Shown one piece after another: positions 1-64,000 of a DNA stretch of 64,000 bases. Source of the DNA: Proteiniphilum acetatigenes DSM 18083 (GTDB taxonomy: Bacteria; Bacteroidota; Bacteroidia; Bacteroidales; Dysgonomonadaceae). The notes under the pieces are model-generated. The model did not search any database and was not told where the DNA came from. It was given only the letters and a program-made list of their open reading frames with translations. The stretch covers positions 1 through 64,000 of the forward strand of contig NZ_KB905695.1 of assembly GCF_000380985.1 (NCBI RefSeq), given 5' to 3'. Numbering within the stretch: the first letter of the stretch is position 1; each line of letters starts with the position of its first letter. A program made the translations under genes and the position numbers.

Positions 1-752
1 TGGGAAGTGTAATTGCATCCTACCTGGCAGGCCAGGGCGCCAGAATAGTTATCCTGGGGCGCCGGGAAGAGGCAGGCAGGGGGAGTGTAGACAAAATCAA
101 ATCGGAAGGCAAGGAAGCGCTGTTCCTGAGAACTGATGTGCTGGACGAAGCTGTGCTGGTACGGAACAGGGAAGAGATATTGGGACGGTACGGGCGTATC
201 GACGCATTGCTCAATGCAGCCGGTGGGAATATGCCGGGAGCCAACATCAGTCCCGCACAAACCTTTTTCGATCTGGATCTGGATGAATTCGACAAGGTGG
301 TCCGGTTGAACCTAACCGGCACCGTGCTGCCTTCCAGGGTTTTTCTCAAACCCATGGTGGAACAAAAAAAGGGGAATATCATTAATTTCTCGTCGATGGC
401 CGCCTTCCGTCCGATGACACGCGTAGCCGGATATGCCGCGGCAAAAGCGGGGGTCACCAACTTCACGCAGTTCCTGGCCAATGAGGTGGCTGCCAAATTT
501 GGCGAGGGGATACGGGTAAATGCCATAGCACCGGGTTTCTTTATCACCGAACAGAACCGGGATTTGCTCACAAACCCCGATGGTAGTTACACCCAACGGG
601 GAGAGGATGTCATACGCCAGACGCCCTTCAAACGGATGGGAAAACCCGAGGAACTGTGCGGGGCAATCCACTATTTAGTGAGCGATGCCTCATCCTTTGT
701 GACCGGGACAACCATCACCATAGACGGAGGATTCAACGGATTTGCCATGTGA
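1..752 (+). CDS. SDR-family NAD(P)-dependent oxidoreductase, 5' end missing
   Basis: The frame is already open at the window edge, so the start lies outside. What remains is nearly a whole short-chain dehydrogenase: the end of the dinucleotide-binding loop and second strand (VILGRRE), the NAAGG motif, a catalytic serine in NFSSMAA, the YAAAK active-site pair, and a C-terminus ending in TGTTITIDGGF, all standard for classical SDRs. The insert around AGGNMPGANIS and the C-terminal region resemble SDRs annotated as D-mannonate oxidoreductase or fructuronate reductase in uronate pathways. That assignment is inference, supported loosely by the xylose genes downstream. It is separated from xylB by 135 bp, so co-transcription is possible but not shown. 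Confidence 0.85.
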   Translation, partial: GSVIASYLAGQGARIVILGRREEAGRGSVDKIKSEGKEALFLRTDVLDEAVLVRNREEILGRYGRIDALLNAAGGNMPGANISPAQTFFDLDLDEFDKVVRLNLTGTVLPSRVFLKPMVEQKKGNIINFSSMAAFRPMTRVAGYAAAKAGVTNFTQFLANEVAAKFGEGIRVNAIAPGFFITEQNRDLLTNPDGSYTQRGEDVIRQTPFKRMGKPEELCGAIHYLVSDASSFVTGTTITIDGGFNGFAM

Positions 753-764
753 TGATATTTTTAC

Positions 765-781
765 TTCCTCTATAAGAGGAA
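765..781. other. Small hairpin downstream of the SDR gene
   Basis: TTCCTCT and AGAGGAA form a perfect 7-bp stem with a three-base loop 13 bases after the SDR stop codon. No T-tract follows, so it is at best a weak terminator or an RNA-end stabiliser between the SDR gene and xylB. Confidence 0.3.
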
Positions 782-887
782 ATTACACTGAATCTGCTTA
801 GCTTTGTTCCGTGATTACCCGGAGGTATGGGAAATGATCAGGGAAACGAGTATGCAACCCATTTAAATAATTAAAAAAGAATGAATT

Positions 888-2363
888 ATGTATTTATTAG
901 GCTATGATATAGGGAGTTCCTCTGTAAAAGCTGCTTTGGTGGAAATTGAAACCGGAAAAACCGTGATATCCGATTTTTATCCCAAGGCAGAGATGCCGAT
1001 GTATGCCGCACAGCCGGGCTGGGCCGAGCAAGACCCTGAGATGTGGTGGACTAACCTTAGATTGTCTACCGCTTCAGTACTCGAACAATCGAAAGCAGAC
1101 CCTCAGGATATTAAAGCCATCGGTATTTCATGGCAGATGCACGGATTGGTGATGGTAGACAAAAACAGGGAGGTGCTACGTCCATCCATTATCTGGTGTG
1201 ACAGCCGGGCAGTACCTTTTGGTGAGAAGGCTTTTCATTCGATCGGGCAAGAGAAGGTTTTATCCCATCTATTGAATTCTCCCGGAAACTTTACGGCCTC
1301 AAAACTGGCATGGGTAAAAGAGAATGAACCGGAGATATATGAGCGTATTTACAAGATCATGTTGCCGGGCGATTATATTGCCATGAGGTTGACAGATGAG
1401 ATATCGGTTACTGTGGAGGGATTGTCCGAAGGAATATTCTGGGATTTTAAAGAGAATCGTATATCGCAGGATATCCTGGATTATTTCGGATTCGAGAAAG
1501 AGCTGATCCCCGATATAACGCCGGTGTTCGGCATACAAGGCCGGATATCTGACTCCGTGGCAAGAGAGCTTGGTCTATGGCCCGGAACACCTGTCAGCTA
1601 CCGGGCAGGAGATCAACCCAATAATGCTGCTTCCCTGAATGTCTTTAATCCCGGAGAGATTGCTTCTACTGCCGGTACATCAGGTGTGGTTTACGGAGTG
1701 TTGGATGAGGTAAAATATGATCCTTTGTCGAGGGTGAATATATTTGCGCATGTCAATCATGGACCAGATCGTACCCGATTAGGTGTTTTACTTTGTATCA
1801 ACGGTACGGGTATTCTGAATTCATGGATAAAGAAAAATATTATGCCGGGACAGATAGATTATAATGAGATGAATACACTTGCGGCGCAATCGCCCATCGG
1901 CGCAAGAGACCTCTCGGTAATCCCTTTCGGGAACGGTGCGGAGCGTGTACTGGAAAACCGGAATGTGGACTGTTCGTTCCATGGTATTAATTTCAATATT
2001 CATTCCCGCTCCGATTTGTTACGGGCGGCCCAGGAGGGAATCGTTTTTTCCTTCCAGTACGGAATGGAGATCATGCAGGAGATTGGGATGGATATCCGGG
2101 TCATTCGTGCAGGAAATGCCAATATGTTCCTCAGTCCGCTGTTCAGGGAAACGCTTGCCTCAGTAAGTGGTGCGGTTATCGAACTGTTCGATACCGACGG
2201 AGCAGCAGGTGCGGCAAAAGCTGCCGGTATCGGTGCGGGAATATATGCGTCGCCTACAGAAGCATTCTCCTCATTGAAGAAAATTATGACCGTGGAACCG
2301 GATAATAAGAATAAAGGTCAATATATGAATGCATACCAACGCTGGAAATCCCTGATATCATAA
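888..2363 (+). CDS. xylB: Xylulokinase (FGGY carbohydrate kinase)
   Basis: The 491-residue product has the usual length of xylulokinase, which phosphorylates D-xylulose to xylulose 5-phosphate in the cytoplasm. The N-terminal phosphate-binding motif GYDIGSSSVKAAL opens the first actin-like domain; SWQMHGLV, the WCDSRA segment and AGDQPNNAA are typical FGGY substrate and hinge regions; GNANMFLSP and the DGAAGAAKAAGIGAG segment belong to the second domain. It lies 36 bp upstream of xylose isomerase on the same strand, so the two are probably one operon. The start is the first ATG, preceded by an A-rich stretch and no Shine-Dalgarno site, which is usual in this phylum. Other FGGY substrates cannot be excluded from sequence, but the neighbour makes xylulose the obvious choice. 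Confidence 0.93.
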   Translation: MYLLGYDIGSSSVKAALVEIETGKTVISDFYPKAEMPMYAAQPGWAEQDPEMWWTNLRLSTASVLEQSKADPQDIKAIGISWQMHGLVMVDKNREVLRPSIIWCDSRAVPFGEKAFHSIGQEKVLSHLLNSPGNFTASKLAWVKENEPEIYERIYKIMLPGDYIAMRLTDEISVTVEGLSEGIFWDFKENRISQDILDYFGFEKELIPDITPVFGIQGRISDSVARELGLWPGTPVSYRAGDQPNNAASLNVFNPGEIASTAGTSGVVYGVLDEVKYDPLSRVNIFAHVNHGPDRTRLGVLLCINGTGILNSWIKKNIMPGQIDYNEMNTLAAQSPIGARDLSVIPFGNGAERVLENRNVDCSFHGINFNIHSRSDLLRAAQEGIVFSFQYGMEIMQEIGMDIRVIRAGNANMFLSPLFRETLASVSGAVIELFDTDGAAGAAKAAGIGAGIYASPTEAFSSLKKIMTVEPDNKNKGQYMNAYQRWKSLIS

Positions 2364-2399
2364 AATAATAGTATAATAATCTTTTAATAAATTTACATT

Positions 2400-3731
2400 A
2401 TGGACGCAGAAAAGAAAATAGAGGAATTTTTTCCCGGAATTGGAAAGATAGAATTTGAAGGTAAAGAGAGCAAAAATCCGTTGGCCTTCCGGTATTACGA
2501 TGCCGAAAAAGTCGTTTACGGACGCAAGATGAAGGATTGGTTCAAATTTTCAATGGCTTATTGGCATACGCTTTGCGCCGAAGCGAGAGATCCGTTTGGA
2601 GTGGAGACCAAAGATTTTGAATGGAACAACGGTCGTGATGCGATGGAAAGAGCTAAAAAGAAAGTTGATGCCGGTTTCGAGTTCATGCGGAAAGTAGGTA
2701 TCGAATATTTCTGTTTCCATGATGTGGATCTGGTAGATGAAGCCAATTCTCTGGAGGAGTATGAAGCCAATCTGAAGACTATTGTGACCTATATCAAGCA
2801 GAAAATGAACGAAACCGGTATCAGACTGCTTTGGGGTACGGCCAATGTCTTCGGTCACAAGCGCTACATGAACGGTGCGGCTACCAATCCCAATTTTGAC
2901 AGTGTGGCTTATGCCGCTACGCAGATCAAAAATGCCCTGGACGCTACCATTGAACTGGGAGGTGAGAATTACGTATTCTGGGGAGGACGCGAAGGTTATA
3001 TGAGTTTGCTGAATACCGATATGAAACGTGAAAAAGAGCATCTGGCCATGATGCTTACCAAAGCACGCGATTACGCCAGAGCAAAGGGTTTTAAAGGTAC
3101 TTTCTTTATCGAACCGAAGCCGATGGAACCCACTAAACACCAATATGATTATGATGCGGAAACCGTGATAGGGTTTCTTCGTGCCCATAACCTCGATAAG
3201 GATTTCAAACTGAATATTGAAGTGAACCATGCTACCCTTGCCGGCCATACGTTTGAACATGACCTGCAATGTGCGGCAGATGCCGGTATGCTTGGATCTA
3301 TCGATGCCAACAGAGGTGATTATCAGAATGGATGGGATACCGACCAATTTCCTGTGGATGTGTACGAACTGACACAAGCCATGCTTGTCATCCTGCAAAG
3401 CGGAGGATTGCAGGGAGGCGGGACAAATTTCGATGCCAAGACCCGTCGTGATTCTACTGATCTGGAAGATATTTTCATCGCACATATTGCCGGTATGGAT
3501 GCCTTTGCACGTGCATTGGAGGCGGCAGCGGCCATCCTTGAAGAATCGCCCTACATCAAGATGCGGAAAGAGAGATACGCCTCTTTCGACAGTGGTAAGG
3601 GGAAAGAATTCGAGGAAGGGAAGCTCTCACTGGAAGATATGCGTGCATATGCGTTGGCATCAGGACGTGAACCGGAACAGATCAGCGGCAAGCAGGAGTT
3701 GTATGAGGCAATTGTAAATATGTATATCTAA
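2400..3731 (+). CDS. xylA: Xylose isomerase
   Basis: The 443-residue product isomerises D-xylose to D-xylulose using two divalent metal ions. The sequence shows the group II (longer) form: [13 protein letters not shown] near the start, the catalytic histidine region YFCFHDVDL at about residue 100, the VFWGGREGY strand, the metal-ligand stretch [18 protein letters not shown], and [18 protein letters not shown] with further metal ligands. Length and motifs match the family throughout, with no sign of damage. It follows xylB by 36 bp and precedes a long imperfect inverted repeat and then the transporter gene. Function is well supported by both sequence and context. Confidence 0.97.
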
Positions 3732-3742
3732 AACAAAACGTA

Positions 3743-3829
3743 CAATGAAAAGAGTGTGTCCCGGTCTTCCTCCCGATCCATCAGGATACTGAACCCATGA
3801 AGACTTTGTCGGACACCCTCTTTCATTGT
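3743..3829 (+). terminator. Long-armed inverted repeat between xylA and the xylose transporter
   Basis: An arm at 3743-3762 (CAATGAAAAGAGTGTGTCC) pairs with 3811-3829 (GGACACCCTCTTTCATTG) with one mismatch and one bulge, enclosing about 48 bases. A T-rich run (TTTTATTTT) follows the right arm. It may terminate or attenuate xylBA transcription before the transporter gene, which starts 16 bases later. Confidence 0.55.
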
Positions 3830-3844
3830 TTTATTTTCTGAAAC

Positions 3845-5236
3845 ATGATAAAACAGTATAATAAACCTTATTTGTTTGGTATCACATTGGTTGCTACCCT
3901 GGGAGGATTACTTTTTGGGTATGATACGGCGGTTATTTCGGGAGCGGAGAAATCTATCGAAGCCTTTCTTATCAGACCGTTGGGCCTGAATTCCCTGATA
4001 CATGGAGCGACAGTGTCGAGTGCATTGATCGGTTGCATAATCGGGGGAGTTTTGTCGGGATTCTTTTCGAACCGCCTTGGACGTAAGAGGACATTGTTAT
4101 TTGCCTCGGTACTCTTTTTCCTCTCCGCCTTAGGATCGGGTTATCCGGAAGTATTATTCTTTACCAGTGGAGAACCCTCGATAGGATTACTGCTGATGTT
4201 TAATTTCTACCGTATCCTTGGAGGTATTGGGGTAGGACTTGCTTCAGCAGTATCGCCTATGTATATCAGCGAGATAGCGCCTGCTGATATCCGCGGTCGA
4301 CTGGTTTCATTCAACCAGTTTGCCATTATCCTCGGAATGTTGGTGGTGTACTTTGTGAATTGGGCAATTGCATATGGACAGAGTATAGAATGGATAAATA
4401 CCGTAGGATGGAGGTATATGTTTGCGTCGGAAGCTATTCCTGCGGCATTATTCGGGGTTTTATTACTTCTGGTTCCCGAGACGCCGAGGTTTCTGGTGCT
4501 GTCAAACCGGAATGAACAGGCAATGTCGGTTTTGAACAAAATTTATAGCGACAAGCTGAAAACGCAAACGATTTTCTCAGAGATTAAGCAGTCTATAGGG
4601 CAGACAACTGAAAGGGCAAAGCTATTCTCATATGGAAAAATAGTGATAATTATAGGTATTCTTTTATCGGTCTTTCAGCAATTTGTAGGGATAAATGTAG
4701 CGCTTTATTATGCTCCCCGTATTTTTGAAAGTATGGGAGCGGCCAAAGATGCTTCAATGTTGCAGACTATCGTAATGGGCTTTGTGAATGTTGTCTTTAC
4801 GGTTGTCGCTATTCTTTCCGTTGATAAGTGGGGTAGGAAACCGCTTCTTATTACAGGATCGATAGGGATGGCTATAGGCATGTTTGCCATATCGGCATTG
4901 GCTTTTAATAATATTATAGGTATTGGTACATTAATATTTATCATTATATATACTGCCTCTTTTATGATGTCATGGGGTCCGATCTGTTGGGTGCTGATAT
5001 CAGAAATCTTTCCGAACAAGATCCGTGGGCAGGCCGTAGCGGTAGCCGTTGCTTTTCAGTGGTTCGCCAATTATCTGATTTCTTCTACATATCCTGCAAT
5101 GATGGAATTCAGCAGTGGAATGACTTATGGTTTTTATGGGTTGATGGCTGTCATTTCAGCATTATTCGTATGGAAGATGGTTCCTGAAACCAAAGGTAAA
5201 TCGCTTGAAGAAATGGAAAAACTATGGAAGCGGTAA
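3845..5236 (+). CDS. xylE: Sugar porter (MFS), D-xylose:H+ symporter type
   Basis: The 463-residue protein has about twelve membrane segments and the sugar-porter signatures: LGGLLFGYDTAVISGA in segment 1, the NRLGRKRTL loop between segments 2 and 3, QQFVGINVALYYAP in segment 7, DKWGRKPLL in the second half, and a C-terminal PETKGKSLEEME. These match the XylE and Glut-type branch of the major facilitator superfamily, which imports sugars through the inner membrane with protons. Position directly after xylBA makes xylose the likely substrate, though galactose or arabinose symport cannot be ruled out. Its 3' end overlaps the 3' end of the convergent glycerate kinase gene by 15 bp. Confidence 0.9.
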   Translation: MIKQYNKPYLFGITLVATLGGLLFGYDTAVISGAEKSIEAFLIRPLGLNSLIHGATVSSALIGCIIGGVLSGFFSNRLGRKRTLLFASVLFFLSALGSGYPEVLFFTSGEPSIGLLLMFNFYRILGGIGVGLASAVSPMYISEIAPADIRGRLVSFNQFAIILGMLVVYFVNWAIAYGQSIEWINTVGWRYMFASEAIPAALFGVLLLLVPETPRFLVLSNRNEQAMSVLNKIYSDKLKTQTIFSEIKQSIGQTTERAKLFSYGKIVIIIGILLSVFQQFVGINVALYYAPRIFESMGAAKDASMLQTIVMGFVNVVFTVVAILSVDKWGRKPLLITGSIGMAIGMFAISALAFNNIIGIGTLIFIIIYTASFMMSWGPICWVLISEIFPNKIRGQAVAVAVAFQWFANYLISSTYPAMMEFSSGMTYGFYGLMAVISALFVWKMVPETKGKSLEEMEKLWKR

Positions 5237-6544
5237 AGCTTCCATCACGACTACTACCATATCCATTACATTCGTCCGTGTGTTTCCGGTGATAATATGA
5301 CCGCCGGCTTGTTGGAAAAAATGGTAAGAATCGGAATTTTGGAGAAAAAGCCGGGGATCGATATTTTTCTTCACCGCAGTAACTATCGTTTCATTATCAA
5401 CAACGGCTCCCGCGGCATCGGTCAGTCCATCTGTACCGTCTGTTCCTGCACATAAGATGGTAATGTGTTTTTTGTGATCAATTTTAGTAGATAAATACAA
5501 GGCCAGGTGCTGATTGCGCCCGCCCGATCCATTTCCCGAAACTTTTACAGTCGGTTCACCCCCAAAAAGCAGGCAAACGGGCTTTTTGCCGGCAGCTTGT
5601 TGGTAATTTTCGATTGTTTTCAGAATAAAATCAGCTACATTCGTATAATCTCCCTTTAGCTTGTCAGTAATGATATAGGTTTTAAAACCAAGCTCATGTG
5701 CTTTACGCGACGCACCTTCAAGTGCCAGTAAGTTATTCCCGATTATGTAATTTTGGACGTTCCTGAAAATAGCATCGTCCGGCTTGGGTGTTTCGGGAAT
5801 TAAACCGGTCAATCCTTTTTTCAAATGGTTCAGCATGGGAGACGGGAAAGAATTTTCCAGCGAATACTTTTCGATGACTGCCCAGGCGTCGGCAAAAGTG
5901 CTGGTGTCCCCGAAGGTAGGGCCGGAAGCAATGACATCGAGGCGGTCACCGGTAACATCCGATAAAATCAGGCAAACGGTTGTTGCCGGATAAATCGTTT
6001 TGGCAAGTTGTCCGCCTTTCACGTTCGAAAGATGTTTGCGCACGGCATTTATTTCGGTAATATCAGCACCGCATTTTACCAGCAGTTCATTTGCATGTCT
6101 CAGGTCATCGAGCGTGGTTCCTTCAAGGAAATCCGCCATCAGTGCTGATGCACCGCCCGATATCAGACAGACAACCAGGTCTTCTTCACCGGCTTGCCGG
6201 GCAATGTCCAGCATTTTTCGTGTCCCTTTCACGCCTTCAGCGTCCGGTATCGGATGTCCCGCTTCAGTAAGTTTCAGGTATTTTAAATTTGTTTCGTGCC
6301 CGTATTTGGTAACAACGTGCCCCCCTGTTGTTTTGTCGCCTAAAATTTGTTCGGTTTCTTTAGCCATTAAAGCGGCTGCTTTTCCGGCTGCCAAAACGTA
6401 AATATGCCTGAATCGGGATAACGGGTATGATTTACCGGTAATTTGCAGTATATCACCATTCCGTTTTATTTGTCTTTGAATCAACTTTTCAGGCAAAACA
6501 CTTTCAACTCCGGCGAGAAATATTTCTTCGGCTTTCTTTCTCAT
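5222..6544 (-). CDS. Glycerate kinase (MOFRL family, glycerate 2-kinase type)
   Basis: The 440-residue cytosolic enzyme belongs to the GckA/TtuD family (DUF4147 plus MOFRL), which phosphorylates glycerate, usually to 2-phosphoglycerate; older literature called some members hydroxypyruvate reductase. Visible family features are YVLAAGKAA near the N-terminus, LISGGASAL, the AVRKHLSNVKGGQLA segment, LSDVTGD, ASGPT, and the MOFRL region with LLFGGEPTVKV, GSGGRNQHLAL and AGTDGTDGLTDAAGA. The start codon overlaps the stop of the upstream permease remnant as ATGA, so the two were one translationally coupled unit. The overlap at the other end with the xylose transporter is tail to tail. Loss of most of the permease suggests that the kinase now depends on substrate made inside the cell or on another transporter. 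Confidence 0.9.
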   Translation of the reverse strand: MRKKAEEIFLAGVESVLPEKLIQRQIKRNGDILQITGKSYPLSRFRHIYVLAAGKAAALMAKETEQILGDKTTGGHVVTKYGHETNLKYLKLTEAGHPIPDAEGVKGTRKMLDIARQAGEEDLVVCLISGGASALMADFLEGTTLDDLRHANELLVKCGADITEINAVRKHLSNVKGGQLAKTIYPATTVCLILSDVTGDRLDVIASGPTFGDTSTFADAWAVIEKYSLENSFPSPMLNHLKKGLTGLIPETPKPDDAIFRNVQNYIIGNNLLALEGASRKAHELGFKTYIITDKLKGDYTNVADFILKTIENYQQAAGKKPVCLLFGGEPTVKVSGNGSGGRNQHLALYLSTKIDHKKHITILCAGTDGTDGLTDAAGAVVDNETIVTAVKKNIDPRLFLQNSDSYHFFQQAGGHIITGNTRTNVMDMVVVVMEALPLP

Positions 6545-6891
6545 CTTTTTTTATCACAATATGAAAAATGAAGCCAGTCCATTGCTGAAGCGGCTTTACC
6601 GTGTCCTGTCTTCGACAAAATATAATTAGCGATGCTTATGGCACCGCCTGTTTTTTCCAACACCACGGCAATAATCGTCCCGAAAATAATCAGAACCCCG
6701 AGGGATGCCATGGTACTCCCAAACCCCTCTTTCAGGATTCCGACCACATCTTTATCAGGGAGGGTGATCATGGCCAACAACAGGGCCACGATAAACAGCG
6801 AAGCAAACGCGTTTAGTTTCGTGACGGAAGTGAGTATCACGATAAGTACGATGCCCAGCAGAACCAGGATAGAGAGTGTAACGATACTCAT
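6541..6891 (-). pseudogene. GntP-family permease, truncated by internal deletion
   Basis: The 116 codons encode only the first three or so membrane segments of a gluconate/GntP-type H+ symporter (family length near 440 residues): the reading runs normally through LIIFGTIIAVVLEKTGG and ILSKTGHGKAASAM, and then changes abruptly into WLHFSYCDKKR and stops. In a neighbouring frame the last bases before the kinase gene read LASFFIL followed by TGA, which looks like a hydrophobic permease C-terminus. The simplest explanation is an out-of-frame deletion of roughly 320 codons with the breakpoint near 6565-6585. The gene sits directly upstream of glycerate kinase, so it probably once imported glycerate or a related sugar acid. 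A non-functional product is inferred. Confidence 0.8.
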
Positions 6892-7058
6892 TTTACTTTA
6901 ATCGTTTTTTCATGTTACGTGTATTGTTCATTGTTGAGGGTTTTTATTCCGTGGACAAAAATAATTAAATAAAATGAATCCGGTCGATTTACGAGAAAAC
7001 TACCAATTTTTTAAGCGTCTCTAATTTAATCAAAAACATAAAAAATGAGTGAATGAAT

Positions 7059-7088
7059 TTTGTGATTGGATAAGAAATAGTATTTTTG
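7059..7088 (+). promoter_or_regulatory. Predicted Bacteroidota-type promoter for mntA-hepT
   Basis: TTTG at 7059-7062 is followed after 18 bases by TATTTTTG at 7081-7088, which fits the -33 TTTG and -7 TAnnTTTG boxes known from this phylum. The ATG of the first gene lies only four bases after the -7 box, so transcription would begin at or next to the start codon. Confidence 0.6.
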
Positions 7089-7092
7089 TGTT

Positions 7093-7383
7093 ATGAGGAC
7101 ATTAGAAGAAGTAACACGTGCTTTGTATAATCATAAAAGCAGATTATTTGATAGTTATCCTATTAAATCAATGGCGATTTTTGGCTCTTATTCTAGAAGA
7201 GAACAAAACGATTCCAGCGATTTGGATATTCTTGTCGAGTTTTCTGACAAGATTGGCGTAAGATTTATTGATTTAGCCGAAGAATTGGAAGACATTCTTG
7301 GATTTAAGGTGGATTTGGTTTCAAAAAATGGTATTAAAGAAAAATATTTAGAATCAATAGGTTCGGATCTACTATATGTCTAA
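7093..7383 (+). CDS. mntA: MntA-type nucleotidyltransferase antitoxin
   Basis: This 96-residue protein is a minimal nucleotidyltransferase. The signature G31-S32, ten residues, then D43-L44-D45 is complete, and D74 in KVDLV is placed as the third acidic residue. In characterised MntA/HepT modules this enzyme silences the partner toxin by adding AMP to a tyrosine in its active site. The gene overlaps hepT by eight bases, which fits translational coupling, and a promoter box ends four bases before the ATG. The module is small, self-contained and flanked by unrelated metabolic genes on the other strand, as expected for a mobile toxin-antitoxin cassette. Confidence 0.88.
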   Translation: MRTLEEVTRALYNHKSRLFDSYPIKSMAIFGSYSRREQNDSSDLDILVEFSDKIGVRFIDLAEELEDILGFKVDLVSKNGIKEKYLESIGSDLLYV

Positions 7384-7720
7384 ACGTGATATTTTGTTCC
7401 TGTTAGATGATATGTTGCAATCTGCTCAAAAGATTAAGCGATATGTAAAAGGTCATGATTATAATTCATTTTTAGCGGATGATAAGACCAAAGATGCGGT
7501 TGTTAGAAATTTCGAAATAATTGGGGAAGCCGCAAATCGGATTGTCCCGGATTTTAGAGACAAAAATCCGGAGATTGAATGGACAAGAATACGTGGATTT
7601 CGTAATAGAATAGTCCATGATTATTTTGGAGTTGATTATGAGATAGTTTGGAATATTATAGAAACATATTTAGATGAAATGATTGTTTGGTTGGAAACAG
7701 TCATCAAGAATAATAAATAA
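7376..7720 (+). CDS. hepT: HepT-like RNase toxin (DUF86)
   Basis: The 114-residue all-helical protein carries the HEPN-type RNase motif RX4HXY intact: R76, H81 and Y83 in RNRIVHDYFG. The upstream segment NFEIIGEAANRI is another conserved DUF86 stretch. Members cleave RNA, in at least one case the 3' end of tRNA, and are inactivated by MntA through AMP addition on the motif tyrosine. The start codon lies inside the last codons of mntA. Since the catalytic residues are all present in both partners, the pair looks functional. Whether it acts as a stress toxin or in phage defence cannot be told from sequence. Confidence 0.88.
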   Translation: MSKRDILFLLDDMLQSAQKIKRYVKGHDYNSFLADDKTKDAVVRNFEIIGEAANRIVPDFRDKNPEIEWTRIRGFRNRIVHDYFGVDYEIVWNIIETYLDEMIVWLETVIKNNK

Positions 7721-7871
7721 AGTCAAAACTTAAATAAAGGATTTGAGTTTATCGTCCACGGAGAACTTTGAATGGTAATTTTGATATAACCCAAGAAAGC
7801 ACCAAATAAATATTCGATGACAAGGAATAAATTCTGCCACTGAATAAGTAAGTATTTCTTTTATGAAAAAA

Positions 7872-8867
7872 CTATCTCCCCGGATTGGTAAACTCTGCCG
7901 GATACGAAACCTTGTGCCGAATAGTTCCATCTAACTGGTGGAGCCATGTGTCGAATGCCCGTTTTCCTTCCTTGAGCACTACTACGCGGGCTCCGTTGAT
8001 TTCAGGGGTATAGGTGGTCTTCCAACCGCTGAAATGCCCGTAAGCCAAGGCTATACCATAGTAATTTACTACATAATCATTCACATGATCATGTCCCACA
8101 AATGTGCCCATAACATCCCCCATCTCCTTCATCGATAGGAACATACCCGAATTAAGTCCGGGAGGGCATTCGTCTTCCTTTCTTTCCCCATAGCGTACGT
8201 TCTTTTCATCGTTGAATGCTAACCGGTATTCAGGCAACGGAATATGAAAATAGGCGAGGGCGGGTAGCGGCTGGAAATTATTTTTGACGGTATAATGGAT
8301 ACTTTGTTCCCGATACCATTCTATCTGCCTGGTGGTTACCCAATCGTAACCACTTACATCATCTATCGTGGAATAGGCTCCTGTATCGAAACAGTAGATC
8401 AGAGCTGCTTCTTTCAGTGGTTTTTCACTGCTATAGACCGGAATCACATTGTCCATTACCCTACCTCTGCTGACATCCGATAACCTGTTGATGTTGAAAG
8501 GGTAGGCGGTAACAATATCAGCAATCTCTTCCCTTGTTACACCCTGTTCATGATCGTGATTACCCAAGGTTACGGCGAACGGTATCTTGCGATCGATCAC
8601 GAATTTTGTTACGGCATCCCAACCTTCCTTTACCGGTTTCCCTGTTACGATGTCGCCGGTAAATACCACCATATCAGGCTTCTCTTCATCCAGTATCCTG
8701 GGTATAAGCATCAGGGTTGTATCTGATTTCGGATTCCCATGCATGTAATGCATGTCGGTAAACTGTACGATCTTGAATGTCCTGTCTTTCTTAAAAGAGA
8801 GTTTCTGGGCATTCAACGTGAAAGCGATCACGATGAAAAGTGAAACAATGATCCATTTTTTGTGCAT
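7872..8867 (-). CDS. Secreted calcineurin-like metallophosphatase
   Basis: I place the start at 8867, where MHKKWIIVSLFIVIAFTLNAQ makes a clean signal peptide; an ATG 15 codons upstream adds an unlikely polar extension. The mature protein shows the dinuclear metal-site motifs in order: FTDMHYMHGN, FTGDIVTG, LGNHDHEQG, and GHDHVNDY close to the C-terminus. The fold is that of purple-acid-phosphatase-like or Icc-like phosphoesterases acting in the periplasm or at the surface. Substrate is unknown. It is the last gene on this strand after GH130 but is separated by almost 300 bp with a hairpin and its own candidate -7 boxes, so it may be a separate unit rather than part of the glycan locus. Confidence 0.85.
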   Translation of the reverse strand: MHKKWIIVSLFIVIAFTLNAQKLSFKKDRTFKIVQFTDMHYMHGNPKSDTTLMLIPRILDEEKPDMVVFTGDIVTGKPVKEGWDAVTKFVIDRKIPFAVTLGNHDHEQGVTREEIADIVTAYPFNINRLSDVSRGRVMDNVIPVYSSEKPLKEAALIYCFDTGAYSTIDDVSGYDWVTTRQIEWYREQSIHYTVKNNFQPLPALAYFHIPLPEYRLAFNDEKNVRYGERKEDECPPGLNSGMFLSMKEMGDVMGTFVGHDHVNDYVVNYYGIALAYGHFSGWKTTYTPEINGARVVVLKEGKRAFDTWLHQLDGTIRHKVSYPAEFTNPGR

Positions 8868-9056
8868 ACAAATAAATTTATATTTTTGATTTTCAATATC
8901 GATATTATCCATTTTCAGGCACTACGTGCCATCGGAAAGGATATCCCATCATCTGAAACAAACGGCAAATTTATAATTTCCATTTTTTTATTCACACCAT
9001 TGCAAAAATATACAATTTTGAAGAATATCTATTCTAAGCGGTATGAATAATGATAT

Positions 9057-9095
9057 GTACAGGGCAACAAGAAAGTTCTTCCTGCCACCCTGTAC
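9057..9095. other. Hairpin between GH130 gene and metallophosphatase gene
   Basis: GTACAGGG and CCCTGTAC form a perfect 8-bp outer stem; the enclosed AAGAA/TTCTT can form an inner stem. It lies about 70 bases beyond the GH130 stop codon. No T-tract follows in the direction of transcription, so it may protect or end the PUL 1 transcript. The rest of 8868-9163 is AT-rich and holds possible -7 boxes (CAAAAATA at 9003-9010 and CAAATTTA near 8966, read on the - strand). Confidence 0.45.
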
Positions 9096-9163
9096 CCTAT
9101 ACTTTCACCGAAATTCGATATCAAACTGCTTACTCCATGAGTAAAAGAATTCAAAAATAATTG

Positions 9164-10318
9164 TTACTTGTTCATATTCTTTTTCTTTGCATCATTAATA
9201 GCTACAGCCACATGTGAATCGGCGCATCCGTAATAGAGGTAAAATCGATTATCGAGATAGGCTAGTCCCTCAATGAAGACGGTCCCGTCTTTATACTGTC
9301 CACTCTTTTCAAACGGTGCATCAGGATAGAAAAACGGTTTATCCAAACGATCCAATATTTTATAAGGATCATTGAGATCGAATAGAAACTGTCCGGCACA
9401 ATAAGAGCCTGCCGGATAATCTGTATCTCCATCCTTTTCATCTCCATTTTTACCATTATACATCAACACGATCCCATCCTGAGTAATAATTGCCGGTGGT
9501 CCACACTCGGTCAGTCTGCTATCGAAAAATCCTTTTCGAGGTTTAGCGATTTCCTTCAATTCATTTTGTTCATTCAGTACGGGTTCCCAATTGATAAGAT
9601 CGTCAGAAACGGCAGCACATACAGCATGTTCGCCCCAGTACATAAAGTATTTTCCATTCAATTTTGTAATAACTAATTGACCATCTTTTACTTTAGTGAC
9701 AATGGATGCCGATTTGCAGGCCAGGTTTTCGAAGCGCCCATTATAGGCTTTGCCAAAAGCGAGGCCGTGCTTTTCCCATTGAATTAAATCGTGGGATGTC
9801 GCTACGGCCAGACGGGGCGTCTCCCGGTTCCATGCTGTGTAAAGCATTACATAGAGCCCATCTTCTGTCATGGCAACCCGGGGGTCCTCACAACCTCCCG
9901 GCCACTCGATGGATTTGAAAGCATCATCCATGGGAAAAAGCACTGGTTCTGTACGACGTTCCATCGTTATGCCGTCTTTCGATTCGGCATACCCGATACG
10001 GGACGTACGCTTACCAATCCCTTGACCTGAATTGTCTTCGGCCCTGTAAAGCACTACGATTTTTCCCCCTTTTACGGTTGCTGCAGGATTGAAAGTATCA
10101 CTTTCTTCCCATTTTATAGTATCACCCTTCATGGGGCAATAAAACTCCGTCGGAAGAGGAGAAATAACAGGGTTAGGATTTTCAGGACGTTCAAAAGGTC
10201 CAATGGCCCATTGGGGTAATTTGTCTTCCTCTGCTGAGGACTGTTGTTTTGCATTACTACAGGATCCGGCTAAAACTGTAATGAGCAGTAAAATAAAAAT
10301 TGAATACTTTTTTTTCAT
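9164..10318 (-). CDS. GH130-type beta-mannoside phosphorylase or mannosidase, lipoprotein
   Basis: The 384-residue protein begins with a lipoprotein signal ending LAGSC, so it is anchored in a membrane facing the periplasm or the outside. The five-bladed propeller of GH130 is indicated by NPVISP, TFNPAATV, YRAEDNSGQGIG, RIGYAESKDGI and PGGCEDPRV, the last being a hallmark, followed by ATSHDLIQWEKHG. The family contains phosphorolytic and hydrolytic enzymes on beta-mannosides; exported members are more often hydrolases since free phosphate is scarce outside, but that is inference. It is last in PUL 1 after the GH2 gene, with 58 bp between. A role in trimming the beta-mannose core of N-glycans or mannan fits the neighbours. 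Confidence 0.85.
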   Translation of the reverse strand: MKKKYSIFILLLITVLAGSCSNAKQQSSAEEDKLPQWAIGPFERPENPNPVISPLPTEFYCPMKGDTIKWEESDTFNPAATVKGGKIVVLYRAEDNSGQGIGKRTSRIGYAESKDGITMERRTEPVLFPMDDAFKSIEWPGGCEDPRVAMTEDGLYVMLYTAWNRETPRLAVATSHDLIQWEKHGLAFGKAYNGRFENLACKSASIVTKVKDGQLVITKLNGKYFMYWGEHAVCAAVSDDLINWEPVLNEQNELKEIAKPRKGFFDSRLTECGPPAIITQDGIVLMYNGKNGDEKDGDTDYPAGSYCAGQFLFDLNDPYKILDRLDKPFFYPDAPFEKSGQYKDGTVFIEGLAYLDNRFYLYYGCADSHVAVAINDAKKKNMNK

Positions 10319-10376
10319 AAATAAGCAAAAAATATAGTAGTTATAAAATTTGTCGTTACAATTGTTATCCTATTTT

Positions 10377-13097
10377 TTAGTGGTGGTGCAGATTGTAAAT
10401 TTCTTTTTTTACATTCCAACCCTTTAAAACAAGTCTTGGGTTCGAGACTGATTTCTGAGCGTTTGTTTCGATTCGAATTGCTTTTCTTTCTCCGGGTAGC
10501 AGTGAAAAGAAATTATCGGAATAAAAAGATGGACGTATTGGCTTATCATTCTCATCAAGAAGTTGAAGTTGTGTAAAGAATGCAATTGTGCGTGAAGTAT
10601 TTTTGACCTCTATGTCTATTAAATAACACTCTTCTTCTTTATGTTCACGATAGCTTATCTCCAATTTAGTCTGTTTTAACTTTGATAAATCCTGAAAGCC
10701 GGAGGTTGTTGGGCCTGTTAATGTTTTACGTCCTTCGTAATGCGAATTAGATCGCCAATAAAAATTATTGCCCACTTCCGTGCCTTTTTCATCCAGAAGC
10801 CTCAACTTAATAAAGTGAACACTCGTAATAGTTGGTGGAAAATCTATCGTAAAAAGATCTTTTGCAACTCCATCCTCCGGTAGATTCACGGTCATTTCTT
10901 TTGAGAAAACTTTTTTCCCGTTCAAATCATACACATCAGCCAGCACTTTATAATTCGTAAAAGATCGGTAATAATCGTTGACTACAGAAACCGTGTTTCT
11001 CAAAAAATCGAATTGGGGGTGCAGGGGTTCACAAGCATTTTGTGCGGCATAAAGTGCTGCCGTCGGTTCCAACGACCAATCCCACATTCTCGAACAAACC
11101 TGACGAATCGGGGGATTATGATACCAAAACAAAAATCCGGAACAATAGCGGTCACCCTGGTTCAATTTGTTATAATTCCATACCTCCCATATACTTTTAT
11201 AATTAAAAGCTCCCACCAATTGACCCTTTTCTGCAAATTCATCTATACTTTTCGAAATTCCGTACTCATTTACCATATCGCGGTACATTCCGGTCATTAA
11301 ATGAAATCCGTTACCATCCGAATAATCCCATACCTCCTTATTAATGGGCCACAAATCTTTTTCGTCCATCATTTCACGTAAACATTCTACCGTTGGCAGG
11401 CATGGTGCACCATACTCAGGATTAAAGCCGTCTATACGACTACCTCTGTCTGAAGCTGTATTTTCGTAATGGCACATGATATTGACCTGCTTATATGGAC
11501 TGCCATCGTGAACTCCACAACACTCCGATTGCATTTGATATCCGCGGGTTCCATCCAGGTTCTGGATTAATGCTTCGGTATAGGACATTTCTGTGGATTC
11601 ATTGGAAGAAACATAATACGCTAAAGAGGGATGGTTCCGAATCCGTTTGACTGTTGAGGTCACGTTATTGTAATAGATACTCTCATCGACAGGATGTTTG
11701 GTATCCCCAGTCATCCAGAATTCCGTCCAGACCATGATTCCCAATTCATCACATAGTTGGAAGAAATAATCGGATTCTGTAATGCCTCCTCCCCAGAAAC
11801 GTATCAGGTTTATCCCGGCTTGAGCTGTATAGCGAAGTTGCGCATATGTACGTTCTTCCGAGTTTCTGAGCATGTTTTCCGGGAGCCAGTTTGTTCCTCT
11901 TATAAAAATAGGTTTCCCGTTTATGTAAAATGTTCGGGATTTATCAGGAGTAGCCGTATTGGAAGTGATTTCACGTATGCCAAAACGGGTAGAGATCGAA
12001 TCTATAAGGTTTTTATCCTTATCCAGAATTTTTAGTGACAGGTTGTAGAGTTCTTGCTTCCCTTTATTAATCGGCCACCATAAACGTGGATTCTTTAAAA
12101 CCAATTGCGGATATTCTTCCGGACTAAAAGATATCTCTTTTCGCTCTCCCCTGGCTAATTGGACTTGCTTTTCAAAGCGCACGTTTTCATCCTTGATTTC
12201 TCCTACAATTGTAACATCCTGTATCGTCCAATTGTTATTCGGGTTAATCACTTCAACGGATATTGTCTGTCTTGAGACATTATAATCAGGTTTAGATAAA
12301 TCCGACTTTACAAAAGGATGGCGTAAACTAACATTTCCTGTTGTATAAATAGAGATATCTTTCCAAATACCCGTATTTCGATCGCGGATACCATCCAAAT
12401 AGGTGAAATCCCAACCGACTGTCATGAGTTGTGTGACGTTTTTCCCAATTTCTCCGTTTCCTCCGTTCTGGAATTCATCATTCAATGCTCCGATAGTTTT
12501 TTTACCTTTTGATTTAATCGTACCTGGTACATCCACAGGATAGACCTTTACTGCCAATATATTTTTTTTGTCGAGATAAATATAATCAGAAATATCAATG
12601 TGGTCCTGATAAAACATACCGGCGATATTTCCAACCATGTTACCATTCAGCCATATCTCGGCACGATAATTAATGCCGTCGACCTGCAACCACGTTTTTT
12701 TATTTTTAAAATGAGCTGTTGGCGTTTCAAATTCGGTACGAAACCAGTAGGTGTAAAAGTCGCGACCTACATGGTAAATATCCGGAATTAGATTCGATTC
12801 CAGTTTATTATTCAAACCATAGTAGGGTTCCGGATAGATTTTATTATGCACCAATGAGTTTAGCACGGTCCCCGGGACGATGGCCGGCATCCAGTCGTCT
12901 GTAGACACCTTTGGTGTGGAAACATCTTCCACCTCACTGTGAACTTCTCCTGCCCTTCTCATCTTCCAGGCATATTCTCCACCATGTCCATCACGTGAAC
13001 TCAGTATACAATCATAAAGACGTTCATTCTTTATCTCTTGTCCGTAGCACAGGCTGGTAAATAAGAAAGCTATAAAAAAAAGAGTTTCTCGCATCAT
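10377..13097 (-). CDS. Glycoside hydrolase family 2, beta-mannosidase / exo-beta-glucosaminidase type
   Basis: The 906-residue protein starts with a signal peptide (LFFIAFLFTSLCYGQ). An N-terminal jelly-roll domain with HVGRDFYTYWFR and LQVDGINYRAEIWLNG is followed by an immunoglobulin-like domain, the TIM barrel (RGTNWLPENML, IRFWGGGITESD, the acid/base Glu in YYVSSNES, the likely nucleophile in FNPEYGAPCLP) and further beta domains to the C-terminus. This architecture is that of GH2 beta-mannosidases and exo-beta-D-glucosaminidases rather than beta-galactosidases. The acid/base site reads SNE where many members have GNE or NNE. Between it and DUF3823 lies a 343-bp gap with an unusual palindrome. 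Together with GH130 it likely removes beta-linked mannose or glucosamine from imported oligosaccharide. Confidence 0.85.
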   Translation of the reverse strand: MMRETLFFIAFLFTSLCYGQEIKNERLYDCILSSRDGHGGEYAWKMRRAGEVHSEVEDVSTPKVSTDDWMPAIVPGTVLNSLVHNKIYPEPYYGLNNKLESNLIPDIYHVGRDFYTYWFRTEFETPTAHFKNKKTWLQVDGINYRAEIWLNGNMVGNIAGMFYQDHIDISDYIYLDKKNILAVKVYPVDVPGTIKSKGKKTIGALNDEFQNGGNGEIGKNVTQLMTVGWDFTYLDGIRDRNTGIWKDISIYTTGNVSLRHPFVKSDLSKPDYNVSRQTISVEVINPNNNWTIQDVTIVGEIKDENVRFEKQVQLARGERKEISFSPEEYPQLVLKNPRLWWPINKGKQELYNLSLKILDKDKNLIDSISTRFGIREITSNTATPDKSRTFYINGKPIFIRGTNWLPENMLRNSEERTYAQLRYTAQAGINLIRFWGGGITESDYFFQLCDELGIMVWTEFWMTGDTKHPVDESIYYNNVTSTVKRIRNHPSLAYYVSSNESTEMSYTEALIQNLDGTRGYQMQSECCGVHDGSPYKQVNIMCHYENTASDRGSRIDGFNPEYGAPCLPTVECLREMMDEKDLWPINKEVWDYSDGNGFHLMTGMYRDMVNEYGISKSIDEFAEKGQLVGAFNYKSIWEVWNYNKLNQGDRYCSGFLFWYHNPPIRQVCSRMWDWSLEPTAALYAAQNACEPLHPQFDFLRNTVSVVNDYYRSFTNYKVLADVYDLNGKKVFSKEMTVNLPEDGVAKDLFTIDFPPTITSVHFIKLRLLDEKGTEVGNNFYWRSNSHYEGRKTLTGPTTSGFQDLSKLKQTKLEISYREHKEEECYLIDIEVKNTSRTIAFFTQLQLLDENDKPIRPSFYSDNFFSLLPGERKAIRIETNAQKSVSNPRLVLKGWNVKKEIYNLHHH

Positions 13098-13440
13098 GTT
13101 TTTATTTCAATTGATTTCAATAGTTCACCTCCTTTTCTTCTCCGCACCCTTGTCCTGTTAGTGCCGTAAGGGACCGCATAAACTTCCTTGCCGCTCATGC
13201 TGGTATCGGTGTCGTTTTTTCCGCATTCATCCCAATACCCGAAGGTATTAGCCGATCAGGCCAGACATGGACCGGAAGTCCTGAGATCAGGCCTGATCGG
13301 TAATCCCTTACCAGAGGTGACCAAACCAGAGTATATTTTTCCTGATTTGGATGATTTTGAATATTAATGAGTATTTTCTAAAATACAGATTTAAATAATG
13401 CAATTATGAAAGTATTTTTTAAATCATTGAAAGATATATG
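13098..13440 (-). other. 343-bp gap with palindromes and a protein-like remnant frame
   Basis: This stretch interrupts PUL 1. GATCAGGCCTGATC at 13285-13298 is a perfect 14-bp palindrome, and 13247-13262 also pairs with 13290-13305, so alternative hairpins are possible. On the - strand from about 13250 to 13100 an open frame without an early ATG reads like protein (for example NTFGYWDECGKND and EVYAVPYGTNRTRVRRRKG) and ends near the GH2 start; I do not recognise it. The - strand also has AAAGGAGGTGA about 25 bases before the GH2 ATG, a near-perfect Shine-Dalgarno sequence that is rare in this phylum. The GC-rich patch at 13130-13300 differs from the AT-rich flank at 13320-13440 and may be foreign. 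Confidence 0.5.
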
Positions 13441-14136
13441 TTAAAGTTGAACCGCTATTATTGTACTATAGTTGATTTTTCCCTTAATAGCAGCTCCAAT
13501 CCGGACATATATCTTATTCCCGTTTGAGATGATTTTATATTCATTTGATTTAAAGGCATTGTCATTCTTTAAATCGAATGATATTTGGCCCTTACTATCT
13601 TTGGTGGTTACTTTCTTAGCATAATTAGCTGCACCATCATCCACTCCGGGAGCAAAATTCCAATAACCGAAAACATTATCAACCGTAAAAGAATTGTTGG
13701 TTGGTTTCACTTCATATTGAATCGTAATAATCCCCTCAGAATAATTTGCCGAGGCCTCAATTCTTGAGAAAGGTGTAGCCCTGAGATCAAAAGAGGTAGC
13801 TCCATTCACTTTTATAGTTCCTTCACATGGTTCAACAAATGGTCCGTCGACTACAACTTTATATTCGGTATTGAAAATTTTTGAATTTTCATAACTACCA
13901 TCATATTTTGCATAAAAATCTACAGACTGCTTCGCATTTGTATTTTGTTCATACATCTTTACAATAACACCTGTGGATCCCTGTACTGGTAATGGTATGG
14001 GATTGTTTGTTTCTTCATCAAGAATAAGACCCTTGATTCCACCATTAGGAGCATCGTAATTATCTAATCCCTGAATACATCCTGTCAACATCAACAGGAG
14101 ACAGACAGATACTGATATTATAATATTCTTCTTCAT
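13441..14136 (-). CDS. DUF3823-type surface lipoprotein
   Basis: The 231-residue protein has a lipoprotein signal ending LMLTGC and begins its mature part with DNYDAPNGGIKGLILDEETNNPI, which is the characteristic start of the DUF3823 family: a carboxypeptidase-regulatory-like beta domain followed by a second beta domain. Members occur next to SusC/SusD pairs and are thought to be surface glycan-binding accessory lipoproteins; binding itself has not been shown from this sequence. The gene follows susD by 28 bp and is clearly in the same operon. The WNFAPGVDDGAANYAKKV segment in the second half may form a loop at the binding face, which is a guess. Confidence 0.8.
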   Translation of the reverse strand: MKKNIIISVSVCLLLMLTGCIQGLDNYDAPNGGIKGLILDEETNNPIPLPVQGSTGVIVKMYEQNTNAKQSVDFYAKYDGSYENSKIFNTEYKVVVDGPFVEPCEGTIKVNGATSFDLRATPFSRIEASANYSEGIITIQYEVKPTNNSFTVDNVFGYWNFAPGVDDGAANYAKKVTTKDSKGQISFDLKNDNAFKSNEYKIISNGNKIYVRIGAAIKGKINYSTIIAVQL

Positions 14137-14164
14137 ATTATTTCTACATTTAAAATAAAACCAT

Positions 14165-16000
14165 TTAGTTTGTATATCCGGGATTCTGAACTAAATTCGG
14201 ATTAGAGTTCATATCTTCATTATGAATCCTTGTGTAATAATTCTTTTCCAGAAATATCCTTGTTTGTTTTGGAGTATTAGTGCCAATCTCAAAAATAAAT
14301 TTCTGATCCCTGATGTCAAACCATGGGTATAGTGCAGAGCCTCTGAACCCATTTAATCCTCCCTGGCTGACATCCAGATGGGCAATCCTCCAACGCTTCA
14401 TATCCCAATAACGATGACCTTCAAAAGCTAATTCTACTTTTCGTTCATGACGAATCTTTTCTATTGAAATTTCTGAAATTTCAACGATTCCCGCCCTTTC
14501 CCGGATTTTATTCACGGCAGATAATGCTTCGTCCTTTTTATCCAGTTCAAATGCAGCTTCAGCAAGATTCAAATATATTTCTCCCAAACGAAAAACCGGC
14601 CAGGGAGTTTCAGATTTACCCATATTCATGTCGGTAAGCGTTTCATCCCAGAATTTCTTCTGATAAAATCCTGTCTTAGAGGCATCTCCTGCATCAGCAC
14701 CCCCATCTTTACCACTTGTATTATAGACAACGCCATTCACCTCCACCGTATTTCCTCCATCAGGTTGATTCGTAGCTTGATGTCTCTCAGTGTCTGAAAT
14801 AATAATTCCTCTAATCCATTCAATTTTACTATCCTTACAAGGTGATCCCGGAAGATATACCGAAGCAAATAATCTTGGGTCTTTGCCCTCAAAAAGGGAA
14901 TAAGGATCAGAGAATCGTATGGGAACTCCATTTTCTTTGATCTTTAGTTCTCCGCTGGCACCATCCATATATTCATAGGTCTCAATCATTTCCAGGGTGG
15001 GAGCCATCCCGCATCCCCATCCTCCTCCTCGGTATGAAAATGGAGCATTGCGTTTGTCCCAATCATGACCTTTTCCTCCTGCCACATTGTATTGCTTTTG
15101 GAAAATATATTCACCGTTATCCCCATTTCCCTTTATGAAAATCTCATAATAGTTTTGAGTTCTGTCATTTACATTTTTACTATAAAGTGAATATATGCCC
15201 ATATCCAATAATGCCTTGGATGCATCATAAGAAGATTGATAAAACCGTTGAGTTTCGCTTTGGTCTATTCCTACCAGGCCATTTAATTGAACTGTACCGT
15301 ATTTCGCTATAGAAGCGGCGTAGAGAGCAGCTCTTGAGCATAAAGCCAGTGCGGTTCCTTTATTTGCCCGATATTTTTCTGATTCGGGTCTTATCTCAGG
15401 AAGAATTTCAGATATTGCCTGGCATTCTTTAACAATAAAGTCATAAATCTCTACTTCCTTATTTCTGCTAACAGCTAATGATTCAAGGTTTGAAGGATCA
15501 TACACTTGTGGGGCAGTTATAAGTGGAACCCCACCATATCTTTTTACCAAAGAAAAATAGTGCATCGCTCTCAAAAACCTTACCTCCGCATTTAATTGCT
15601 CTTTTTGAGATGAAGATAATGATTCAGCCCCCTCCAATTGATCTAAGAAGTCGTTACAATTACGAATAAATACATATCGATCAGAAAATTTTTGTTCGAA
15701 CAGTGCATCTTCGTAGGTATATGTGGCACTACCATTATCAAATAAAGGATCTTTCTGGAATGACCCTTGGGCTTCGTCAGACATTGATGTGGGATTTATT
15801 AATCTCCATGCATCTCTATACCAGTAATTAAAGTCTTCCACTTGTAATCCGTCATATAGATTAACCAGAACACCGTTAATTAATTTAGGCTCTTTCCAAA
15901 CTTGTTCCGGCGTAATGATATCAAACGATTCTTTATTTAAAAAATCACTACAACTAATGAAACAAACAATAGCTAAAAATGTAATAAATATTTTGTTCAT
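14165..16000 (-). CDS. SusD/RagB-type outer-membrane glycan-binding lipoprotein (PUL 1)
   Basis: The start is taken at 16000, giving MNKIFITFLAIVCFISCSDFLN, a typical lipoprotein signal; the longer frame to 16027 would run into the 3' end of the upstream susC. The 611-residue product shows the SusD plan: DFLNKESFD after the anchor cysteine, TPR-like helices (EVRFLRAMHYFSLVKRYGGVPLI), and the C-terminal block with FRLGEIYLNLAEAAFEL, NKIRERAGI, ELAFEGHRYWDMKRWRIA and PNLVQNPGY. It caps the SusC barrel and captures oligosaccharide at the cell surface. It begins four bases after the susC stop codon, so translation is probably coupled. Confidence 0.95.
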   Translation of the reverse strand: MNKIFITFLAIVCFISCSDFLNKESFDIITPEQVWKEPKLINGVLVNLYDGLQVEDFNYWYRDAWRLINPTSMSDEAQGSFQKDPLFDNGSATYTYEDALFEQKFSDRYVFIRNCNDFLDQLEGAESLSSSQKEQLNAEVRFLRAMHYFSLVKRYGGVPLITAPQVYDPSNLESLAVSRNKEVEIYDFIVKECQAISEILPEIRPESEKYRANKGTALALCSRAALYAASIAKYGTVQLNGLVGIDQSETQRFYQSSYDASKALLDMGIYSLYSKNVNDRTQNYYEIFIKGNGDNGEYIFQKQYNVAGGKGHDWDKRNAPFSYRGGGWGCGMAPTLEMIETYEYMDGASGELKIKENGVPIRFSDPYSLFEGKDPRLFASVYLPGSPCKDSKIEWIRGIIISDTERHQATNQPDGGNTVEVNGVVYNTSGKDGGADAGDASKTGFYQKKFWDETLTDMNMGKSETPWPVFRLGEIYLNLAEAAFELDKKDEALSAVNKIRERAGIVEISEISIEKIRHERKVELAFEGHRYWDMKRWRIAHLDVSQGGLNGFRGSALYPWFDIRDQKFIFEIGTNTPKQTRIFLEKNYYTRIHNEDMNSNPNLVQNPGYTN

Positions 16001-16004
16001 AATA

Positions 16005-19000
16005 CTAAAATGTAAGATTGATACCAAAATTGAATGTCTTCATCTGTGGATAATACCTAAAATGGCCATTACTGTTTTCCGGATCCATGTATTTCATTAT
16101 ACCGGTATTATTGGTAAAAGTCAGAAGATTGAAGGAGTTTACATATAGTCTGAGTTTTTCAAGTCCAACTCCTTTTATCCAGTTATCCGAAAACGAGTAA
16201 CCCACTTCAAGGGTTTTCAAACGTAAATAACTCGCTTTTTGCATTGTCCATGTATTATTACTGGTATTCGCTTGAAAACCGGCAGGTCTAAGGGCGGGCA
16301 TAAAGCCTGGGATCCAATTACTATAGGGATCCGAAGGGTCTTCCCTATGCCATCTATCCATCCAGAGATTTAACCCGTTACCTAATCCCTGTTGAATAAA
16401 AGGATCCATAAAATCTCCACTTGTGAAGACCTCGTGCCCGGCTGCGCCTTGGAAAAATAATGTAACATCTATGTTTTTGTAGCTCCCGAATAAATTTAAA
16501 CCATAGTACATCCAGGGATTGTCTCCATGCCCAATAGGCTGGTCATCCTTCCCGTCAATAATTCCATCATTATTCCAGTCCTGGTATTTCAAATCCCCCG
16601 GCATTAGAGACTTATTTCCATTTCCATCTTGTATAGGTGAATTCAAAATATCTGCATAGGACTGAAATTGACCCAGAACTTTCTTTCCCCAGCTGATGGA
16701 TTTAAAACGATCATTCGTGTTATTCCTCCAGTTGTCATACATGTTTGCGGACTCAGCTCTTTCTACATGACCGTACGAAGAACGGGTAGCGGAAAAATTA
16801 CCTTTTATATCGTAGGTAAAGTCTGATATTTTATTTCTATGGCCGAGGACGATTTCAAATCCTTTTGTATTATCCGAATTTAAATTTTCCTGAGGGAGTG
16901 ATTTTCCGAATGTGGTAGGTAATGTTAACAGGCGGGTAGCAAGTAATCCCTCTCTATTTCTCTGAAAATAATCAAACTCCAGAGATAATAACCCCTGATA
17001 TACAGATGTTTCAAAGCCGACGTTCAAAGTGGTAGACTCGTACCATGTCAGATTCAGATTGGGCATTCCTTTATCCTTTGCTCCATTTGATAGTCCACCA
17101 CTGCCTAACACATAATTTCCATTTGGATAGGTGTATCCGGATAGATATTGGTATGCAGCAAAATCCCCTTCATCACCAATTTTTCCATATGAACCTCTCA
17201 GTTTCAAGTTTTCAACATTTTCAAATTTATCTTTAAAAAAACTTTCTTCGGAAACTCTCCATCCCAGAGAAATTGCGGGGAAGAACCCCCATCTTTTCTC
17301 GGGTGCAAATTTGTACGAACCGTCATATCTGAAACTCAATTCAGCCAAATATTTGCTCGCATAGGCATAATTGAATCTTCCTACAAATCCTTGATGAGCC
17401 GATACTGAGGCATTTCCTCCATTGTTTATATTGACTTTATCTCCGGCATTAATCTGGTCAATTGCACTGATAGAGAATTGACGATATGCTTCTACCCATT
17501 CAGTTCTATCATTATATAATTCCCATAATAATAGAGCTGAAATATCATGACTTCCAAATTCGTTATTGTAGTTTAAAGAATATTGTTGTGTCGGTTTGAA
17601 ATAATTTTCATTCTTTGCGGTTAGTTCGGATATCGTATGACTCCCTGCTATATTATATGTATCAGTACTAGCGTCATACAGATACTCGTAATATTCTTTA
17701 TACCAGTTTTTATTGTTCGTGTTAGTAAAATCATATGCCAGCATGGCTTTCGCTGACAGGCCTTGTAACCAAGGGATTTTCCAATTGAAGGATATTGCCC
17801 CGTTAAAGACCCTTCTGTCCCTATTAGAATAACCAACATTGTCTATTTCAGATAAATGGATGGGGTTTCCTTTGTCCCCGGGAACCTGCCAGTAATCAGG
17901 GTTATCATTGGCATAAATTGAATAAATAGGCCTTGCCATTTGTATGCTGCGTGTCAGTGGTTCGGCTTCATAGGGTTTTTGCCTTGAATCAAGACGTCCA
18001 CTTAATTGCAGATCAACAGTTAAACTCTTGGTTATTTCAGCGTTTATGTTTGATCGGACATTATATCGTTGAAAGTTATAATCGTTCGATTTATACATGC
18101 CTTCCTGATCTGTTAAGCCCAAAGAAAAAAAGTATTTAACTTTTTCACTTCCTCCAGAAACACTTACGTTGTGATACATTTGAGGCATAGTGCTTCGTAC
18201 AGTTTCATTAAACCAATCAGTTGTACCAATGCCATTCTTAAATTTCGTCAGGTCTTCATCTGAAAAGGGAGCGTTAACACCCAGATTTTGTTGAGCCTCA
18301 TTATAGAGTAACGCATATTCGTACCCGTTCATCAGTGTCGGATATCGTGTGATTTTCTGAAAACCATAGTATCCTGTATAGTCTATTTTGGCCTTCCCCT
18401 GCTGTCCTTTTTTCGTTGTAACCAATATTACTCCGTTTGCCCCTTTAAATCCGTATACGGCTGCAGATGCATCTTTTAGAATACTGATAGACTCAATATC
18501 GTTTGCATCTATTTGATTGAAATCCCGCTCAATGCCATCCACGATAATCAAAGCGTTTCCATAGCCCCGGATATCAATTGATGCGGCATCGTCTCCGGGA
18601 GCACCGCTTCTTTGAACTGCGCGTAATCCGGGGAGTTTTCCTGCTAACGCATTGGTTACGCTGGCTGTTTTGGCACTTGTGATGTCTGAAGCCTGAATGG
18701 ACGCAACGGAACCTGTAACAGATGCCCTTCTCTGAACCCCATATCCCACAACAACCACTTCTTCCAACGCTTGAGTATCTTCTATCAATATCAGGTTAAA
18801 ATTGGATTGGTCACTTACACTGATAATCTGTTCCAGATAGCCTATATAAGAGACCTGAATTGTGGCATCGTTTTCTACCTGAAGAGTGAAATTTCCATCT
18901 ATATCAGTAACCGTTCCATTGGTTGTCCCAACTTCCACAATATTAGCTCCGATAATAGATTCTCCCTGCTCGTCAGTAATTTTTCCAGTTATCTGTTTTT

Positions 19001-19418
19001 TTTGTTGTTGGACAATGGTTGTGACTATTTCCTTACCATTGTCTTCGGATTTTCCGATAGAGAGGATAATATGATTTCCTTCCATAGTGTAGTCAATATC
19101 CTTATCCTTGAGCAGGGAATTGAGTATTTCTGAGACTGCTTCCTGCTTTCCTCTGACCGACACCCTTTCATTTGTATTCACCTCATTGTTGTAGATAAAA
19201 AGATAATCGGTTTGTTTTTCGATTTCGTTTAGCACCTCTTTGAGAGTTGTATTACGCTTGTTAATCGTAACCCTGGCGTTTTGAGTATAGCCGACTTCCG
19301 CCATAGCACAAAATATGCAGGTAAATAGTAGAATAAAGGTTGCGCGCATAATCAATAAAAAATGGTTTATGGGTATTTTTTCGGTTAATTGACTACCCAT
19401 TGAATTGTTTTTCTTCAT
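16005..19418 (-). CDS. SusC/RagA-type TonB-dependent transporter with STN domain (PUL 1)
   Basis: The 1137-residue outer-membrane transporter carries, in order, a signal peptide, an STN domain at about residues 50-115 (TLKEVLNEIEKQTDYLFIYNN), a carboxypeptidase-regulatory-like domain (GKITDEQGESIIGANI and GTVTDIDGNFTL), a TonB plug with VVVVGYGVQ and GANGVILVTTKKG, and the beta-barrel ending in FNFGINLTF. The STN domain is the part that signals to a FecR-type anti-sigma factor; the matching sigma and FecR genes lie upstream, so the transporter is expected to report its substrate and switch on this locus. The 248-bp leader holds two structured elements described separately. It imports oligosaccharide with the SusD lipoprotein. 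Confidence 0.96.
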   Translation of the reverse strand: MKKNNSMGSQLTEKIPINHFLLIMRATFILLFTCIFCAMAEVGYTQNARVTINKRNTTLKEVLNEIEKQTDYLFIYNNEVNTNERVSVRGKQEAVSEILNSLLKDKDIDYTMEGNHIILSIGKSEDNGKEIVTTIVQQQKKQITGKITDEQGESIIGANIVEVGTTNGTVTDIDGNFTLQVENDATIQVSYIGYLEQIISVSDQSNFNLILIEDTQALEEVVVVGYGVQRRASVTGSVASIQASDITSAKTASVTNALAGKLPGLRAVQRSGAPGDDAASIDIRGYGNALIIVDGIERDFNQIDANDIESISILKDASAAVYGFKGANGVILVTTKKGQQGKAKIDYTGYYGFQKITRYPTLMNGYEYALLYNEAQQNLGVNAPFSDEDLTKFKNGIGTTDWFNETVRSTMPQMYHNVSVSGGSEKVKYFFSLGLTDQEGMYKSNDYNFQRYNVRSNINAEITKSLTVDLQLSGRLDSRQKPYEAEPLTRSIQMARPIYSIYANDNPDYWQVPGDKGNPIHLSEIDNVGYSNRDRRVFNGAISFNWKIPWLQGLSAKAMLAYDFTNTNNKNWYKEYYEYLYDASTDTYNIAGSHTISELTAKNENYFKPTQQYSLNYNNEFGSHDISALLLWELYNDRTEWVEAYRQFSISAIDQINAGDKVNINNGGNASVSAHQGFVGRFNYAYASKYLAELSFRYDGSYKFAPEKRWGFFPAISLGWRVSEESFFKDKFENVENLKLRGSYGKIGDEGDFAAYQYLSGYTYPNGNYVLGSGGLSNGAKDKGMPNLNLTWYESTTLNVGFETSVYQGLLSLEFDYFQRNREGLLATRLLTLPTTFGKSLPQENLNSDNTKGFEIVLGHRNKISDFTYDIKGNFSATRSSYGHVERAESANMYDNWRNNTNDRFKSISWGKKVLGQFQSYADILNSPIQDGNGNKSLMPGDLKYQDWNNDGIIDGKDDQPIGHGDNPWMYYGLNLFGSYKNIDVTLFFQGAAGHEVFTSGDFMDPFIQQGLGNGLNLWMDRWHREDPSDPYSNWIPGFMPALRPAGFQANTSNNTWTMQKASYLRLKTLEVGYSFSDNWIKGVGLEKLRLYVNSFNLLTFTNNTGIMKYMDPENSNGHFRYYPQMKTFNFGINLTF

Positions 19419-19481
19419 ACATTTGTAATTGTTTTAAGTTGATACTTAGATAATTTTAGGCTTTGTCAACGAAAACATCCG

Positions 19482-19514
19482 ATCGGTGGGCGCTGCAACG
19501 CCTGCCGATTTTTT
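19482..19514 (+). terminator. Hairpin with T-run in the susC leader (PUL 1)
   Basis: ATCGGTGGGCG at 19482-19492 pairs with CGCCTGCCGAT at 19499-19509, with G-T wobbles, and six T bases follow on the + strand. Read on the + strand it looks like an intrinsic terminator although no + strand gene precedes it. On the - strand the same hairpin lies in the leader between fecR and susC, about 65 bases before the susC start codon, and could act as an attenuator or processing site. Confidence 0.5.
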
Positions 19515-19576
19515 AGTTTTCTACTGCTTAATCACTTTACTACATAGGCATTTCATTTTAAATTTACTAAAGTTAG

Positions 19577-19664
19577 ACTATTCTTCGCCATGGTATATTC
19601 AAACAAACTGAGTTGTTTTCTGCAAACCAGTTTGTCTTATACTTATTTGGCTTAACCGAATAGT
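19577..19664. repeat. Short inverted-repeat element in the fecR-susC gap (copy A)
   Basis: The 88-bp unit begins with ACTATTC and ends with GAATAGT as terminal inverted repeats. Just inside are CGCCATGG on one side and ATTTGGCTTAAC on the other, both shared with a second element at 47192-47256 in the same position of PUL 3 but in the opposite orientation. ACAAACTG at 19603-19610 and CAGTTTGT at 19628-19635 form an inner hairpin. It could be a miniature mobile element or a conserved regulatory structure. Confidence 0.6.
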
Positions 19665-19666
19665 TG

Positions 19667-20587
19667 TTATTTTATATACACTATCCCTGTTGTTTCATCC
19701 CTTTGGTAGGAAAAATGGATACTTTTCTGCAGCACCCTTAAAGCATAATCCACTCCATCAGACTGCCGGAATTTTCCGGTATAGGTGCGTTGTGGTAACG
19801 AGCTGTTAGAGATTTGTATCCGGATATCAAAATATTTTTCGAGAGACTGCAGGATATCTTCAAGTCTTTTATTATTAAAGGCGATCAAACCATCTTTCCA
19901 GAGATACTTATCCATGTCAGTTATTGGGGTCACATATAGTTTTCCATCTTTCAGGTAGCTTCTTTCATCAGGTTTGAGAGTAGTAAGTTTATGATCGTTC
20001 TTGTAAATCTCCACACTTCCTTCGAACAGGCTGGTCTCGAAACCTCCATGTTTGGAATAAGCTTCTACGTTGAATGATGTGCCGGTTACCTTAATGTCTC
20101 CCGAAGTTGTTTTTACCATGAATGGTTTTTTATCGTCCTTACTTACCTCGAAAAAGGCTTCCCCGTCTAAATATACAGTCCTATCCTTCCTGGAAAATTC
20201 CGTAGGGTAACGCAATGTACTATTGGCATTCAGCCAAATGTCGGTGTTGTCGGCAAGGATCAGATGGATGCGTTGACCTGCAGGGACAACAAGTGTATTA
20301 TAGTCCAAGGAGTTATTCTCTTGTCGCAGAGTGTGCAGATACAGTGCACTCGCAATGAGGATGAATAGACTCGCCGCAATCGCACCGATATGATACCCAA
20401 TTGTACGCCTTTTTCTGTTCGTGTTTGAGATACCGGGAGACCTGAATAATATTGCATCGTATATTTTACGTTCCTGCAGGAACGTAATCCTATTCTCTTC
20501 AGATGTGTCTATCCACTGTCTAATCTGTTTTTCTTCCTCCAGTGTCGTATTACCTTCAAAAAAACGGTATAATAGATCTTTATTCAT
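19667..20587 (-). CDS. FecR-type anti-sigma factor (PUL 1)
   Basis: The 306-residue inner-membrane protein has a short cytoplasmic N-terminal sigma-binding region, one membrane segment at about residues 68-87 (IAASLFILIASALYL), the periplasmic FecR domain (VVPAGQRIHLILADNTDIWLN, FEVSKDDKKPFMVKT, VTGTSFNVEAY, SLFEGSVEI), and a C-terminal DUF4974-like part (FNNKRLEDILQSLEKYFDI). It should hold the cognate ECF sigma factor until the STN domain of SusC signals. It lies directly upstream of susC, but the sigma gene is almost 1 kb away on the far side of two opposite-strand lysO genes, so it must have its own promoter in the 55 bp before its start or be read through those genes. Confidence 0.93.
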   Translation of the reverse strand: MNKDLLYRFFEGNTTLEEEKQIRQWIDTSEENRITFLQERKIYDAILFRSPGISNTNRKRRTIGYHIGAIAASLFILIASALYLHTLRQENNSLDYNTLVVPAGQRIHLILADNTDIWLNANSTLRYPTEFSRKDRTVYLDGEAFFEVSKDDKKPFMVKTTSGDIKVTGTSFNVEAYSKHGGFETSLFEGSVEIYKNDHKLTTLKPDERSYLKDGKLYVTPITDMDKYLWKDGLIAFNNKRLEDILQSLEKYFDIRIQISNSSLPQRTYTGKFRQSDGVDYALRVLQKSIHFSYQRDETTGIVYIK

Positions 20588-20642
20588 TATCTAAAATTGT
20601 GTCTTTATATATAACATTTCAACATTCGACTACCCTAAACGG

Positions 20643-21041
20643 ATGAGTATTTTTTTTAAAATTATGTTGACTTTGGTATATCTGATTATTTATTTACTTT
20701 TGTTTATATGCTTAATACACTCGTTTCAAACAAATAACAGACAAATCTTTTTGAATATGTTTATTGCAATTGGTTTTATGCTATTGGGAGGCATTTTTGG
20801 ATTCGTGTTACGAAAAAAAGAATTCAGAAATATTTCAAAAATTATTATCCTGCTGATTTGGCTTCTTTTATTTATTCTCGGATTAGAGGTAGGTAGTAAT
20901 CCTGAAATAATATCCGGGCTGGCCAATATTGGGGTGGAAGCTTTAATTATTACCCTTGCTGCGGTCTTTGGTAGCGCTGTGGCTGCATTATTGCTCTGGA
21001 AACATATTAATAATAAGAGAAAAGGCCTTCATGAAGAGTAG
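20643..21041 (+). CDS. LysO-family transporter, N-terminal half (split form)
   Basis: The 132-residue membrane protein has about four hydrophobic segments and the LGLEVGSNPEI turn typical of the N-terminal half of LysO (DUF340), the lysine exporter of enteric bacteria. Its stop codon overlaps the start of the next gene by 11 bases, so the two halves are made together and probably assemble into one transporter. A second possible start is the ATG seven codons downstream. The pair lies on the + strand between the ECF sigma gene and its anti-sigma gene, which face the other way. Confidence 0.75.
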   Translation: MSIFFKIMLTLVYLIIYLLLFICLIHSFQTNNRQIFLNMFIAIGFMLLGGIFGFVLRKKEFRNISKIIILLIWLLLFILGLEVGSNPEIISGLANIGVEALIITLAAVFGSAVAALLLWKHINNKRKGLHEE

Positions 21042-21633
21042 TCTTATTATTGTCTCTTTTTTTGCCCTGGGGGTATTCTTCGGTCATTTCGAAATTATTC
21101 CGCTTTCTGTCGTCGACAATGATATAAGCTTTTACGCATTATGTTGTTTGATGTTTTGTGTTGGATTGAGTTTGGGTAACGATTCCAATACGCTCAGGCG
21201 TTTCACAAGAATAGACCCACGGTTTTATTTGCTACCAGTGGCAACGATTGTGGGTACGCTATTGGGATGTGCAATAATTGGCTTTCTACTTCCCGGCCGC
21301 TCAGTTATCGAATTCATGGCTGTAGGTAGCGGCTTTGGTTATTATTCATTATCAAGTATTTTTATAACGGAATACAAAGGGGTGGAACTCGGCACCATTG
21401 CATTACTTTCGAATATACTCCGTGAAATAATGGCATTATTGCTTGCCCCTCTTTTTGTAAAATATTTCGGTAAACTGGCTCCGATTTCAGTAGGTGGGGC
21501 AACTACAATGGATACCACACTCCCGATCATATTGAAATTTTCAGGGAAAGAATTTGCCGTTATCTCTGTTTTTCATGGATTCATACTCGATCTCAGCGTA
21601 CCTGTTTTGGTTACAATATTCTCTTCTATATAA
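21031..21633 (+). CDS. lysO: LysO-family transporter, C-terminal half (lysine exporter type)
   Basis: The start is placed at 21031, inside the end of the preceding gene, giving MKSSLIIVSFFALGVFFG as the first membrane segment; the longer open frame adds 25 residues that overlap the upstream gene. The 200-residue protein shows the conserved LysO core: CVGLSLGND, GSGFGYYSLSSIFIT, NILREIMALLLAPL, GGATTMDTTLP and FHGFILDLSVPVL. It should export lysine or a lysine-like compound across the inner membrane. Its 3' end lies ten bases from the 3' end of the convergent sigma gene, leaving no room for a separate terminator. Confidence 0.85.
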   Translation: MKSSLIIVSFFALGVFFGHFEIIPLSVVDNDISFYALCCLMFCVGLSLGNDSNTLRRFTRIDPRFYLLPVATIVGTLLGCAIIGFLLPGRSVIEFMAVGSGFGYYSLSSIFITEYKGVELGTIALLSNILREIMALLLAPLFVKYFGKLAPISVGGATTMDTTLPIILKFSGKEFAVISVFHGFILDLSVPVLVTIFSSI

Positions 21634-21643
21634 TGAGCAGTGG

Positions 21644-22180
21644 TTACATAAAATCTTTCAACGATTCACGCAGCAGCTCAAGAGCCTTCGAAATGTGATA
21701 TTCTATAGATTTCTGACTGAGATCCATTTTTCGGGCAATCATACTGTATGAAAATCCTTCAACACGGCTCATCAGGAATATCCGTCGTGTTTTCTTCGGT
21801 AATTGATTCAATGTGGAGTCGATGATCTTTTGTATCTCTCCGGAGAACAGAAAATCGGGCTCGCATGCTTCCAGTGTACTGATCTTTGTTTGGAGTAACC
21901 ATTCGGAATGATCTCTTAGGTCTTCCGTTACACGCTGTTGTACCTGTTGATGTTGCAGATAATTAAGACATTTGTTTTTAACGATAGTCATAAGATAGGC
22001 CGGCGGTCTGGTGTCGGGAGATAGCAGCCGCCTGTTTTCCCAAAATACCGCGAAAGCCTCAGACACAAAATCCTCTGCCGTCTGCCTGTCTTTCACGTAC
22101 CCTATCGCAAAACGGATAAAACGTTCGTGATATTCGTTGAATAAGAGGTTGAAACTTTGTATATCGGAAAATGACTCCAT
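21644..22180 (-). CDS. ECF RNA polymerase sigma factor, FecI-like (PUL 1)
   Basis: The 178-residue sigma factor carries region 2 (FIRFAIGYVKDRQTAEDFVSEAFAVFWENR) and region 4 (LPKKTRRIFLMSRVEGFSYSMIARKM and a recognition helix SQKSIEYHISKAL). I choose MESFSDIQ at 22180; an in-frame extension to 22273 is open only because it reads through a 79-bp dispersed repeat. The - strand box TATATTTG at 22209-22202 lies 22 bases before this start. Together with the FecR protein at 19667-20587 and the STN-bearing SusC it forms a trans-envelope signalling set for PUL 1. Confidence 0.92.
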   Translation of the reverse strand: MESFSDIQSFNLLFNEYHERFIRFAIGYVKDRQTAEDFVSEAFAVFWENRRLLSPDTRPPAYLMTIVKNKCLNYLQHQQVQQRVTEDLRDHSEWLLQTKISTLEACEPDFLFSGEIQKIIDSTLNQLPKKTRRIFLMSRVEGFSYSMIARKMDLSQKSIEYHISKALELLRESLKDFM

Positions 22181-22202
22181 CCGGCACTTAACTTTGAGCG
22201 GC

Positions 22203-22281
22203 AAATATAGTGAAACCTGAGAGAAAAGCCAAGCTTGCTTGAGTTTTCCGAGGCGCATCCTACTATTCTGCAAATATAAAC
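22203..22281. repeat. 79-bp dispersed repeat, copy 1, with hairpin
   Basis: This unit is about 90% identical to 62224-62302. Both begin with AAATATA and end with AAATATAAAC. The core CCAAGCTTGCTTGAG at 22229-22243 is flanked by GAAAA and TTTTC arms and folds into a hairpin. TATATTTG occurs on the - strand at both edges (22209-22202 and 22278-22271), a match to the -7 box, so transcription of the sigma gene may start inside or next to it. Confidence 0.8.
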
Positions 22282-22452
22282 AAAACTTTGCAGCCTGTCG
22301 GTTTTTTTAACATAATCGTGCGGCTATAAAAAAGAAGTTCATTTCAAATCAGTTTACCAGAAAGATCTTCCTTGTATTTTATAATATTATAATATACAGT
22401 GTTTTATTTTATTTTTCACTGTAAAATCGTTTACTTTTAAACCTACTTTACG

Positions 22453-22483
22453 TTTGAAAGGGTATTTTTCGTCTTTATATTTG
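22453..22483 (+). promoter_or_regulatory. Housekeeping-type promoter of PUL 2
   Basis: TTTG at 22453-22456, nineteen bases, then TATATTTG at 22476-22483 is an exact match to the TTTG-N19-TAnnTTTG promoter of this phylum. Transcription would start near 22490 and leave a leader of about 165 bases before the SGNH hydrolase gene. The remaining part of the 22282-22656 gap is AT-rich. Confidence 0.8.
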
Positions 22484-22528
22484 CAAAATCATTATTTAAT
22501 ATATTTATAATTACCAAGAATGGGGAGA

Positions 22529-22547
22529 AGAGGGTAAATTACTCTCT
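22529..22547 (+). other. Leader hairpin of PUL 2
   Basis: AGAGGGTAA and the facing TACTCTCT form an eight-pair stem, with one G-T pair, about 40 bases after the predicted transcription start. A later leader stretch, GAACTATTTCTGTCATTACC at 22583-22602, weakly resembles one end of the elements found in the fecR-susC gaps. A role in expression is possible but not shown. Confidence 0.4.
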
Positions 22548-22656
22548 ACCATGAATTATTTGTGTATGTCGGAGTAAAAAGTGAACTATTTCTGTCATTA
22601 CCTTATGTTAAATTTTTTTAGTTAAACAGATCCTTCGGGTCACAATGATATTTACT

Positions 22657-24048
22657 ATGAATATTACAAAAAGATTTACATCAGTTTTTATCGCGTTGGG
22701 TATAGCTGTTGGCTTGTTCTCCCAACCGGTTAGCCAGTTCGGGGAAGGGGAAAGGGTTGTCTTTCTGGGAAACAGTATTACAGATGGAGGGCACTATCAC
22801 TCATTTATCTGGCTCTATTATATGACAAGGTTTCCAAACAGGGATCTGCGTATACTGAATGCAGGGATCGGTGGCAATACGGCTCTTGACATGTATAAAC
22901 GTTTAGATAGTGACGTGTTCAGTAAGAATCCCACTACGCTGGTCGTTACATTCGGAATGAACGATTCGGGATACCAGGAATATAACGGAGATGACGGAGC
23001 CAGGTTTGGCGAAGAAAAATACCGGGAAACCTATGAAAATTTCAAGCTGCTGGAAGGTCGGTTGAAAGGGCTCTCCGGTACAAAGATCGTGATGATGGGA
23101 GGATCTCCGTATGATGGAGCTGCTAAGATTGATGGTAATACTGCTCTGAGGGGGAAAAATGACGTGATGCAGCGTATTGTGGCATTTCAGAAGAAATCAG
23201 CAGAAGAGAATAACTGGGAATTTCTGGATCTGAACGCCCCTATGACAGCCATTAACCAAAAGTTCCAGGTGAACGATCCGGGATTCACCCTTTGTGGTCT
23301 TGACCGGATTCATCCTGAAAATGACGGACACATGGTGATGGCTTACTTCTTTCTCAAGGAGCAGGGATTGGATTCCAATGTAGTATCGGACTTTGAGGTG
23401 AATGCGTCCAAAAAGTCGGTTGTCCGGTCGGCAAACTGTGAAATCTCCAATATAAGAGGAAATGAAGGGACACTCTCTTTTGATTACCTGGCTTATTCGT
23501 TACCCTATCCGTTAGATACCATTCCGCGTGGATGGAACGCAAAAAAATCACAGGCCGACGCAATGAAATATATACCATTTATGGAAGAAATGAATCAGGA
23601 GGTAATTAAAGTCTCCGATTTAGAGAAAGGTGATTACAAGATGTTCATTGATGGAGAAGAGATCGGGACATGGTCGTCTGACGACCTGAACAAAGGGGTG
23701 AACCTGGCGGCAGAAACAAAAACACCGCAATACCAGCAGGCTCTGTCGATTATGCATCTGAATGAAGTGCGGTGGGAGATTGAGAGAAATTTCCGGGACT
23801 ATGCCTGGATACAATTCGGCTTTTTTCAGGAAAGGGGATTGCTGTTTGCCAATAACCGTGCATCGCTTGAAGCACTTGATAAGGAAACGGGTAACAACGG
23901 ATGGCTGAGAATGCATAGGGATAATTATGCCCGGATGATGCATCCATCGTTTCGTGAAACGCGGCAGGCGGAAATGGATATGCTCGTTACGAAGATCTAT
24001 GAGATAAACCAACCGGTAAAGAGAAAGATAGTTTTAGTGAAAATCTGA
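22657..24048 (+). CDS. Secreted SGNH/GDSL-family hydrolase
   Basis: I use the ATG at 22657, which gives a compact signal peptide (ITKRFTSVFIALGIAVGLFSQ); an ATG four codons upstream is also possible. The SGNH blocks are all present: block I VVFLGNSITDGGHY with the nucleophilic serine, block II GIGGNTALD, block III VTFGMNDSGY, and block V DRIHPENDGH with the catalytic Asp-His pair. Members are acetyl esterases or lipases; in a glycan locus, removal of acetyl or other ester groups from sugars is the likely role. The roughly 200 residues after the catalytic domain form a second region I do not recognise. It is the first gene of PUL 2, and its stop is 30 bases before the start of the GH38-like gene. 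Confidence 0.88.
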   Translation: MNITKRFTSVFIALGIAVGLFSQPVSQFGEGERVVFLGNSITDGGHYHSFIWLYYMTRFPNRDLRILNAGIGGNTALDMYKRLDSDVFSKNPTTLVVTFGMNDSGYQEYNGDDGARFGEEKYRETYENFKLLEGRLKGLSGTKIVMMGGSPYDGAAKIDGNTALRGKNDVMQRIVAFQKKSAEENNWEFLDLNAPMTAINQKFQVNDPGFTLCGLDRIHPENDGHMVMAYFFLKEQGLDSNVVSDFEVNASKKSVVRSANCEISNIRGNEGTLSFDYLAYSLPYPLDTIPRGWNAKKSQADAMKYIPFMEEMNQEVIKVSDLEKGDYKMFIDGEEIGTWSSDDLNKGVNLAAETKTPQYQQALSIMHLNEVRWEIERNFRDYAWIQFGFFQERGLLFANNRASLEALDKETGNNGWLRMHRDNYARMMHPSFRETRQAEMDMLVTKIYEINQPVKRKIVLVKI

Positions 24049-24078
24049 TTGGATTGTAATCCCTGTAAAAGAAACGAT

Positions 24079-26661
24079 ATGGTACTTGAAAATTTAAGTC
24101 AAAAACATAGGTTGTCAGTTTTTATTCTGTTTTGTTTTCTACTGGTGAAAATACCTGTGTTGTCACAGACCGCATGGTTCACCGATGGTTATCATGGCGG
24201 TATCTACGGTCATTACCCGCAGTGGCAGGCACGATTCATGGTAGAGCAACTGGAGAAACATCCTGATTGGGCAATCAATCTGGAGATCGAGCCCGAGACC
24301 TGGGATACGATCAGTGTGACAGACGCGGAGAACTTTAAGGCATTCCAGGCATATTTTGAAAAAGAGGGTCCGTCGGGACGTATAGAGTTTGTAAACCCGA
24401 CCTGGTCACAACCATACTGTTATAATATCTCGGGTGAGAGTATTATCCGGCAATTCCATTACGGTATGGCAAAGACCCGGGAGTATTTTCCAAGTGCCTC
24501 TTTCGTGACTTATGCCGTGGAAGAGCCCTGCTTCACGAGTAGTTTACCGCAGATACTGAAAGGTTTTGGTTATAAGTACGCGGTACTGAGAAACCCTAAT
24601 ACATGTTGGGGAGGTTATACCAGTGCTTTTGGAAAGAACCTGGTAAACTGGATCGGGCCTGACGGGACTTCTATTCCGGCTGTGCCGAGATATGCTGTTG
24701 AAGAGTTATCTACGGAATCGACCTGGCAGACCGAATCGTGGACCAACTCCAACAGTTTCATTGAGAAATGCTTTGCCAATGGTATACAGTTTCCGGTAGG
24801 GATGTGTTTTCAGGATGCGGGATGGGACGGAGGTCCGTGGCGCAGTGAATACCAGCCTATGCGATATACTACCTGGACCAATTATTTTGAAATGATAAAA
24901 GGAAAGGTGGAACCGGAAGACTGGCATTTCACGCAGGAAGATATCAAACCGGGATTGGTGTGGGGTGCACAAGTGGTGCAGGAAATTGCCAAACAGGTGC
25001 GGGAGAGTGAGAACCTGCTCGTCACTGCAGAAAAGATGGCTGCAATGGATTATCTCTTCAACGGCAAGAGTTGGCCGGAAGAGGATTTTGCCGAAGCATG
25101 GAGGACGTTGATGCTTGCCCAACACCACGACTGCTGGATTGTTCCCTATAACGGCAGGCCGGGAGATACCTGGGCCGATAAAGTAGTCCGGTGGACTGAA
25201 GCTACAAATCAAATCGCGTCCGAAAAGATATCAAACCTCTTTGCCAGGACGAATAATACTGAATATATCCGTGTATATAATACGCTGGGATCGGCACGTA
25301 AAGAAGAGGTCGCCCTGATTCTTCCGGAACATTTTCGAGGCCGGAAGATAGTAGTCATTGATGCCAAGGGTAAGCCTGTACCCCATCAATTATCAGAAAG
25401 TGTTGACGGAGAGGTAACACTGTTCTTTGAAGCATCGGTGCCGGGAATGGGCTATGCTACTTACTGGCTGAAACAGAGTGATAAGGAACTGCCCTCTAAA
25501 AAAGAGCTGGATCTTTCCTCAGAGAAACTCACATCTTCAGAAAAACTCGCAATAGAAACAGACTATTACTCAGTAATTATTGATCCTGCGCATGGTGGTA
25601 CGATCACAAGCCTGATCGATAAAAAGAAGGGGAACAAACAATTGGTCCAAAACGGGAAATACCTGAACGACCTGAGAGGCTTTTTTTATAAGGAGGACAG
25701 ATTTTATGAGGGATCAGAAAACCAGGCTACAGTCTCAGTGATGGAAGAGGGAGAGTTATTTACCCGTGTAAAAGTCGAAAACCAAATTGCCGGGCATAAC
25801 TATTATCAACTGATCACTTTTTATGAAAATAATCCCCGTATTGATTTTACCCTGCATATCGACTGGGATGGGCAGCCGCGGATTGGTGCGTATGACCAGA
25901 GCGATAATTATGAAGCCACTGACCGGAATAAGGCTTTTTATAATGATGACTATAAGCTTCATGTACGGTTTCCGTTCAGTGATATAGGCCGGAAGATATA
26001 TAAGAACGCACCGTTTGATGTCACCGAAAGTAAGCTTGACAATACGCTTTATTCAAGCTGGGACACTATCAAGCACAATGTTATCCTGAATTGGGTGGAT
26101 ATTACCGGTCAGGAGCAGGATTATGGAGTTGCACTCTTTTCAGATCATGCTACGAGTTATTTGCAATCAGACAGTTTGCCATTGGGGTTAACTGTGCAAT
26201 ATACCGGTAGGGCTTTATGGGGGAGAGATTACAGTATCCATGGCCCCACCGAAATCCGGTATGCGCTTCTGCCTCATTCCGGCGACTGGGAGAGGGGAGA
26301 GGTGGAAAAAGCGAGCAGTCAATGGAATGAACCAATGGTCGCACAATTCACGTCGGGTTCCCCTGAACAACAGGAAAGATCAATACTCGAAACGATCGGT
26401 GACAATCTGGAAATAACCTCTATGGTCGTGGAGAACGGCAATCTGCTTGTACGTATCTATAATACATCCTCCCGCGAAATTTCCCGCGAAGTGACCTGGA
26501 ACTGTAGTGTGGATAAAATAGAGCAGGTAGACTTAAAAGGTGATACTATCCGTGAATTATCGCCTGTCGATAAGGGGGCGGGGCGGTTGCAGACAAATAT
26601 AACAATCCCCCAATTCGGCTTTGTGACATTGCGGTTTATCGATTTGCAAATAAAAGAATGA
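24079..26661 (+). CDS. GH38-like alpha-mannosidase with altered metal-site motifs
   Basis: The start at 24079 gives MVLENLSQKHRLSVFILFCFLLVKIPVLSQ-type signal residues (shown in two parts: MVLENLSQKHRL and SVFILFCFLLVKIPVLSQ). The mature 830-residue protein has the GH38 order: N-terminal barrel with WFTDGYHGGIYGHYP and EIEPETWD, a middle segment with TYAVEEPCFTSSLPQIL, AQHHDCWIVPYNGRPGDTW as the three-helix-bundle histidine, and the large C-terminal beta domains. In well-studied GH38 enzymes zinc is held by HxD at the start, an Asp nucleophile and a later His. Here the first His position is Phe (FTD) and the nucleophile region reads VEEP. It may be a distinct subfamily or a changed activity. 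GH92 follows by 61 bp. Confidence 0.82.
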   Translation: MVLENLSQKHRLSVFILFCFLLVKIPVLSQTAWFTDGYHGGIYGHYPQWQARFMVEQLEKHPDWAINLEIEPETWDTISVTDAENFKAFQAYFEKEGPSGRIEFVNPTWSQPYCYNISGESIIRQFHYGMAKTREYFPSASFVTYAVEEPCFTSSLPQILKGFGYKYAVLRNPNTCWGGYTSAFGKNLVNWIGPDGTSIPAVPRYAVEELSTESTWQTESWTNSNSFIEKCFANGIQFPVGMCFQDAGWDGGPWRSEYQPMRYTTWTNYFEMIKGKVEPEDWHFTQEDIKPGLVWGAQVVQEIAKQVRESENLLVTAEKMAAMDYLFNGKSWPEEDFAEAWRTLMLAQHHDCWIVPYNGRPGDTWADKVVRWTEATNQIASEKISNLFARTNNTEYIRVYNTLGSARKEEVALILPEHFRGRKIVVIDAKGKPVPHQLSESVDGEVTLFFEASVPGMGYATYWLKQSDKELPSKKELDLSSEKLTSSEKLAIETDYYSVIIDPAHGGTITSLIDKKKGNKQLVQNGKYLNDLRGFFYKEDRFYEGSENQATVSVMEEGELFTRVKVENQIAGHNYYQLITFYENNPRIDFTLHIDWDGQPRIGAYDQSDNYEATDRNKAFYNDDYKLHVRFPFSDIGRKIYKNAPFDVTESKLDNTLYSSWDTIKHNVILNWVDITGQEQDYGVALFSDHATSYLQSDSLPLGLTVQYTGRALWGRDYSIHGPTEIRYALLPHSGDWERGEVEKASSQWNEPMVAQFTSGSPEQQERSILETIGDNLEITSMVVENGNLLVRIYNTSSREISREVTWNCSVDKIEQVDLKGDTIRELSPVDKGAGRLQTNITIPQFGFVTLRFIDLQIKE

Positions 26662-26722
26662 TTTAGTTCGCAACACTGCTACATGACTATATATCTGACT
26701 TAGATCCTTTAAAACAATTAAT

Positions 26723-29080
26723 ATGATATCCAATCGAAACAAGCTGACAGCAGTTATTCTTTTATTCGTCTTCTGCGCAATGACCGGGATTACCTCTTGT
26801 TCAAACGCAAAGAAAGATAATACAACAAAATTCTCACCAGCGGATTATGTAAACCCCTTTATAGGGGCAAGTACCAGTACTTCGGCAGCCGGAGTTTATC
26901 ACGGATTAGGTAAAACTTTTCCGGGAGCAACCACCCCGTACGGCATGGTACAGGTAAGTCCGAATACCATTACCGGTGGGGATAACAGCCCGGGATACAG
27001 CTATGAACATAAAACAATAGAAGGTTTTGCTTTTACACAAATGAGCGGTGTAGGCTGGTTCGGGGATTTGGGTAATTTTCTGGTGATGCCCACAACCGGC
27101 GAATTGAAAAAAATTGCAGGAAAGGAAGACGGGAGTATCACCGGCTACAGATCGTATTACGATAAGAAATCCGAGGTTGCCGAGGCCGGATTTTATTCGG
27201 TCGACCTTACAGATTACGGGATCAATGTGCAGAGCAGCACTACACCCCGTTGCGGCATATTGAAGTTTACCTTTCCCGAAAATAAAAAATCACGTATTCA
27301 GATTGACCTTGCCCGTAGGGTGGGAGGAACATCTGTAGAACAGTATGTGAAAGTGGTAGACCAATATACCATCAAGGGGTGGATGAAATGCACGCCCGAT
27401 GGTGGTGGCTGGGGCGACGGAGAAGGTAATACAAACTATACCGTACATTTTTTCGCCCGTTTCAGCAAGCCGTTGGAGAACTATGGATTTTGGAGTGCCG
27501 ATATTCCTGATGGTTGGAGCCGGAAGAAAGATGATGTGGTGAGCGCTCCTTACCTTACCAGAGTGTCCGAAGCTCCGGTTATTACGGGAAAGGATGAAAT
27601 GAAAGGAAAACATCTTGGTTTTTATACCGAATTTCCTACTCAGGAAGAAGAGCAAATTACACTGAAAGTGGGTATCTCCTTTGTCGATATGGAAGGGGCA
27701 GAAAATAATTTCAACACTGAAATAGCCTCGTTAGATTTCAATGAAGTGAAGACTCAGGCACGTCAGCTATGGGATAAAGAGTTAAGCCGGATTAAAATAT
27801 CCGGAGGAAGTGATGATGACAAGACTATATTCTATACTGCATTATATCATACTATGATTGATCCCAGAATATTTACCGATGCCGACGGTCGTTATATGGG
27901 TGGTGACAATACAATTTATTCAACAAACGAAACCTTTACCAAACGGACCATATTCAGTGGATGGGATGTGTTTCGCAGTCAGTTCCCGCTACAAACAATT
28001 ATAAATCCTTCTCTGGTAAGTGATCAGATAAATTCACTCGTTACGTTGGCTGAACAAAGTGGCAAAGAATATTATGAACGTTGGGAAATTGTGAATGCTT
28101 ATTCCGGATGCATGCTCGGGAATCCGGCACTCTCGGTACTTGCTGATGCTTATGTAAAAGGAATCCGGACTTTCGATGTAGAAAAAGCCTATGAGTATGC
28201 GAAAAATACTTCCCGTGTATTCGGTAATGATAAACTGGGATATACTCCCTCTGAGCTCAGTATTTCGCATACATTGGAATATGCCTATACAGACTGGTGT
28301 ATTTCACAGTTAGCGAGTGCAATGGGTAAAGACGAAGAAGCAAAGGTATACGCTCAGAAATCTCAGGCATACCGGAATATTTTTGATAAGGAAAAAGGAT
28401 GGTTCCGTCCCCGCAAAGCAGACGGCTCATGGCAGGACTGGCCGGAAAACGCCCGTACAACCGAATGGTATGGGTGTGTGGAGTCAAACCCTTACCAGCA
28501 GGGTTGGTTTGTACCACATGATATAGAGGGTATGGTGGAACTTATGGGTGGAAGAAAAGCAGTGCTGGCAGACCTGTACAGCTTCTTTGATAAAACCCCG
28601 GATGACCTGTTGTGGAATGACTATTACAATCATGCCAATGAACCGGTGCATTTTGTGCCTTTCTTATTCAATAAACTGAATGAGCCATGGAATACACAGA
28701 AATGGAGCAGGCATATTTGTAAGAATGCATATCGTAATGAAGTGGAAGGAATTGTAGGTAACGAAGATGCCGGGCAGATGTCTGCATGGTATGTGTTAAC
28801 AGCATCGGGCATTCATCCTTCCTGCCCCGGGGATACAAGATTAGAGATTACCAGCCCGGTATTCGACAGGGTAGACTTCAGGCTCGACCCCGATTACGCC
28901 CGGGGAGAGAAATTTACAATCATTGCCCATGACAATAGTCCGGCAAATATATATATCCAAAAGGCAGTGCTGAACGGAGAAGAATATAGCGAATGCTATC
29001 TTGATTTTTCTGATATCGTTCAGGGAGGTGTTTTGGAATTATATATGGGAAGTACTCCTAATAAAGAATGGGGTAAGTAA
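26723..29080 (+). CDS. GH92 alpha-mannosidase, lipoprotein
   Basis: The 785-residue protein has a lipoprotein signal (FCAMTGITSC) and then the GH92 pattern: DYVNPFIGAS, HGLGKTFPGATTPYGMVQVSP, EGFAFTQMSGVG, the FSGWDVFRSQFPL segment at the start of the helical barrel, NEPVHFVPFLFN, and GNEDAGQMSAWYVL near the C-terminus with the catalytic acids. These enzymes are calcium-dependent exo-alpha-mannosidases acting on high-mannose N-glycans or fungal mannan, with inversion. Location after the GH38-like gene and before SusC/SusD gives a consistent picture of alpha-mannoside trimming in PUL 2. No damage is seen. Confidence 0.94.
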   Translation: MISNRNKLTAVILLFVFCAMTGITSCSNAKKDNTTKFSPADYVNPFIGASTSTSAAGVYHGLGKTFPGATTPYGMVQVSPNTITGGDNSPGYSYEHKTIEGFAFTQMSGVGWFGDLGNFLVMPTTGELKKIAGKEDGSITGYRSYYDKKSEVAEAGFYSVDLTDYGINVQSSTTPRCGILKFTFPENKKSRIQIDLARRVGGTSVEQYVKVVDQYTIKGWMKCTPDGGGWGDGEGNTNYTVHFFARFSKPLENYGFWSADIPDGWSRKKDDVVSAPYLTRVSEAPVITGKDEMKGKHLGFYTEFPTQEEEQITLKVGISFVDMEGAENNFNTEIASLDFNEVKTQARQLWDKELSRIKISGGSDDDKTIFYTALYHTMIDPRIFTDADGRYMGGDNTIYSTNETFTKRTIFSGWDVFRSQFPLQTIINPSLVSDQINSLVTLAEQSGKEYYERWEIVNAYSGCMLGNPALSVLADAYVKGIRTFDVEKAYEYAKNTSRVFGNDKLGYTPSELSISHTLEYAYTDWCISQLASAMGKDEEAKVYAQKSQAYRNIFDKEKGWFRPRKADGSWQDWPENARTTEWYGCVESNPYQQGWFVPHDIEGMVELMGGRKAVLADLYSFFDKTPDDLLWNDYYNHANEPVHFVPFLFNKLNEPWNTQKWSRHICKNAYRNEVEGIVGNEDAGQMSAWYVLTASGIHPSCPGDTRLEITSPVFDRVDFRLDPDYARGEKFTIIAHDNSPANIYIQKAVLNGEEYSECYLDFSDIVQGGVLELYMGSTPNKEWGK

Positions 29081-29145
29081 TTATTTTATATATACTTAAC
29101 CATAAATAAGTGCAACTTTTTATTAATCAAAAATTGTTTACAAAC

Positions 29146-32100
29146 ATGAAAAGAAAACAGAGAGCGGATGCACCTGGTGTGTTTTCCAAAATTGTAAAAC
29201 TGCTGTTGATCCTGATACTGCTATTAAATAGCGGAGTACAGGCGAAAGCCTCTTCAGATCTCATTTCACAACGTCCTGAAAGAACTATTTCCGGTGTGGT
29301 AACAGATGAGAACGGTGATTCTGTAATTGGTGCGACTGTTGTAGTGAAAGGTACGACAATAGGTACCACCACGGATATTGACGGAATTTTCTCTTTAAGA
29401 ATACCTTCAGATGCTAAAACGCTGCAGATATCGTATGTGGGAATGATGACTGTAGAGTTGACAATCGGTGATAATTCACAGTACAATGTGGTTATGAAAC
29501 CGGATGCTGTTCTGATGGAAGATCTGGTAGTTATCGGATACGGAACCCGCTCAAAAAAAGATATGTCCATAGCAGTGAGTTCTGTAAAAAGTGATGAATT
29601 GAATGAACGCCCGTCTGCCTTTAACATCATGCAAGGCATAGCCGGAAAAGTGGCCGGGGTAACAAACGTATCAATGTCCGGCAGACCTGGTGGTGGTTCT
29701 TCCCTCCGCGTTCGTGGAATGGGCTCCATCAATGCGGGCAAAGATCCTATCTATGTGCTCGATGGGGTAATTGGGGTTGACCCCAATATCATCAACTCTG
29801 CGAATGTGGAATCTATCGACATCCTTAAGGATGCAGCTGCCACCGCTATGTATGGCGCCCAGGGATCAAACGGGGTTGTACTTATCACCACCAAGAAAGG
29901 TAAAAAAGGCAAAGGCTCCATTACCTACGATGGTAAGATGGGATTTGGTTTTATGAATCGCAAACTCGACATGCTGGATGCCGATGAATATATGGAAGTT
30001 CAACGGCGCAGCTATGCTTACAGCGGACAAACCATGCCTCACCTTACCACTGCCGACGAAAAACTCTTCTACTATGCTAAGGATGCTTCCGGCAACTACC
30101 AGTACGATGAAAATGGACTGCTTATTGCTTCGCCCAGGTATAACACAGACTGGCAGAAGGAAATGACCCGCACAGCCATTACCAATGACCACATTGTATC
30201 TTTTTCATCAGGCAATGATGATACAAGTGTTTATTCAAGTGTTGCTTATCAGAATTATGAAGGGGTGATGAAAAGTTCCGAGTACGAACGCTTTTCCGGT
30301 ACTATTAATGTAAACAGCAGGATCAAGGACTGGCTCCGCGTTCAGGTTGTAGGAACCGTAGGAAGTCAGAAAGGTAACAATAACGATATGGAAAGTTCTT
30401 TCGGTCAGGGGGCGATCCGTAATATGATCGAGATGCCGCCCATTGTGCCTGTTAAATACGAAGATGGTACCTGGGGACGCAAGGGAGATTACAAATTTTC
30501 CGAAGAAGGAGAGAATCCACTGCTGCTGTTACGGGATAGAAGGGATGAATGGAAATCCAACTTCTCCGTATTCAGCCTCAATTCCATTCTCGACCTAACC
30601 AGAAAGCTAACGCTGACTGTCCAGGGAGACTATCAGCAGAGCAACAGGAAGGGGATGAGTTATGCCAAAGCCGGACTTCTGGACGTAAGCGAAAATAATG
30701 GTGGTTACGCGGATATCAGTAACTCCGATAATCAGAAACTCACCAGCGAAAACTACTTTACCTATACCGATGAGTATTTCAACGGACAACTCAGTTCTAA
30801 CTTTGTGCTGGGTGCCAGTTGGTATTATAATCGCAATGAAAGTTCATCCTCCGGTTCCGAACAATACTTCGATGATTCATTCGACTATCATAACCTTTCG
30901 GCAGGAACAACATGGCATGAACCCAGATCCGGGATGAATCAGAATACGATGAATTCATACTATTTCCGGATGAATCACAGTTTCCGCGACAGGTATCTGC
31001 TGGGTGTTACATTCCGTGCTGATGGTGCTTCAAACTTTGGTATGAACAACAAGTACGGATACTTCCCGTCAGTATCTGCCGGATGGCGTATTTCGGAAGA
31101 GAGTTTTTTCCGACCGCTCCTCAATGTAGTAAGCCAGGCCAAGCTGAGAACAAGTTACGGTGTGGTTGGTAATGCCTCCATCCCCAATTACAGAACCATT
31201 TCACAATACGGAAACGGCTCTACCATTTTCAACAAGGAGCTCACGTCGTATGTAACTTTGAGCAATTTGGGTAACAAAGACCTCAAGTGGGAATCATCAC
31301 GACAGTTTAATGTTGGATTAGATCTCAGCTTCTTCAACAACCGCTTAGAGGTAATCATGGACTATTACACCAAGTCAACCCAGGACCTGTTGTTCGAGAA
31401 ACAGATACCTATCACCACCGGATATGCTACTACATGGTCCAATCTTGGCGAGATACGGAACGATGGATTCGAGGCTACCATTACATCCCGCAACATTCAT
31501 ACAAAAGATTTTATGTGGGTGACAGATCTTGTGTACTCCACTAATAAAGTGAAAACAATAGATATAAACGGAGAAACCATTGATACAGGGAATAATACCA
31601 TAGCCCGGGAAGGTATAGACTGGGCATCGTATTACGTCTATAAAAGACTGGGTACCTGGAGTCTTGCCGAGGTAGAGGAAGCTGCCAGGTATGGCAAAAG
31701 ACCCGGTGATATCAAGTACGAAGATGTGAACGGTGACTATAAGATCGACGAAGAAGATCGTCAGTTAATGGGAACCGGCAGACCGAAAGGAAACCTCACC
31801 ATGGTGAATACCTTTACCTACAAGGGCTTTTCATTGATGGTTGACCTTAATTATGTGTACGGCTTCAAGATCATGAGTATTACCCATTCCATGGGCGAAA
31901 ACAGACCGTTGTACAGCAACAGCGTGAAAGATATACTTAAAGCATGGACACCCGAGAATCAAAATACTATGGTTGCCGCACTGCGTTTGCCGTCAGACCC
32001 ATTCTTCGGTGAAAACGAAAAAGATTCGTATATGCTTCATAAAGGGGACTTCCTGCGAATACGCAACGTTGTACTCTCGTATTCTTTCAGTCCTAAAGTG

Positions 32101-32289
32101 CTTAACTGGCTCAGGGAAGTAAACAACCTCTCATTGGGAGTATCCGTTGAAAACCTTGCGTTATTCACCCAATACCCCGGATATGACACAGAAATGGGAG
32201 CATTCAATACAGACAACGGACAGAGTATCGACTTCTACTCATACCCTCGTCCAACAACAGTTACTGCTAATATAAAGATTACATTCTAA
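29146..32289 (+). CDS. SusC/RagA-type TonB-dependent transporter without STN (PUL 2)
   Basis: I place the start at 29146 (MKRKQRADAPGVF), where a basic N-terminus leads into ILILLLNSGVQAKA; the open frame to 29110 adds twelve residues without a signal feature. The 1047-residue product has a carboxypeptidase-regulatory-like domain (SGVVTDENGDSVIGATVVV and DIDGIFSL), the TonB plug (VVIGYGTRSKKD, GGGSSLRVRGMGSI, GSNGVVLITTKKG) and a barrel ending in TVTANIKITF. Lack of an STN domain agrees with the absence of a sigma/FecR pair here and points to control by another regulator. It follows GH92 by 65 bp and should import the oligosaccharides made by surface enzymes. Confidence 0.95.
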   Translation: MKRKQRADAPGVFSKIVKLLLILILLLNSGVQAKASSDLISQRPERTISGVVTDENGDSVIGATVVVKGTTIGTTTDIDGIFSLRIPSDAKTLQISYVGMMTVELTIGDNSQYNVVMKPDAVLMEDLVVIGYGTRSKKDMSIAVSSVKSDELNERPSAFNIMQGIAGKVAGVTNVSMSGRPGGGSSLRVRGMGSINAGKDPIYVLDGVIGVDPNIINSANVESIDILKDAAATAMYGAQGSNGVVLITTKKGKKGKGSITYDGKMGFGFMNRKLDMLDADEYMEVQRRSYAYSGQTMPHLTTADEKLFYYAKDASGNYQYDENGLLIASPRYNTDWQKEMTRTAITNDHIVSFSSGNDDTSVYSSVAYQNYEGVMKSSEYERFSGTINVNSRIKDWLRVQVVGTVGSQKGNNNDMESSFGQGAIRNMIEMPPIVPVKYEDGTWGRKGDYKFSEEGENPLLLLRDRRDEWKSNFSVFSLNSILDLTRKLTLTVQGDYQQSNRKGMSYAKAGLLDVSENNGGYADISNSDNQKLTSENYFTYTDEYFNGQLSSNFVLGASWYYNRNESSSSGSEQYFDDSFDYHNLSAGTTWHEPRSGMNQNTMNSYYFRMNHSFRDRYLLGVTFRADGASNFGMNNKYGYFPSVSAGWRISEESFFRPLLNVVSQAKLRTSYGVVGNASIPNYRTISQYGNGSTIFNKELTSYVTLSNLGNKDLKWESSRQFNVGLDLSFFNNRLEVIMDYYTKSTQDLLFEKQIPITTGYATTWSNLGEIRNDGFEATITSRNIHTKDFMWVTDLVYSTNKVKTIDINGETIDTGNNTIAREGIDWASYYVYKRLGTWSLAEVEEAARYGKRPGDIKYEDVNGDYKIDEEDRQLMGTGRPKGNLTMVNTFTYKGFSLMVDLNYVYGFKIMSITHSMGENRPLYSNSVKDILKAWTPENQNTMVAALRLPSDPFFGENEKDSYMLHKGDFLRIRNVVLSYSFSPKVLNWLREVNNLSLGVSVENLALFTQYPGYDTEMGAFNTDNGQSIDFYSYPRPTTVTANIKITF

Positions 32290-32489
32290 GAATTAAAGAG
32301 TAAAGAACAAAGAACCAAGAGTCAAGACTTTGTTAGTGAAGAATTAAAAGTGAAAAGTAAATAATGAATAATGAATAATGAAATAGTGAACTTCTCCACT
32401 TCTTAGTTCTAATTTCTTCGTTCTTGATTCTAAAAATTCTGGTTCTAAAACGTTCCATACACATTGATGTAAACAAATAAAATAATTGT
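32290..32489. repeat. Low-complexity intergenic stretch between susC and susD (PUL 2)
   Basis: The 200 bases contain A-rich tandem-like words (AATAATG repeated; AAGAACAAAGAACC) followed by T-rich words (TTCGTTCTTGATTCTAAA and TTCTGGTTCTAAAACG). Similar TTCTTGATTC and TGGTTCTAA words recur before genes at 42266-42307, 52870-52896 and 61441-61467. The gap is long for a susC-susD junction. No gene is seen in it. Confidence 0.6.
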
Positions 32490-34001
32490 ATGAAAAAGAT
32501 ATATTCAAATATAAGCTGGCTCATTGCCCTGGCGGTAATCATCACTTCATGCGACTCTTTCCTTGAAGAAAAGCCAAAGACATTTCTGAACCCCGATTCA
32601 TATTACCAGAACGAAAAGCAGGTCTTGGCTGCTGTCAACGGTATATACACTTTTGTTGACGATATTATGGACTCAGATATTGAGCCCGGTTCGCAGAGCT
32701 TCATTTTCCTGGAATTCATGCACGGATACGGTGAACGTATGCGCGGGTCAGGTACCCAAGACCTCGCTCAGGCCAACAGTCTGCTCATTGCGGACAATAA
32801 CAGCTATGTACAGAGATTCTGGGAGACAGCATACAGAGCTATCGAGAATTGCAACAGCATCATCGAAGGTATAGAAGGTATGGCAGAAGGGACGATAAGT
32901 GAGGCCAAAAGGAACCAGTACCTGGGCGAAACTTATTTCCTCCGTGCTTACTTTTACTTCAATCTGGTAAGACTCTATGGACCGGTGCCACTGAAGCTCA
33001 CCCCTACCAGAGATGTAACCGACACTGCCATTGAATTATCATCCGTAGATGCCATCTACACCCAGATCGATGCGGATATGACAAGAGCTGGCGAACTGAT
33101 GGAAGATATGGAGTGGACAAATACCAGTGGCCGTGTAACTAAGGGAACCGTGAAGTCTATACACGCCAAGGTCTTACTTACGATGGCCGGATATCCCCTT
33201 CAAAAGGGAACCGAATACTATACCAGGGCCTACAACATGGCAAAGCAGGTATATAACAGTGGAAGATTCAATCTGTTCGACAGCTATGAAGAGTTGAGGA
33301 CTGTTGAAAATTCCGGAGAGATCATCTGGTCCATTCAGAGAGAGGCCGACAATGCAGGTAATCCCCTCCATAGTGCCCTGCTGGCTTATCCTGCGCCGGT
33401 AAAAGCTGTTTCTGCCAGTGCTGCTTACGGTGGAGCAATCACTGTTACCCAGATGTTCTTCGACACCTATCCCGAAGGCGATAAGCGCAAAGAAGAAAGA
33501 GAATTCTATTATACCCAACAGGAGGCACTCGACCAATCGGGCATGGTAGACCTCGGCAGGCTATATATCTATAAGTACTGGGACCAGGATGCCGCGGTAA
33601 CCGGAAAATCCGGAGCCAACTTTACACTCTTAAGATATGCAGATGTACTGTTGATGTTGGCTGAAGCAAAAGCCCAGGCCGATGGAGGAACCACAACCGA
33701 TGCCGATGCCATTGCAGCCTACTACGCCGTTAGAAAACGTGCATTGCCGGAAGAAGTGAAACCAACATCCATCACTGTCGACAGGATATTGCAGGAACGT
33801 TTCTGGGAACTGGCTTTCGAGAATCAGACATGGTATGATATGTTGAGAACCCGCAGGGCTTTACATGCTGTCACAGGACAGATGGTAAATATGATCGGGT
33901 ACCAGACGCCGACTCATACAGCACCGTTTACCGAAGCAAGTTTATTGTTACCATACCCGATCAGGGAAAAGAGGTTAAATCCTAATTTGAAGAGGGATTG
34001 A
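32490..34001 (+). CDS. SusD/RagB-type glycan-binding lipoprotein (PUL 2)
   Basis: The 503-residue protein begins with a lipoprotein signal (LIALAVIITSC) and DSFLEEKPKTFLNPDSYY, then shows the SusD helical repeats (YLGETYFLRAYFYFNLVRLYG and PVPLKL) and the C-terminal region with FTLLRYADVLLMLAEAKAQ, ERFWELAFENQTWYDMLRTRRAL and LLPYPIREKRLNPNL. It pairs with the preceding SusC at the outer membrane and binds glycan. The final PNLKRD ends a little shorter than the usual PNLxQNPGY. It is followed after 23 bp by an accessory lipoprotein gene. Confidence 0.95.
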   Translation: MKKIYSNISWLIALAVIITSCDSFLEEKPKTFLNPDSYYQNEKQVLAAVNGIYTFVDDIMDSDIEPGSQSFIFLEFMHGYGERMRGSGTQDLAQANSLLIADNNSYVQRFWETAYRAIENCNSIIEGIEGMAEGTISEAKRNQYLGETYFLRAYFYFNLVRLYGPVPLKLTPTRDVTDTAIELSSVDAIYTQIDADMTRAGELMEDMEWTNTSGRVTKGTVKSIHAKVLLTMAGYPLQKGTEYYTRAYNMAKQVYNSGRFNLFDSYEELRTVENSGEIIWSIQREADNAGNPLHSALLAYPAPVKAVSASAAYGGAITVTQMFFDTYPEGDKRKEEREFYYTQQEALDQSGMVDLGRLYIYKYWDQDAAVTGKSGANFTLLRYADVLLMLAEAKAQADGGTTTDADAIAAYYAVRKRALPEEVKPTSITVDRILQERFWELAFENQTWYDMLRTRRALHAVTGQMVNMIGYQTPTHTAPFTEASLLLPYPIREKRLNPNLKRD

Positions 34002-34024
34002 TCATTTAATAACGAGTAGTTAAT

Positions 34025-35401
34025 ATGAAGTACAATTATAACCATATGATATTATTATCATTCTTACTTTGCATCTTCGTCTCTTGCTCGGACAGTGATG
34101 ACAGTATAAGGAAGAATCCCTTTGAACCAGACGGTGATCATACCTATATCAAAATTGCCAGTACATTCAACGCGGATACGCTATACTTGTCGTGGGAACT
34201 TACCAACCCGGAAATCAGTTTCGATAATTATCGTATTGAGTTGAGCAAACCGGCCACAACTAAAACTGCTGGAAGAGACGCAACGACGGTCTACTTCACC
34301 CATGTGCCATACAATGAACCTGTATCCGTAACTCTCTCTTTGATGAAGGGCAACGAAGTTATAACCACCAACACTACCCAGGCAAAGATTGATGGTCTTG
34401 ACAAAGTGATTGCAGGCGTCATCATTCCCGACCAGGGAAGCGTAACCGCAGGCGATGGAATGTATTCCATTGCCTTGCCTGATGGAAGAAGTATCTTCCT
34501 GATGGGTGACTCCTACGTAGGAACGGTTACTAATGGACAACGCCCTACATCCGACCGTATGTATCGCAATACCTATATTGTGTATGACAATGGTAAGGTG
34601 AGCGCCATTTACGGGTACGGGGGTGACAGGAATGCTTCTGCAGCAGTACCTCCGGGTTATCCTGATGAGCAGAAATGGTACTGGCCCGGACACGGTTTTG
34701 TGAATAGTGATAAGTTATACATCTTTCAAACCCTGATGTATCAGGGAGGTGAAGGCATGTGGGGATTCATGTATGAAACCACCCATATACTGGAGTATAA
34801 CCTTCCCGGTTTAGAATTGAATAAGATAACGCCCATACCATTCAACGGCTCTCCGGATATTCATTACGGAATGGCCGCACTGAACGATGGTGATTATAAT
34901 TATATCTATGCACAGGTGGATATACGAAATGATATGGATCCCATCACCGAAGTACTGGTTGCACGGACTGCCGTAGGTAATCCTTACGATAACTGGCAAT
35001 ATTATAACGGTTCGGGTTGGAGTGCAAATCCTCCAGATGCCGTGAAGCTGGAAGGCTTATCAACTGTCCCTGTTTCGTCACAGTTCAATGTGTTCAAACT
35101 GCGGGGCAAGTATGTACTGCTCACCCAAAAGAAGACTTTTAATTCCGGAGAGATATACACGTTTATTGCTGATAGCCCTACCGGACCGTGGAGAAATAAA
35201 CAGCTCATATTTAAAACCTATGAGCAGAACACTCCCCATTTATTGACCTACAATGCGATGGCTCATCCGCAGTTTGAGAAAGACGGGATGATACTTGTCA
35301 GCTACAACGTGAATACCGAAGTATTTGCGGAGCAGTTCAGCGATGTAAGTACGTATCGCCCCCGGTTTTTCTGGATCGATATAGATAAAATTATGGATTA
35401 A
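34025..35401 (+). CDS. Surface lipoprotein with fibronectin-like and DUF4185/DUF5005-like propeller regions
   Basis: The 458-residue protein has a lipoprotein signal (LLSFLLCIFVSC). Residues 35-120 look like a fibronectin type III domain (LYLSWELTNPEISFDNYRIEL, abbreviated here as LYLSWEL and FDNYRIEL). The rest resembles a five-bladed propeller of the DUF4185/DUF5005 kind: SIALPDGRSIFLMGDSYVG, MYRNTYIVYDNGK, YWPGHGF, SQFNVFKLRGKYVLLTQ and ADSPTGPWRNKQLI. Such proteins lie near SusC/SusD pairs and may bind or cleave glycans, yet no activity is known to me for this one. It shares the PUL 2 operon with two more lipoproteins. The family call is by pattern only. Confidence 0.6.
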   Translation: MKYNYNHMILLSFLLCIFVSCSDSDDSIRKNPFEPDGDHTYIKIASTFNADTLYLSWELTNPEISFDNYRIELSKPATTKTAGRDATTVYFTHVPYNEPVSVTLSLMKGNEVITTNTTQAKIDGLDKVIAGVIIPDQGSVTAGDGMYSIALPDGRSIFLMGDSYVGTVTNGQRPTSDRMYRNTYIVYDNGKVSAIYGYGGDRNASAAVPPGYPDEQKWYWPGHGFVNSDKLYIFQTLMYQGGEGMWGFMYETTHILEYNLPGLELNKITPIPFNGSPDIHYGMAALNDGDYNYIYAQVDIRNDMDPITEVLVARTAVGNPYDNWQYYNGSGWSANPPDAVKLEGLSTVPVSSQFNVFKLRGKYVLLTQKKTFNSGEIYTFIADSPTGPWRNKQLIFKTYEQNTPHLLTYNAMAHPQFEKDGMILVSYNVNTEVFAEQFSDVSTYRPRFFWIDIDKIMD

Positions 35402-35440
35402 GAGACTGTAAATTCACAACTTATAAACTTAAAAATTAAA

Positions 35441-35911
35441 ATGATGAAAAAATATGCATTCATACTTATTGTGGTTTCGGTTTTATTCGCCATTGTAAGC
35501 TGCGAAGACGAAAACCGAACACAAATATCATCCGATTACCCGTCTGACTACGATATAAATTATGGCCTCTTCCATGTCTACCAGTATGATGAGGTAAACA
35601 TTAACGGGATCGACCTCGCCCAGAAGTTCGACTTCTTCGATACTTTCAAACTGACATTGCATTATACCGATAACAAGATCAGTGCGGTAACTTTCAGTAA
35701 TGGCGATGTGCCTTTTTCACCTTACAGCTATGAAATCCCAGCCGGTAAGGTGGATGCATATCTCAATACGAGCGTGCTTCCCAATGAATTGCGTTTAACT
35801 GAATCGGACAAATTAATCGCCTACTATGTAAACGGTGAGTTTAGCATCCCTTTCAAACTGGATTGTCCGTCACTGGATTATAAATATACTTTCAAAAGCA
35901 TTAATCAATAA
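35441..35911 (+). CDS. Small lipoprotein of unknown function in PUL 2
   Basis: The 156-residue protein has a lipoprotein signal ending AIVSC and a mature domain rich in beta strands (YDINYGLFHVYQYDEVNING, seen as alternating hydrophobic residues). I do not recognise a family. The start may be either of two adjacent ATG codons. It lies 39 bp after the propeller lipoprotein and 12 bp before the next one, so it belongs to the PUL 2 operon and is probably displayed on the cell surface as a glycan-binding or assembly accessory. Confidence 0.7.
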   Translation: MMKKYAFILIVVSVLFAIVSCEDENRTQISSDYPSDYDINYGLFHVYQYDEVNINGIDLAQKFDFFDTFKLTLHYTDNKISAVTFSNGDVPFSPYSYEIPAGKVDAYLNTSVLPNELRLTESDKLIAYYVNGEFSIPFKLDCPSLDYKYTFKSINQ

Positions 35912-35923
35912 AATTGTAATAAT

Positions 35924-36940
35924 ATGCAATACATAAAAAAATATAAATACGCGTTGTCATTGTTGGTACTCTTATTCCTTGTTGTCACCTGCATGACCAT
36001 TGAAGAGATCATTCACCCCGACAATGCTCAGGTTGACAGTGATATCAACATAACAGTAAAGATAAAAATCGTTGCCGAAACCGATGGTAACAGTAAGTTG
36101 GCATTTGGTATATTAATGCCTAAAGCCTGGAATGTGAAAGACAATGCTATGTTGACTCTTACCACTGACGCGGCATTTGCCGGGAATAAAGTTACCAACG
36201 AACCCATGGTACTGATGAGTGCCACAGACACAAATCCAACGGACGGAATGCCATGGGCATCTTCGTTCCAGAGCCGTATGGGCGTACTTGGCAACACGGG
36301 GCCGATGGAATGGGTCGTATTTAAATCGGCTACCACTTTCCAAATCAATGATAACATTGCAGACCAAAAAACTGTAGTGGGTACGGTGAACATAAAACTT
36401 CATACAGGTCCACGTGCCGTGAAGTTCTATGCGGGGTACACATTTTGTGGTGAAGCATTTGGATTCCACAATGAAAAATACCCAGGTGAGGATGTGGTAG
36501 AAGCTAAACTTCTGGAAGTTACCGGTGGTGATGAGCCTCAAATGGACTTCACTTCTGACCCCGCAGTATCTTTCGTTCCTGCCACTTTTGGTTTCGGTGA
36601 TATATTCTCCATCCGCTATAATGAACCGAACTACGTAACCGAAGGCGGTCTGAAAGATGGCGATGTTCATCTGTATGCAAAGGTACTGTACATGGAAGGT
36701 GGAGTAGAGAAAGAAAAGATCGTGGACGAGATTTCCGATAAAACTCTTATGGAATCACTGGGTAATCTGGGCGCAGTGACTTCTTTCCAGAAATACATTT
36801 ACCCAAGAGAATTCTTTGGTTTATCCAAAGATGCCGATATATCAGGCATTCAGGTTCATTTCACAAATAAGGATAAAAGTGTGGTTATATTGGATAATGA
36901 AACGCAAGATAATTTTGTGATAGAGGAAACCTGTGAGTAG
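35924..36940 (+). CDS. DUF4961-like surface lipoprotein
   Basis: The 338-residue protein has a signal region ending LLFLVVTC, with cysteine as the probable lipid anchor. The N-terminal half (residues 30-200: ITVKIKIVAETDGNSKLAFG, LMPKAWNVKDNAML, GPRAVKFYAGY) and the DUF4961-like C-terminal half both look like beta sandwiches. The family occurs in PULs next to SusD; its role is not established. It is the last gene of PUL 2 and is followed by a strong terminator 21 bases after the stop codon. DUF4961 is assigned from memory of the pattern and should be treated as likely, not certain. Confidence 0.6.
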   Translation: MQYIKKYKYALSLLVLLFLVVTCMTIEEIIHPDNAQVDSDINITVKIKIVAETDGNSKLAFGILMPKAWNVKDNAMLTLTTDAAFAGNKVTNEPMVLMSATDTNPTDGMPWASSFQSRMGVLGNTGPMEWVVFKSATTFQINDNIADQKTVVGTVNIKLHTGPRAVKFYAGYTFCGEAFGFHNEKYPGEDVVEAKLLEVTGGDEPQMDFTSDPAVSFVPATFGFGDIFSIRYNEPNYVTEGGLKDGDVHLYAKVLYMEGGVEKEKIVDEISDKTLMESLGNLGAVTSFQKYIYPREFFGLSKDADISGIQVHFTNKDKSVVILDNETQDNFVIEETCE

Positions 36941-36961
36941 GGGGTTATACCTGAATTAATT

Positions 36962-37035
36962 TCACCCGGTTCTTTGGATACTTCCCTTTTAAAAAGGAAT
37001 GCCCAAAGAACCGGGTGATTATATCCTTTTTTTTA
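36962..37035. terminator. Strong terminator closing PUL 2
   Basis: TCACCCGGTTCTTTGG at 36962-36977 pairs perfectly over 16 bp with 37003-37018, and the loop contains a second stem (TTCCCTTTT with AAAAAGGAA). An eight-T run ends near 37034. It ends the + strand operon and may also serve the convergent regulator gene, whose stop codon is 41 bases away. Confidence 0.9.
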
Positions 37036-37075
37036 AGAAATTCAGATAGTTTCTCTATTTTGAAATATCCTTCTT

Positions 37076-38674
37076 TTAAGATATACTGCCGATCCTGATG
37101 ATCATTTCTTCAAATTGATCACCCCCAGCCAGGGCTTTTCCCTTTACTTTGCTTTTATAGTTGTAAACAGTCTGCACCGAATAGTGCAGAAAGTCGGCGA
37201 TCTGCTTCATGTCTGTGATCCCTAATTTGATCAAAGCGAATATACGAAGTTCATTATTTAACTCCCCTCTTTCGGGATAATATTGTTCATCAGCCCTGAG
37301 CAGAGAGTTGAATTCCGAAACAAAGTTGGGGTAAAGTGCCAGAAAAGTTTTGTCGAAATTGGCATGTAATTCGGAGATATCTTTCTCCAATTCATCCGTG
37401 GATAATTTAAATAGATTGTTTATCTGTCCGGTTTTTATATTCAGGTTCACATTTTTCCGATACTTGTGAAGTTTATTGACATAGATAGAACACTGGTTCA
37501 TAAAGTAACCGATATAGTGTTCTTTCACGGTATTGGCTTCATCCAGCTTCCGGTTCAACTGCAGAAGATCTTCGTTCATTATTCTAAGCTCCTTCCGGGC
37601 TTTTGAAACGGCCTTGACCTGTAGATACAGATAAAATAAGGTAATGATCAGGACCAATGCAAATAGACTGGTAATGATTGAGAAGTTCTTTAAATTCTTC
37701 TGTTGAGAATAAATTTTTTGCAGGTAGGTGTCTTCAATGATGGGTTGTACCCGTGCAATAACGGAGTTTTTAAATCTTGCATTATAAAACAGCGCATCAT
37801 CCAAAGCTATCCTTATATATTCGTATGCCCTGTCAATATCCCCCATTTCATACAGGTTTATGGCTAAAGACAGCAGCGCTTCATTTTCTTTTACCGCCAA
37901 TTCTATGTCGGTGATCGCTGCGATAATCAGGTAATAATTTTCAAGTTCTTTTTTACCTGAGTGGCGGTATAATTTGGCGAGATTCATTGCAGCCATTGCA
38001 TAACCGTGTGTTTCAGGTGTCTGATTATGAAAGACGGGTAACAACAATTTTTCTGCCTCTGAAAACTGCCTTTCTTCCTGAAGCTTATGTGCTAATTCTT
38101 TTTTATATTCTTCGGATCCTTCGTCTAACAACCCCATTACCTTATCTCTATAGGATTCCTTTTGTTTCTCATATACCAGCGAGTGGTTTGCATCGGAAGT
38201 ATAGAATATAAGACTCTCAAAATATCGAATAGAATTCCAACAATACCATACCTTGTCTTTGTCTGACATGCTTTCATAATCAAGAGAGTCGAAAAGTTCA
38301 GAAGCTTCCAGAAACAAACCCGATAGTGAATAGATATAGGATAAGCGCAACAGATTCTCCACAATGATATCCTGATCATCCAGTCTGTTTGCAAGAGATA
38401 GATTCTCTTTGATATAAAACTCTGCAGAGTCACAAATGAAACTATTGTATTGTTCGATAATTTTCGAGTTGATATTGATTATATCGTTCGTATCGACCAG
38501 TAGTTGTTTTCTCTGCTTCAATTCCTGGATCTTATCTTCCCTTATCTTTGTGTATCCGGATCGTTCTGAAATAACCTTGTCCAGCACTTTCAGCAGGGAA
38601 TCGTTTTCACTTTCCACGCTGAAAATGGCCGTTGGAAAAATAATCAATAAAAGTATAACATACGCGAGCCTCAT
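37076..38674 (-). CDS. Membrane-anchored TPR regulator with C-terminal DNA-binding region (DUF6377-like)
   Basis: The 532-residue protein begins with a signal peptide (LAYVILLLIIFPTAIFS), continues with TPR-like helical repeats in the periplasm (residues 20-320), one membrane segment at about 330-350 (FSIITSLFALVLIITLFYLYL), a coiled-coil stretch (ELRIMNEDLLQLNRKLDE) and a cytoplasmic C-terminal region with a helix-turn-helix of the LuxR type (LGITDMKQIADFLHYSVQTVYNYKSKVKGKAL). This plan matches DUF6377 proteins and the SusR-type regulators of Bacteroidota, which sense oligosaccharide in the periplasm and activate the adjacent PUL. As PUL 2 has no sigma/FecR pair, this is its likely regulator. 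Confidence 0.82.
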   Translation of the reverse strand: MRLAYVILLLIIFPTAIFSVESENDSLLKVLDKVISERSGYTKIREDKIQELKQRKQLLVDTNDIININSKIIEQYNSFICDSAEFYIKENLSLANRLDDQDIIVENLLRLSYIYSLSGLFLEASELFDSLDYESMSDKDKVWYCWNSIRYFESLIFYTSDANHSLVYEKQKESYRDKVMGLLDEGSEEYKKELAHKLQEERQFSEAEKLLLPVFHNQTPETHGYAMAAMNLAKLYRHSGKKELENYYLIIAAITDIELAVKENEALLSLAINLYEMGDIDRAYEYIRIALDDALFYNARFKNSVIARVQPIIEDTYLQKIYSQQKNLKNFSIITSLFALVLIITLFYLYLQVKAVSKARKELRIMNEDLLQLNRKLDEANTVKEHYIGYFMNQCSIYVNKLHKYRKNVNLNIKTGQINNLFKLSTDELEKDISELHANFDKTFLALYPNFVSEFNSLLRADEQYYPERGELNNELRIFALIKLGITDMKQIADFLHYSVQTVYNYKSKVKGKALAGGDQFEEMIIRIGSIS

Positions 38675-38986
38675 AGTAAATAATCTCTCCGGTTGATCCA
38701 GTAATTTGCTTTTAAGAATTCATTCATGACCTTATCCTAGCGGTTGTAACCGTAATGTACAAATATATATATAATTTTGTGGTGTATTGCCATATTTAAC
38801 ATAATAATAAAGTTGTGTAGCTGATATACATCAATTTGTATGTCTTAATGATTTTTATATAGCTATAAGTCGAAAATACAGAGAAAAGATTCCTGAAACA
38901 GACACAAAAAATGTTTCAATCGATTGTAGATAAACCTAAAGAAAAGAAGAGATTAAAAATAACCGAAAAAGTCAATACAAAGAGGT
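38675..38986 (-). promoter_or_regulatory. Leader and probable promoter of the DUF6377-like regulator
   Basis: On the - strand TATATTTG lies at 38767-38760, about 86 bases before the regulator start, matching the -7 box; no clear TTTG is seen at the expected distance. Directly after it CGGTTGTAACCG at 38741-38752 forms a perfect five-pair hairpin at the predicted RNA start. The remaining part of this 312-bp gap, 38770-38986, is AT-rich with no gene or repeat that I can identify. Confidence 0.5.
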
Positions 38987-41275
38987 TTATTTTGATATTC
39001 TACCGTTCAAGATTGTAGATGTGAAAGAATATGGATTTTTCGCCAATTTTTCAAATTTCAAGTATTTCTTTTTTTGTTCATCGTTTAAACGGTTCGTTTT
39101 GAAATCGTTCTTAGCCCTGCTATACCAATCGTATAACATCTTTTCAAGACCTATGCTGCCTGAGGAAGGCATTCGTTGATTATCAGATAGAAAGTTAATA
39201 AGCATATTGTACTTACTGTTCCACTCATAGACTTTTTTTTCCGTATCAATATCTGCATATTGATCTTTTATTCTCTCTACTTCAGATTTTTGACCTTCCG
39301 TCAGTTGATCAAAATTAATGCATTGTAATCTCCACCATCGATACAGTGAAGTTTCATTTTGATCGGTTGAAGCGGAAAAAGGGAAATGCCAGTTCTGTGA
39401 GATGAACTTTTCCAAGTCAGCCAGTCTCTCATCAAATGGCTTGTTGGAAATACCAAGCGTCGCCGGGTCGCCCGTCTTGTCTGGATAGGTCTTATTGCTC
39501 AAACCGAAACACCCGTTCTTATATTGCTTGAAACGTTTCTTTGAGTCTTTGATCATCGATGTCCGGATGCTGTTGATATTTGTCTCAGGAAAATATTGCA
39601 AAACATGATCTGTTATTTCCCCGACTGCCCGTGGACTATCGTGTGCATTTAAAAATTCAATGATAGTTTCCCTGATGGTACCCGACTTGATATGTTTCCA
39701 TTCTTTTAGCATATACATGCTTTTTCGGCCTTTGTGGGTTATTAAATCGTGTTGGTATAAAAGAGGCCGAAGCTGTTTGGAGGAGGTATATTTATGTTCC
39801 GGGAGTATCTTTTTAAATTCTGTAAATATATCATCTATGTGCATGGGTGTCCCTTGCTGTTTCAATATTTCATATATCACATCGGAAGGTTGTTTGGGAA
39901 GAACAGGAGGGGGTGGAGTGATGACTTTTCCCGAGACGGTTGCAAGGCCGAACTCATGCTCAAGGATATCGGACGCAACCTTTATTACACCTTCCAGTAT
40001 TCCGTCCTTATATTTTTGCCATCCTGGCGAGCTTAATAAGTAGACTCCGAGGTGTGATATAAGGTCTATTCTACTAATTGACACAAGATGGTTTATATCA
40101 GTGATAAATCTGTTAAAATTGAAAGACTCTGCCAACCCTGCCGGAATCAATACACTGTTTTTCCATGTCTTATCATTTTCCCTGATAGCAAAGCTACCCA
40201 TATAGATATGTGTGGAATCGGTAAACAGAGAGAGTATCTTCAGGATAAAAGCCCGGGTGAAATGAATATTTTCCCGTTCAATCAATGCTGAGATGCGGTC
40301 ATCGTCCTGCCATATAATATCGTCCTCCTTTATTGAATGCTGATAAAAGGAACATTCTTCTTTCATTTGTTTAATAAAGGAATTATTGGGTGAAAAGAAG
40401 TTCCTGTATGTTTTATTTTTAATTTGATTGATCCGTTGACTTGATAGATTGTGTATTTTTCCTAATGAGTTGTTTGTTAATAGTTTATTGTTTTCGAGTA
40501 TGTGGTATGAATGAAGAAGGACATCAATTTCCCTCCTGTCGTTTGACCTGAGTTCTTTTTCGAGTATCCAAAACATGGGTATATGTCCCTGTTGTGTATA
40601 GTAATCATATACAAAATCCTCCTCAAACCATTTACCTTTTTCCAATATTAGCCTCTCCCTCGGAAAAGCATCCTCCGGTAAAAGTATAATATTTAAAAGT
40701 TCATTTTCGAACTTTCTTTTTAACGCTATGAGTTCAGGATATGCTTTCTTGCCTAAATTCCTGATATTCATAAGAACTCCGTCCCGCTCAATTAGGTAAT
40801 CATATATAAAATTCTCAAAATTGATTTTACCTAACCATCTGGCTGTCCGTTTAGAACAAGACGAAACAAGTTCATTATATTTTTTTTCAACTAAAATCTT
40901 TTTTAGGGGAGACAAGTAGTTAAATAATTCGGCAGGAGAAATAAGTTTATCATTGAGGGCATGGTGAAGATCATTCTCAATCAACTCTTTTACTTCTGAT
41001 TTTCTATCATATTCCGGCTCTTTTTTTTGATGGTCCCCAATTTGGGGTTCTTTAAGCTGAAAAAGAATGTCTTTACATAGTGTTTCTAATTCAAGCGAGG
41101 TCCTGTGGCCTACATTTCGAATTTCCATAAAAGACCCACCCTCTTCATAATAGGTAATAATATCATAGAGGGTGTATAGATCTATATAAAGACAACAATT
41201 GAGTGCGCGAACGGATAATTTTCCATTGTCATGAAGGTCGCGGATTGGGATATTCTTCAATGATTCTTTTAACAT
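38987..41275 (-). CDS. Multi-domain protein with RNA-polymerase-like modules (alpha-CTD x2, sigma4-like HTH, HARE-like, HA repeats)
   Basis: The 762-residue cytosolic protein has no signal or membrane segment. Residues 9-73 resemble an RNA polymerase alpha C-terminal domain (KLSVRALNCC and MEIRNVGHRTSLELE); residues 138-195 hold a second, weaker copy (GVLMNIRNLGKKAYPELIAL). Residues 265-293 look like sigma region 4 (NSLGKIHNLSSQRINQIKNK). After a 170-residue part that I do not recognise come two winged-helix units, the first HARE-HTH-like at about 470-535 (DVIYEILKQQGTPMHIDDIF). The C-terminus has two helicase-associated-type repeats (WHFPFSAST with LYRWW; RMPSSGSIGLEKMLYDWYS). No ATPase or nuclease motif is visible. 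It probably binds DNA and perhaps RNA polymerase. It stands alone between gaps of 312 and 283 bp, and its function is unknown. Confidence 0.75.
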   Translation of the reverse strand: MLKESLKNIPIRDLHDNGKLSVRALNCCLYIDLYTLYDIITYYEEGGSFMEIRNVGHRTSLELETLCKDILFQLKEPQIGDHQKKEPEYDRKSEVKELIENDLHHALNDKLISPAELFNYLSPLKKILVEKKYNELVSSCSKRTARWLGKINFENFIYDYLIERDGVLMNIRNLGKKAYPELIALKRKFENELLNIILLPEDAFPRERLILEKGKWFEEDFVYDYYTQQGHIPMFWILEKELRSNDRREIDVLLHSYHILENNKLLTNNSLGKIHNLSSQRINQIKNKTYRNFFSPNNSFIKQMKEECSFYQHSIKEDDIIWQDDDRISALIERENIHFTRAFILKILSLFTDSTHIYMGSFAIRENDKTWKNSVLIPAGLAESFNFNRFITDINHLVSISRIDLISHLGVYLLSSPGWQKYKDGILEGVIKVASDILEHEFGLATVSGKVITPPPPVLPKQPSDVIYEILKQQGTPMHIDDIFTEFKKILPEHKYTSSKQLRPLLYQHDLITHKGRKSMYMLKEWKHIKSGTIRETIIEFLNAHDSPRAVGEITDHVLQYFPETNINSIRTSMIKDSKKRFKQYKNGCFGLSNKTYPDKTGDPATLGISNKPFDERLADLEKFISQNWHFPFSASTDQNETSLYRWWRLQCINFDQLTEGQKSEVERIKDQYADIDTEKKVYEWNSKYNMLINFLSDNQRMPSSGSIGLEKMLYDWYSRAKNDFKTNRLNDEQKKKYLKFEKLAKNPYSFTSTILNGRISK

Positions 41276-41558
41276 AGTAAATCTTAAACGAGTAATAGGT
41301 TATACAAAATATGTAACTGTTATGTATTGATCCTCAAAGATAGATAAATAATGCTATAAATAAAAAAATCTGAAAATAGGAAATTTCTTCATATTCTTAT
41401 TTTAATTACTATTTTTGTATTACCTTGGGGAGTCGCCTTGATAAAACAGATTGAGTCTGTTGGTAAAATGAAAGTCATTAGTCCTCCGATAGGATGAATT
41501 TGGAAATGATGTATTGGGTATATAATAGCTATGTGTAAGCAATAACAAATTTATAGTA

Positions 41559-42173
41559 GTGAGTACAAAAATAAGGATAAATATACTGACGGTCTTCTTC
41601 TTCGTTCTCTCAGTTATTTTAGCGATCCTGCTGCTGGCAGGGAATAAAAGGGCTGAGAAAGAGAGAGGATACGACAGTTCATCGGTGATGAATCGTATTT
41701 CCTATATACAGGAGCTGGCATTGGTCAGGTATAACTATACGGGAGTGATCAGTTATAAAGACTACCGTAAGTTTTTAAATATCAATGTGCCGCTGACCGA
41801 CAAATATTTTTTACTGAAATATAACGGATATATTAAGGCCGGAGTGGATTTTAACCGGATAAATGTGACTGTAGATAACGACACTACTATTCATATCTCG
41901 ATTCCTAAACCTAAAATACTGGATACAGTGATTGATGAAAAATCAATACAGGTGTACAATGAAAGCGAGAATGCGTTTAATCCCATTAAAATATCGGATT
42001 ACAACGAGGCGATTTCACGGGAGAAAAATGTGATGATCCGTGATGCAGTTGAACAGGGTATCTACAGGCAAGCGACCGATGAAGCGAAGATTGCTATCAC
42101 TTCGCTTTTGAGAGAGATGGGTTTTAAAGATATCCATATTACAGAAGAACTGGTCATGCCACAACTGAACTAA
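41559..42173 (+). CDS. DUF4230-family membrane-anchored protein
   Basis: The 204-residue protein starts at a GTG, gives an N-terminal membrane anchor (INILTVFFFVLSVILAILLLA) and then the DUF4230 domain with LALVRYNYTGV, FLLKYNGYIKAGVDF, and the SIPKPKILDTVID segment. The domain occurs widely in Gram-negative and Gram-positive bacteria; its function is not known. It is 137 bp upstream of a second membrane protein, with a palindromic repeat between. An ATG alternative would remove much of the anchor, so the GTG is preferred. The preceding gap of 283 bp contains a small ACAGA/TCTGT hairpin near 41447 and nothing else that I can see. Confidence 0.75.
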   Translation: MSTKIRINILTVFFFVLSVILAILLLAGNKRAEKERGYDSSSVMNRISYIQELALVRYNYTGVISYKDYRKFLNINVPLTDKYFLLKYNGYIKAGVDFNRINVTVDNDTTIHISIPKPKILDTVIDEKSIQVYNESENAFNPIKISDYNEAISREKNVMIRDAVEQGIYRQATDEAKIAITSLLREMGFKDIHITEELVMPQLN

Positions 42174-42182
42174 TGTGCCAAC

Positions 42183-42307
42183 CCCGACAAGTCGGGACAA
42201 ACAACTTTCAACGGAGTGAAGCATAGTTAAATGTGCCAAGAAACTAATATGTAAATTTACAAATGGGTCTTGAATCTTGGTTCTTGGCTCGTGGTTCTAA
42301 TTTTAAT
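42183..42307. repeat. Mosaic intergenic repeat with CCCGA palindrome
   Basis: CCCGACAAGTCGGG at 42183-42196 is a perfect palindrome. It is followed by CAACTTTCAACGGAGTGAAG at 42203-42222, whose reverse complement recurs at 61393-61412, and by words such as TCTTGAATCTTGGTTC and GTGGTTCTAATTTTAATC that recur before other genes. The CCCGA palindrome also occurs twice at 59598-59679. This looks like a family of dispersed extragenic elements. Confidence 0.65.
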
Positions 42308-42310
42308 CGT

Positions 42311-42826
42311 ATGAGATTCACATTCAGGTTATACTTATACTGGGTATCCATTTTCCTGGCTTTTTACGTTGGGATTATCGTAGTAGTCTGTTTTTTGTGG
42401 AGGGTGCAAGTCAATCTCTGGCAGGCGGCGTTAGTGTTTTTTATTGTCGGTATGATCCCTCCCGCGATCATTACATATTATTTCTCAAAACGGCTCGATT
42501 ATATGGAATCGGATGATCCTGATCCTCCCTCTTTTTCCGGTCAGAAGACAGAGCTGTTTCACTTTAACGGACGGACAGAATACCCTTTCGATGAGGTGAT
42601 GCAGCGGATCGACCGCCAATGGATCATCTCTTATTCTGATAGGAAAAAGAACATCCTGAAGTTCAGAACAGATGCGCGAATGACCTCATGGGGATTAGGG
42701 GGATACCTGAAGATGGAGGATAAAGAAAAAATCCTGGTCATCATTTATCCTATCAATCCACGATCAAAAAGAGAAAAACTGATGGTAGAGCAATTACTGC
42801 AACTTATGAAATCGGTGCTTGGTTGA
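42311..42826 (+). CDS. Membrane protein of unknown function
   Basis: The start is taken at 42311 (MRFTFRLYLYWVS); the longer frame would read through the repeat region. The 171-residue product has two membrane segments (VSIFLAFYVGIIVVVCFLW and AALVFFIVGMIPPAIITYYF) and a cytoplasmic domain of about 95 residues with a mixed alpha/beta pattern (YPFDEVMQRIDRQWIISYSD and ILVIIYPINPRSKREKL). I do not recognise a family. It follows the DUF4230 gene on the same strand and its 3' end overlaps the convergent acetyltransferase gene by 23 bases. It may work with the DUF4230 protein at the inner membrane. Confidence 0.7.
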   Translation: MRFTFRLYLYWVSIFLAFYVGIIVVVCFLWRVQVNLWQAALVFFIVGMIPPAIITYYFSKRLDYMESDDPDPPSFSGQKTELFHFNGRTEYPFDEVMQRIDRQWIISYSDRKKNILKFRTDARMTSWGLGGYLKMEDKEKILVIIYPINPRSKREKLMVEQLLQLMKSVLG

Positions 42827-43361
42827 AAGGATAACCTTCACAGTAACGGATCACCTCCTCATTCACAAACCGGACAAAATCATTGTGCTGTTCTTTGGTG
42901 ATCATGTTCGGATAACTTAGTATAAGTAGCTCCTGTGGTTCTGCCTCGAGGCGATAGGGTAGGTGCATAAAGCGATAGGGAGTGAGCGTGTAACCAGCCC
43001 GTTCATAGAACTGTAAGCGACGTACCGATAATTCATTGCTGAGGGGATCGATTTCGAGAATGATGGTATGCTCCGAATCACGCAAATATTTCAACATCTG
43101 AGATCCGAAACTTTGTCCTCTAAGCTCAGGGTTAACTGCAAGGTACTCCAGATAGCGATAGGAATCCCATTCCCAGAAGAATATCAACCCTATCAATTCC
43201 TCTCCTTCCCATGCCGATAAGGGAAAGAATCGCTCATCTGCATGAGCACGCAAATGATCGTCCTTTTTTCGTCTTTCCGCCAATGGAAAACTCTCTTCAT
43301 ACAATTTCCAAACTCTGTCCCAGCGCGCTGTATCGGTGGGATCAATCCGCAAATATTCCAT
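42804..43361 (-). CDS. GNAT-family N-acetyltransferase
   Basis: The 185-residue cytosolic protein has the GNAT fold: an N-terminal strand-helix pair (WKLYEESFPLAERRK), a central strand (LIGLIFFWEWDSYRYLEYLAV), the acetyl-CoA loop PELRGQSFGSQML (R/QxxGxG/A), the following ILEIDPLSN strand, and YERAGY near the C-terminus. These match acetyltransferases of family 1; the acceptor is not evident. It faces the preceding membrane gene tail to tail with a 23-base overlap and lies downstream of the DsbA-like gene on the same strand. Confidence 0.88.
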   Translation of the reverse strand: MEYLRIDPTDTARWDRVWKLYEESFPLAERRKKDDHLRAHADERFFPLSAWEGEELIGLIFFWEWDSYRYLEYLAVNPELRGQSFGSQMLKYLRDSEHTIILEIDPLSNELSVRRLQFYERAGYTLTPYRFMHLPYRLEAEPQELLILSYPNMITKEQHNDFVRFVNEEVIRYCEGYPFNQAPIS

Positions 43362-43450
43362 TTATATGCTTCATTGAAAAGTTAGTAAAGACCTGTAGGT
43401 CTTATTCCATTGTGTGCAAAGATACCATAATCCTTTCAAACATGAAAAAA

Positions 43451-44173
43451 TTAAATCTCGCACATCCCGTCTGCGTCACATGACTTACCTCTGGTCACTT
43501 CCGGTCCCGGCGAAGTATCCTTTTCTGTCCGGTTTTTCCAGTCACTATATGCTTTGTTCAGCACTTTTACAAACAGATCTACCGGTTCCGAGCCTATAAC
43601 AGCCTGCCGCCTGTCCATCAGAAAAGTGGGTACGGTATCAAACCCAAGATTGGCCGCTTCCTGCATATCTTGCTTTATATCATAGAGATAGTCGTTACTG
43701 TCCAACATGCGGCGTATCTCTTCTTCCTCTAAACCCGCCTCTTTCCCGATAGAGACAAGCAACTCCCAATCGCTGTAATCCTTAGCTTCTTCGAAATAAG
43801 CTTTCGACAGTTTTCCCAGGACAACGGAATCCAGTTTCTTTTCTGCTGCCAGTTTGATTAATCTGTGTGCGTCACGTGTATTGGCAGCAATTGCGTTGGG
43901 GAGAGCAAATGGAATACCTGCCTCGTCAGCCAGCCGCTTGATTCCGGCAAACATATTATCTACATTTTCTTCAGAATATCCTGCCATTTCCGTTAAGTAT
44001 TGCTTGACAGGGATACCCTTCCCTTTGTCCGGAAGGTTGGGGTTGAGCTGATATGCTTTCCATTCGAGAGTCACTTCATTGGCATGATCAAACTGCCGGA
44101 GTGCCTTCTCATAATGTATTTTGCCGATATGGCAATAGGGACACATGATATCTGTCCATACTTCTATCTTCAT
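43451..44173 (-). CDS. DsbA-family oxidoreductase, FrnE type
   Basis: The 240-residue protein has no signal peptide, so it is cytosolic. It opens with a thioredoxin-like strand and the redox motif CPYCHIG at about residue 11, followed by the all-helical insert and the VPTFLMDRRQAVIGSEP segment with the cis-proline loop. This is the plan of FrnE/2-hydroxychromene-2-carboxylate isomerase-like DsbA proteins, which act as disulfide isomerases in stress. The C-terminus carries two more cysteines (SCDADGMCEI), an addition seen in some FrnE proteins that could recycle the active site. Confidence 0.88.
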   Translation of the reverse strand: MKIEVWTDIMCPYCHIGKIHYEKALRQFDHANEVTLEWKAYQLNPNLPDKGKGIPVKQYLTEMAGYSEENVDNMFAGIKRLADEAGIPFALPNAIAANTRDAHRLIKLAAEKKLDSVVLGKLSKAYFEEAKDYSDWELLVSIGKEAGLEEEEIRRMLDSNDYLYDIKQDMQEAANLGFDTVPTFLMDRRQAVIGSEPVDLFVKVLNKAYSDWKNRTEKDTSPGPEVTRGKSCDADGMCEI

Positions 44174-44492
44174 TTTGATCTTATGTTATCGTTTCTGTGA
44201 TTAAAGTAAACAAGTTTTCCGCTGTTTTGTTTAACAGGTTGTATGTGTTTATCCATATCAGGTTTTTCGTTAAGCGACATACAGAAGATGAATTTTCTTG
44301 TTTAAAGTAAACTTGCCGAAGATGACTTTTATTTATTTTTTATACTTTTGAGGGTTGTTTTAAATCGATGTTAATGTTTACGGCAGACTATTCAACCCGC
44401 TTTGACAGGAAATACCCACAGGACAGTCCTGTGCCTGATGTCTTTAACAGCAATGAAAGTTTCACTTTGGTGGATATCTTTAGAATTCCGAA
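44174..44492. promoter_or_regulatory. Divergent control region between dsbA-like gene and PUL 3 sigma gene
   Basis: The 319-bp gap separates two outward-facing genes. TACTTTTG at 44343-44350 fits the -7 box on the + strand; a TTTG at the right distance is not clear. TTAAAGTAAAC occurs twice as a direct repeat (44201-44211 and 44302-44312), and each copy lies in a near-palindromic setting, so they may be operator sites. No coding sequence is evident. Confidence 0.4.
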
Positions 44493-45044
44493 ATGAAAAA
44501 GCAAAAAGAAGATCAAGGTATTTTTACAGAATATTTTAAAGCTTTTTACCTGCAATATGCCGGAGATCTGGTCTTTTTTGCCCGGCAGTTTGTAGATGCC
44601 CATGCAGCGGAGGATATTGTCCACGATATTTTCCTTAAGATATGGGATAAAAGGTCGACGATCATTGTGGAAGAAAATATCAGAAATTACCTTTTGTCTA
44701 TGGTTCAACATGCCTGTTACGATTATTTGAAACATCAACAGGTGGAGGACACTTTTATGAATAAAGCTGTTCAACAGATTAAGCTGGACGAACTAAAATA
44801 TTACGAATCGCCGAAAGACTATTTATGGGATAAAGACAAAATAGAAGCTGTTTATGCTTCTATTGAAAAACTACCGTCCAAACGCAGGGAGATTTTTAAG
44901 AAGGCCTATCTCGAAGAAAAAAAGCATACCGATATTGCCGAAGAATTGGATATTTCGGTCAGAACGGTAGAGACACATGTCTATAAAGCCCTGAAATTTC
45001 TTCGGGATAGTCTGATTACTTTTCTCTTTCTTTCCTTTTTTTGA
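44493..45044 (+). CDS. ECF RNA polymerase sigma factor, FecI-like (PUL 3)
   Basis: The 183-residue sigma factor has region 2 (LVFFARQFVDAHAAEDIVHDIFLKIWDKR) seen as its two helices AAEDIVHDIFLKIW and IRNYLLSMVQHACYDYLKH, and region 4 with LPSKRREIFKKAYLE, HTDIAEELDIS and the recognition helix VRTVETHVYKALKFLR. It resembles the PUL 1 sigma in plan but not closely in sequence. The partner FecR is encoded on the same strand 930 bp downstream, on the far side of an opposite-strand gene. It should direct RNA polymerase to the susC operon of PUL 3 once released. Confidence 0.92.
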   Translation: MKKQKEDQGIFTEYFKAFYLQYAGDLVFFARQFVDAHAAEDIVHDIFLKIWDKRSTIIVEENIRNYLLSMVQHACYDYLKHQQVEDTFMNKAVQQIKLDELKYYESPKDYLWDKDKIEAVYASIEKLPSKRREIFKKAYLEEKKHTDIAEELDISVRTVETHVYKALKFLRDSLITFLFLSFF

Positions 45045-45108
45045 TATAAAATTTTTACTTTTCACACGATTATTTTATTTTTTATATTTTTGATATGCTC
45101 GTTTCGTA

Positions 45109-45651
45109 TTAATATACAGTGATCTTAATCCCAGGTGTATGACCGGAGATATCGGTAAGTTTACCGTTGAAAAAACTATATTCGAAACGGGTGTTGCCGA
45201 TACGTGATATTTTTCCCGTATGGAAATCATATTCTATCGGGTAATCGCCGATCTTCTTGACTTTGTCGGTATGAAAATCATATTCGATAGTGTATCCGCC
45301 GATTTTTTTCACCCGCTCGGTGTGAAAGTCGTACTCGATTTCGTGGCGACCTATTCGTTTTAATTTCCCATTCATTTTATCATACAGCCTTTGCCCGTTC
45401 GTCAAAATAGAAAAATCTTCTAATTGACCGTTGTTTAAGAAAATCATAATTTCTTCTCCTATGAGGATACGGGCTTTTTTCCCGCTTTCTCCCGTCGCCT
45501 GCGGATGGTGTTCGGGGATATGCAGATATTCCCATGTCCCGTCCCTGTGAAGGATGACCCTTCTGCCATCTTCGGTTACGGCATATTGCTGTGCGTATGT
45601 CGATGGAATGTAAACGATGGTTGATAAGACTAAAAGTAATAATAGTTTCAT
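45109..45651 (-). CDS. Exported protein with EYDFHT tandem repeats
   Basis: The 180-residue protein has a signal peptide (LLLLLVLSTIVYIPSTYAQQ) and a short N-terminal part with VILHRDGTWEYL, found in other exported proteins of this phylum. From about residue 90 it consists of four to five repeats of 16-17 residues built on KKIGGYTIEYDFHTDKV, with variants GRHEIEYDFHTERV, GDYPIEYDFHTGKI and GNTRFEYSFFNGKL. Such repeats should form a stacked beta arrangement like those of beta-roll or MORN-like proteins. Function is unknown. It sits on the - strand between the PUL 3 sigma and anti-sigma genes, with AT-rich gaps on both sides. Confidence 0.75.
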   Translation of the reverse strand: MKLLLLLVLSTIVYIPSTYAQQYAVTEDGRRVILHRDGTWEYLHIPEHHPQATGESGKKARILIGEEIMIFLNNGQLEDFSILTNGQRLYDKMNGKLKRIGRHEIEYDFHTERVKKIGGYTIEYDFHTDKVKKIGDYPIEYDFHTGKISRIGNTRFEYSFFNGKLTDISGHTPGIKITVY

Positions 45652-45975
45652 AATTCAAAAATACAGTATAATATTGAGAAAATAAAGGGATTCCCCCAAT
45701 TATTGTAAAAATCGATTAATGACTAATATATATATTATACACTCTCATTATTTATTTTTTATATAAAAATTTTTCAAAAATAATACGTAGTTCACTTTTA
45801 ACAATCGTATATATAATATAATCAGAAATACTCTAAATTTGATGATACAATTCAATTACTTAGATTATCAATCTGTTTTGGCAAAGCAACTGACGATAAA
45901 TTGAAACCAGGAAACTTGTTGATTTCTGGTGAGTTATGACGAAAGAACAAAGAGTTCGACAAAAAGATATAACCA
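45652..45975. promoter_or_regulatory. AT-rich divergent gap upstream of fecR (PUL 3)
   Basis: The 324 bases between the repeat protein and fecR are strongly AT-rich, with runs such as TATATATATTATA near 45730. TAAATTTG at 45834-45841 matches the -7 box on the + strand, about 135 bases before fecR, but no TTTG is seen at the expected distance. No gene or repeat was recognised. Confidence 0.35.
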
Positions 45976-47001
45976 ATGAATGAAGACGTTCCGGGAATAG
46001 TAGTACGTGTGCTTCAAGGGAACCAGACTGAGGATGATATGCAGGTTTTCCTGCAATGGTATCATACTTCGCAGGAAAATAAAGATAATTTCTTCCAATT
46101 AAAACATATTTATGAGCTTCGTAAAGGAGTGAAAAAACCTGATGTAATAGAAATGGAGGCAAGTTGGGATCGTTTATGGGAAAAACTTAAGAAACAATCC
46201 GCAACACATATTTCATCATCAGAAACAAATCAGGGTAAGCGTTATATCAGCATCGTACGCTATGCAGGAGTGGCTGCGGTTGCTATTTTACTGATGGTTG
46301 TTGGGGTCCGTTTCTTTTACAAGGGGCATGATCAGATAGTATGGGTTGAGGTCAGAACCGGAGCCAAAAGTGAGCCACAAACCATCCGGTTATCTGATGG
46401 ATCCATCGTTCGGTTGAATGCTTCTTCCCTGTTTCGGTATCCGGAAAAGTTTGGTAGAGGAGAAAGAGAAGTATATCTGGATGGAGAAGCATATTTCAGT
46501 ATAACGAAAGATGACCGGCATGATTTTATCGTTCATACCGATAAACAGCGGATCAATGTGTTGGGTACCGAATTTAATGTTTTTGGCTATTCTTCCGACC
46601 CCTATACAATTACAACTCTGGTGAACGGAAAAGTGAAATTAGGGACATATGATAACGAAGGCAACCTGAAAAATGAAGTTATGATGTATCCGAATCAGCA
46701 GATCTATTTTGACAAGCAGTCTTATCAAACGACTCTGTCGGAAGTAAATACATTGGACGCTACATCATGGATGAAAGGTATTTATTCTTTCAGAGACGCT
46801 CCATTAGAGGAAATAGCCCGTCGTTTGGAGAAGATATACGGTGTTACCATTATTATTCCGGATGAAGTGGATAGGAAGGAAGAATATACGGGAAAGTTCT
46901 TTGCCCATCAGACGAAGGAAGAGATTGCAAATGTCCTTAATTTCAAAAGACAATTCCGGTTACAGTTCAGTGATGATACGATCTTTCTTCAGAAAAGATG
47001 A
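45976..47001 (+). CDS. FecR-type anti-sigma factor (PUL 3)
   Basis: The 341-residue protein has a cytoplasmic N-terminal region of about 85 residues (LQGNQTEDDMQVFLQWYHTS), one membrane segment near residues 93-112 (VAAVAILLMVVGVRFFY), the FecR domain (VEVRTGAKSEPQTIRLSDGS, VYLDGEAYFSITKDD, VLGTEFNVFGY, TTLVNGKVKLG) and a C-terminal DUF4974-like part (FRDAPLEEIARRLEKIYGVTI). It should restrain the sigma factor encoded at 44493-45044 and respond to the STN domain of the SusC downstream. It is separated from susC by a 276-bp leader holding the hairpin element. Confidence 0.93.
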   Translation: MNEDVPGIVVRVLQGNQTEDDMQVFLQWYHTSQENKDNFFQLKHIYELRKGVKKPDVIEMEASWDRLWEKLKKQSATHISSSETNQGKRYISIVRYAGVAAVAILLMVVGVRFFYKGHDQIVWVEVRTGAKSEPQTIRLSDGSIVRLNASSLFRYPEKFGRGEREVYLDGEAYFSITKDDRHDFIVHTDKQRINVLGTEFNVFGYSSDPYTITTLVNGKVKLGTYDNEGNLKNEVMMYPNQQIYFDKQSYQTTLSEVNTLDATSWMKGIYSFRDAPLEEIARRLEKIYGVTIIIPDEVDRKEEYTGKFFAHQTKEEIANVLNFKRQFRLQFSDDTIFLQKR

Positions 47002-47177
47002 TCATCATAATTCAAAATAGATTAATAACTTATAAAAAACAAATGCCTATGAGAGAACCCTGAAATAATAAATAAAGCCAGGAGACTGCGCCAACAGTAT
47101 CCCGGCCCATAATTCGTTTTCAATTAATTAAATCACCTCTATTGTCTCACAAGCAACAGTAGAATACTATTTTTTAA

Positions 47178-47267
47178 TTCATCAAAAACGCACTATTTCT
47201 TGCCATGGCAGAGCTCAAGCAAGCTTGGCTCTGCTCATTTGGCTTAACGAAATAGTTCATCAAAAAC
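47178..47267. repeat. Inverted-repeat element with hairpin, flanked by 12-bp direct repeats (copy B)
   Basis: TTCATCAAAAAC occurs at 47178-47189 and again at 47256-47267. Between them lies a unit with terminal inverted repeats ACTATTTC (47192-47199) and GAAATAGT (47249-47256). Its centre folds as GCAGAG, core CTCAAGCAAGCTTGG, CTCTGC (47208-47234). The outer parts CTTGCCATGG and ATTTGGCTTAAC recur, inverted, in the PUL 1 element at 19577-19664; the core recurs in the 79-bp repeats. It ends ten bases before the susC start codon. Upstream in the same leader a second imperfect GC-rich hairpin lies at about 47089-47117. Confidence 0.7.
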
Positions 47268-47277
47268 ATGCAAAGAT

Positions 47278-50200
47278 ATGAATAAATTAACAGATTCCCT
47301 ATGGAGAAAAAGATCTTTAACCGTGATGTTCATTTTTGTCTTTCTGATTACCGGCAATTTTAATGGTTTTGCCGGTGATTATGTCCAAAATGAAAAACTA
47401 TCGGTAAAGATGCAGCAGGCAACCTTTGACGAGATTGTTTCTGCTATTGAGAATCAGTCCGATTACGTGTTTTTTTATAAAAGCAGTGATGTGGACCGCA
47501 ACATTCACTATGATGTAGACCTGGAAAACCGGAATATCCATGAGATACTGGATCAGTTAATGGAAAATTCTTCACTTACCTATAGAATATCCGGAAAGTA
47601 TATTTTTATTGATAAAAAAGAGATAAGAAAGGATAACGAGGCGGCGAATAAGGTGAATACTGTACTCCAGCAAAGAAAGCAGGTCACCGGAACAGTTACT
47701 GATGAACAGGGTGAAGCTATAATTGGAGCCAACATCGTTGAACAGGGTACAAATAACGGTACAGTTACTGATATAGACGGACGCTTTTCGTTACTGGTAG
47801 AGAATGAAAATGCTACCATCCGTATCTCTTATATCGGATATATAGAGCAAGAAATCAGTGTCGCCGGTAGAAGTTCCATTGAAGTAACATTGCAGGAAGA
47901 CACACAAGCACTGGACGAGCTGGTGGTTGTTGGTTACGGATCTATACGTAAGTCTGATGTGACGGGCTCTATCTCTACAGCCAAAGGTTCTGACATTATT
48001 AAGAGTCAATCATTCAATGCTTTGGAAGGATTGAAAGGAAAAGCTGCAGGTGTGAATATCTTTTCCAACACGGGACAACCAGGAGGTGAGATGCGTGTTA
48101 TCATCCGCGGTATTTCTACGATCAATGCTTCGGCTGATCCTTTATATGTGGTAGATGGTGTGGTTATGTCTAATTTCCAGTTCCTTAATCCAAATGATAT
48201 CGAGTCGATTGAAGTGTTGAAAGATGCTTCGTCCGCAGCTATATATGGTGCTCGTGGAGCTAATGGTGTTATACTTGTAACCACTAAGCGTGGAGGAAAT
48301 ACCGGATCGAGTGCACGTATCTCTTATGATGGTTCCTTGTCTGTCAGTACAATGGCAAGATACATGGACGTGATGGACTCTAATGAATGGATGGCTGCAT
48401 TCAAGCAGGGATTAGAAAATGCCAATGCTTGGCAGGGCCGGAATTTTGATACAGACTTGTCGAAGATTTTTACAGATCCACGTCTATTCAATTCAGATGG
48501 ATCGCCTAAATACAATACAGATTGGCAGCGAGAATCATCCCGTACGGCTATTTCTCATAACCATCAGCTTAGTATTCAGCGTGGTGGTGGGGCCTCGTCA
48601 GTTGGAGCATTTTTAAATTATACTGATCAACAGGGGATTCTTCACAATTCTTATATGAAACGTCTGAATGCTAAACTGGCGTATGATGATAAACCTACCA
48701 AATGGTTATCTACCGGCGTCAATTTGTTAGTAAACCATACATGGGCAAATAGAACTTCAGACAATCCTTATGGGCAGGGTGCTGCGCGTACCATGGTGGA
48801 AGCATCACCTTTCATCCCCGTGATGCTGGATGGGGTATATATGCAATCGAATGATGTGCAGACGACATCCATCTTAAGAGATAAAGATAATCCAAATAGT
48901 GGTTTGCAAGGTTTTAGTCCTGAGGGAGTTGGTAATCCTGTTGAGTTGCTTAAACGAATGGTCGCCAACCAATATAGAACACAGGTTTTTGGTAATGCAG
49001 GTTTGACTTTTCATCTGACAAAAGATCTTGAATTGAAAACGCAATTTGGTATTGACTATCAGAATAACCGTAATGCAAATTATACACCGTTTATGCCACG
49101 CCCATTGATCAATCAAAGTGCGAATGATGGAGCCGCTTCCGCGAATACCTCAAGTTCAATTTATTGGCAAGAAGAGACATTCCTGACCTATAATAAGGAT
49201 ATTGGTAAGCATTATATAAATGCTATGGCGGGTGTTTCATGGATAGAAAGTACTTATACTTACTTTAGTGCTTCTGATAGGGTATTTAGTGATGATTTCT
49301 ATGGCTATTATAATTTGGGATCCGGAACAGAGCGTCCCTCTGTTGATAGTGATCACGACAGATGGGCTATGAATTCCTATTTCTTACGTGGAGTATATTC
49401 TTATGATAGTAAGTATATGGCTACTATAACAAGCCGTTGGGACGGTTCTTCGAAATTTGGGGCAAATAACAAATACTCTTTCTTCCCTTCTATTGGTTTG
49501 GGGTGGATGATGTCTAACGAAGATTTTCTTAAGGATCACCCGGTGATTAGTAGATTAAAACCTCACACTTCTTATGGAATTACTGGTAACTCCGAGATAG
49601 GAACTTATTCATCGTTAGCCACTATCGGTCAGTCGACAACAATCATTGGAGAAGAGTTGAAAACAGTATCCTATATGTCACGCATGCCTAATCCTGATCT
49701 GAAATGGGAGAGGACTAGTCAATGGGATGTTGGGGTAGAGCTGGGACTGTTCAATAACCGAGTCAGCTTGGAGGCTTCCTATTACTATAAATATACTACT
49801 GACCTTTTGTTGAGCCGCCCATTGCCGAGATCCACCGGTTTTTCATCTATCACAGACAATATTGGTGAGGTATCCAATCGCGGATTAGATATATTAATTA
49901 ATGCATATCCGATTCAGACGCATGATTTCCAGTGGAACAGTACCCTTAACTTAAGTTTCAATAAAAACCGTGTAGAGAAATTAGATGAGAGTTCTGCGGT
50001 TGATCAGATTACAGGTAAACGCCAGATACTGCTTGATGGTTTTGTCGGTTATGAAATGTTGATCCGTGAAGGAGAGGAACTTTCTACATTCTACGGCTAT
50101 AAACGTGCCGGTATTTATGATGGTGTTCCCGGTAACTGGGATCCTGAAACAATGAATGTGCCTTCTACCATTGGAGAAAAGGTTACTTATAAACAACGTG

Positions 50201-50739
50201 AAATCCTTGGTAATGGTTTGCCCGATTGGATGGGGTCATTTATCAATACTTTCAATTATAAGGGATTTGACCTGACTGTAGATTTGCAATTTTCATTTGG
50301 AGCAGAAGTTATGCAGGAATATTTCCACTCTGCTGAAGGGCGTTTCCTTACCAGCGGTTTAGATCGTCTCTGGAAAGATGCATGGCATCCTACAAACAAT
50401 CCTAATGGAACAGCACAGGCCATACGTTTGGCAAACTTTGGGATGGGAAATAATGCCAATGCTGATGATACTTGGGTAGCCGATGGCTCCTATCTTCGTG
50501 GTAATCTGATTCAGTTGGGTTACACATTCAATCCGACAATTCTTCGTAAAGCAGGTTTTTCTGCGTTACGCCTGTACGGAAGTGTGAACAACGCTTTCCT
50601 GATTACTTCGTCCGACTATCTGGGATACGATCCTGATAACTCCTCCCGTTTGGGTGGTAATAAATGGGGGACCAACCGTCAGTTCTTTACCTATCCTCGT
50701 GCAAGAACATTTACTTTTGGTCTTAATGTATCATTTTAA
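47278..50739 (+). CDS. SusC/RagA-type TonB-dependent transporter with STN domain (PUL 3)
   Basis: The 1153-residue protein has a signal peptide, an STN domain at about residues 38-105 (FDEIVSAIENQSDYVFFYKSS), a carboxypeptidase-regulatory-like domain (VTGTVTDEQGEAIIGANIV and TDIDGRFSLL), the TonB plug (VVVGYGSIRKSDVTGSI, GEMRVIIRGISTIN, GANGVILVTTKRGG) and a beta-barrel ending TFTFGLNVSF. The STN domain fits the sigma/FecR pair upstream. The susD gene begins 33 bp after its stop codon, so both are one operon. Its substrate is unknown; the GH2 and GH105 downstream suggest a galactose- and uronate-containing oligosaccharide. Confidence 0.96.
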   Translation: MNKLTDSLWRKRSLTVMFIFVFLITGNFNGFAGDYVQNEKLSVKMQQATFDEIVSAIENQSDYVFFYKSSDVDRNIHYDVDLENRNIHEILDQLMENSSLTYRISGKYIFIDKKEIRKDNEAANKVNTVLQQRKQVTGTVTDEQGEAIIGANIVEQGTNNGTVTDIDGRFSLLVENENATIRISYIGYIEQEISVAGRSSIEVTLQEDTQALDELVVVGYGSIRKSDVTGSISTAKGSDIIKSQSFNALEGLKGKAAGVNIFSNTGQPGGEMRVIIRGISTINASADPLYVVDGVVMSNFQFLNPNDIESIEVLKDASSAAIYGARGANGVILVTTKRGGNTGSSARISYDGSLSVSTMARYMDVMDSNEWMAAFKQGLENANAWQGRNFDTDLSKIFTDPRLFNSDGSPKYNTDWQRESSRTAISHNHQLSIQRGGGASSVGAFLNYTDQQGILHNSYMKRLNAKLAYDDKPTKWLSTGVNLLVNHTWANRTSDNPYGQGAARTMVEASPFIPVMLDGVYMQSNDVQTTSILRDKDNPNSGLQGFSPEGVGNPVELLKRMVANQYRTQVFGNAGLTFHLTKDLELKTQFGIDYQNNRNANYTPFMPRPLINQSANDGAASANTSSSIYWQEETFLTYNKDIGKHYINAMAGVSWIESTYTYFSASDRVFSDDFYGYYNLGSGTERPSVDSDHDRWAMNSYFLRGVYSYDSKYMATITSRWDGSSKFGANNKYSFFPSIGLGWMMSNEDFLKDHPVISRLKPHTSYGITGNSEIGTYSSLATIGQSTTIIGEELKTVSYMSRMPNPDLKWERTSQWDVGVELGLFNNRVSLEASYYYKYTTDLLLSRPLPRSTGFSSITDNIGEVSNRGLDILINAYPIQTHDFQWNSTLNLSFNKNRVEKLDESSAVDQITGKRQILLDGFVGYEMLIREGEELSTFYGYKRAGIYDGVPGNWDPETMNVPSTIGEKVTYKQREILGNGLPDWMGSFINTFNYKGFDLTVDLQFSFGAEVMQEYFHSAEGRFLTSGLDRLWKDAWHPTNNPNGTAQAIRLANFGMGNNANADDTWVADGSYLRGNLIQLGYTFNPTILRKAGFSALRLYGSVNNAFLITSSDYLGYDPDNSSRLGGNKWGTNRQFFTYPRARTFTFGLNVSF

Positions 50740-50772
50740 TTCATGGTTATAAAATTAAAAAAATATTATCCT

Positions 50773-52392
50773 ATGAAATTACATAAAAAAAATATATATG
50801 TCCTTTGCATGGTTGCAGTATCATTGCTGATCAGTTCATGCAACAGCTTCTTGGAAGAAAATCCGCTGGATGTAAAAGATGCCGGTCAATTCTGGCGAAC
50901 TGAAGCAGATGCCCAAACCGGGGTTAATGCACTCTATTTCGGTGGAGTTCCTTATTTGCATAATATCGATGTGGATGGTGGATGGACACCCAAAGCCACT
51001 ATGTGGGGGGGAGTTGCGTCCGGGTTATTTGTTGATAAACGTAAAGACCGTACATTTACTAACGCATCAGAAGGTGGCAACTTTAATGTGGAATCATTTG
51101 ATGCCACTTCACAGAAGATATGGACCGAGTTTTATATTGGCATCATGCGTGCCAATTTTGTGATTGCCAATATTCCGAATATGACCGATGTGTTGAGCAG
51201 TGAGCAAATCAGCAATTTTGTTGCACAAGGTAAGTTTTTCCGTGCATATGCCTATTTCTATCTAGTGAAAGAATTTGGAGATGTTCCCTATATTGATTTT
51301 CCCTATACTTCGTTAGACGGTATCTATCAGGAACGTGTTCCTTCAGCACAGATATACCAAAATATTGAAGCAGATTTGTTAAGTGTTATGGATGCATTGC
51401 CTAATGTTGCGTTTTACGACAATGGAGGTTATGCGACCAGGCCTATGGCACAAACATTACTGGCACAAGTGTATTTGCAATGGGCTGGTGCTCCTGTCAA
51501 TGGTGGAAATGAATATTATACGAAAGCTGCCAATATGGCTATTAATGTGGTGAATGGAGGACAACATGCCCTAATCCATCCTAATGGAACTACCTCCGAC
51601 CTCAATTCTGCATACAACATCATTAAAACCACAAAATCATCAAATGAGATCATTTATGCTAAAGAGTATAACCAGACCAGTTTGAATGTGGGTAACTCTT
51701 ATGCAGTACGTTCAATTGGAACGGATGCTTTCCAATGGGGTATTTTCAAACCCGGAGGAGATGTTCTCTACAACGCTTATTTGCCTTGTGACATGATTAT
51801 CAATAGTTATCATTCCTCAGATATTCGTGGTATGGAGAAGCAATTTTTCTTTAGGGAATACACCTTTAGTTTAGATGGGGAGACTGTTACCCGCACATTG
51901 GATAATGTCGGAAATTGGGCATGGTTTGATGAAGGATCTTTGATTAACGGTAGAAATGGTGATTATAACATGCCTAGCTTCCGTTATGCAGAGGTGTTAT
52001 TGATTGCGGCTGAGGGTCTTGCAAGGACTGGGAATGATGCAGAAGCTAGAGGGTATCTCAATCAAGTGCGGAAACGTGCAGGATTGGCTGATGAGACTGC
52101 AAGTGGGGATGCATTGGTACAGGCTATTCTGACTGAACGTCTCCATGAGTTCCCATTGGAATTTAAGATATGGGATGACATTCGTCGTACCCGCTTATAT
52201 CCCGAAGCAGATGGAATGCAGTCCGGTAAACTGAGATGGGTTCCGTTGGCATCTGCAGCGATTCAAAATAAACCTGATGGAAGTACCCGAGTTGGTGCTA
52301 TTCCGGAGCATGCGCTGTTATGGCCCATTCCGTTATCTGAGATGCAAGCTAACCCTTCTCTGGAAGGACATCAGAATCCAGGATGGAACTAA
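50773..52392 (+). CDS. SusD/RagB-type glycan-binding lipoprotein (PUL 3)
   Basis: The start at 50773 gives MKLHKKNIYVLCMVAVSLLISSC, read as KLHKKNIYVLCMVAVSL before the ISSC lipobox; the longer frame to 50743 adds ten residues before the signal. The 539-residue product has NSFLEENPLDVKDAGQFW, the helical repeats (FVAQGKFFRAYAYFYLVKEF), the FRYAEVLLIAAEGLART block, LNQVRKRAGL, ERLHEFPLEFKIWDDIRRTR and the C-terminal LWPIPLSEMQANPSLEGHQN-PGWN. It pairs with SusC. A remnant of another SusD lies just behind the terminator downstream. Confidence 0.95.
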   Translation: MKLHKKNIYVLCMVAVSLLISSCNSFLEENPLDVKDAGQFWRTEADAQTGVNALYFGGVPYLHNIDVDGGWTPKATMWGGVASGLFVDKRKDRTFTNASEGGNFNVESFDATSQKIWTEFYIGIMRANFVIANIPNMTDVLSSEQISNFVAQGKFFRAYAYFYLVKEFGDVPYIDFPYTSLDGIYQERVPSAQIYQNIEADLLSVMDALPNVAFYDNGGYATRPMAQTLLAQVYLQWAGAPVNGGNEYYTKAANMAINVVNGGQHALIHPNGTTSDLNSAYNIIKTTKSSNEIIYAKEYNQTSLNVGNSYAVRSIGTDAFQWGIFKPGGDVLYNAYLPCDMIINSYHSSDIRGMEKQFFFREYTFSLDGETVTRTLDNVGNWAWFDEGSLINGRNGDYNMPSFRYAEVLLIAAEGLARTGNDAEARGYLNQVRKRAGLADETASGDALVQAILTERLHEFPLEFKIWDDIRRTRLYPEADGMQSGKLRWVPLASAAIQNKPDGSTRVGAIPEHALLWPIPLSEMQANPSLEGHQNPGWN

Positions 52393-52447
52393 TCACTTTC
52401 TCTTAAAAGAAAGGTATTTGGTTTCCCGAATAACCTGATTTAATTGA

Positions 52448-52483
52448 ACCCCAAAAGTTGCTTATGACTTTTGGGGTTTTTGG
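52448..52483 (+). terminator. Intrinsic terminator after PUL 3 susD
   Basis: ACCCCAAAAGT at 52448-52458 and ACTTTTGGGGT at 52467-52477 form a perfect 11-bp stem with an eight-base loop, followed by a short T-run. It lies 56 bases after the susD stop codon, and would separate the susCD transcript from the GH2/GH105 genes. Confidence 0.88.
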
Positions 52484-52511
52484 TTCTTCCGTGATAGCTC
52501 CAAGGAATCTG

Positions 52512-52625
52512 ATGACTACGCGTATTAAAAAATACAAAGTAGAAGAGAAACATTATGTTTTCCCGATTCCTCAAAATGAATTGGATGCTAATCCTAATTT
52601 GGTACAAAATAGTTTGTATAAATGA
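52512..52625 (+). pseudogene. C-terminal remnant of a second SusD-like gene
   Basis: This short frame reads as the last part of a SusD: KYKVEEKHYVFPIPQNELDA and NPNLVQNSLYK. The IPxxELDANPNLxQN pattern is the family's C-terminus, and the protein-like reading continues a few codons upstream (RNL) before it is lost at the terminator. It differs from the end of the intact susD, so it is not a simple tail duplication of that gene. It shows that another susCD pair once stood here and was deleted almost completely, with the present PUL 3 susCD possibly having replaced it. Confidence 0.85.
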
Positions 52626-52635
52626 TAATTATATT

Positions 52636-52683
52636 TTAGACCACAGAGTAAAAGATTATTGGATTTTTCATTCTGTGGTCTAA
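52636..52683. terminator. Hairpin after the SusD remnant
   Basis: TTAGACCACAGA at 52636-52647 pairs perfectly with TCTGTGGTCTAA at 52672-52683; GATTTTATG follows. It lies eleven bases after the stop codon of the remnant and was probably its terminator. Confidence 0.7.
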
Positions 52684-52898
52684 GATTTTATGTATTTTCG
52701 TGTTATGAAACGGGCTAGAGGTGGATAGGTGATAAGGTGGACAGGTGGATAAATTTCATGATTTGGTAATTAGTAATTGACAATTGATAATGGTGATTGG
52801 TTGTTAGCCACTTATCATATCAACATCCCACATCTCACATCCCACATCCCAAATTCTATATCCTGTATCTTGATTCTTATGTCTAAAATTTTAATCGC
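52684..52898. other. Low-complexity gap upstream of the GH2 gene
   Basis: The 215 bases hold G-rich words (GGTGGATAGGTGATAAGG, GTGGACAGGTGGA), then C/A-rich words (CATCCCACATCTCACATC), then TCTTGATTCTTATGTCTAAA directly before the GH2 start. Similar words precede other genes of the window. No coding frame or clear promoter is visible. Confidence 0.5.
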
Positions 52899-55667
52899 AT
52901 GAAACGATTTATTTTATTGTGTATAAGTTTATTAACTTTTTTCTCTTATGGCCAGCAAACAGAATCCCTGTATCTGTCCGGTACAGGAAGTGACAATACC
53001 GTCTTGTGGGATTTTTTCTGTACCGCAGGTCACAAAAGCGGAGAATGGACTAAGATCCCGGTTCCCTCTAATTGGGAATTCGAAGGTTTTGGTCAGTTTA
53101 CTTATGGACATGATAAGGAACGTATAAATGAAACAGGCATATACCGCCATCAATTTGTGCTGCCGGAAACATGGAGGGAGAAACAAATTAATATTGTATT
53201 TGAAGGAGTAATGACAGATACCGAGGTGAAGATCAACGGACAAACTGCGGGCGAAATTCACCAGGGAGGCTTTTATTGTTTTAAATACAATATTACGGAT
53301 TTACTGAAGTTTGGTAAAGATAACCTTCTTGAAGTTACTGTTCATAAATCGTCTTCGAATGAATCTGTAGAGAATGCTGAACGAAAGTCGGACTTTTGGG
53401 TATATGGAGGAATATATCGTCCGGTGTGGTTAGAGGCGCTTCCGAAAGAGCATATTGACCGTGTTGCTATTGATGCAAGAGGCGATGGGACTTTTCAGAT
53501 TGATGTTTTCCTTAGTGGCAATATACAGAACTCACAGGTTACGGCCCAGGTTAAAACTTTGGATGGTAGATTATTTGGTAATGCCGTAACTGCTCATACT
53601 GACAGAATCGGCATAACCCGTTTGTCCGGTGTATTTGATAACCCTAAATTATGGTCTTCCGAATTTCCTGAAAGATATCAGGTAGAAGTCTCATTAATCA
53701 GGAACGGAAAAAGTATACACACTGTTACGGAAAAGTTTGGTTTTCGAACGGTAGAATTGCGTCCGGGCGATGGTTTTTATATAAACGGAACCAAAATAAA
53801 GTTTAAAGGAGTCAACAGGCATACACACTGGCCGACCACAGGCAGAGCAACGAACTATTCTATCAGTTTAATGGATGCCTTACTGATAAAGGAAATGAAT
53901 ATGAATGCTGTCAGAATGTCGCATTACCCTCCCGACCGGCATTTTCTCGATATATGTGATTCCCTGGGACTCTATGTTATTGATGAACTTACCGGATGGC
54001 AGTCCATGTATGACACTGAAGCAGGAAAAAAACTCGTGCGGGAGTTAGTTATCAGGGACGTGAATCATCCGAGTATTGTCATGTGGGCAAATGGCAATGA
54101 AGGCGGATTTAATTTCGATCTGGTACCGGAATATCCCAGATTCGATATTCAAAAACGGCATGTTTTCCATCCCTGGCTTGAGGAAGAATATACTAACACA
54201 TATCACTATCCTGCATACGGAATAGGAACTCATTTTTTGTTCAATGGAAATAAATTGTTCTTTCCGACCGAGTTTATGCATGGTTTGTATGACGGTGGAC
54301 ATGGGGCAGGATTGGATGATTTTTGGAATCTTATGCAATTCAATCCTTTAAGTGTCGGTGGTTTTTTATGGGATCTGGTAGATCAAGGCATTGTACGAAA
54401 TGATAGAGACAACGAGATGGACACCGATGGCAACCACGCTGCAGATGGTATTGTAGGTCCCTTTCGCGAAAAAGAAGGTAGCTTTTATGCCATTAAAGAG
54501 ATTTGGTCGCCCATTTACCTGGAAGGAACAACATTTCTGCCTCTTACCTTCGACGGTGTTTTCAGGGTACAGAACCGTTATCATTTTACAAACCTGAATC
54601 AATGTACTTTTACGGCAAAATGGATTAAATTCGATTATATTGCCGGTATAAAGAAAGAACTGGCAGCAAATGTTTCCGTACCGGATATTCCACCGGGTTT
54701 CAATGGATTGATAAAAATTTCGGTTCCGGAAAATATTTCCGATTATGATGCTTTATATTTGACCGCTACGGATATTTATGGCCGAGAGATCTATACCTGG
54801 ACGAAAACGATTACCCCTGCTTATCAATACGCTTCAAGATTAATTGAAAAAGAGAATAACATTGTTGAGCAGGAAGAGCGGAATGATGAGATCATATTTA
54901 GCTGTAATGATGCCAGGCTTGTAATAGATCGGACAAATGGACTTATTCACCTGATCGAGGTCAAAGGTCAACGATTATCTCTTAAAAATGGTCCGAGATA
55001 TACCAACGGTAATATGGTCCTGAGTAAACTAAATAAAGTGGTTGAAGATAATCTTGAGAAGATACAATTGATCTTTAAAGATGAAAATAGTAGCCGACAG
55101 AGTAAGCGAAATGTGATTACCTTGTCATTGTTACCTTCAGGATGGATTGAGATTGATTATTCATTTGATATCGGTGGTTATCATGATCATATAGGGATCA
55201 CATTTGATTATCCGGAGGATAAGGTAAAGCATATCAAGTGGCTGGGGAACGGGCCTTACAGGGTTTGGAAAAACAGAATGAAGGGAGTTTCTTTTAATAT
55301 CTGGGAAAAAGACTATAACAATACTGTTACCGGAGAATCATGGGAATATCCTGAGTTTAAGGGATTTCATTCTAACCTTTATGCGGCAGACCTTACTACG
55401 GATGAAGGAGTCATACGAATAGTGGCTGCATCCGAAGATTTGTTTCTTCATTTGTTTACTCCTGACAATCCGATGAAGCGTAATAACGATAATACGCTGG
55501 GTAAGTTTCCGGACGGACAGCTGTCCGTACTCAATGCGATCAGTCCGGTAGGAACAAAGTTCAAGCAAGCTGGAGATCTCGGGCCGCAGAGCCAGCCAAA
55601 TTACTTTTTGAGTTCCGGGCACGCTGAACCATTGAGAGGAAAAATCTATCTAAAGTTCATTCCTTGA
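52899..55667 (+). CDS. Glycoside hydrolase family 2, beta-galactosidase type
   Basis: The 922-residue protein has a signal peptide (FILLCISLLTFFSYGQ). The N-terminal sugar-binding domain (IPVPSNWEFEGFG, GIYRHQFVLPE, VYGGIYRPVWLEALP) is followed by an Ig-like domain, the barrel with KFKGVNRHTHWPTTGRATN, MNAVRMSHYPPD, YVIDELTGWQSMYD, the acid/base Glu in VMWANGNEGG and the nucleophile in FFPTEFMHG, and a C-terminal domain (KWLGNGPYRVWKNRMKG) of the LacZ small-chain type. These are GH2 features, and the C-terminal domain favours beta-galactosidase. Substrate is not proved. It is first of a two-gene unit with GH105, 34 bp apart. Confidence 0.86.
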   Translation: MKRFILLCISLLTFFSYGQQTESLYLSGTGSDNTVLWDFFCTAGHKSGEWTKIPVPSNWEFEGFGQFTYGHDKERINETGIYRHQFVLPETWREKQINIVFEGVMTDTEVKINGQTAGEIHQGGFYCFKYNITDLLKFGKDNLLEVTVHKSSSNESVENAERKSDFWVYGGIYRPVWLEALPKEHIDRVAIDARGDGTFQIDVFLSGNIQNSQVTAQVKTLDGRLFGNAVTAHTDRIGITRLSGVFDNPKLWSSEFPERYQVEVSLIRNGKSIHTVTEKFGFRTVELRPGDGFYINGTKIKFKGVNRHTHWPTTGRATNYSISLMDALLIKEMNMNAVRMSHYPPDRHFLDICDSLGLYVIDELTGWQSMYDTEAGKKLVRELVIRDVNHPSIVMWANGNEGGFNFDLVPEYPRFDIQKRHVFHPWLEEEYTNTYHYPAYGIGTHFLFNGNKLFFPTEFMHGLYDGGHGAGLDDFWNLMQFNPLSVGGFLWDLVDQGIVRNDRDNEMDTDGNHAADGIVGPFREKEGSFYAIKEIWSPIYLEGTTFLPLTFDGVFRVQNRYHFTNLNQCTFTAKWIKFDYIAGIKKELAANVSVPDIPPGFNGLIKISVPENISDYDALYLTATDIYGREIYTWTKTITPAYQYASRLIEKENNIVEQEERNDEIIFSCNDARLVIDRTNGLIHLIEVKGQRLSLKNGPRYTNGNMVLSKLNKVVEDNLEKIQLIFKDENSSRQSKRNVITLSLLPSGWIEIDYSFDIGGYHDHIGITFDYPEDKVKHIKWLGNGPYRVWKNRMKGVSFNIWEKDYNNTVTGESWEYPEFKGFHSNLYAADLTTDEGVIRIVAASEDLFLHLFTPDNPMKRNNDNTLGKFPDGQLSVLNAISPVGTKFKQAGDLGPQSQPNYFLSSGHAEPLRGKIYLKFIP

Positions 55668-55701
55668 GATATATAAACATCCAAATATAAACTAACTGAA
55701 A

Positions 55702-56796
55702 ATGAAGAAAATTCTATTTTTTATTGGAGGGATATTGTTATCCATATCCTGTATTGCACAAAACGCGGGGACTGTTTTTAGCCCTGAATCGATCAGAAAT
55801 ACAATGAATAAAACGGCAGAGTGGCAAATCAGGCATCCCCGCCATGCTCCGAATGACTGGACAAACGGTGCTTTTTATGCCGGGTTGTTTGCCGCCTGGG
55901 AGACAACAAAATCGCAAACAATCTACGACGCAATGATGGCGATGGGAAATGACTCGACGCAATGGCGTCCGTACAGGCGTTGGTATCATGCAGATGATAT
56001 CGCTATCTCTCAGACCTATATAGATCTATACAGGATTGAGAAGCGACAGGAGATGATTCAGCCTACCATCGACACACTTTCGATCTTATTTAAGAATCCC
56101 TACCCGCATAGAGGAATTGAGGTGATTAAATGGTGGTGGTGCGACGCCCTGTTTATGGCTCCTCCTGTTTTAGTGAAATTAGGGAAGACATTAAATGATC
56201 CGGTTTATTACCAATACAATGATCAATATTTTAAGGAATGCTATGATCTGTTGTATAATAAGGAAGAAAAGCTTTTTGCCCGTGATTTGAATTATGTGAT
56301 CAAGAACGATGGTAAAGATAGATATGAAGCTAACGGAAAACGTATTTTCTGGTCCCGTGGAAACGGCTGGGTCATGGGAGGCCTGGTAAGGATTCTAAAG
56401 GAATTACCGGAGGATTATCCGGAGCGTCCTTTCTATGAAGAGTTATTCAAGGAGATGGCAGAACGTATATTATCTCTCCAACAAGCGGATGGATTATGGA
56501 GAGCCAGTTTGCTCGATCCGGATTCGTACCCGGGTGGAGAAGTAAGCGGTTCCGGATTTTTCTGTTATGCGTTAGCCTGGGGGGTAAATAATGGTTTATT
56601 GGATAGTAAGACCTACAAACCCGCCATAGAGAAATGTTGGATAGCTTTGAATAACTGTGTGAACGAAGAAGGCCGTGTAGGGTGGGTACAACCTATCGGA
56701 GCAGATCCCCGCAAGAACTTTGATGAAGACAGCTGGGAAGTGTATGGTACCGGAGCATTTTTACTGGCAGGAAGCGAAGTGATTAAACTGCGCTAA
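55702..56796 (+). CDS. GH105-type unsaturated glycuronyl hydrolase
   Basis: The 364-residue protein has a signal peptide ending SISCIAQ; the cysteine may also make it a lipoprotein. The (alpha/alpha)6 barrel motifs of GH105 are visible: WTNGAFYAGLFAAWE, YHADDIAISQTYIDLY, WWWCDALFMAPPV with the catalytic Asp, FWSRGNGWVMGGLVRIL, EVSGSGFFCYALAWG and GWVQPIGADP. These enzymes remove the 4,5-unsaturated uronic acid left by polysaccharide lyases, as in rhamnogalacturonan. No lyase gene is in view, so its substrate must come from elsewhere in the genome or from other organisms. It ends PUL 3; its stop is 68 bp before a shared terminator. Confidence 0.9.
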   Translation: MKKILFFIGGILLSISCIAQNAGTVFSPESIRNTMNKTAEWQIRHPRHAPNDWTNGAFYAGLFAAWETTKSQTIYDAMMAMGNDSTQWRPYRRWYHADDIAISQTYIDLYRIEKRQEMIQPTIDTLSILFKNPYPHRGIEVIKWWWCDALFMAPPVLVKLGKTLNDPVYYQYNDQYFKECYDLLYNKEEKLFARDLNYVIKNDGKDRYEANGKRIFWSRGNGWVMGGLVRILKELPEDYPERPFYEELFKEMAERILSLQQADGLWRASLLDPDSYPGGEVSGSGFFCYALAWGVNNGLLDSKTYKPAIEKCWIALNNCVNEEGRVGWVQPIGADPRKNFDEDSWEVYGTGAFLLAGSEVIKLR

Positions 56797-56863
56797 GTTG
56801 ACCTTATCGCTCATTTTATAGATTACGACGCTTACGGAATGTGATTGGATCACAATTAAAAAA

Positions 56864-56894
56864 GAAAAAGTGGAATGTACTATTCCACTTTTTC
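56864..56894. terminator. Bidirectional terminator between GH105 and clpC
   Basis: GAAAAAGTGGAA at 56864-56875 and TTCCACTTTTTC at 56883-56894 form a perfect 12-bp stem with a seven-base loop, with A-rich and T-rich flanks on both sides. It overlaps the last codons of clpC and serves both converging transcripts. Confidence 0.85.
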
Positions 56895-59426
56895 TTCTAC
56901 TTTCATAACCACCTTCTGGTTTTCATCGTCAAAATCTACCAGAACGGTTTCACCTTCTTTCATACCGGTGCGGATAATCATTTCTGCCATTTCGTCTTCG
57001 ATGTATTTCTGGATAGCCCGTTTTAGCGGACGTGCTCCGAACTGTACGTCGTATCCTTTATTGGCAATAAACTCTTTCGCCGACTCAGTAAGGACAACAG
57101 TGTATCCGAGATCCCCGATGCGTTTATAGAGGCCTTTCAACTCAAGATCGATAATCTTGTAGATCGACTCTTTGCTCAACTGGTCGAACATCACGATATC
57201 GTCTACCCTGTTCAGAAATTCGGGTGCAAATGCCTTGTTCAGCGCTTTCTGAATGATGCTCCGCGAATATTCGGCATCAGTCACATCGTGATTGGTATTG
57301 AACCCGATACCACGGCCGAAATCTTTCAACTGCCGCGTTCCGATATTGGAGGTCATGATCAGGATTGTATTCTTGAAATCGATCTTGCGTCCGAGGCTGT
57401 CCGTCACATGTCCTTCATCCAGTATCTGAAGCAGGATATTGAATACGTCGGGGTGCGCTTTTTCGATCTCGTCGAGCAACACGACGGAATAGGGTCTGCG
57501 GCGTACTTTTTCGGTAAGCTGTCCGCCCTCTTCATATCCCACATATCCCGGAGGGGCTCCCACGAGACGCGATACGTTGAATTTTTCCATGTATTCGCTC
57601 ATATCGATGCGGATAAGATTCTCGGACGAATCGAACAGGAACTCTGCCAGCTTCTTGGCCAAATGCGTTTTTCCTACCCCCGTAGGGCCGAGGAACATGA
57701 ACGTGCCGATGGGTTTGTTGGGATCTTTCAGTCCTACCCGGTTCCGCTGGATGGCTTTGACGATTTTGTCCACAGCATCATCCTGGCCGATCACCTTGCT
57801 TTTCAGTTCGTCGCGCATTTCCAGCAGTCTCTGCCCTTCCGCTTGTGCGATACGTTGTACCGGCACACTCGAGATCATTGCCACTACTTCAGCGATTTTT
57901 TCTTCATCGACGATCTCCGGCTTTTCTTTGATCTCTTTCTGCCAACGTTCCTCTTCCGCTTCAAGTGCCAGTAATAACTGCCGTTGTTTGTCGCGATAGC
58001 TGGCTGCCAACTCATATTTTTGCGCTTTTACCGCATCGGTTTTCTGCTGTTCCACCTCTTTCAACTCCTCTTCAAGTTGTTCGATGGTCTTAGGTATCAC
58101 TATATTGGAAATATGTACCCGGGCTCCGGCTTCATCGAGTGCATCGATCGCCTTGTCGGGAAAAGTCCGGTCGGAAACATAACGATCTGTCAGTTTCACG
58201 CATGCCTGCAGTGCCTCGTCGGTATAGCGCACATTGTGATGCTCCTCATACCGCTCCTTGATATTTCGCAGTATCTGCAGTGTCTCTTCCGGAGTGGTGG
58301 GATCCACTATCACCTTCTGGAACCGGCGTTCCAATGCACCGTCTTTCTCAATATTCTTCCTGTATTCATCAAGGGTAGTGGCTCCGATACATTGTATCTC
58401 ACCCCGTGCCAGAGCTGGTTTTAACATATTGGCTGCATCCAGCGATCCGGCAGCACCACCGGCACCTACAATAGTATGAATCTCATCGATAAAGAGGATG
58501 ATGTTCGGGTTCTTCGACAGTTCGTTCAATATCGCTTTGATACGCTCTTCGAACTGGCCGCGGTACTTGGTTCCCGCAACGATCGACGCCATATCGAGAG
58601 CGATCACCCGTTTGTCGAATAGTGCGCGGGAGACTTTCTTCTGCGTAATACGCAATGCCAGTCCGTCTACAATGGCCGATTTACCCACACCGGGATCACC
58701 GATGAGTACCGGATTATTTTTCTTGCGACGACTGAGGATCTGCGCAATGCGTTCAATCTCCTTTTCCCGTCCGACTACCGGATCGAGACGGTTTTCCAAC
58801 GCAGCGCGGGTGATATCCGTCCCAAAATTATCGAGTACGGGAGTATCAGATCCACTGCTTTTTGTCTGCGAAGAGGAGCTTTGACCTCCTCCCGGATTGA
58901 ACGGATATTTTTCGTTCGCATCTTCGTCATCGTCGTCGGTGAAATTCGCTCCTGCAGAGGGTGATTGTCCGTCCCCATCTTCAGTCCGGTTGTCAAGAAT
59001 ACTTTTTATATAGAGAAACGCACTTGAATAATCGAGCTGAAATTGTGTGAGGATATCATTTATCAATGTACTTTTTTCTTTCAGCAGCGCCAACAGAATA
59101 TGTTCGGAATCGGTCTCCCGACTCTTGGTAAGACGCGCTTCCAGAATACTCATTTTTAATGCTTTTTCCGTATTCTTATTAATTACGAGTTCATTGGTTC
59201 CATCATAAGGCTCCTGAGTAGCACGTACGTGCGAATCGATATAATCTTTCAGCACATGCAGATCGATATCGAAATCCTGGAGCACCTGAATAGCTAATCC
59301 GTCGCCATCGCGAAGGATGCCGAGCATAAGATGTTCAGGCCCTATATAATTGTTCTGGAGCCTTCCCGCTTCTTCCCGGCTGTAAGCCATGATGTCTCTG
59401 ACCCGTTGTGAAAAATTGCTATCCAT
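56880..59426 (-). CDS. clpC: ClpC-type Clp protease ATPase subunit
   Basis: The 848-residue protein is a class I AAA+ unfoldase. In order it shows two Clp N repeats ([20 protein letters not shown], and [12 protein letters not shown]-like [11 protein letters not shown]), Walker [14 protein letters not shown] and the Walker [16 protein letters not shown] of the first ATPase, the UVR-type middle region ([16 protein letters not shown]), then Walker [20 protein letters not shown], the pore-loop [20 protein letters not shown] and [20 protein letters not shown] of the second, and a C-terminal [16 protein letters not shown]. The middle region makes it ClpC rather than ClpA or ClpB. It feeds substrates to ClpP in the cytosol. 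A linker at residues 160-190 is Asp- and Ser-rich. The gene stands alone. Confidence 0.95.
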
Positions 59427-59462
59427 ATATTTTTATTCCCTTCTTTAGCTGTGTATCGACTA

Positions 59463-59470
59463 CAAATATA
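59463..59470 (-). promoter_or_regulatory. -7 box upstream of clpC
   Basis: TATATTTG on the - strand lies 37 bases before the clpC start codon and matches the -7 consensus TAnnTTTG. The -33 TTTG is not clear at 19 bases upstream. Transcription would start near 59456, giving a leader of about 30 bases. Confidence 0.5.
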
Positions 59471-59597
59471 GTCTTTTATTTTAAATCGAATAAAATTTTT
59501 TGAGGGTCATATAAAAAATTAATCACTCATTTATAATGACCATTCCATATAGAGTTGCAAAAACAGTGCCAAAGAAAAGATTTACTGATTTATTGAT

Positions 59598-59679
59598 CCC
59601 GATAAATCGGGACAAGTATTGATGAAGAACCAATGTGCTAATCCCGACCAATAGGAATAACCTGTCCCGATAGATCGGG
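59598..59679. repeat. Pair of CCCGAT palindromes in the clpC / AI-2E gap
   Basis: CCCGATAAATCGGG at 59598-59611 and CCCGATAGATCGGG at 59666-59679 are two perfect-stem hairpins. The words between them (AATGTGCTAATCCCGACC) repeat those at 42171-42190, where the palindrome reads CCCGACAAGTCGGG. The last stem pair changes from T-A to C-G without loss of pairing. The rest of the 351-bp gap 59427-59777 is AT-rich and holds only the clpC promoter box and a 73-codon frame that I do not accept as a gene. Confidence 0.7.
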
Positions 59680-59777
59680 AAGTAGTGAATAATAAGGGAA
59701 AAGGATAATGCGCTTCGAGCAATAAACACGATAGCGAATTTCATTTTTCACTTTTTACTTTCAATTTTGTAATTGAA

Positions 59778-60905
59778 TCAATCAGTCCCGGGTACATTTC
59801 CCTTTTTCTTTTTGGGTTTGACCGATTCATACATCGGAATTTTCACCTTCCGGGATTTAATGCGTGTGGTAACACGGGGTTCTGCTTTTGATCCCGGTAT
59901 ATATTCGTGTCGGAACATGTTGAAGAACAGTATGAAAAGGGAAAGCAACAGCGGTCCGAAGATAACTCCCCAAAACCCGAACATGGGAATCCCTATAAGT
60001 ACTCCGAATACGGTGATCAACGGATGGATGTCGGCCAGCTTTTTTTGCAGTAAGAAACGGGCAACATTATCCACGCCTCCAATAATAAACATACCATATA
60101 TAAGTAATGCGATACCGTTCACATAATCTCCACCCAGCAGCAGGGTGATCCCTAACGGAACCCAGACAATCATGGTACCTACGATGGGCAGTATGGTGGA
60201 AAAAGCAGTAAGAATGGCATATAAAATCGCACTGTCTATACCGAAAAAAAGATACCCCAGGTAGGCAAAAAAGCCCTGGATAATTGCCAGAAGAGGTATT
60301 CCTACGGCGTTTGCCTGGATGATCATACGGGTTTCTTCGGCAAGGATCTGCTTATTCTCTTCCTTGAACGGTAAGACTTCCCTGATAGCTGTTTCAAACT
60401 CATCGTTATTGAAGAGCATGTAATACAATACGAATAGAATGACAATAACATTGATTATGAACGAGTAGACACTGTTCCCAAGCATTTGCAGGATATTGGA
60501 CCCTGCTCTCGGTAAAGCGGACAGATTTTCAGGGGTGAATATATTAAATCCCAGTCTTTCTTCTAACCTGTCGACAAATTCGTTGAACTGTATCAGTATT
60601 GCTTCCGGGTTAATAGAAATTCCCGACACAGTATCAATCACAAGAAAAGTGAGTCCGGTGAGGGGGAGAAGGATAAAGAAAAGTACTTCCAACACGATGA
60701 GCAATGCACTGAGCGACTTTTTGAATTTAAGCTTTTGTGTGAAATATTTCTGTTGCCCGTTCACAAGTACATACAAGGTCGCTGCACCCAGAAACCCACT
60801 CATATAGGGACGTGTATGCCTGAAAATGATCAGTCCTAACAGGATAAGAAATCCGATCAGGATATATTTATACCGTATTTCTTTTTTTTCTTGTTCTATC
60901 GACAT
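59778..60905 (-). CDS. AI-2E-type transporter family permease
   Basis: The 375-residue inner-membrane protein has about eight membrane segments and the family's landmarks: an N-terminal pair of segments (YILIGFLILLGLIIF), the amphipathic cytosolic region (ENKQILAEETRMIIQANAVG), the AIIQGFFAYLGYLFFG loop, TILPIVGTMIVWVPLGI, VLIGIPMFGFWGVIFGPLLLS, and a charged C-terminal tail. The family is named for a proposed autoinducer-2 exporter but includes sodium/proton antiporters and unknown exporters, so the substrate is left open. It is followed downstream by the palindrome-rich gap before clpC. Confidence 0.88.
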   Translation of the reverse strand: MSIEQEKKEIRYKYILIGFLILLGLIIFRHTRPYMSGFLGAATLYVLVNGQQKYFTQKLKFKKSLSALLIVLEVLFFILLPLTGLTFLVIDTVSGISINPEAILIQFNEFVDRLEERLGFNIFTPENLSALPRAGSNILQMLGNSVYSFIINVIVILFVLYYMLFNNDEFETAIREVLPFKEENKQILAEETRMIIQANAVGIPLLAIIQGFFAYLGYLFFGIDSAILYAILTAFSTILPIVGTMIVWVPLGITLLLGGDYVNGIALLIYGMFIIGGVDNVARFLLQKKLADIHPLITVFGVLIGIPMFGFWGVIFGPLLLSLFILFFNMFRHEYIPGSKAEPRVTTRIKSRKVKIPMYESVKPKKKKGNVPGTD

Positions 60906-61027
60906 CGGAAATTCTATGAAATTTATAATATATTTGTGTTTATTTAATTAATCCCTTTAATTGTCCCATCCGACTCAATCCTATTCAATCTTAAAATGTT
61001 GAATAGTTGAATAAAGATTACGAAAAA

Positions 61028-61258
61028 TTATAGAAAATCTTCCGGTTTTGCAAATCCGCCTTCGATCAGTGCTTCTTTTGCGCTTTCATAATCGGAACTT
61101 TTCACCTGCATCTCTATTTCTCCGAGGGTATAAGCCAATCTGTTGGAGGTGAGATTCTTCATATAGGTCTCAATCCCTCTCATTTCCATAAATGATTGGA
61201 CGATGGGTACATCGGCGGGGAAGGCAAATGTTTTCACCGTAATAAAATGTTCCTCCAT
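61028..61258 (-). CDS. DUF2007 small protein
   Basis: The 76-residue protein matches DUF2007 (putative signal-transducing protein): an N-terminal VKTFAFPADVPIVQSFMEMRGIE, an insert rich in polar residues and the C-terminal IEMQVKSSDYESAKEALIEGGF, with a ferredoxin-like alternation of strands and helices. Its function is not known. It is 122 bp upstream of the AI-2E-type gene on the same strand and could be co-transcribed with it. No signal peptide is seen. Confidence 0.82.
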   Translation of the reverse strand: MEEHFITVKTFAFPADVPIVQSFMEMRGIETYMKNLTSNRLAYTLGEIEMQVKSSDYESAKEALIEGGFAKPEDFL

Positions 61259-61383
61259 AGATAATATTTTTGTGATATGATCTTATTCTCTGATAACGTA
61301 AAAGTAGGCTTTTTTGTTTTTGGGAGTAAGGTTTTGTTTATTAAAATAAGGATTATGTTTTTTTTTACACTATTTTTGCACAT

Positions 61384-61467
61384 TAACTACACTTCGTTCC
61401 GTTGAACGATGTTTGGCATATTAATAAATTAGCACATTAGTTTATTCTTGATTCCTGGTTCTAAAAT
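61384..61467. repeat. Mosaic intergenic repeat upstream of SDR gene
   Basis: TTAACTACACTTCGTTCCGT at 61384-61403 and the following GAACGATG are an inverted copy of 42203-42231. The words ATTCTTGATTCCTGGTTC at 61443-61460 repeat those before the genes at 32490, 42311 and 52899. The copy ends at the start of the SDR gene. Confidence 0.6.
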
Positions 61468-61475
61468 TGAATTAT

Positions 61476-62231
61476 ATGGAAAAAATAGCGTTAGTAACAG
61501 GAGCAACTTCCGGAATTGGAGAAGCTACAGCCCTGAAACTTGCCGGAAATGGGTTCGATATAATAATCACCGGCAGACGGCAGGATAGATTGAATATATT
61601 GAAGAATAAACTCGAAGAGAACGGCTCGCATGTGTTGGCTCTCTGTTTCGATGTACGGGACGAGGAGGAAGTGAATGCTGCCCTGGGAAATCTACCCCCG
61701 GAATGGCAAAGTATAGATGTATTGGTTAATAATGCCGGTCTGGCTGCCGGTCTGGAGCCGGTTCAGCAGGGTAACAGCATTGACTGGAACCGAATGATCG
61801 ACACTAACGTAAAGGGACTGTTGTATGTTACCCGTTGCATTTCACAGGGAATGATTTCCCGGAAAAAAGGACATATCATCAATATCGGATCCATCGCCGG
61901 AAAAGAGGTTTATCCCAATGGAAATGTCTATTGCGCTACCAAGCATGCCGTGGACGCATTGACGAAAGGGATGCGCTTTGATCTGCTTCCCCATAATATA
62001 AAAGTAACGCAGATATGTCCCGGTGCCGTGGAAACGGAATTTTCCATTGTACGTTTTCATGGAGATAAGAGCCGTGCCGATAAAGTGTATGAGGGATATG
62101 AGTGTTTAGTCGCCGACGATATTGCAGAGTGTATCTGGTTCGCAGTTTCCCGTCCGCCGCATGTGAATATCAACGATATGGTCGTAATGCCTACAGCACA
62201 GGCATCGGCTTCTGTTTTTCATAAAATATAA
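61476..62231 (+). CDS. SDR-family NAD(P)-dependent oxidoreductase, YdfG-like
   Basis: The start at 61476 (MEKIALVTGATSGIG) places the Rossmann strand at the usual distance; an ATG three codons upstream is also in frame. The 251-residue enzyme has TGATSGIGEA, the NADP-favouring GRRQDRL, VLVNNAGLAAG, NIGSIAG with the catalytic Ser, and YCATKHAV with Tyr and Lys, followed by CPGAVETEFSIVRFHGD. This is the YdfG/NADP-dependent serine and 3-hydroxy acid dehydrogenase pattern. Its last codons form the left edge of the second 79-bp repeat. Physiological role is not clear from context. Confidence 0.9.
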   Translation: MEKIALVTGATSGIGEATALKLAGNGFDIIITGRRQDRLNILKNKLEENGSHVLALCFDVRDEEEVNAALGNLPPEWQSIDVLVNNAGLAAGLEPVQQGNSIDWNRMIDTNVKGLLYVTRCISQGMISRKKGHIINIGSIAGKEVYPNGNVYCATKHAVDALTKGMRFDLLPHNIKVTQICPGAVETEFSIVRFHGDKSRADKVYEGYECLVADDIAECIWFAVSRPPHVNINDMVVMPTAQASASVFHKI

Positions 62232-62302
62232 TGAAAGCCGAGAGAAAAACCAAGCTTGCTTGAGTTTTTCCGAGGCGCATCTTATATTCTACAAATATAA
62301 AC
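62224..62302. repeat. 79-bp dispersed repeat, copy 2, with hairpin
   Basis: This unit matches 22203-22281 at about 90%. The core CCAAGCTTGCTTGAG at 62250-62264 is flanked by GAAAAA (62244-62249) and TTTTTC (62265-62270), a perfect six-pair stem. The right edge has TATATTTG on the - strand (62299-62292). It begins inside the last two codons and stop of the SDR gene and ends 26 bases before the peptidase start. Confidence 0.8.
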
Positions 62303-62328
62303 TATGACTAATAAAAAACATATCTATC

Positions 62329-64000
62329 ATGAAACGAATTTGTATCATTTTATTTGTTTTGCTTATGACAACCCGGTTTGTTGAATCGCAGGAAAATATC
62401 ACCTATCAGGTGCCACCGGCAGAAATTCTGGAACTGGTAGATATCGAGAGAGCGCCGTCAGTCAATATGGACAGTAAAGGTGAGCAGATGTTATTCTTTT
62501 ACCGGAATACGTTCAAAACATTGTCCGACTTGAATCAGCCTGAAGTAAGGTTGGCAGGACTACGTATCAATCCCGATGCCAATATATCGAGTACCATTAC
62601 CTATTTTAATAATATCCGCTATAAAAAAACGACTGATAAGGAAATACAGCAAATAGAAGGCTTACCTTCCGAACCACTTATTGCCAATGTCCTTTTTTCG
62701 CCTGATGAGACAAAACTTGCTTTTACCAATACGGTGGAAAACGGTGTAGAGTTGTGGATTGCCGACCTGAAAACCTTGCAGGCGAAAAGACTGACGGATG
62801 CCGTTGTAAATGCCAATGCCGGATTTCCATACAGTTGGTTCAGTGATGGAACGGGGTTACTGGTAAGGATACTTCCTGAAAACCGGCCTGGATTGATCGA
62901 TACCCAAAAAGCTTTGCCGGAAGGACCAATTGTGTCGGTCAGCGACGGACAGATATCACAAAACCGTACTTATCAGGACCTGTTGAAAAATCCGGTAGAT
63001 GAGACTAATTTCGAAACGTTAATGACATCGGAACTCTATAAGATCGGGCTCGACGGATCGAAAACACAATGGAAAGGGGCCGGAATGTATATAGGGCAAT
63101 TATTTTCCCCGGATGGAAAATATCTGTTGCTGACCACACTTTCCCGTCCGTTCTCATATACCGTTCCTTATTATAGCTTTCCCAATGTCGCGGAGATATA
63201 CACGACTGAAGGAGATTTCTTAATGAAATTCAATGAACAGCCGTTACTGGATAACCTTCCGATAGGATTTATGGCTACGCAGGAGGGAAAACGGAACATT
63301 TACTGGCGTGCCGACAAGCCGTCGACCCTCTATTGGGTGGAGGCACTCGATAAAGGTGATCCGGAAGTGAAAGTCGATTTCCGTGATGAGGTATTCGAAC
63401 TCGATGCTCCGTTCACCGGTACACCCCGTTCGTTGGTAAAGACCATTAACCGTTACGCAGGTATTACCTGGGGAAACAATGAATACGCTATTCTTCATGA
63501 CCGCTGGTGGAATACGCGGAATCAGAAGATGTATATTTTTAATCCGTCGGACAACAAACAGGAATCTCGTATCGTTATCGACCGGAACTATCAGAATGTT
63601 TATGAGGATCCCGGTTACCCGCAAACTACAAAAAATGCGCTGGGAACCTATACATTGAAAATGGACGGAAATTCGATTTACTTTTTTGGAGACGGTTTCA
63701 CTGCTGAGGGACAGTTTCCGTTTATCGACGAACTGGATATGAAAACATTGAAAAAGAAACGGATCTATCAGTCTGCCTATACCGATAAAGTGGAAGAGTT
63801 AGTCACGTTTGTCGACAGTAAAAAAGGTACGGTGATCACCCGGATTGAATCGCCGACAGAATATCCCAATTATTATATCCGCAATATCAGGAGCAAACGT
63901 GCAGCGGAGCCGTTGACCGCCTTTGAAAACCCGTTCAAAAGCATTGAAAATGTCTATAAGGAAGTGATCAGCTATAAACGCGACGATGGGGTAGAACTTA
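62329..64000 (+). CDS. S9-family peptidase, N-terminal propeller part (3' end outside window)
   Basis: The frame is open from 62329 to the window edge, 557 codons. It starts with a signal peptide (RICIILFVLLMTTRFVESQ) and continues as a beta-propeller (PAEILELVDIERAPSVNMDS, LFSPDETKLAFTNT, VELWIADLKTLQAKRLTD, FSPDGKYLLLTTLSRPFSYTV abbreviated FSPDGKYLLLTT, YPNYYIRNIRSK). The last visible residues, VISYKRDDGVEL, are where the propeller usually meets the alpha/beta hydrolase domain of prolyl oligopeptidases. The layout recalls dipeptidyl-peptidase-like and glutamyl-endopeptidase-like S9 enzymes. The catalytic Ser-Asp-His would lie beyond the window, so activity cannot be checked here. Confidence 0.85.
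   Translation, partial: MKRICIILFVLLMTTRFVESQENITYQVPPAEILELVDIERAPSVNMDSKGEQMLFFYRNTFKTLSDLNQPEVRLAGLRINPDANISSTITYFNNIRYKKTTDKEIQQIEGLPSEPLIANVLFSPDETKLAFTNTVENGVELWIADLKTLQAKRLTDAVVNANAGFPYSWFSDGTGLLVRILPENRPGLIDTQKALPEGPIVSVSDGQISQNRTYQDLLKNPVDETNFETLMTSELYKIGLDGSKTQWKGAGMYIGQLFSPDGKYLLLTTLSRPFSYTVPYYSFPNVAEIYTTEGDFLMKFNEQPLLDNLPIGFMATQEGKRNIYWRADKPSTLYWVEALDKGDPEVKVDFRDEVFELDAPFTGTPRSLVKTINRYAGITWGNNEYAILHDRWWNTRNQKMYIFNPSDNKQESRIVIDRNYQNVYEDPGYPQTTKNALGTYTLKMDGNSIYFFGDGFTAEGQFPFIDELDMKTLKKKRIYQSAYTDKVEELVTFVDSKKGTVITRIESPTEYPNYYIRNIRSKRAAEPLTAFENPFKSIENVYKEVISYKRDDGVEL

What the first reader, a model, noticed from the sequence alone, without database searches (positions are those of the whole stretch)
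38987..41275. A single protein built from RNA-polymerase-holoenzyme-like parts
Seen in the sequence: an alpha-CTD-like helix-hairpin module at residues 9-73 with LSVRALN and the IRNVG turn, a second at about 138-195 with IRNLGKKAYPEL, a sigma-region-4-like segment ending SSQRINQIKNK, two winged-helix units of which one resembles HARE-HTH (as in RNA polymerase delta), and two C-terminal helicase-associated-type repeats. Known: alpha-CTD binds UP elements and activators; sigma region 4 reads the -35 box; HARE-HTH occurs in chromatin and polymerase-linked proteins. Inference: the protein may sit on promoter DNA as an alternative or competing specificity factor, or may guard against foreign DNA. 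The combination with HA repeats, normally attached to helicases, and the absence of any catalytic motif make it the least ordinary gene here.
Basis: partly seen in the sequence, partly recalled or inferred. Interest (0 to 1): 0.72.

Follow-up and report, generated by a model that had tools for sequence, protein, structure and literature searches.

The report
DNA reader swapped into defence operons
The gene makes a protein assembled from DNA-gripping pieces resembling those of the RNA-making machine; here it is a lone gene that comes and goes between close relatives, but its relatives often sit inside bacterial anti-invader gene clusters, in one type standing where a DNA-modifying enzyme would be.

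Summary
In detail: a 762-aa minus-strand ORF (38987-41275) carries an alpha-CTD module with nearly all its DNA-contact residues, a weaker second one, a sigma-region-4-like segment, two tandem HARE-like winged helices and HA repeats (HARE and HA sub-threshold here). In this copy and two genus relatives the sigma-4 helix has lost key -35-reading residues, so the promoter-factor reading is only partly supported.

What is new is context. Of 22 relatives with flanks, 9 lie in defence loci: two after dndC-dndD-dndE, two behind type I HsdR-YgjP genes, five heading a compact operon: X - 60-65 aa protein - DndD - DndE/HerA. Six other DndE/HerA loci have DndC before DndD and no X; the five X operons have no DndC in the fetched flanks, but their small protein resembles DndC's C-terminal tail. 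X thus seems to have taken the sulfurtransferase's place, keeping its tail.

The window copy is an orphan: a ~2.6-kb cassette, absent from a relative with 94% identical flanks, mosaic and fast-evolving; its genome shows no DndD above cut-off. Best reading: a defence-associated multi-domain DNA reader, here without its partners.

The parts
38987..41275 (-). Gene X, 762 aa: two alpha-CTD-like modules, sigma-4-like HTH, unknown middle region, two HARE-like winged helices, HA repeats
41057..41251 (-). Alpha-CTD module 1 (residues 9-73); keeps R265/N268/C269/N294/G296/E302 equivalents, K298 as R, S299 as T (E. coli numbering recalled)
   Evidence: PF03118 over cut-off; residue table; hhalign vs own RpoA
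40676..40900 (-). Alpha-CTD-like module 2 (residues 126-200), weaker
   Evidence: hhalign score 27.4 vs own RpoA, 100 shuffles max 14.8; vs module 1 probability 82
40376..40570 (-). Sigma-70 region-4-like HTH (residues 236-300) with changed recognition-helix residues
39941..40378 (-). Conserved middle region of unknown fold (residues 300-445); the own-genome paralogue ends just after it
   Evidence: alignment A5; paralogue match covers residues 1-445
39695..39892 (-). HARE-like winged helix 1 (residues 462-527)
   Evidence: PF05066 14.8 bits, sub-threshold; RNAP delta TIGR04567 E 0.0028, 17.8 bits vs cut-off 42; A6
39482..39694 (-). HARE-like winged helix 2 (residues 528-598), KxGTIR-type motif
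   Evidence: A7; duplicate of unit 1, hhalign E 1.2e-8
39026..39454 (-). Two HA (helicase-associated) repeats (residues 608-750)
   Evidence: PF03457 16.8 bits here, 41.6 bits in L021
38807..41390 (.). Cassette absent from relative G063: flanks 93.8% (306 bp) and 94.1% (508 bp) identical, nothing between
38867..39046 (+). Remnant of the start of an S1-domain gene that is full-length beside X in G088 and G063; overlaps the last ~20 codons of X in antisense
   Evidence: PF00575 28 vs cut-off 22 bits in the G088 gene
41335..41342 (-). TATCTTTG, fits the Bacteroidetes -7 consensus TAnnTTTG (recalled), 67 nt before the X start; also present in the G063 and G088 copies by eye; low weight
37076..38674 (-). 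Left flank gene, DUF6377, not part of the cassette
41559..42173 (+). Right flank gene, DUF4230, not part of the cassette

Best explanation
X is a multi-domain DNA reader of anti-invader systems with no enzyme of its own that I could detect. It re-uses RNA-polymerase-type DNA grips (alpha-CTD helix-hairpin-helix, sigma-4 HTH) plus tandem HARE-like winged helices to recognise a DNA feature (sequence, promoter-like shape or modification state) and lends that recognition to a DNA-handling motor or nuclease: DndD with DndE/HerA, a PbeA-type helicase-nuclease, or HsdR. In the clearest form, X - small protein - DndD - DndE/HerA, X stands where DndC (the sulfurtransferase) stands in sister operons, and a 60-65-residue protein related to DndC's C-terminal tail remains, probably as the adaptor to DndD; such systems would then not phosphorothioate DNA. 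The window copy is an orphan member on a gain/loss cassette: it probably still binds DNA through its alpha-CTD and winged-helix modules, alone or with partners elsewhere in the genome, and probably not as a -35 reader. SHOWN: domain homology, operon contexts, no DndC in the fetched flanks of the X operons, tail homology, empty site, mosaicism, no DndD above cut-off in the own genome. INFERRED: DNA binding, the adaptor role, defence function, loss of phosphorothioation.
For: Context: 9 of 22 relatives with flanks in defence loci; partners identified as DndC, DndD, DndE, PbeA, DndE+HerA, HsdR, HsdS, YgjP. Reciprocal test: a DndE/HerA profile found 8 of 395 class and 3 of 395 phylum genomes, 9 different ones; 3 are X operons; in the other 6 DndC precedes DndD (6 of 6) and X is absent (0 of 6). 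With the named loci L051 and L052 there are 5 X operons; DndC found in 0 of 5. X-type DndDs form one side of a branch, 100/100, in a 13-row tree. The X-DndD gap holds a 60-65 aa ORF in 5 of 5, overlapping the DndD start in 5 of 5 and the end of X in 4 of 5. It resembles DndC residues about 372-444: hhalign probability 92.4, score 45.9, 100 column-permuted controls max 19.4; the only non-self hits with E<1e-4 among 474 ORFs are four DndC tails. DNA-contact residues kept in the alpha-CTD. Defence-like evolution: cassette presence/absence; dN/dS about 0.26 for residues 1-463 and 0.16 for the C-terminal part, against 0.05-0.14 for six neighbours (window vs G088); mosaic with codons 426-635 at background and most of 1-425 far above it.
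Against: 11 of 22 loci, the window's included, show no defence partner in the flanks (ORF lists read by eye, blastp with seven partner queries), and 2 more are cut by contig ends. No structure could be predicted. HARE and HA are below cut-off in the window protein. On the X tree (19 of the 22 loci) contexts are mixed and the orphan label needs at least 4 changes, so a defence role may not hold for every member. Absence of DndC was checked in the flanks only, not genome-wide. The reciprocal profile was built from X-type members and used E<=1e-60, so its sample is biased and small. The small-protein profile finds the DndC tails of L019 and L020 only at E 0.1-0.3 and lists none for L121 and L126. 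The two RM cases come from one genus, the two dndCDE cases from the window's family. A hidden enzyme in residues 300-445 is not excluded.
Confidence: 0.6

Rival explanations
1. X is a transcription regulator or RNA-polymerase competitor: it occupies UP-element and -35-like DNA, or imitates the delta subunit, and blocks or redirects initiation. This is close to the first reader's view and to a prediction by Aravind and Iyer 2012 (recalled) for HARE-HTH proteins fused to alpha-CTD and sigma-region parts.
For: Alpha-CTD keeps its minor-groove residues; sigma-4 is canonical in most family members and in the own-genome paralogue; the first winged helix weakly matches the RNAP delta model (E 0.0028, 17.8 bits vs cut-off 42).
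Against: The window copy and its G063 and G088 relatives lack the R584/E585/R588 equivalents; no sigma region 2 or alpha-NTD matched; gene overlap with the small protein and DndD, or a place between DndE and PbeA, fits a complex subunit at least as well as a free regulator.
Confidence: 0.25
2. The window copy is a decaying relic of a defence module, its partners lost and its function gone.
For: S1 neighbour reduced to a stub and X's last codons run over it in antisense; orphan; no DndD above cut-off in the genome; the G088 copy is split into two reading frames.
Against: Open frame of 762 codons, 99.9% identical in G053; dN/dS about 0.26 against G063 and 0.26 (N-terminal) or 0.16 (C-terminal) against G088, i.e. 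purifying selection.
Confidence: 0.1
3. Ordinary DNA-binding protein whose proximity to defence genes is coincidental (shared genomic islands).
For: Half the loci show no defence genes; recombinases lie near L021 and L022.
Against: Same gene order with overlapping genes in 5 of 5 X-DndD-DndE/HerA loci, from at least four families; same HsdR-YgjP-X order twice, though within one genus; patchy spread, 6 of 395 genomes in each of two samples.
Confidence: 0.05

Closest known systems
Dnd phosphorothioation system with DndE fused to HerA/FtsK (PMC10853773, section 22 read)
   Same: DndD-type ABC ATPase next to a DndE-HerA fusion; same gene order downstream
   Different: X plus a DndC-tail-like small protein stands in place of DndC in 5 of 5 X operons; the sections and passages I read do not mention this arrangement
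PbeABCD / CxC ABC-ATPase systems (PMC10853773, section 16 read)
   Same: In L019 X is directly upstream of a PbeA-type HKD nuclease-SF2 helicase, after dndCDE
   Different: PbeABCD as described there has a small disordered protein, and no alpha-CTD/sigma-4/HARE protein is mentioned
PglW of type 2 BREX (PMC12839542, passages only)
   Same: Described there as having an alpha-CTD-like helical domain followed by three winged-helix modules, in a defence protein
   Different: PglW carries a kinase and other enzymatic parts; none was found in X
HARE-HTH proteins fused to alpha-CTD HhH and sigma region 3/4 HTH (Aravind and Iyer 2012, PMC3272235; not held, recalled)
   Same: Probably the same architecture class
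   Different: The recalled prediction was inhibition of RNA polymerase binding; the Dnd/RM operon link is what this report adds, as far as I could check
MzaA, sigma-like protein of the MZA anti-phage system (NCBIfam NF041931)
   Same: Sigma-4 stretch of L053 and L045 matches it weakly (E 2.1e-4)
   Different: About 20 bits against a cut-off of 800; not a member, a parallel only

Membership tests
RNA polymerase alpha CTD fold (PF03118) | Score over the curated cut-off | tested here: met
   24.5 vs 23.8 bits, residues 8-63
RNA polymerase alpha CTD fold (PF03118) | DNA-contact (265) determinant residues (list recalled) | tested here: met
   R, N, C, N, G, E identical; K298 as R, S299 as T; K297 is H
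RNA polymerase alpha subunit | N-terminal assembly domain | tested here: not met
   No such Pfam match at E<=5 in 762 aa
Sigma-70 factor | Region 4 HTH | tested here: inconclusive
   Family yes (12 of 15 members; profile E 2.8e-7); window protein alone has no PF04545 match and lacks R584/E585/R588 equivalents
Sigma-70 factor | Region 2 (core and -10 binding) | tested here: not met
   No match in the window protein; not among the 24 families listed for the 15 members
HARE-HTH (PF05066) | Score over cut-off | tested here: not met
   14.8 vs 25.9 bits; 4 of 15 members match at E<=0.1, best E 0.0013
HA repeat (PF03457) | Score over cut-off | tested here: inconclusive
   16.8 vs 28.4 bits in the window protein; 41.6 in L021; 3 of 15 members match at E<=0.1
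Dnd phosphorothioation system | DndC sulfurtransferase next to DndD/DndE | tested here: not met
   Window: no DndD over cut-off in the genome, best E 0.0016, no DndE/HerA at E<=1e-60. X operons: DndC in 0 of 5 sets of flanks. Met beside the X genes of L019 and L020
Dnd phosphorothioation system | Phosphorothioate in DNA | not testable with these tools
   Needs chemistry
DndC | Homology to PP-loop DndC | tested here: not met
   The DndC query hits no X protein at E<=1e-4; only the separate small protein resembles DndC's tail
PADLOC-listed defence proteins | Match to any model | tested here: not met
   0 families at E<=0.01 for P0001 and for the L021 X

The most novel reading that the evidence does not exclude
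X - DndC-tail - DndD - DndE/HerA is a descendant of the phosphorothioation machinery that dropped sulfur chemistry: the catalytic part of DndC was replaced by a reader built from RNA-polymerase-type promoter-recognition modules, so the DndD/DndE-HerA motor is aimed by promoter-like or modification features of invading DNA. X is a portable reader also used by type I restriction and Pbe-like nucleases, and free copies such as the window's spread as cassettes.
Probability: 0.45. Interest if true: 0.82.

Novelty: new variant of a known kind. Interest (0 to 1): 0.62.

Why it matters
A published survey reports DndC in 70% of Dnd-bearing taxa and asks whether systems without it use another modification or mechanism (PMC10853773, passages of section 12, section 24 read). 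The X operons give a concrete, testable answer for one group: the modifier's place is taken by a DNA reader while its tail stays. If right, it shows how a modification system becomes something else by swapping one subunit, and that RNA-polymerase-type DNA grips are exchangeable parts across several defence kinds.

Tried and rejected
Viral-contig scans with three X queries (short-pattern method): no relatives. Phage records with the window protein: no match. Plasmids: one Segatella protein sharing the winged-helix part and two Arthrobacter-group HA proteins. X as a phage or plasmid gene: no support. Regulatory DNA between X and DndD: set aside, the gap is a gene. The DNA upstream of X as a repeated element of the genome: other matches are short and weak (best 79% over 42 bases, E 0.014); but part of it (window 41330-41443, spanning the cassette's right edge) matches at 85% the DNA before G063's X at its other site, which is unexplained. 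PDB searches with the winged-helix profiles: nothing convincing.

Slips corrected: one search used the wrong ORF as own sigma factor (redone); a name clash emptied L021 and L022, and one search found the small ORF only in L051 (both redone).

Rows dropped before counting: the 22 loci leave out L099 (a hit to one alpha-CTD-like stretch only) and the distant Segatella plasmid protein (L054). L029 (G053), a near-identical copy of the window's gene, is counted. The tree leaves out L020, L029 and L048. The wide genome samples scored only the best two or three first-look candidates per genome, so their counts are lower bounds.

Full report
OBSERVATION. The ORF at 38987-41275 is on the minus strand, 762 aa, ATG start. 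Residues 8-63 match the RNA polymerase alpha CTD over Pfam's cut-off (24.5 vs 23.8 bits). A profile of the family's first module aligns with the same genome's RpoA tail at hhalign score 55.2, against at most 16.5 for 100 shuffles; a second module (126-200) scores 27.4 against at most 14.8; the sigma-4 profile scores 54.8 on the genome's own sigma factor against at most 14.7. A profile of eight relatives finds SigA structures (best E 2.8e-7) and RpoA (best E 5.7e-6) in the PDB. The two winged-helix units are duplicates of each other, HARE-like but below Pfam's cut-off. The HA repeats are below cut-off here and clear in relative L021.

RESIDUES. The first alpha-CTD keeps the equivalents of E. 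coli R265, N268, C269, N294, G296 and E302, with R for K298 and T for S299 (residue list recalled). The sigma-4 recognition helix is changed here: SQRINQ, and AQRIYQ (G063) and TQRVNQ (G088), where 8 of the 15 aligned sequences, the own-genome paralogue among them, have RERVRQ and 12 of 15 keep the E585 equivalent. So a DNA-gripping role is plausible, reading a -35 box less so.

FAMILY. Relatives are rare: 7 of 101 genomes of the family, 6 of 395 of the class, 6 of 395 of the phylum by profile, the own genome counted in each; 2 of 92 in the family of G696 (both known before) and 5 of 45 in the genus of G153. The class and phylum figures are lower bounds (few candidates scored per genome). The own genome has a 461-aa paralogue ending after the middle region, beside a carA-like ORF.

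CONTEXT. I read the flanks of 22 X loci, the window included. Nine are defence loci. L019 and L020 (both in the window's family): dndC-dndD-dndE-X, in L019 followed by a PbeA-type nuclease-helicase. L021, L022, L045, L051, L052: X - small ORF - DndD - DndE/HerA. L023 and L097 (one genus): HsdS, HsdR, YgjP, X. Eleven show no defence partner (window, L026-L029, L046-L049, L053, L098; by eye and by blastp with seven partner queries; L048 has a HerA-like ORF about 5 kb away) and two are cut by contig ends (L024, L025). Partners were identified by profile libraries and blastp.

RECIPROCAL TEST. A DndE/HerA profile built from four X-type members found 8 of 395 class genomes and 3 of 395 phylum genomes at E<=1e-60, nine different genomes. 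Three are X operons (G193, G347, G696), and these are sources of three of the profile's four rows. The other six have DndC before DndD (6 of 6; in L125 with a gap of about 285 bases) and no X (0 of 6). None of the five X operons has DndC in the fetched flanks (about 18-20 kb each). X-type DndDs form one side of a branch with support 100/100 (13 rows).

THE SMALL PROTEIN. The stretch between X and DndD is conserved because it encodes a 60-65 aa protein that overlaps the DndD start in 5 of 5 and the end of X in 4 of 5 loci. Differences by codon position (1, 2, 3) are 15/12/30, 11/14/26 and 28/16/32 in three pairs. Its profile hits the C-terminal tails of four DndCs at E 2.8e-6 to 1.5e-5 among 474 ORFs, those of L019 and L020 at E 0.1-0.3, and lists none for L121 and L126; against the eight-DndC profile it scores 45.9, probability 92.4, against at most 19.4 for 100 permuted controls. 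I infer that DndC's sulfurtransferase part was replaced by X while its tail, perhaps a docking piece, stayed.

THE WINDOW COPY. G063, a close relative (dS 0.13-0.25 over 8 neighbouring genes), has the same locus without X: flanks match at about 94% on both sides of an insert of 2,584 bases (window 38807-41390). G063 carries X on another contig, beside an S1-domain gene; G088 has both genes at the window's site; in the window only a stub of the S1 gene is left, and X's last codons run over it in antisense. A 117-base piece spanning the cassette's right edge also resembles the DNA before G063's X at its other site (85%), so the edge may mark a past recombination; unexplained. Between window and G063, X codons 426-635 are 89-97% identical in DNA, like the neighbours, while 1-425 are mostly 61-76% (one 30-codon piece 86%) and the end 67-82%: a mosaic. 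Against G088, X has dN/dS 0.167/0.64 in its N-terminal part and 0.19/1.19 in its C-terminal part; six neighbours have dN 0.036-0.075 and dS 0.36-1.28. The genome has no DndD over the cut-off.

MECHANISM. Best supported: a DNA reader for several defence machines (0.6). The X tree (19 rows) mixes contexts, so partners seem to be gained and lost. Rivals: transcription regulator or polymerase competitor (0.25), relic (0.1), coincidence (0.05).

LITERATURE. PMC10853773: sections 14, 16, 17, 22 and 24 read, other passages seen; it describes DndE-HerA fusions, HARE-HTH fused to nucleases in Dnd loci, a sigma-type HTH insert in some DndH, and the open question of DndC-less systems. PMC12839542: passages on PglW and BrxL. 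Aravind and Iyer 2012: not held, recalled. I found no report of X in DndC's place in the searches (open-licence papers only, listings capped, supplements not readable), so priority is not established.

Noticed in passing
L049:8525-11096 and L053:3052-9452: Two orphan X genes lie close to carA/carB-like ORFs (by eye): the own-genome paralogue directly before carA, and the Prevotellaceae one as second gene after carB.
   Followed up: no
L028:6538-8759: The G088 copy of X is split into two adjoining frames at the junction between the core and the winged-helix half; draft assembly, so real or sequencing error is open.
   Followed up: partly
L028:5521-6522 and L027:11280-12257: An S1-domain gene lies tail to tail with X in two genus relatives; possible partner, stub in the window.
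   Followed up: partly
window 41330-41443: DNA across the cassette's right edge resembles (85%) the DNA before G063's X at a different site; 54 bases of it also match the empty site (88.9%).
   Followed up: partly
L052:13994-14857: 288-aa ORF downstream of the X operon, no family match; by eye a possible PD-(D/E)XK-like nuclease.
   Followed up: partly
L045:9645-10319: PLD-domain protein (PF13091) just upstream of X; possible effector nuclease.
   Followed up: partly
L051:12839-13960: The DndE/HerA ORF is shortened (374 aa) in this MAG.
   Followed up: no
L048:16439-19999: Large ORF with a HerA-like match (E 2e-13) about 5 kb from a partial X that lacks the alpha-CTD.
   Followed up: no
L054:6474-8435 (Segatella copri plasmid NZ_CP085933.1): Distant 653-aa relative with the two winged-helix units and, by eye, a different helix-hairpin-helix start.
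   Followed up: partly
window 44493-52392: By eye a sigma factor, anti-sigma, SusC and SusD-like gene set typical of polysaccharide loci.
   Followed up: no
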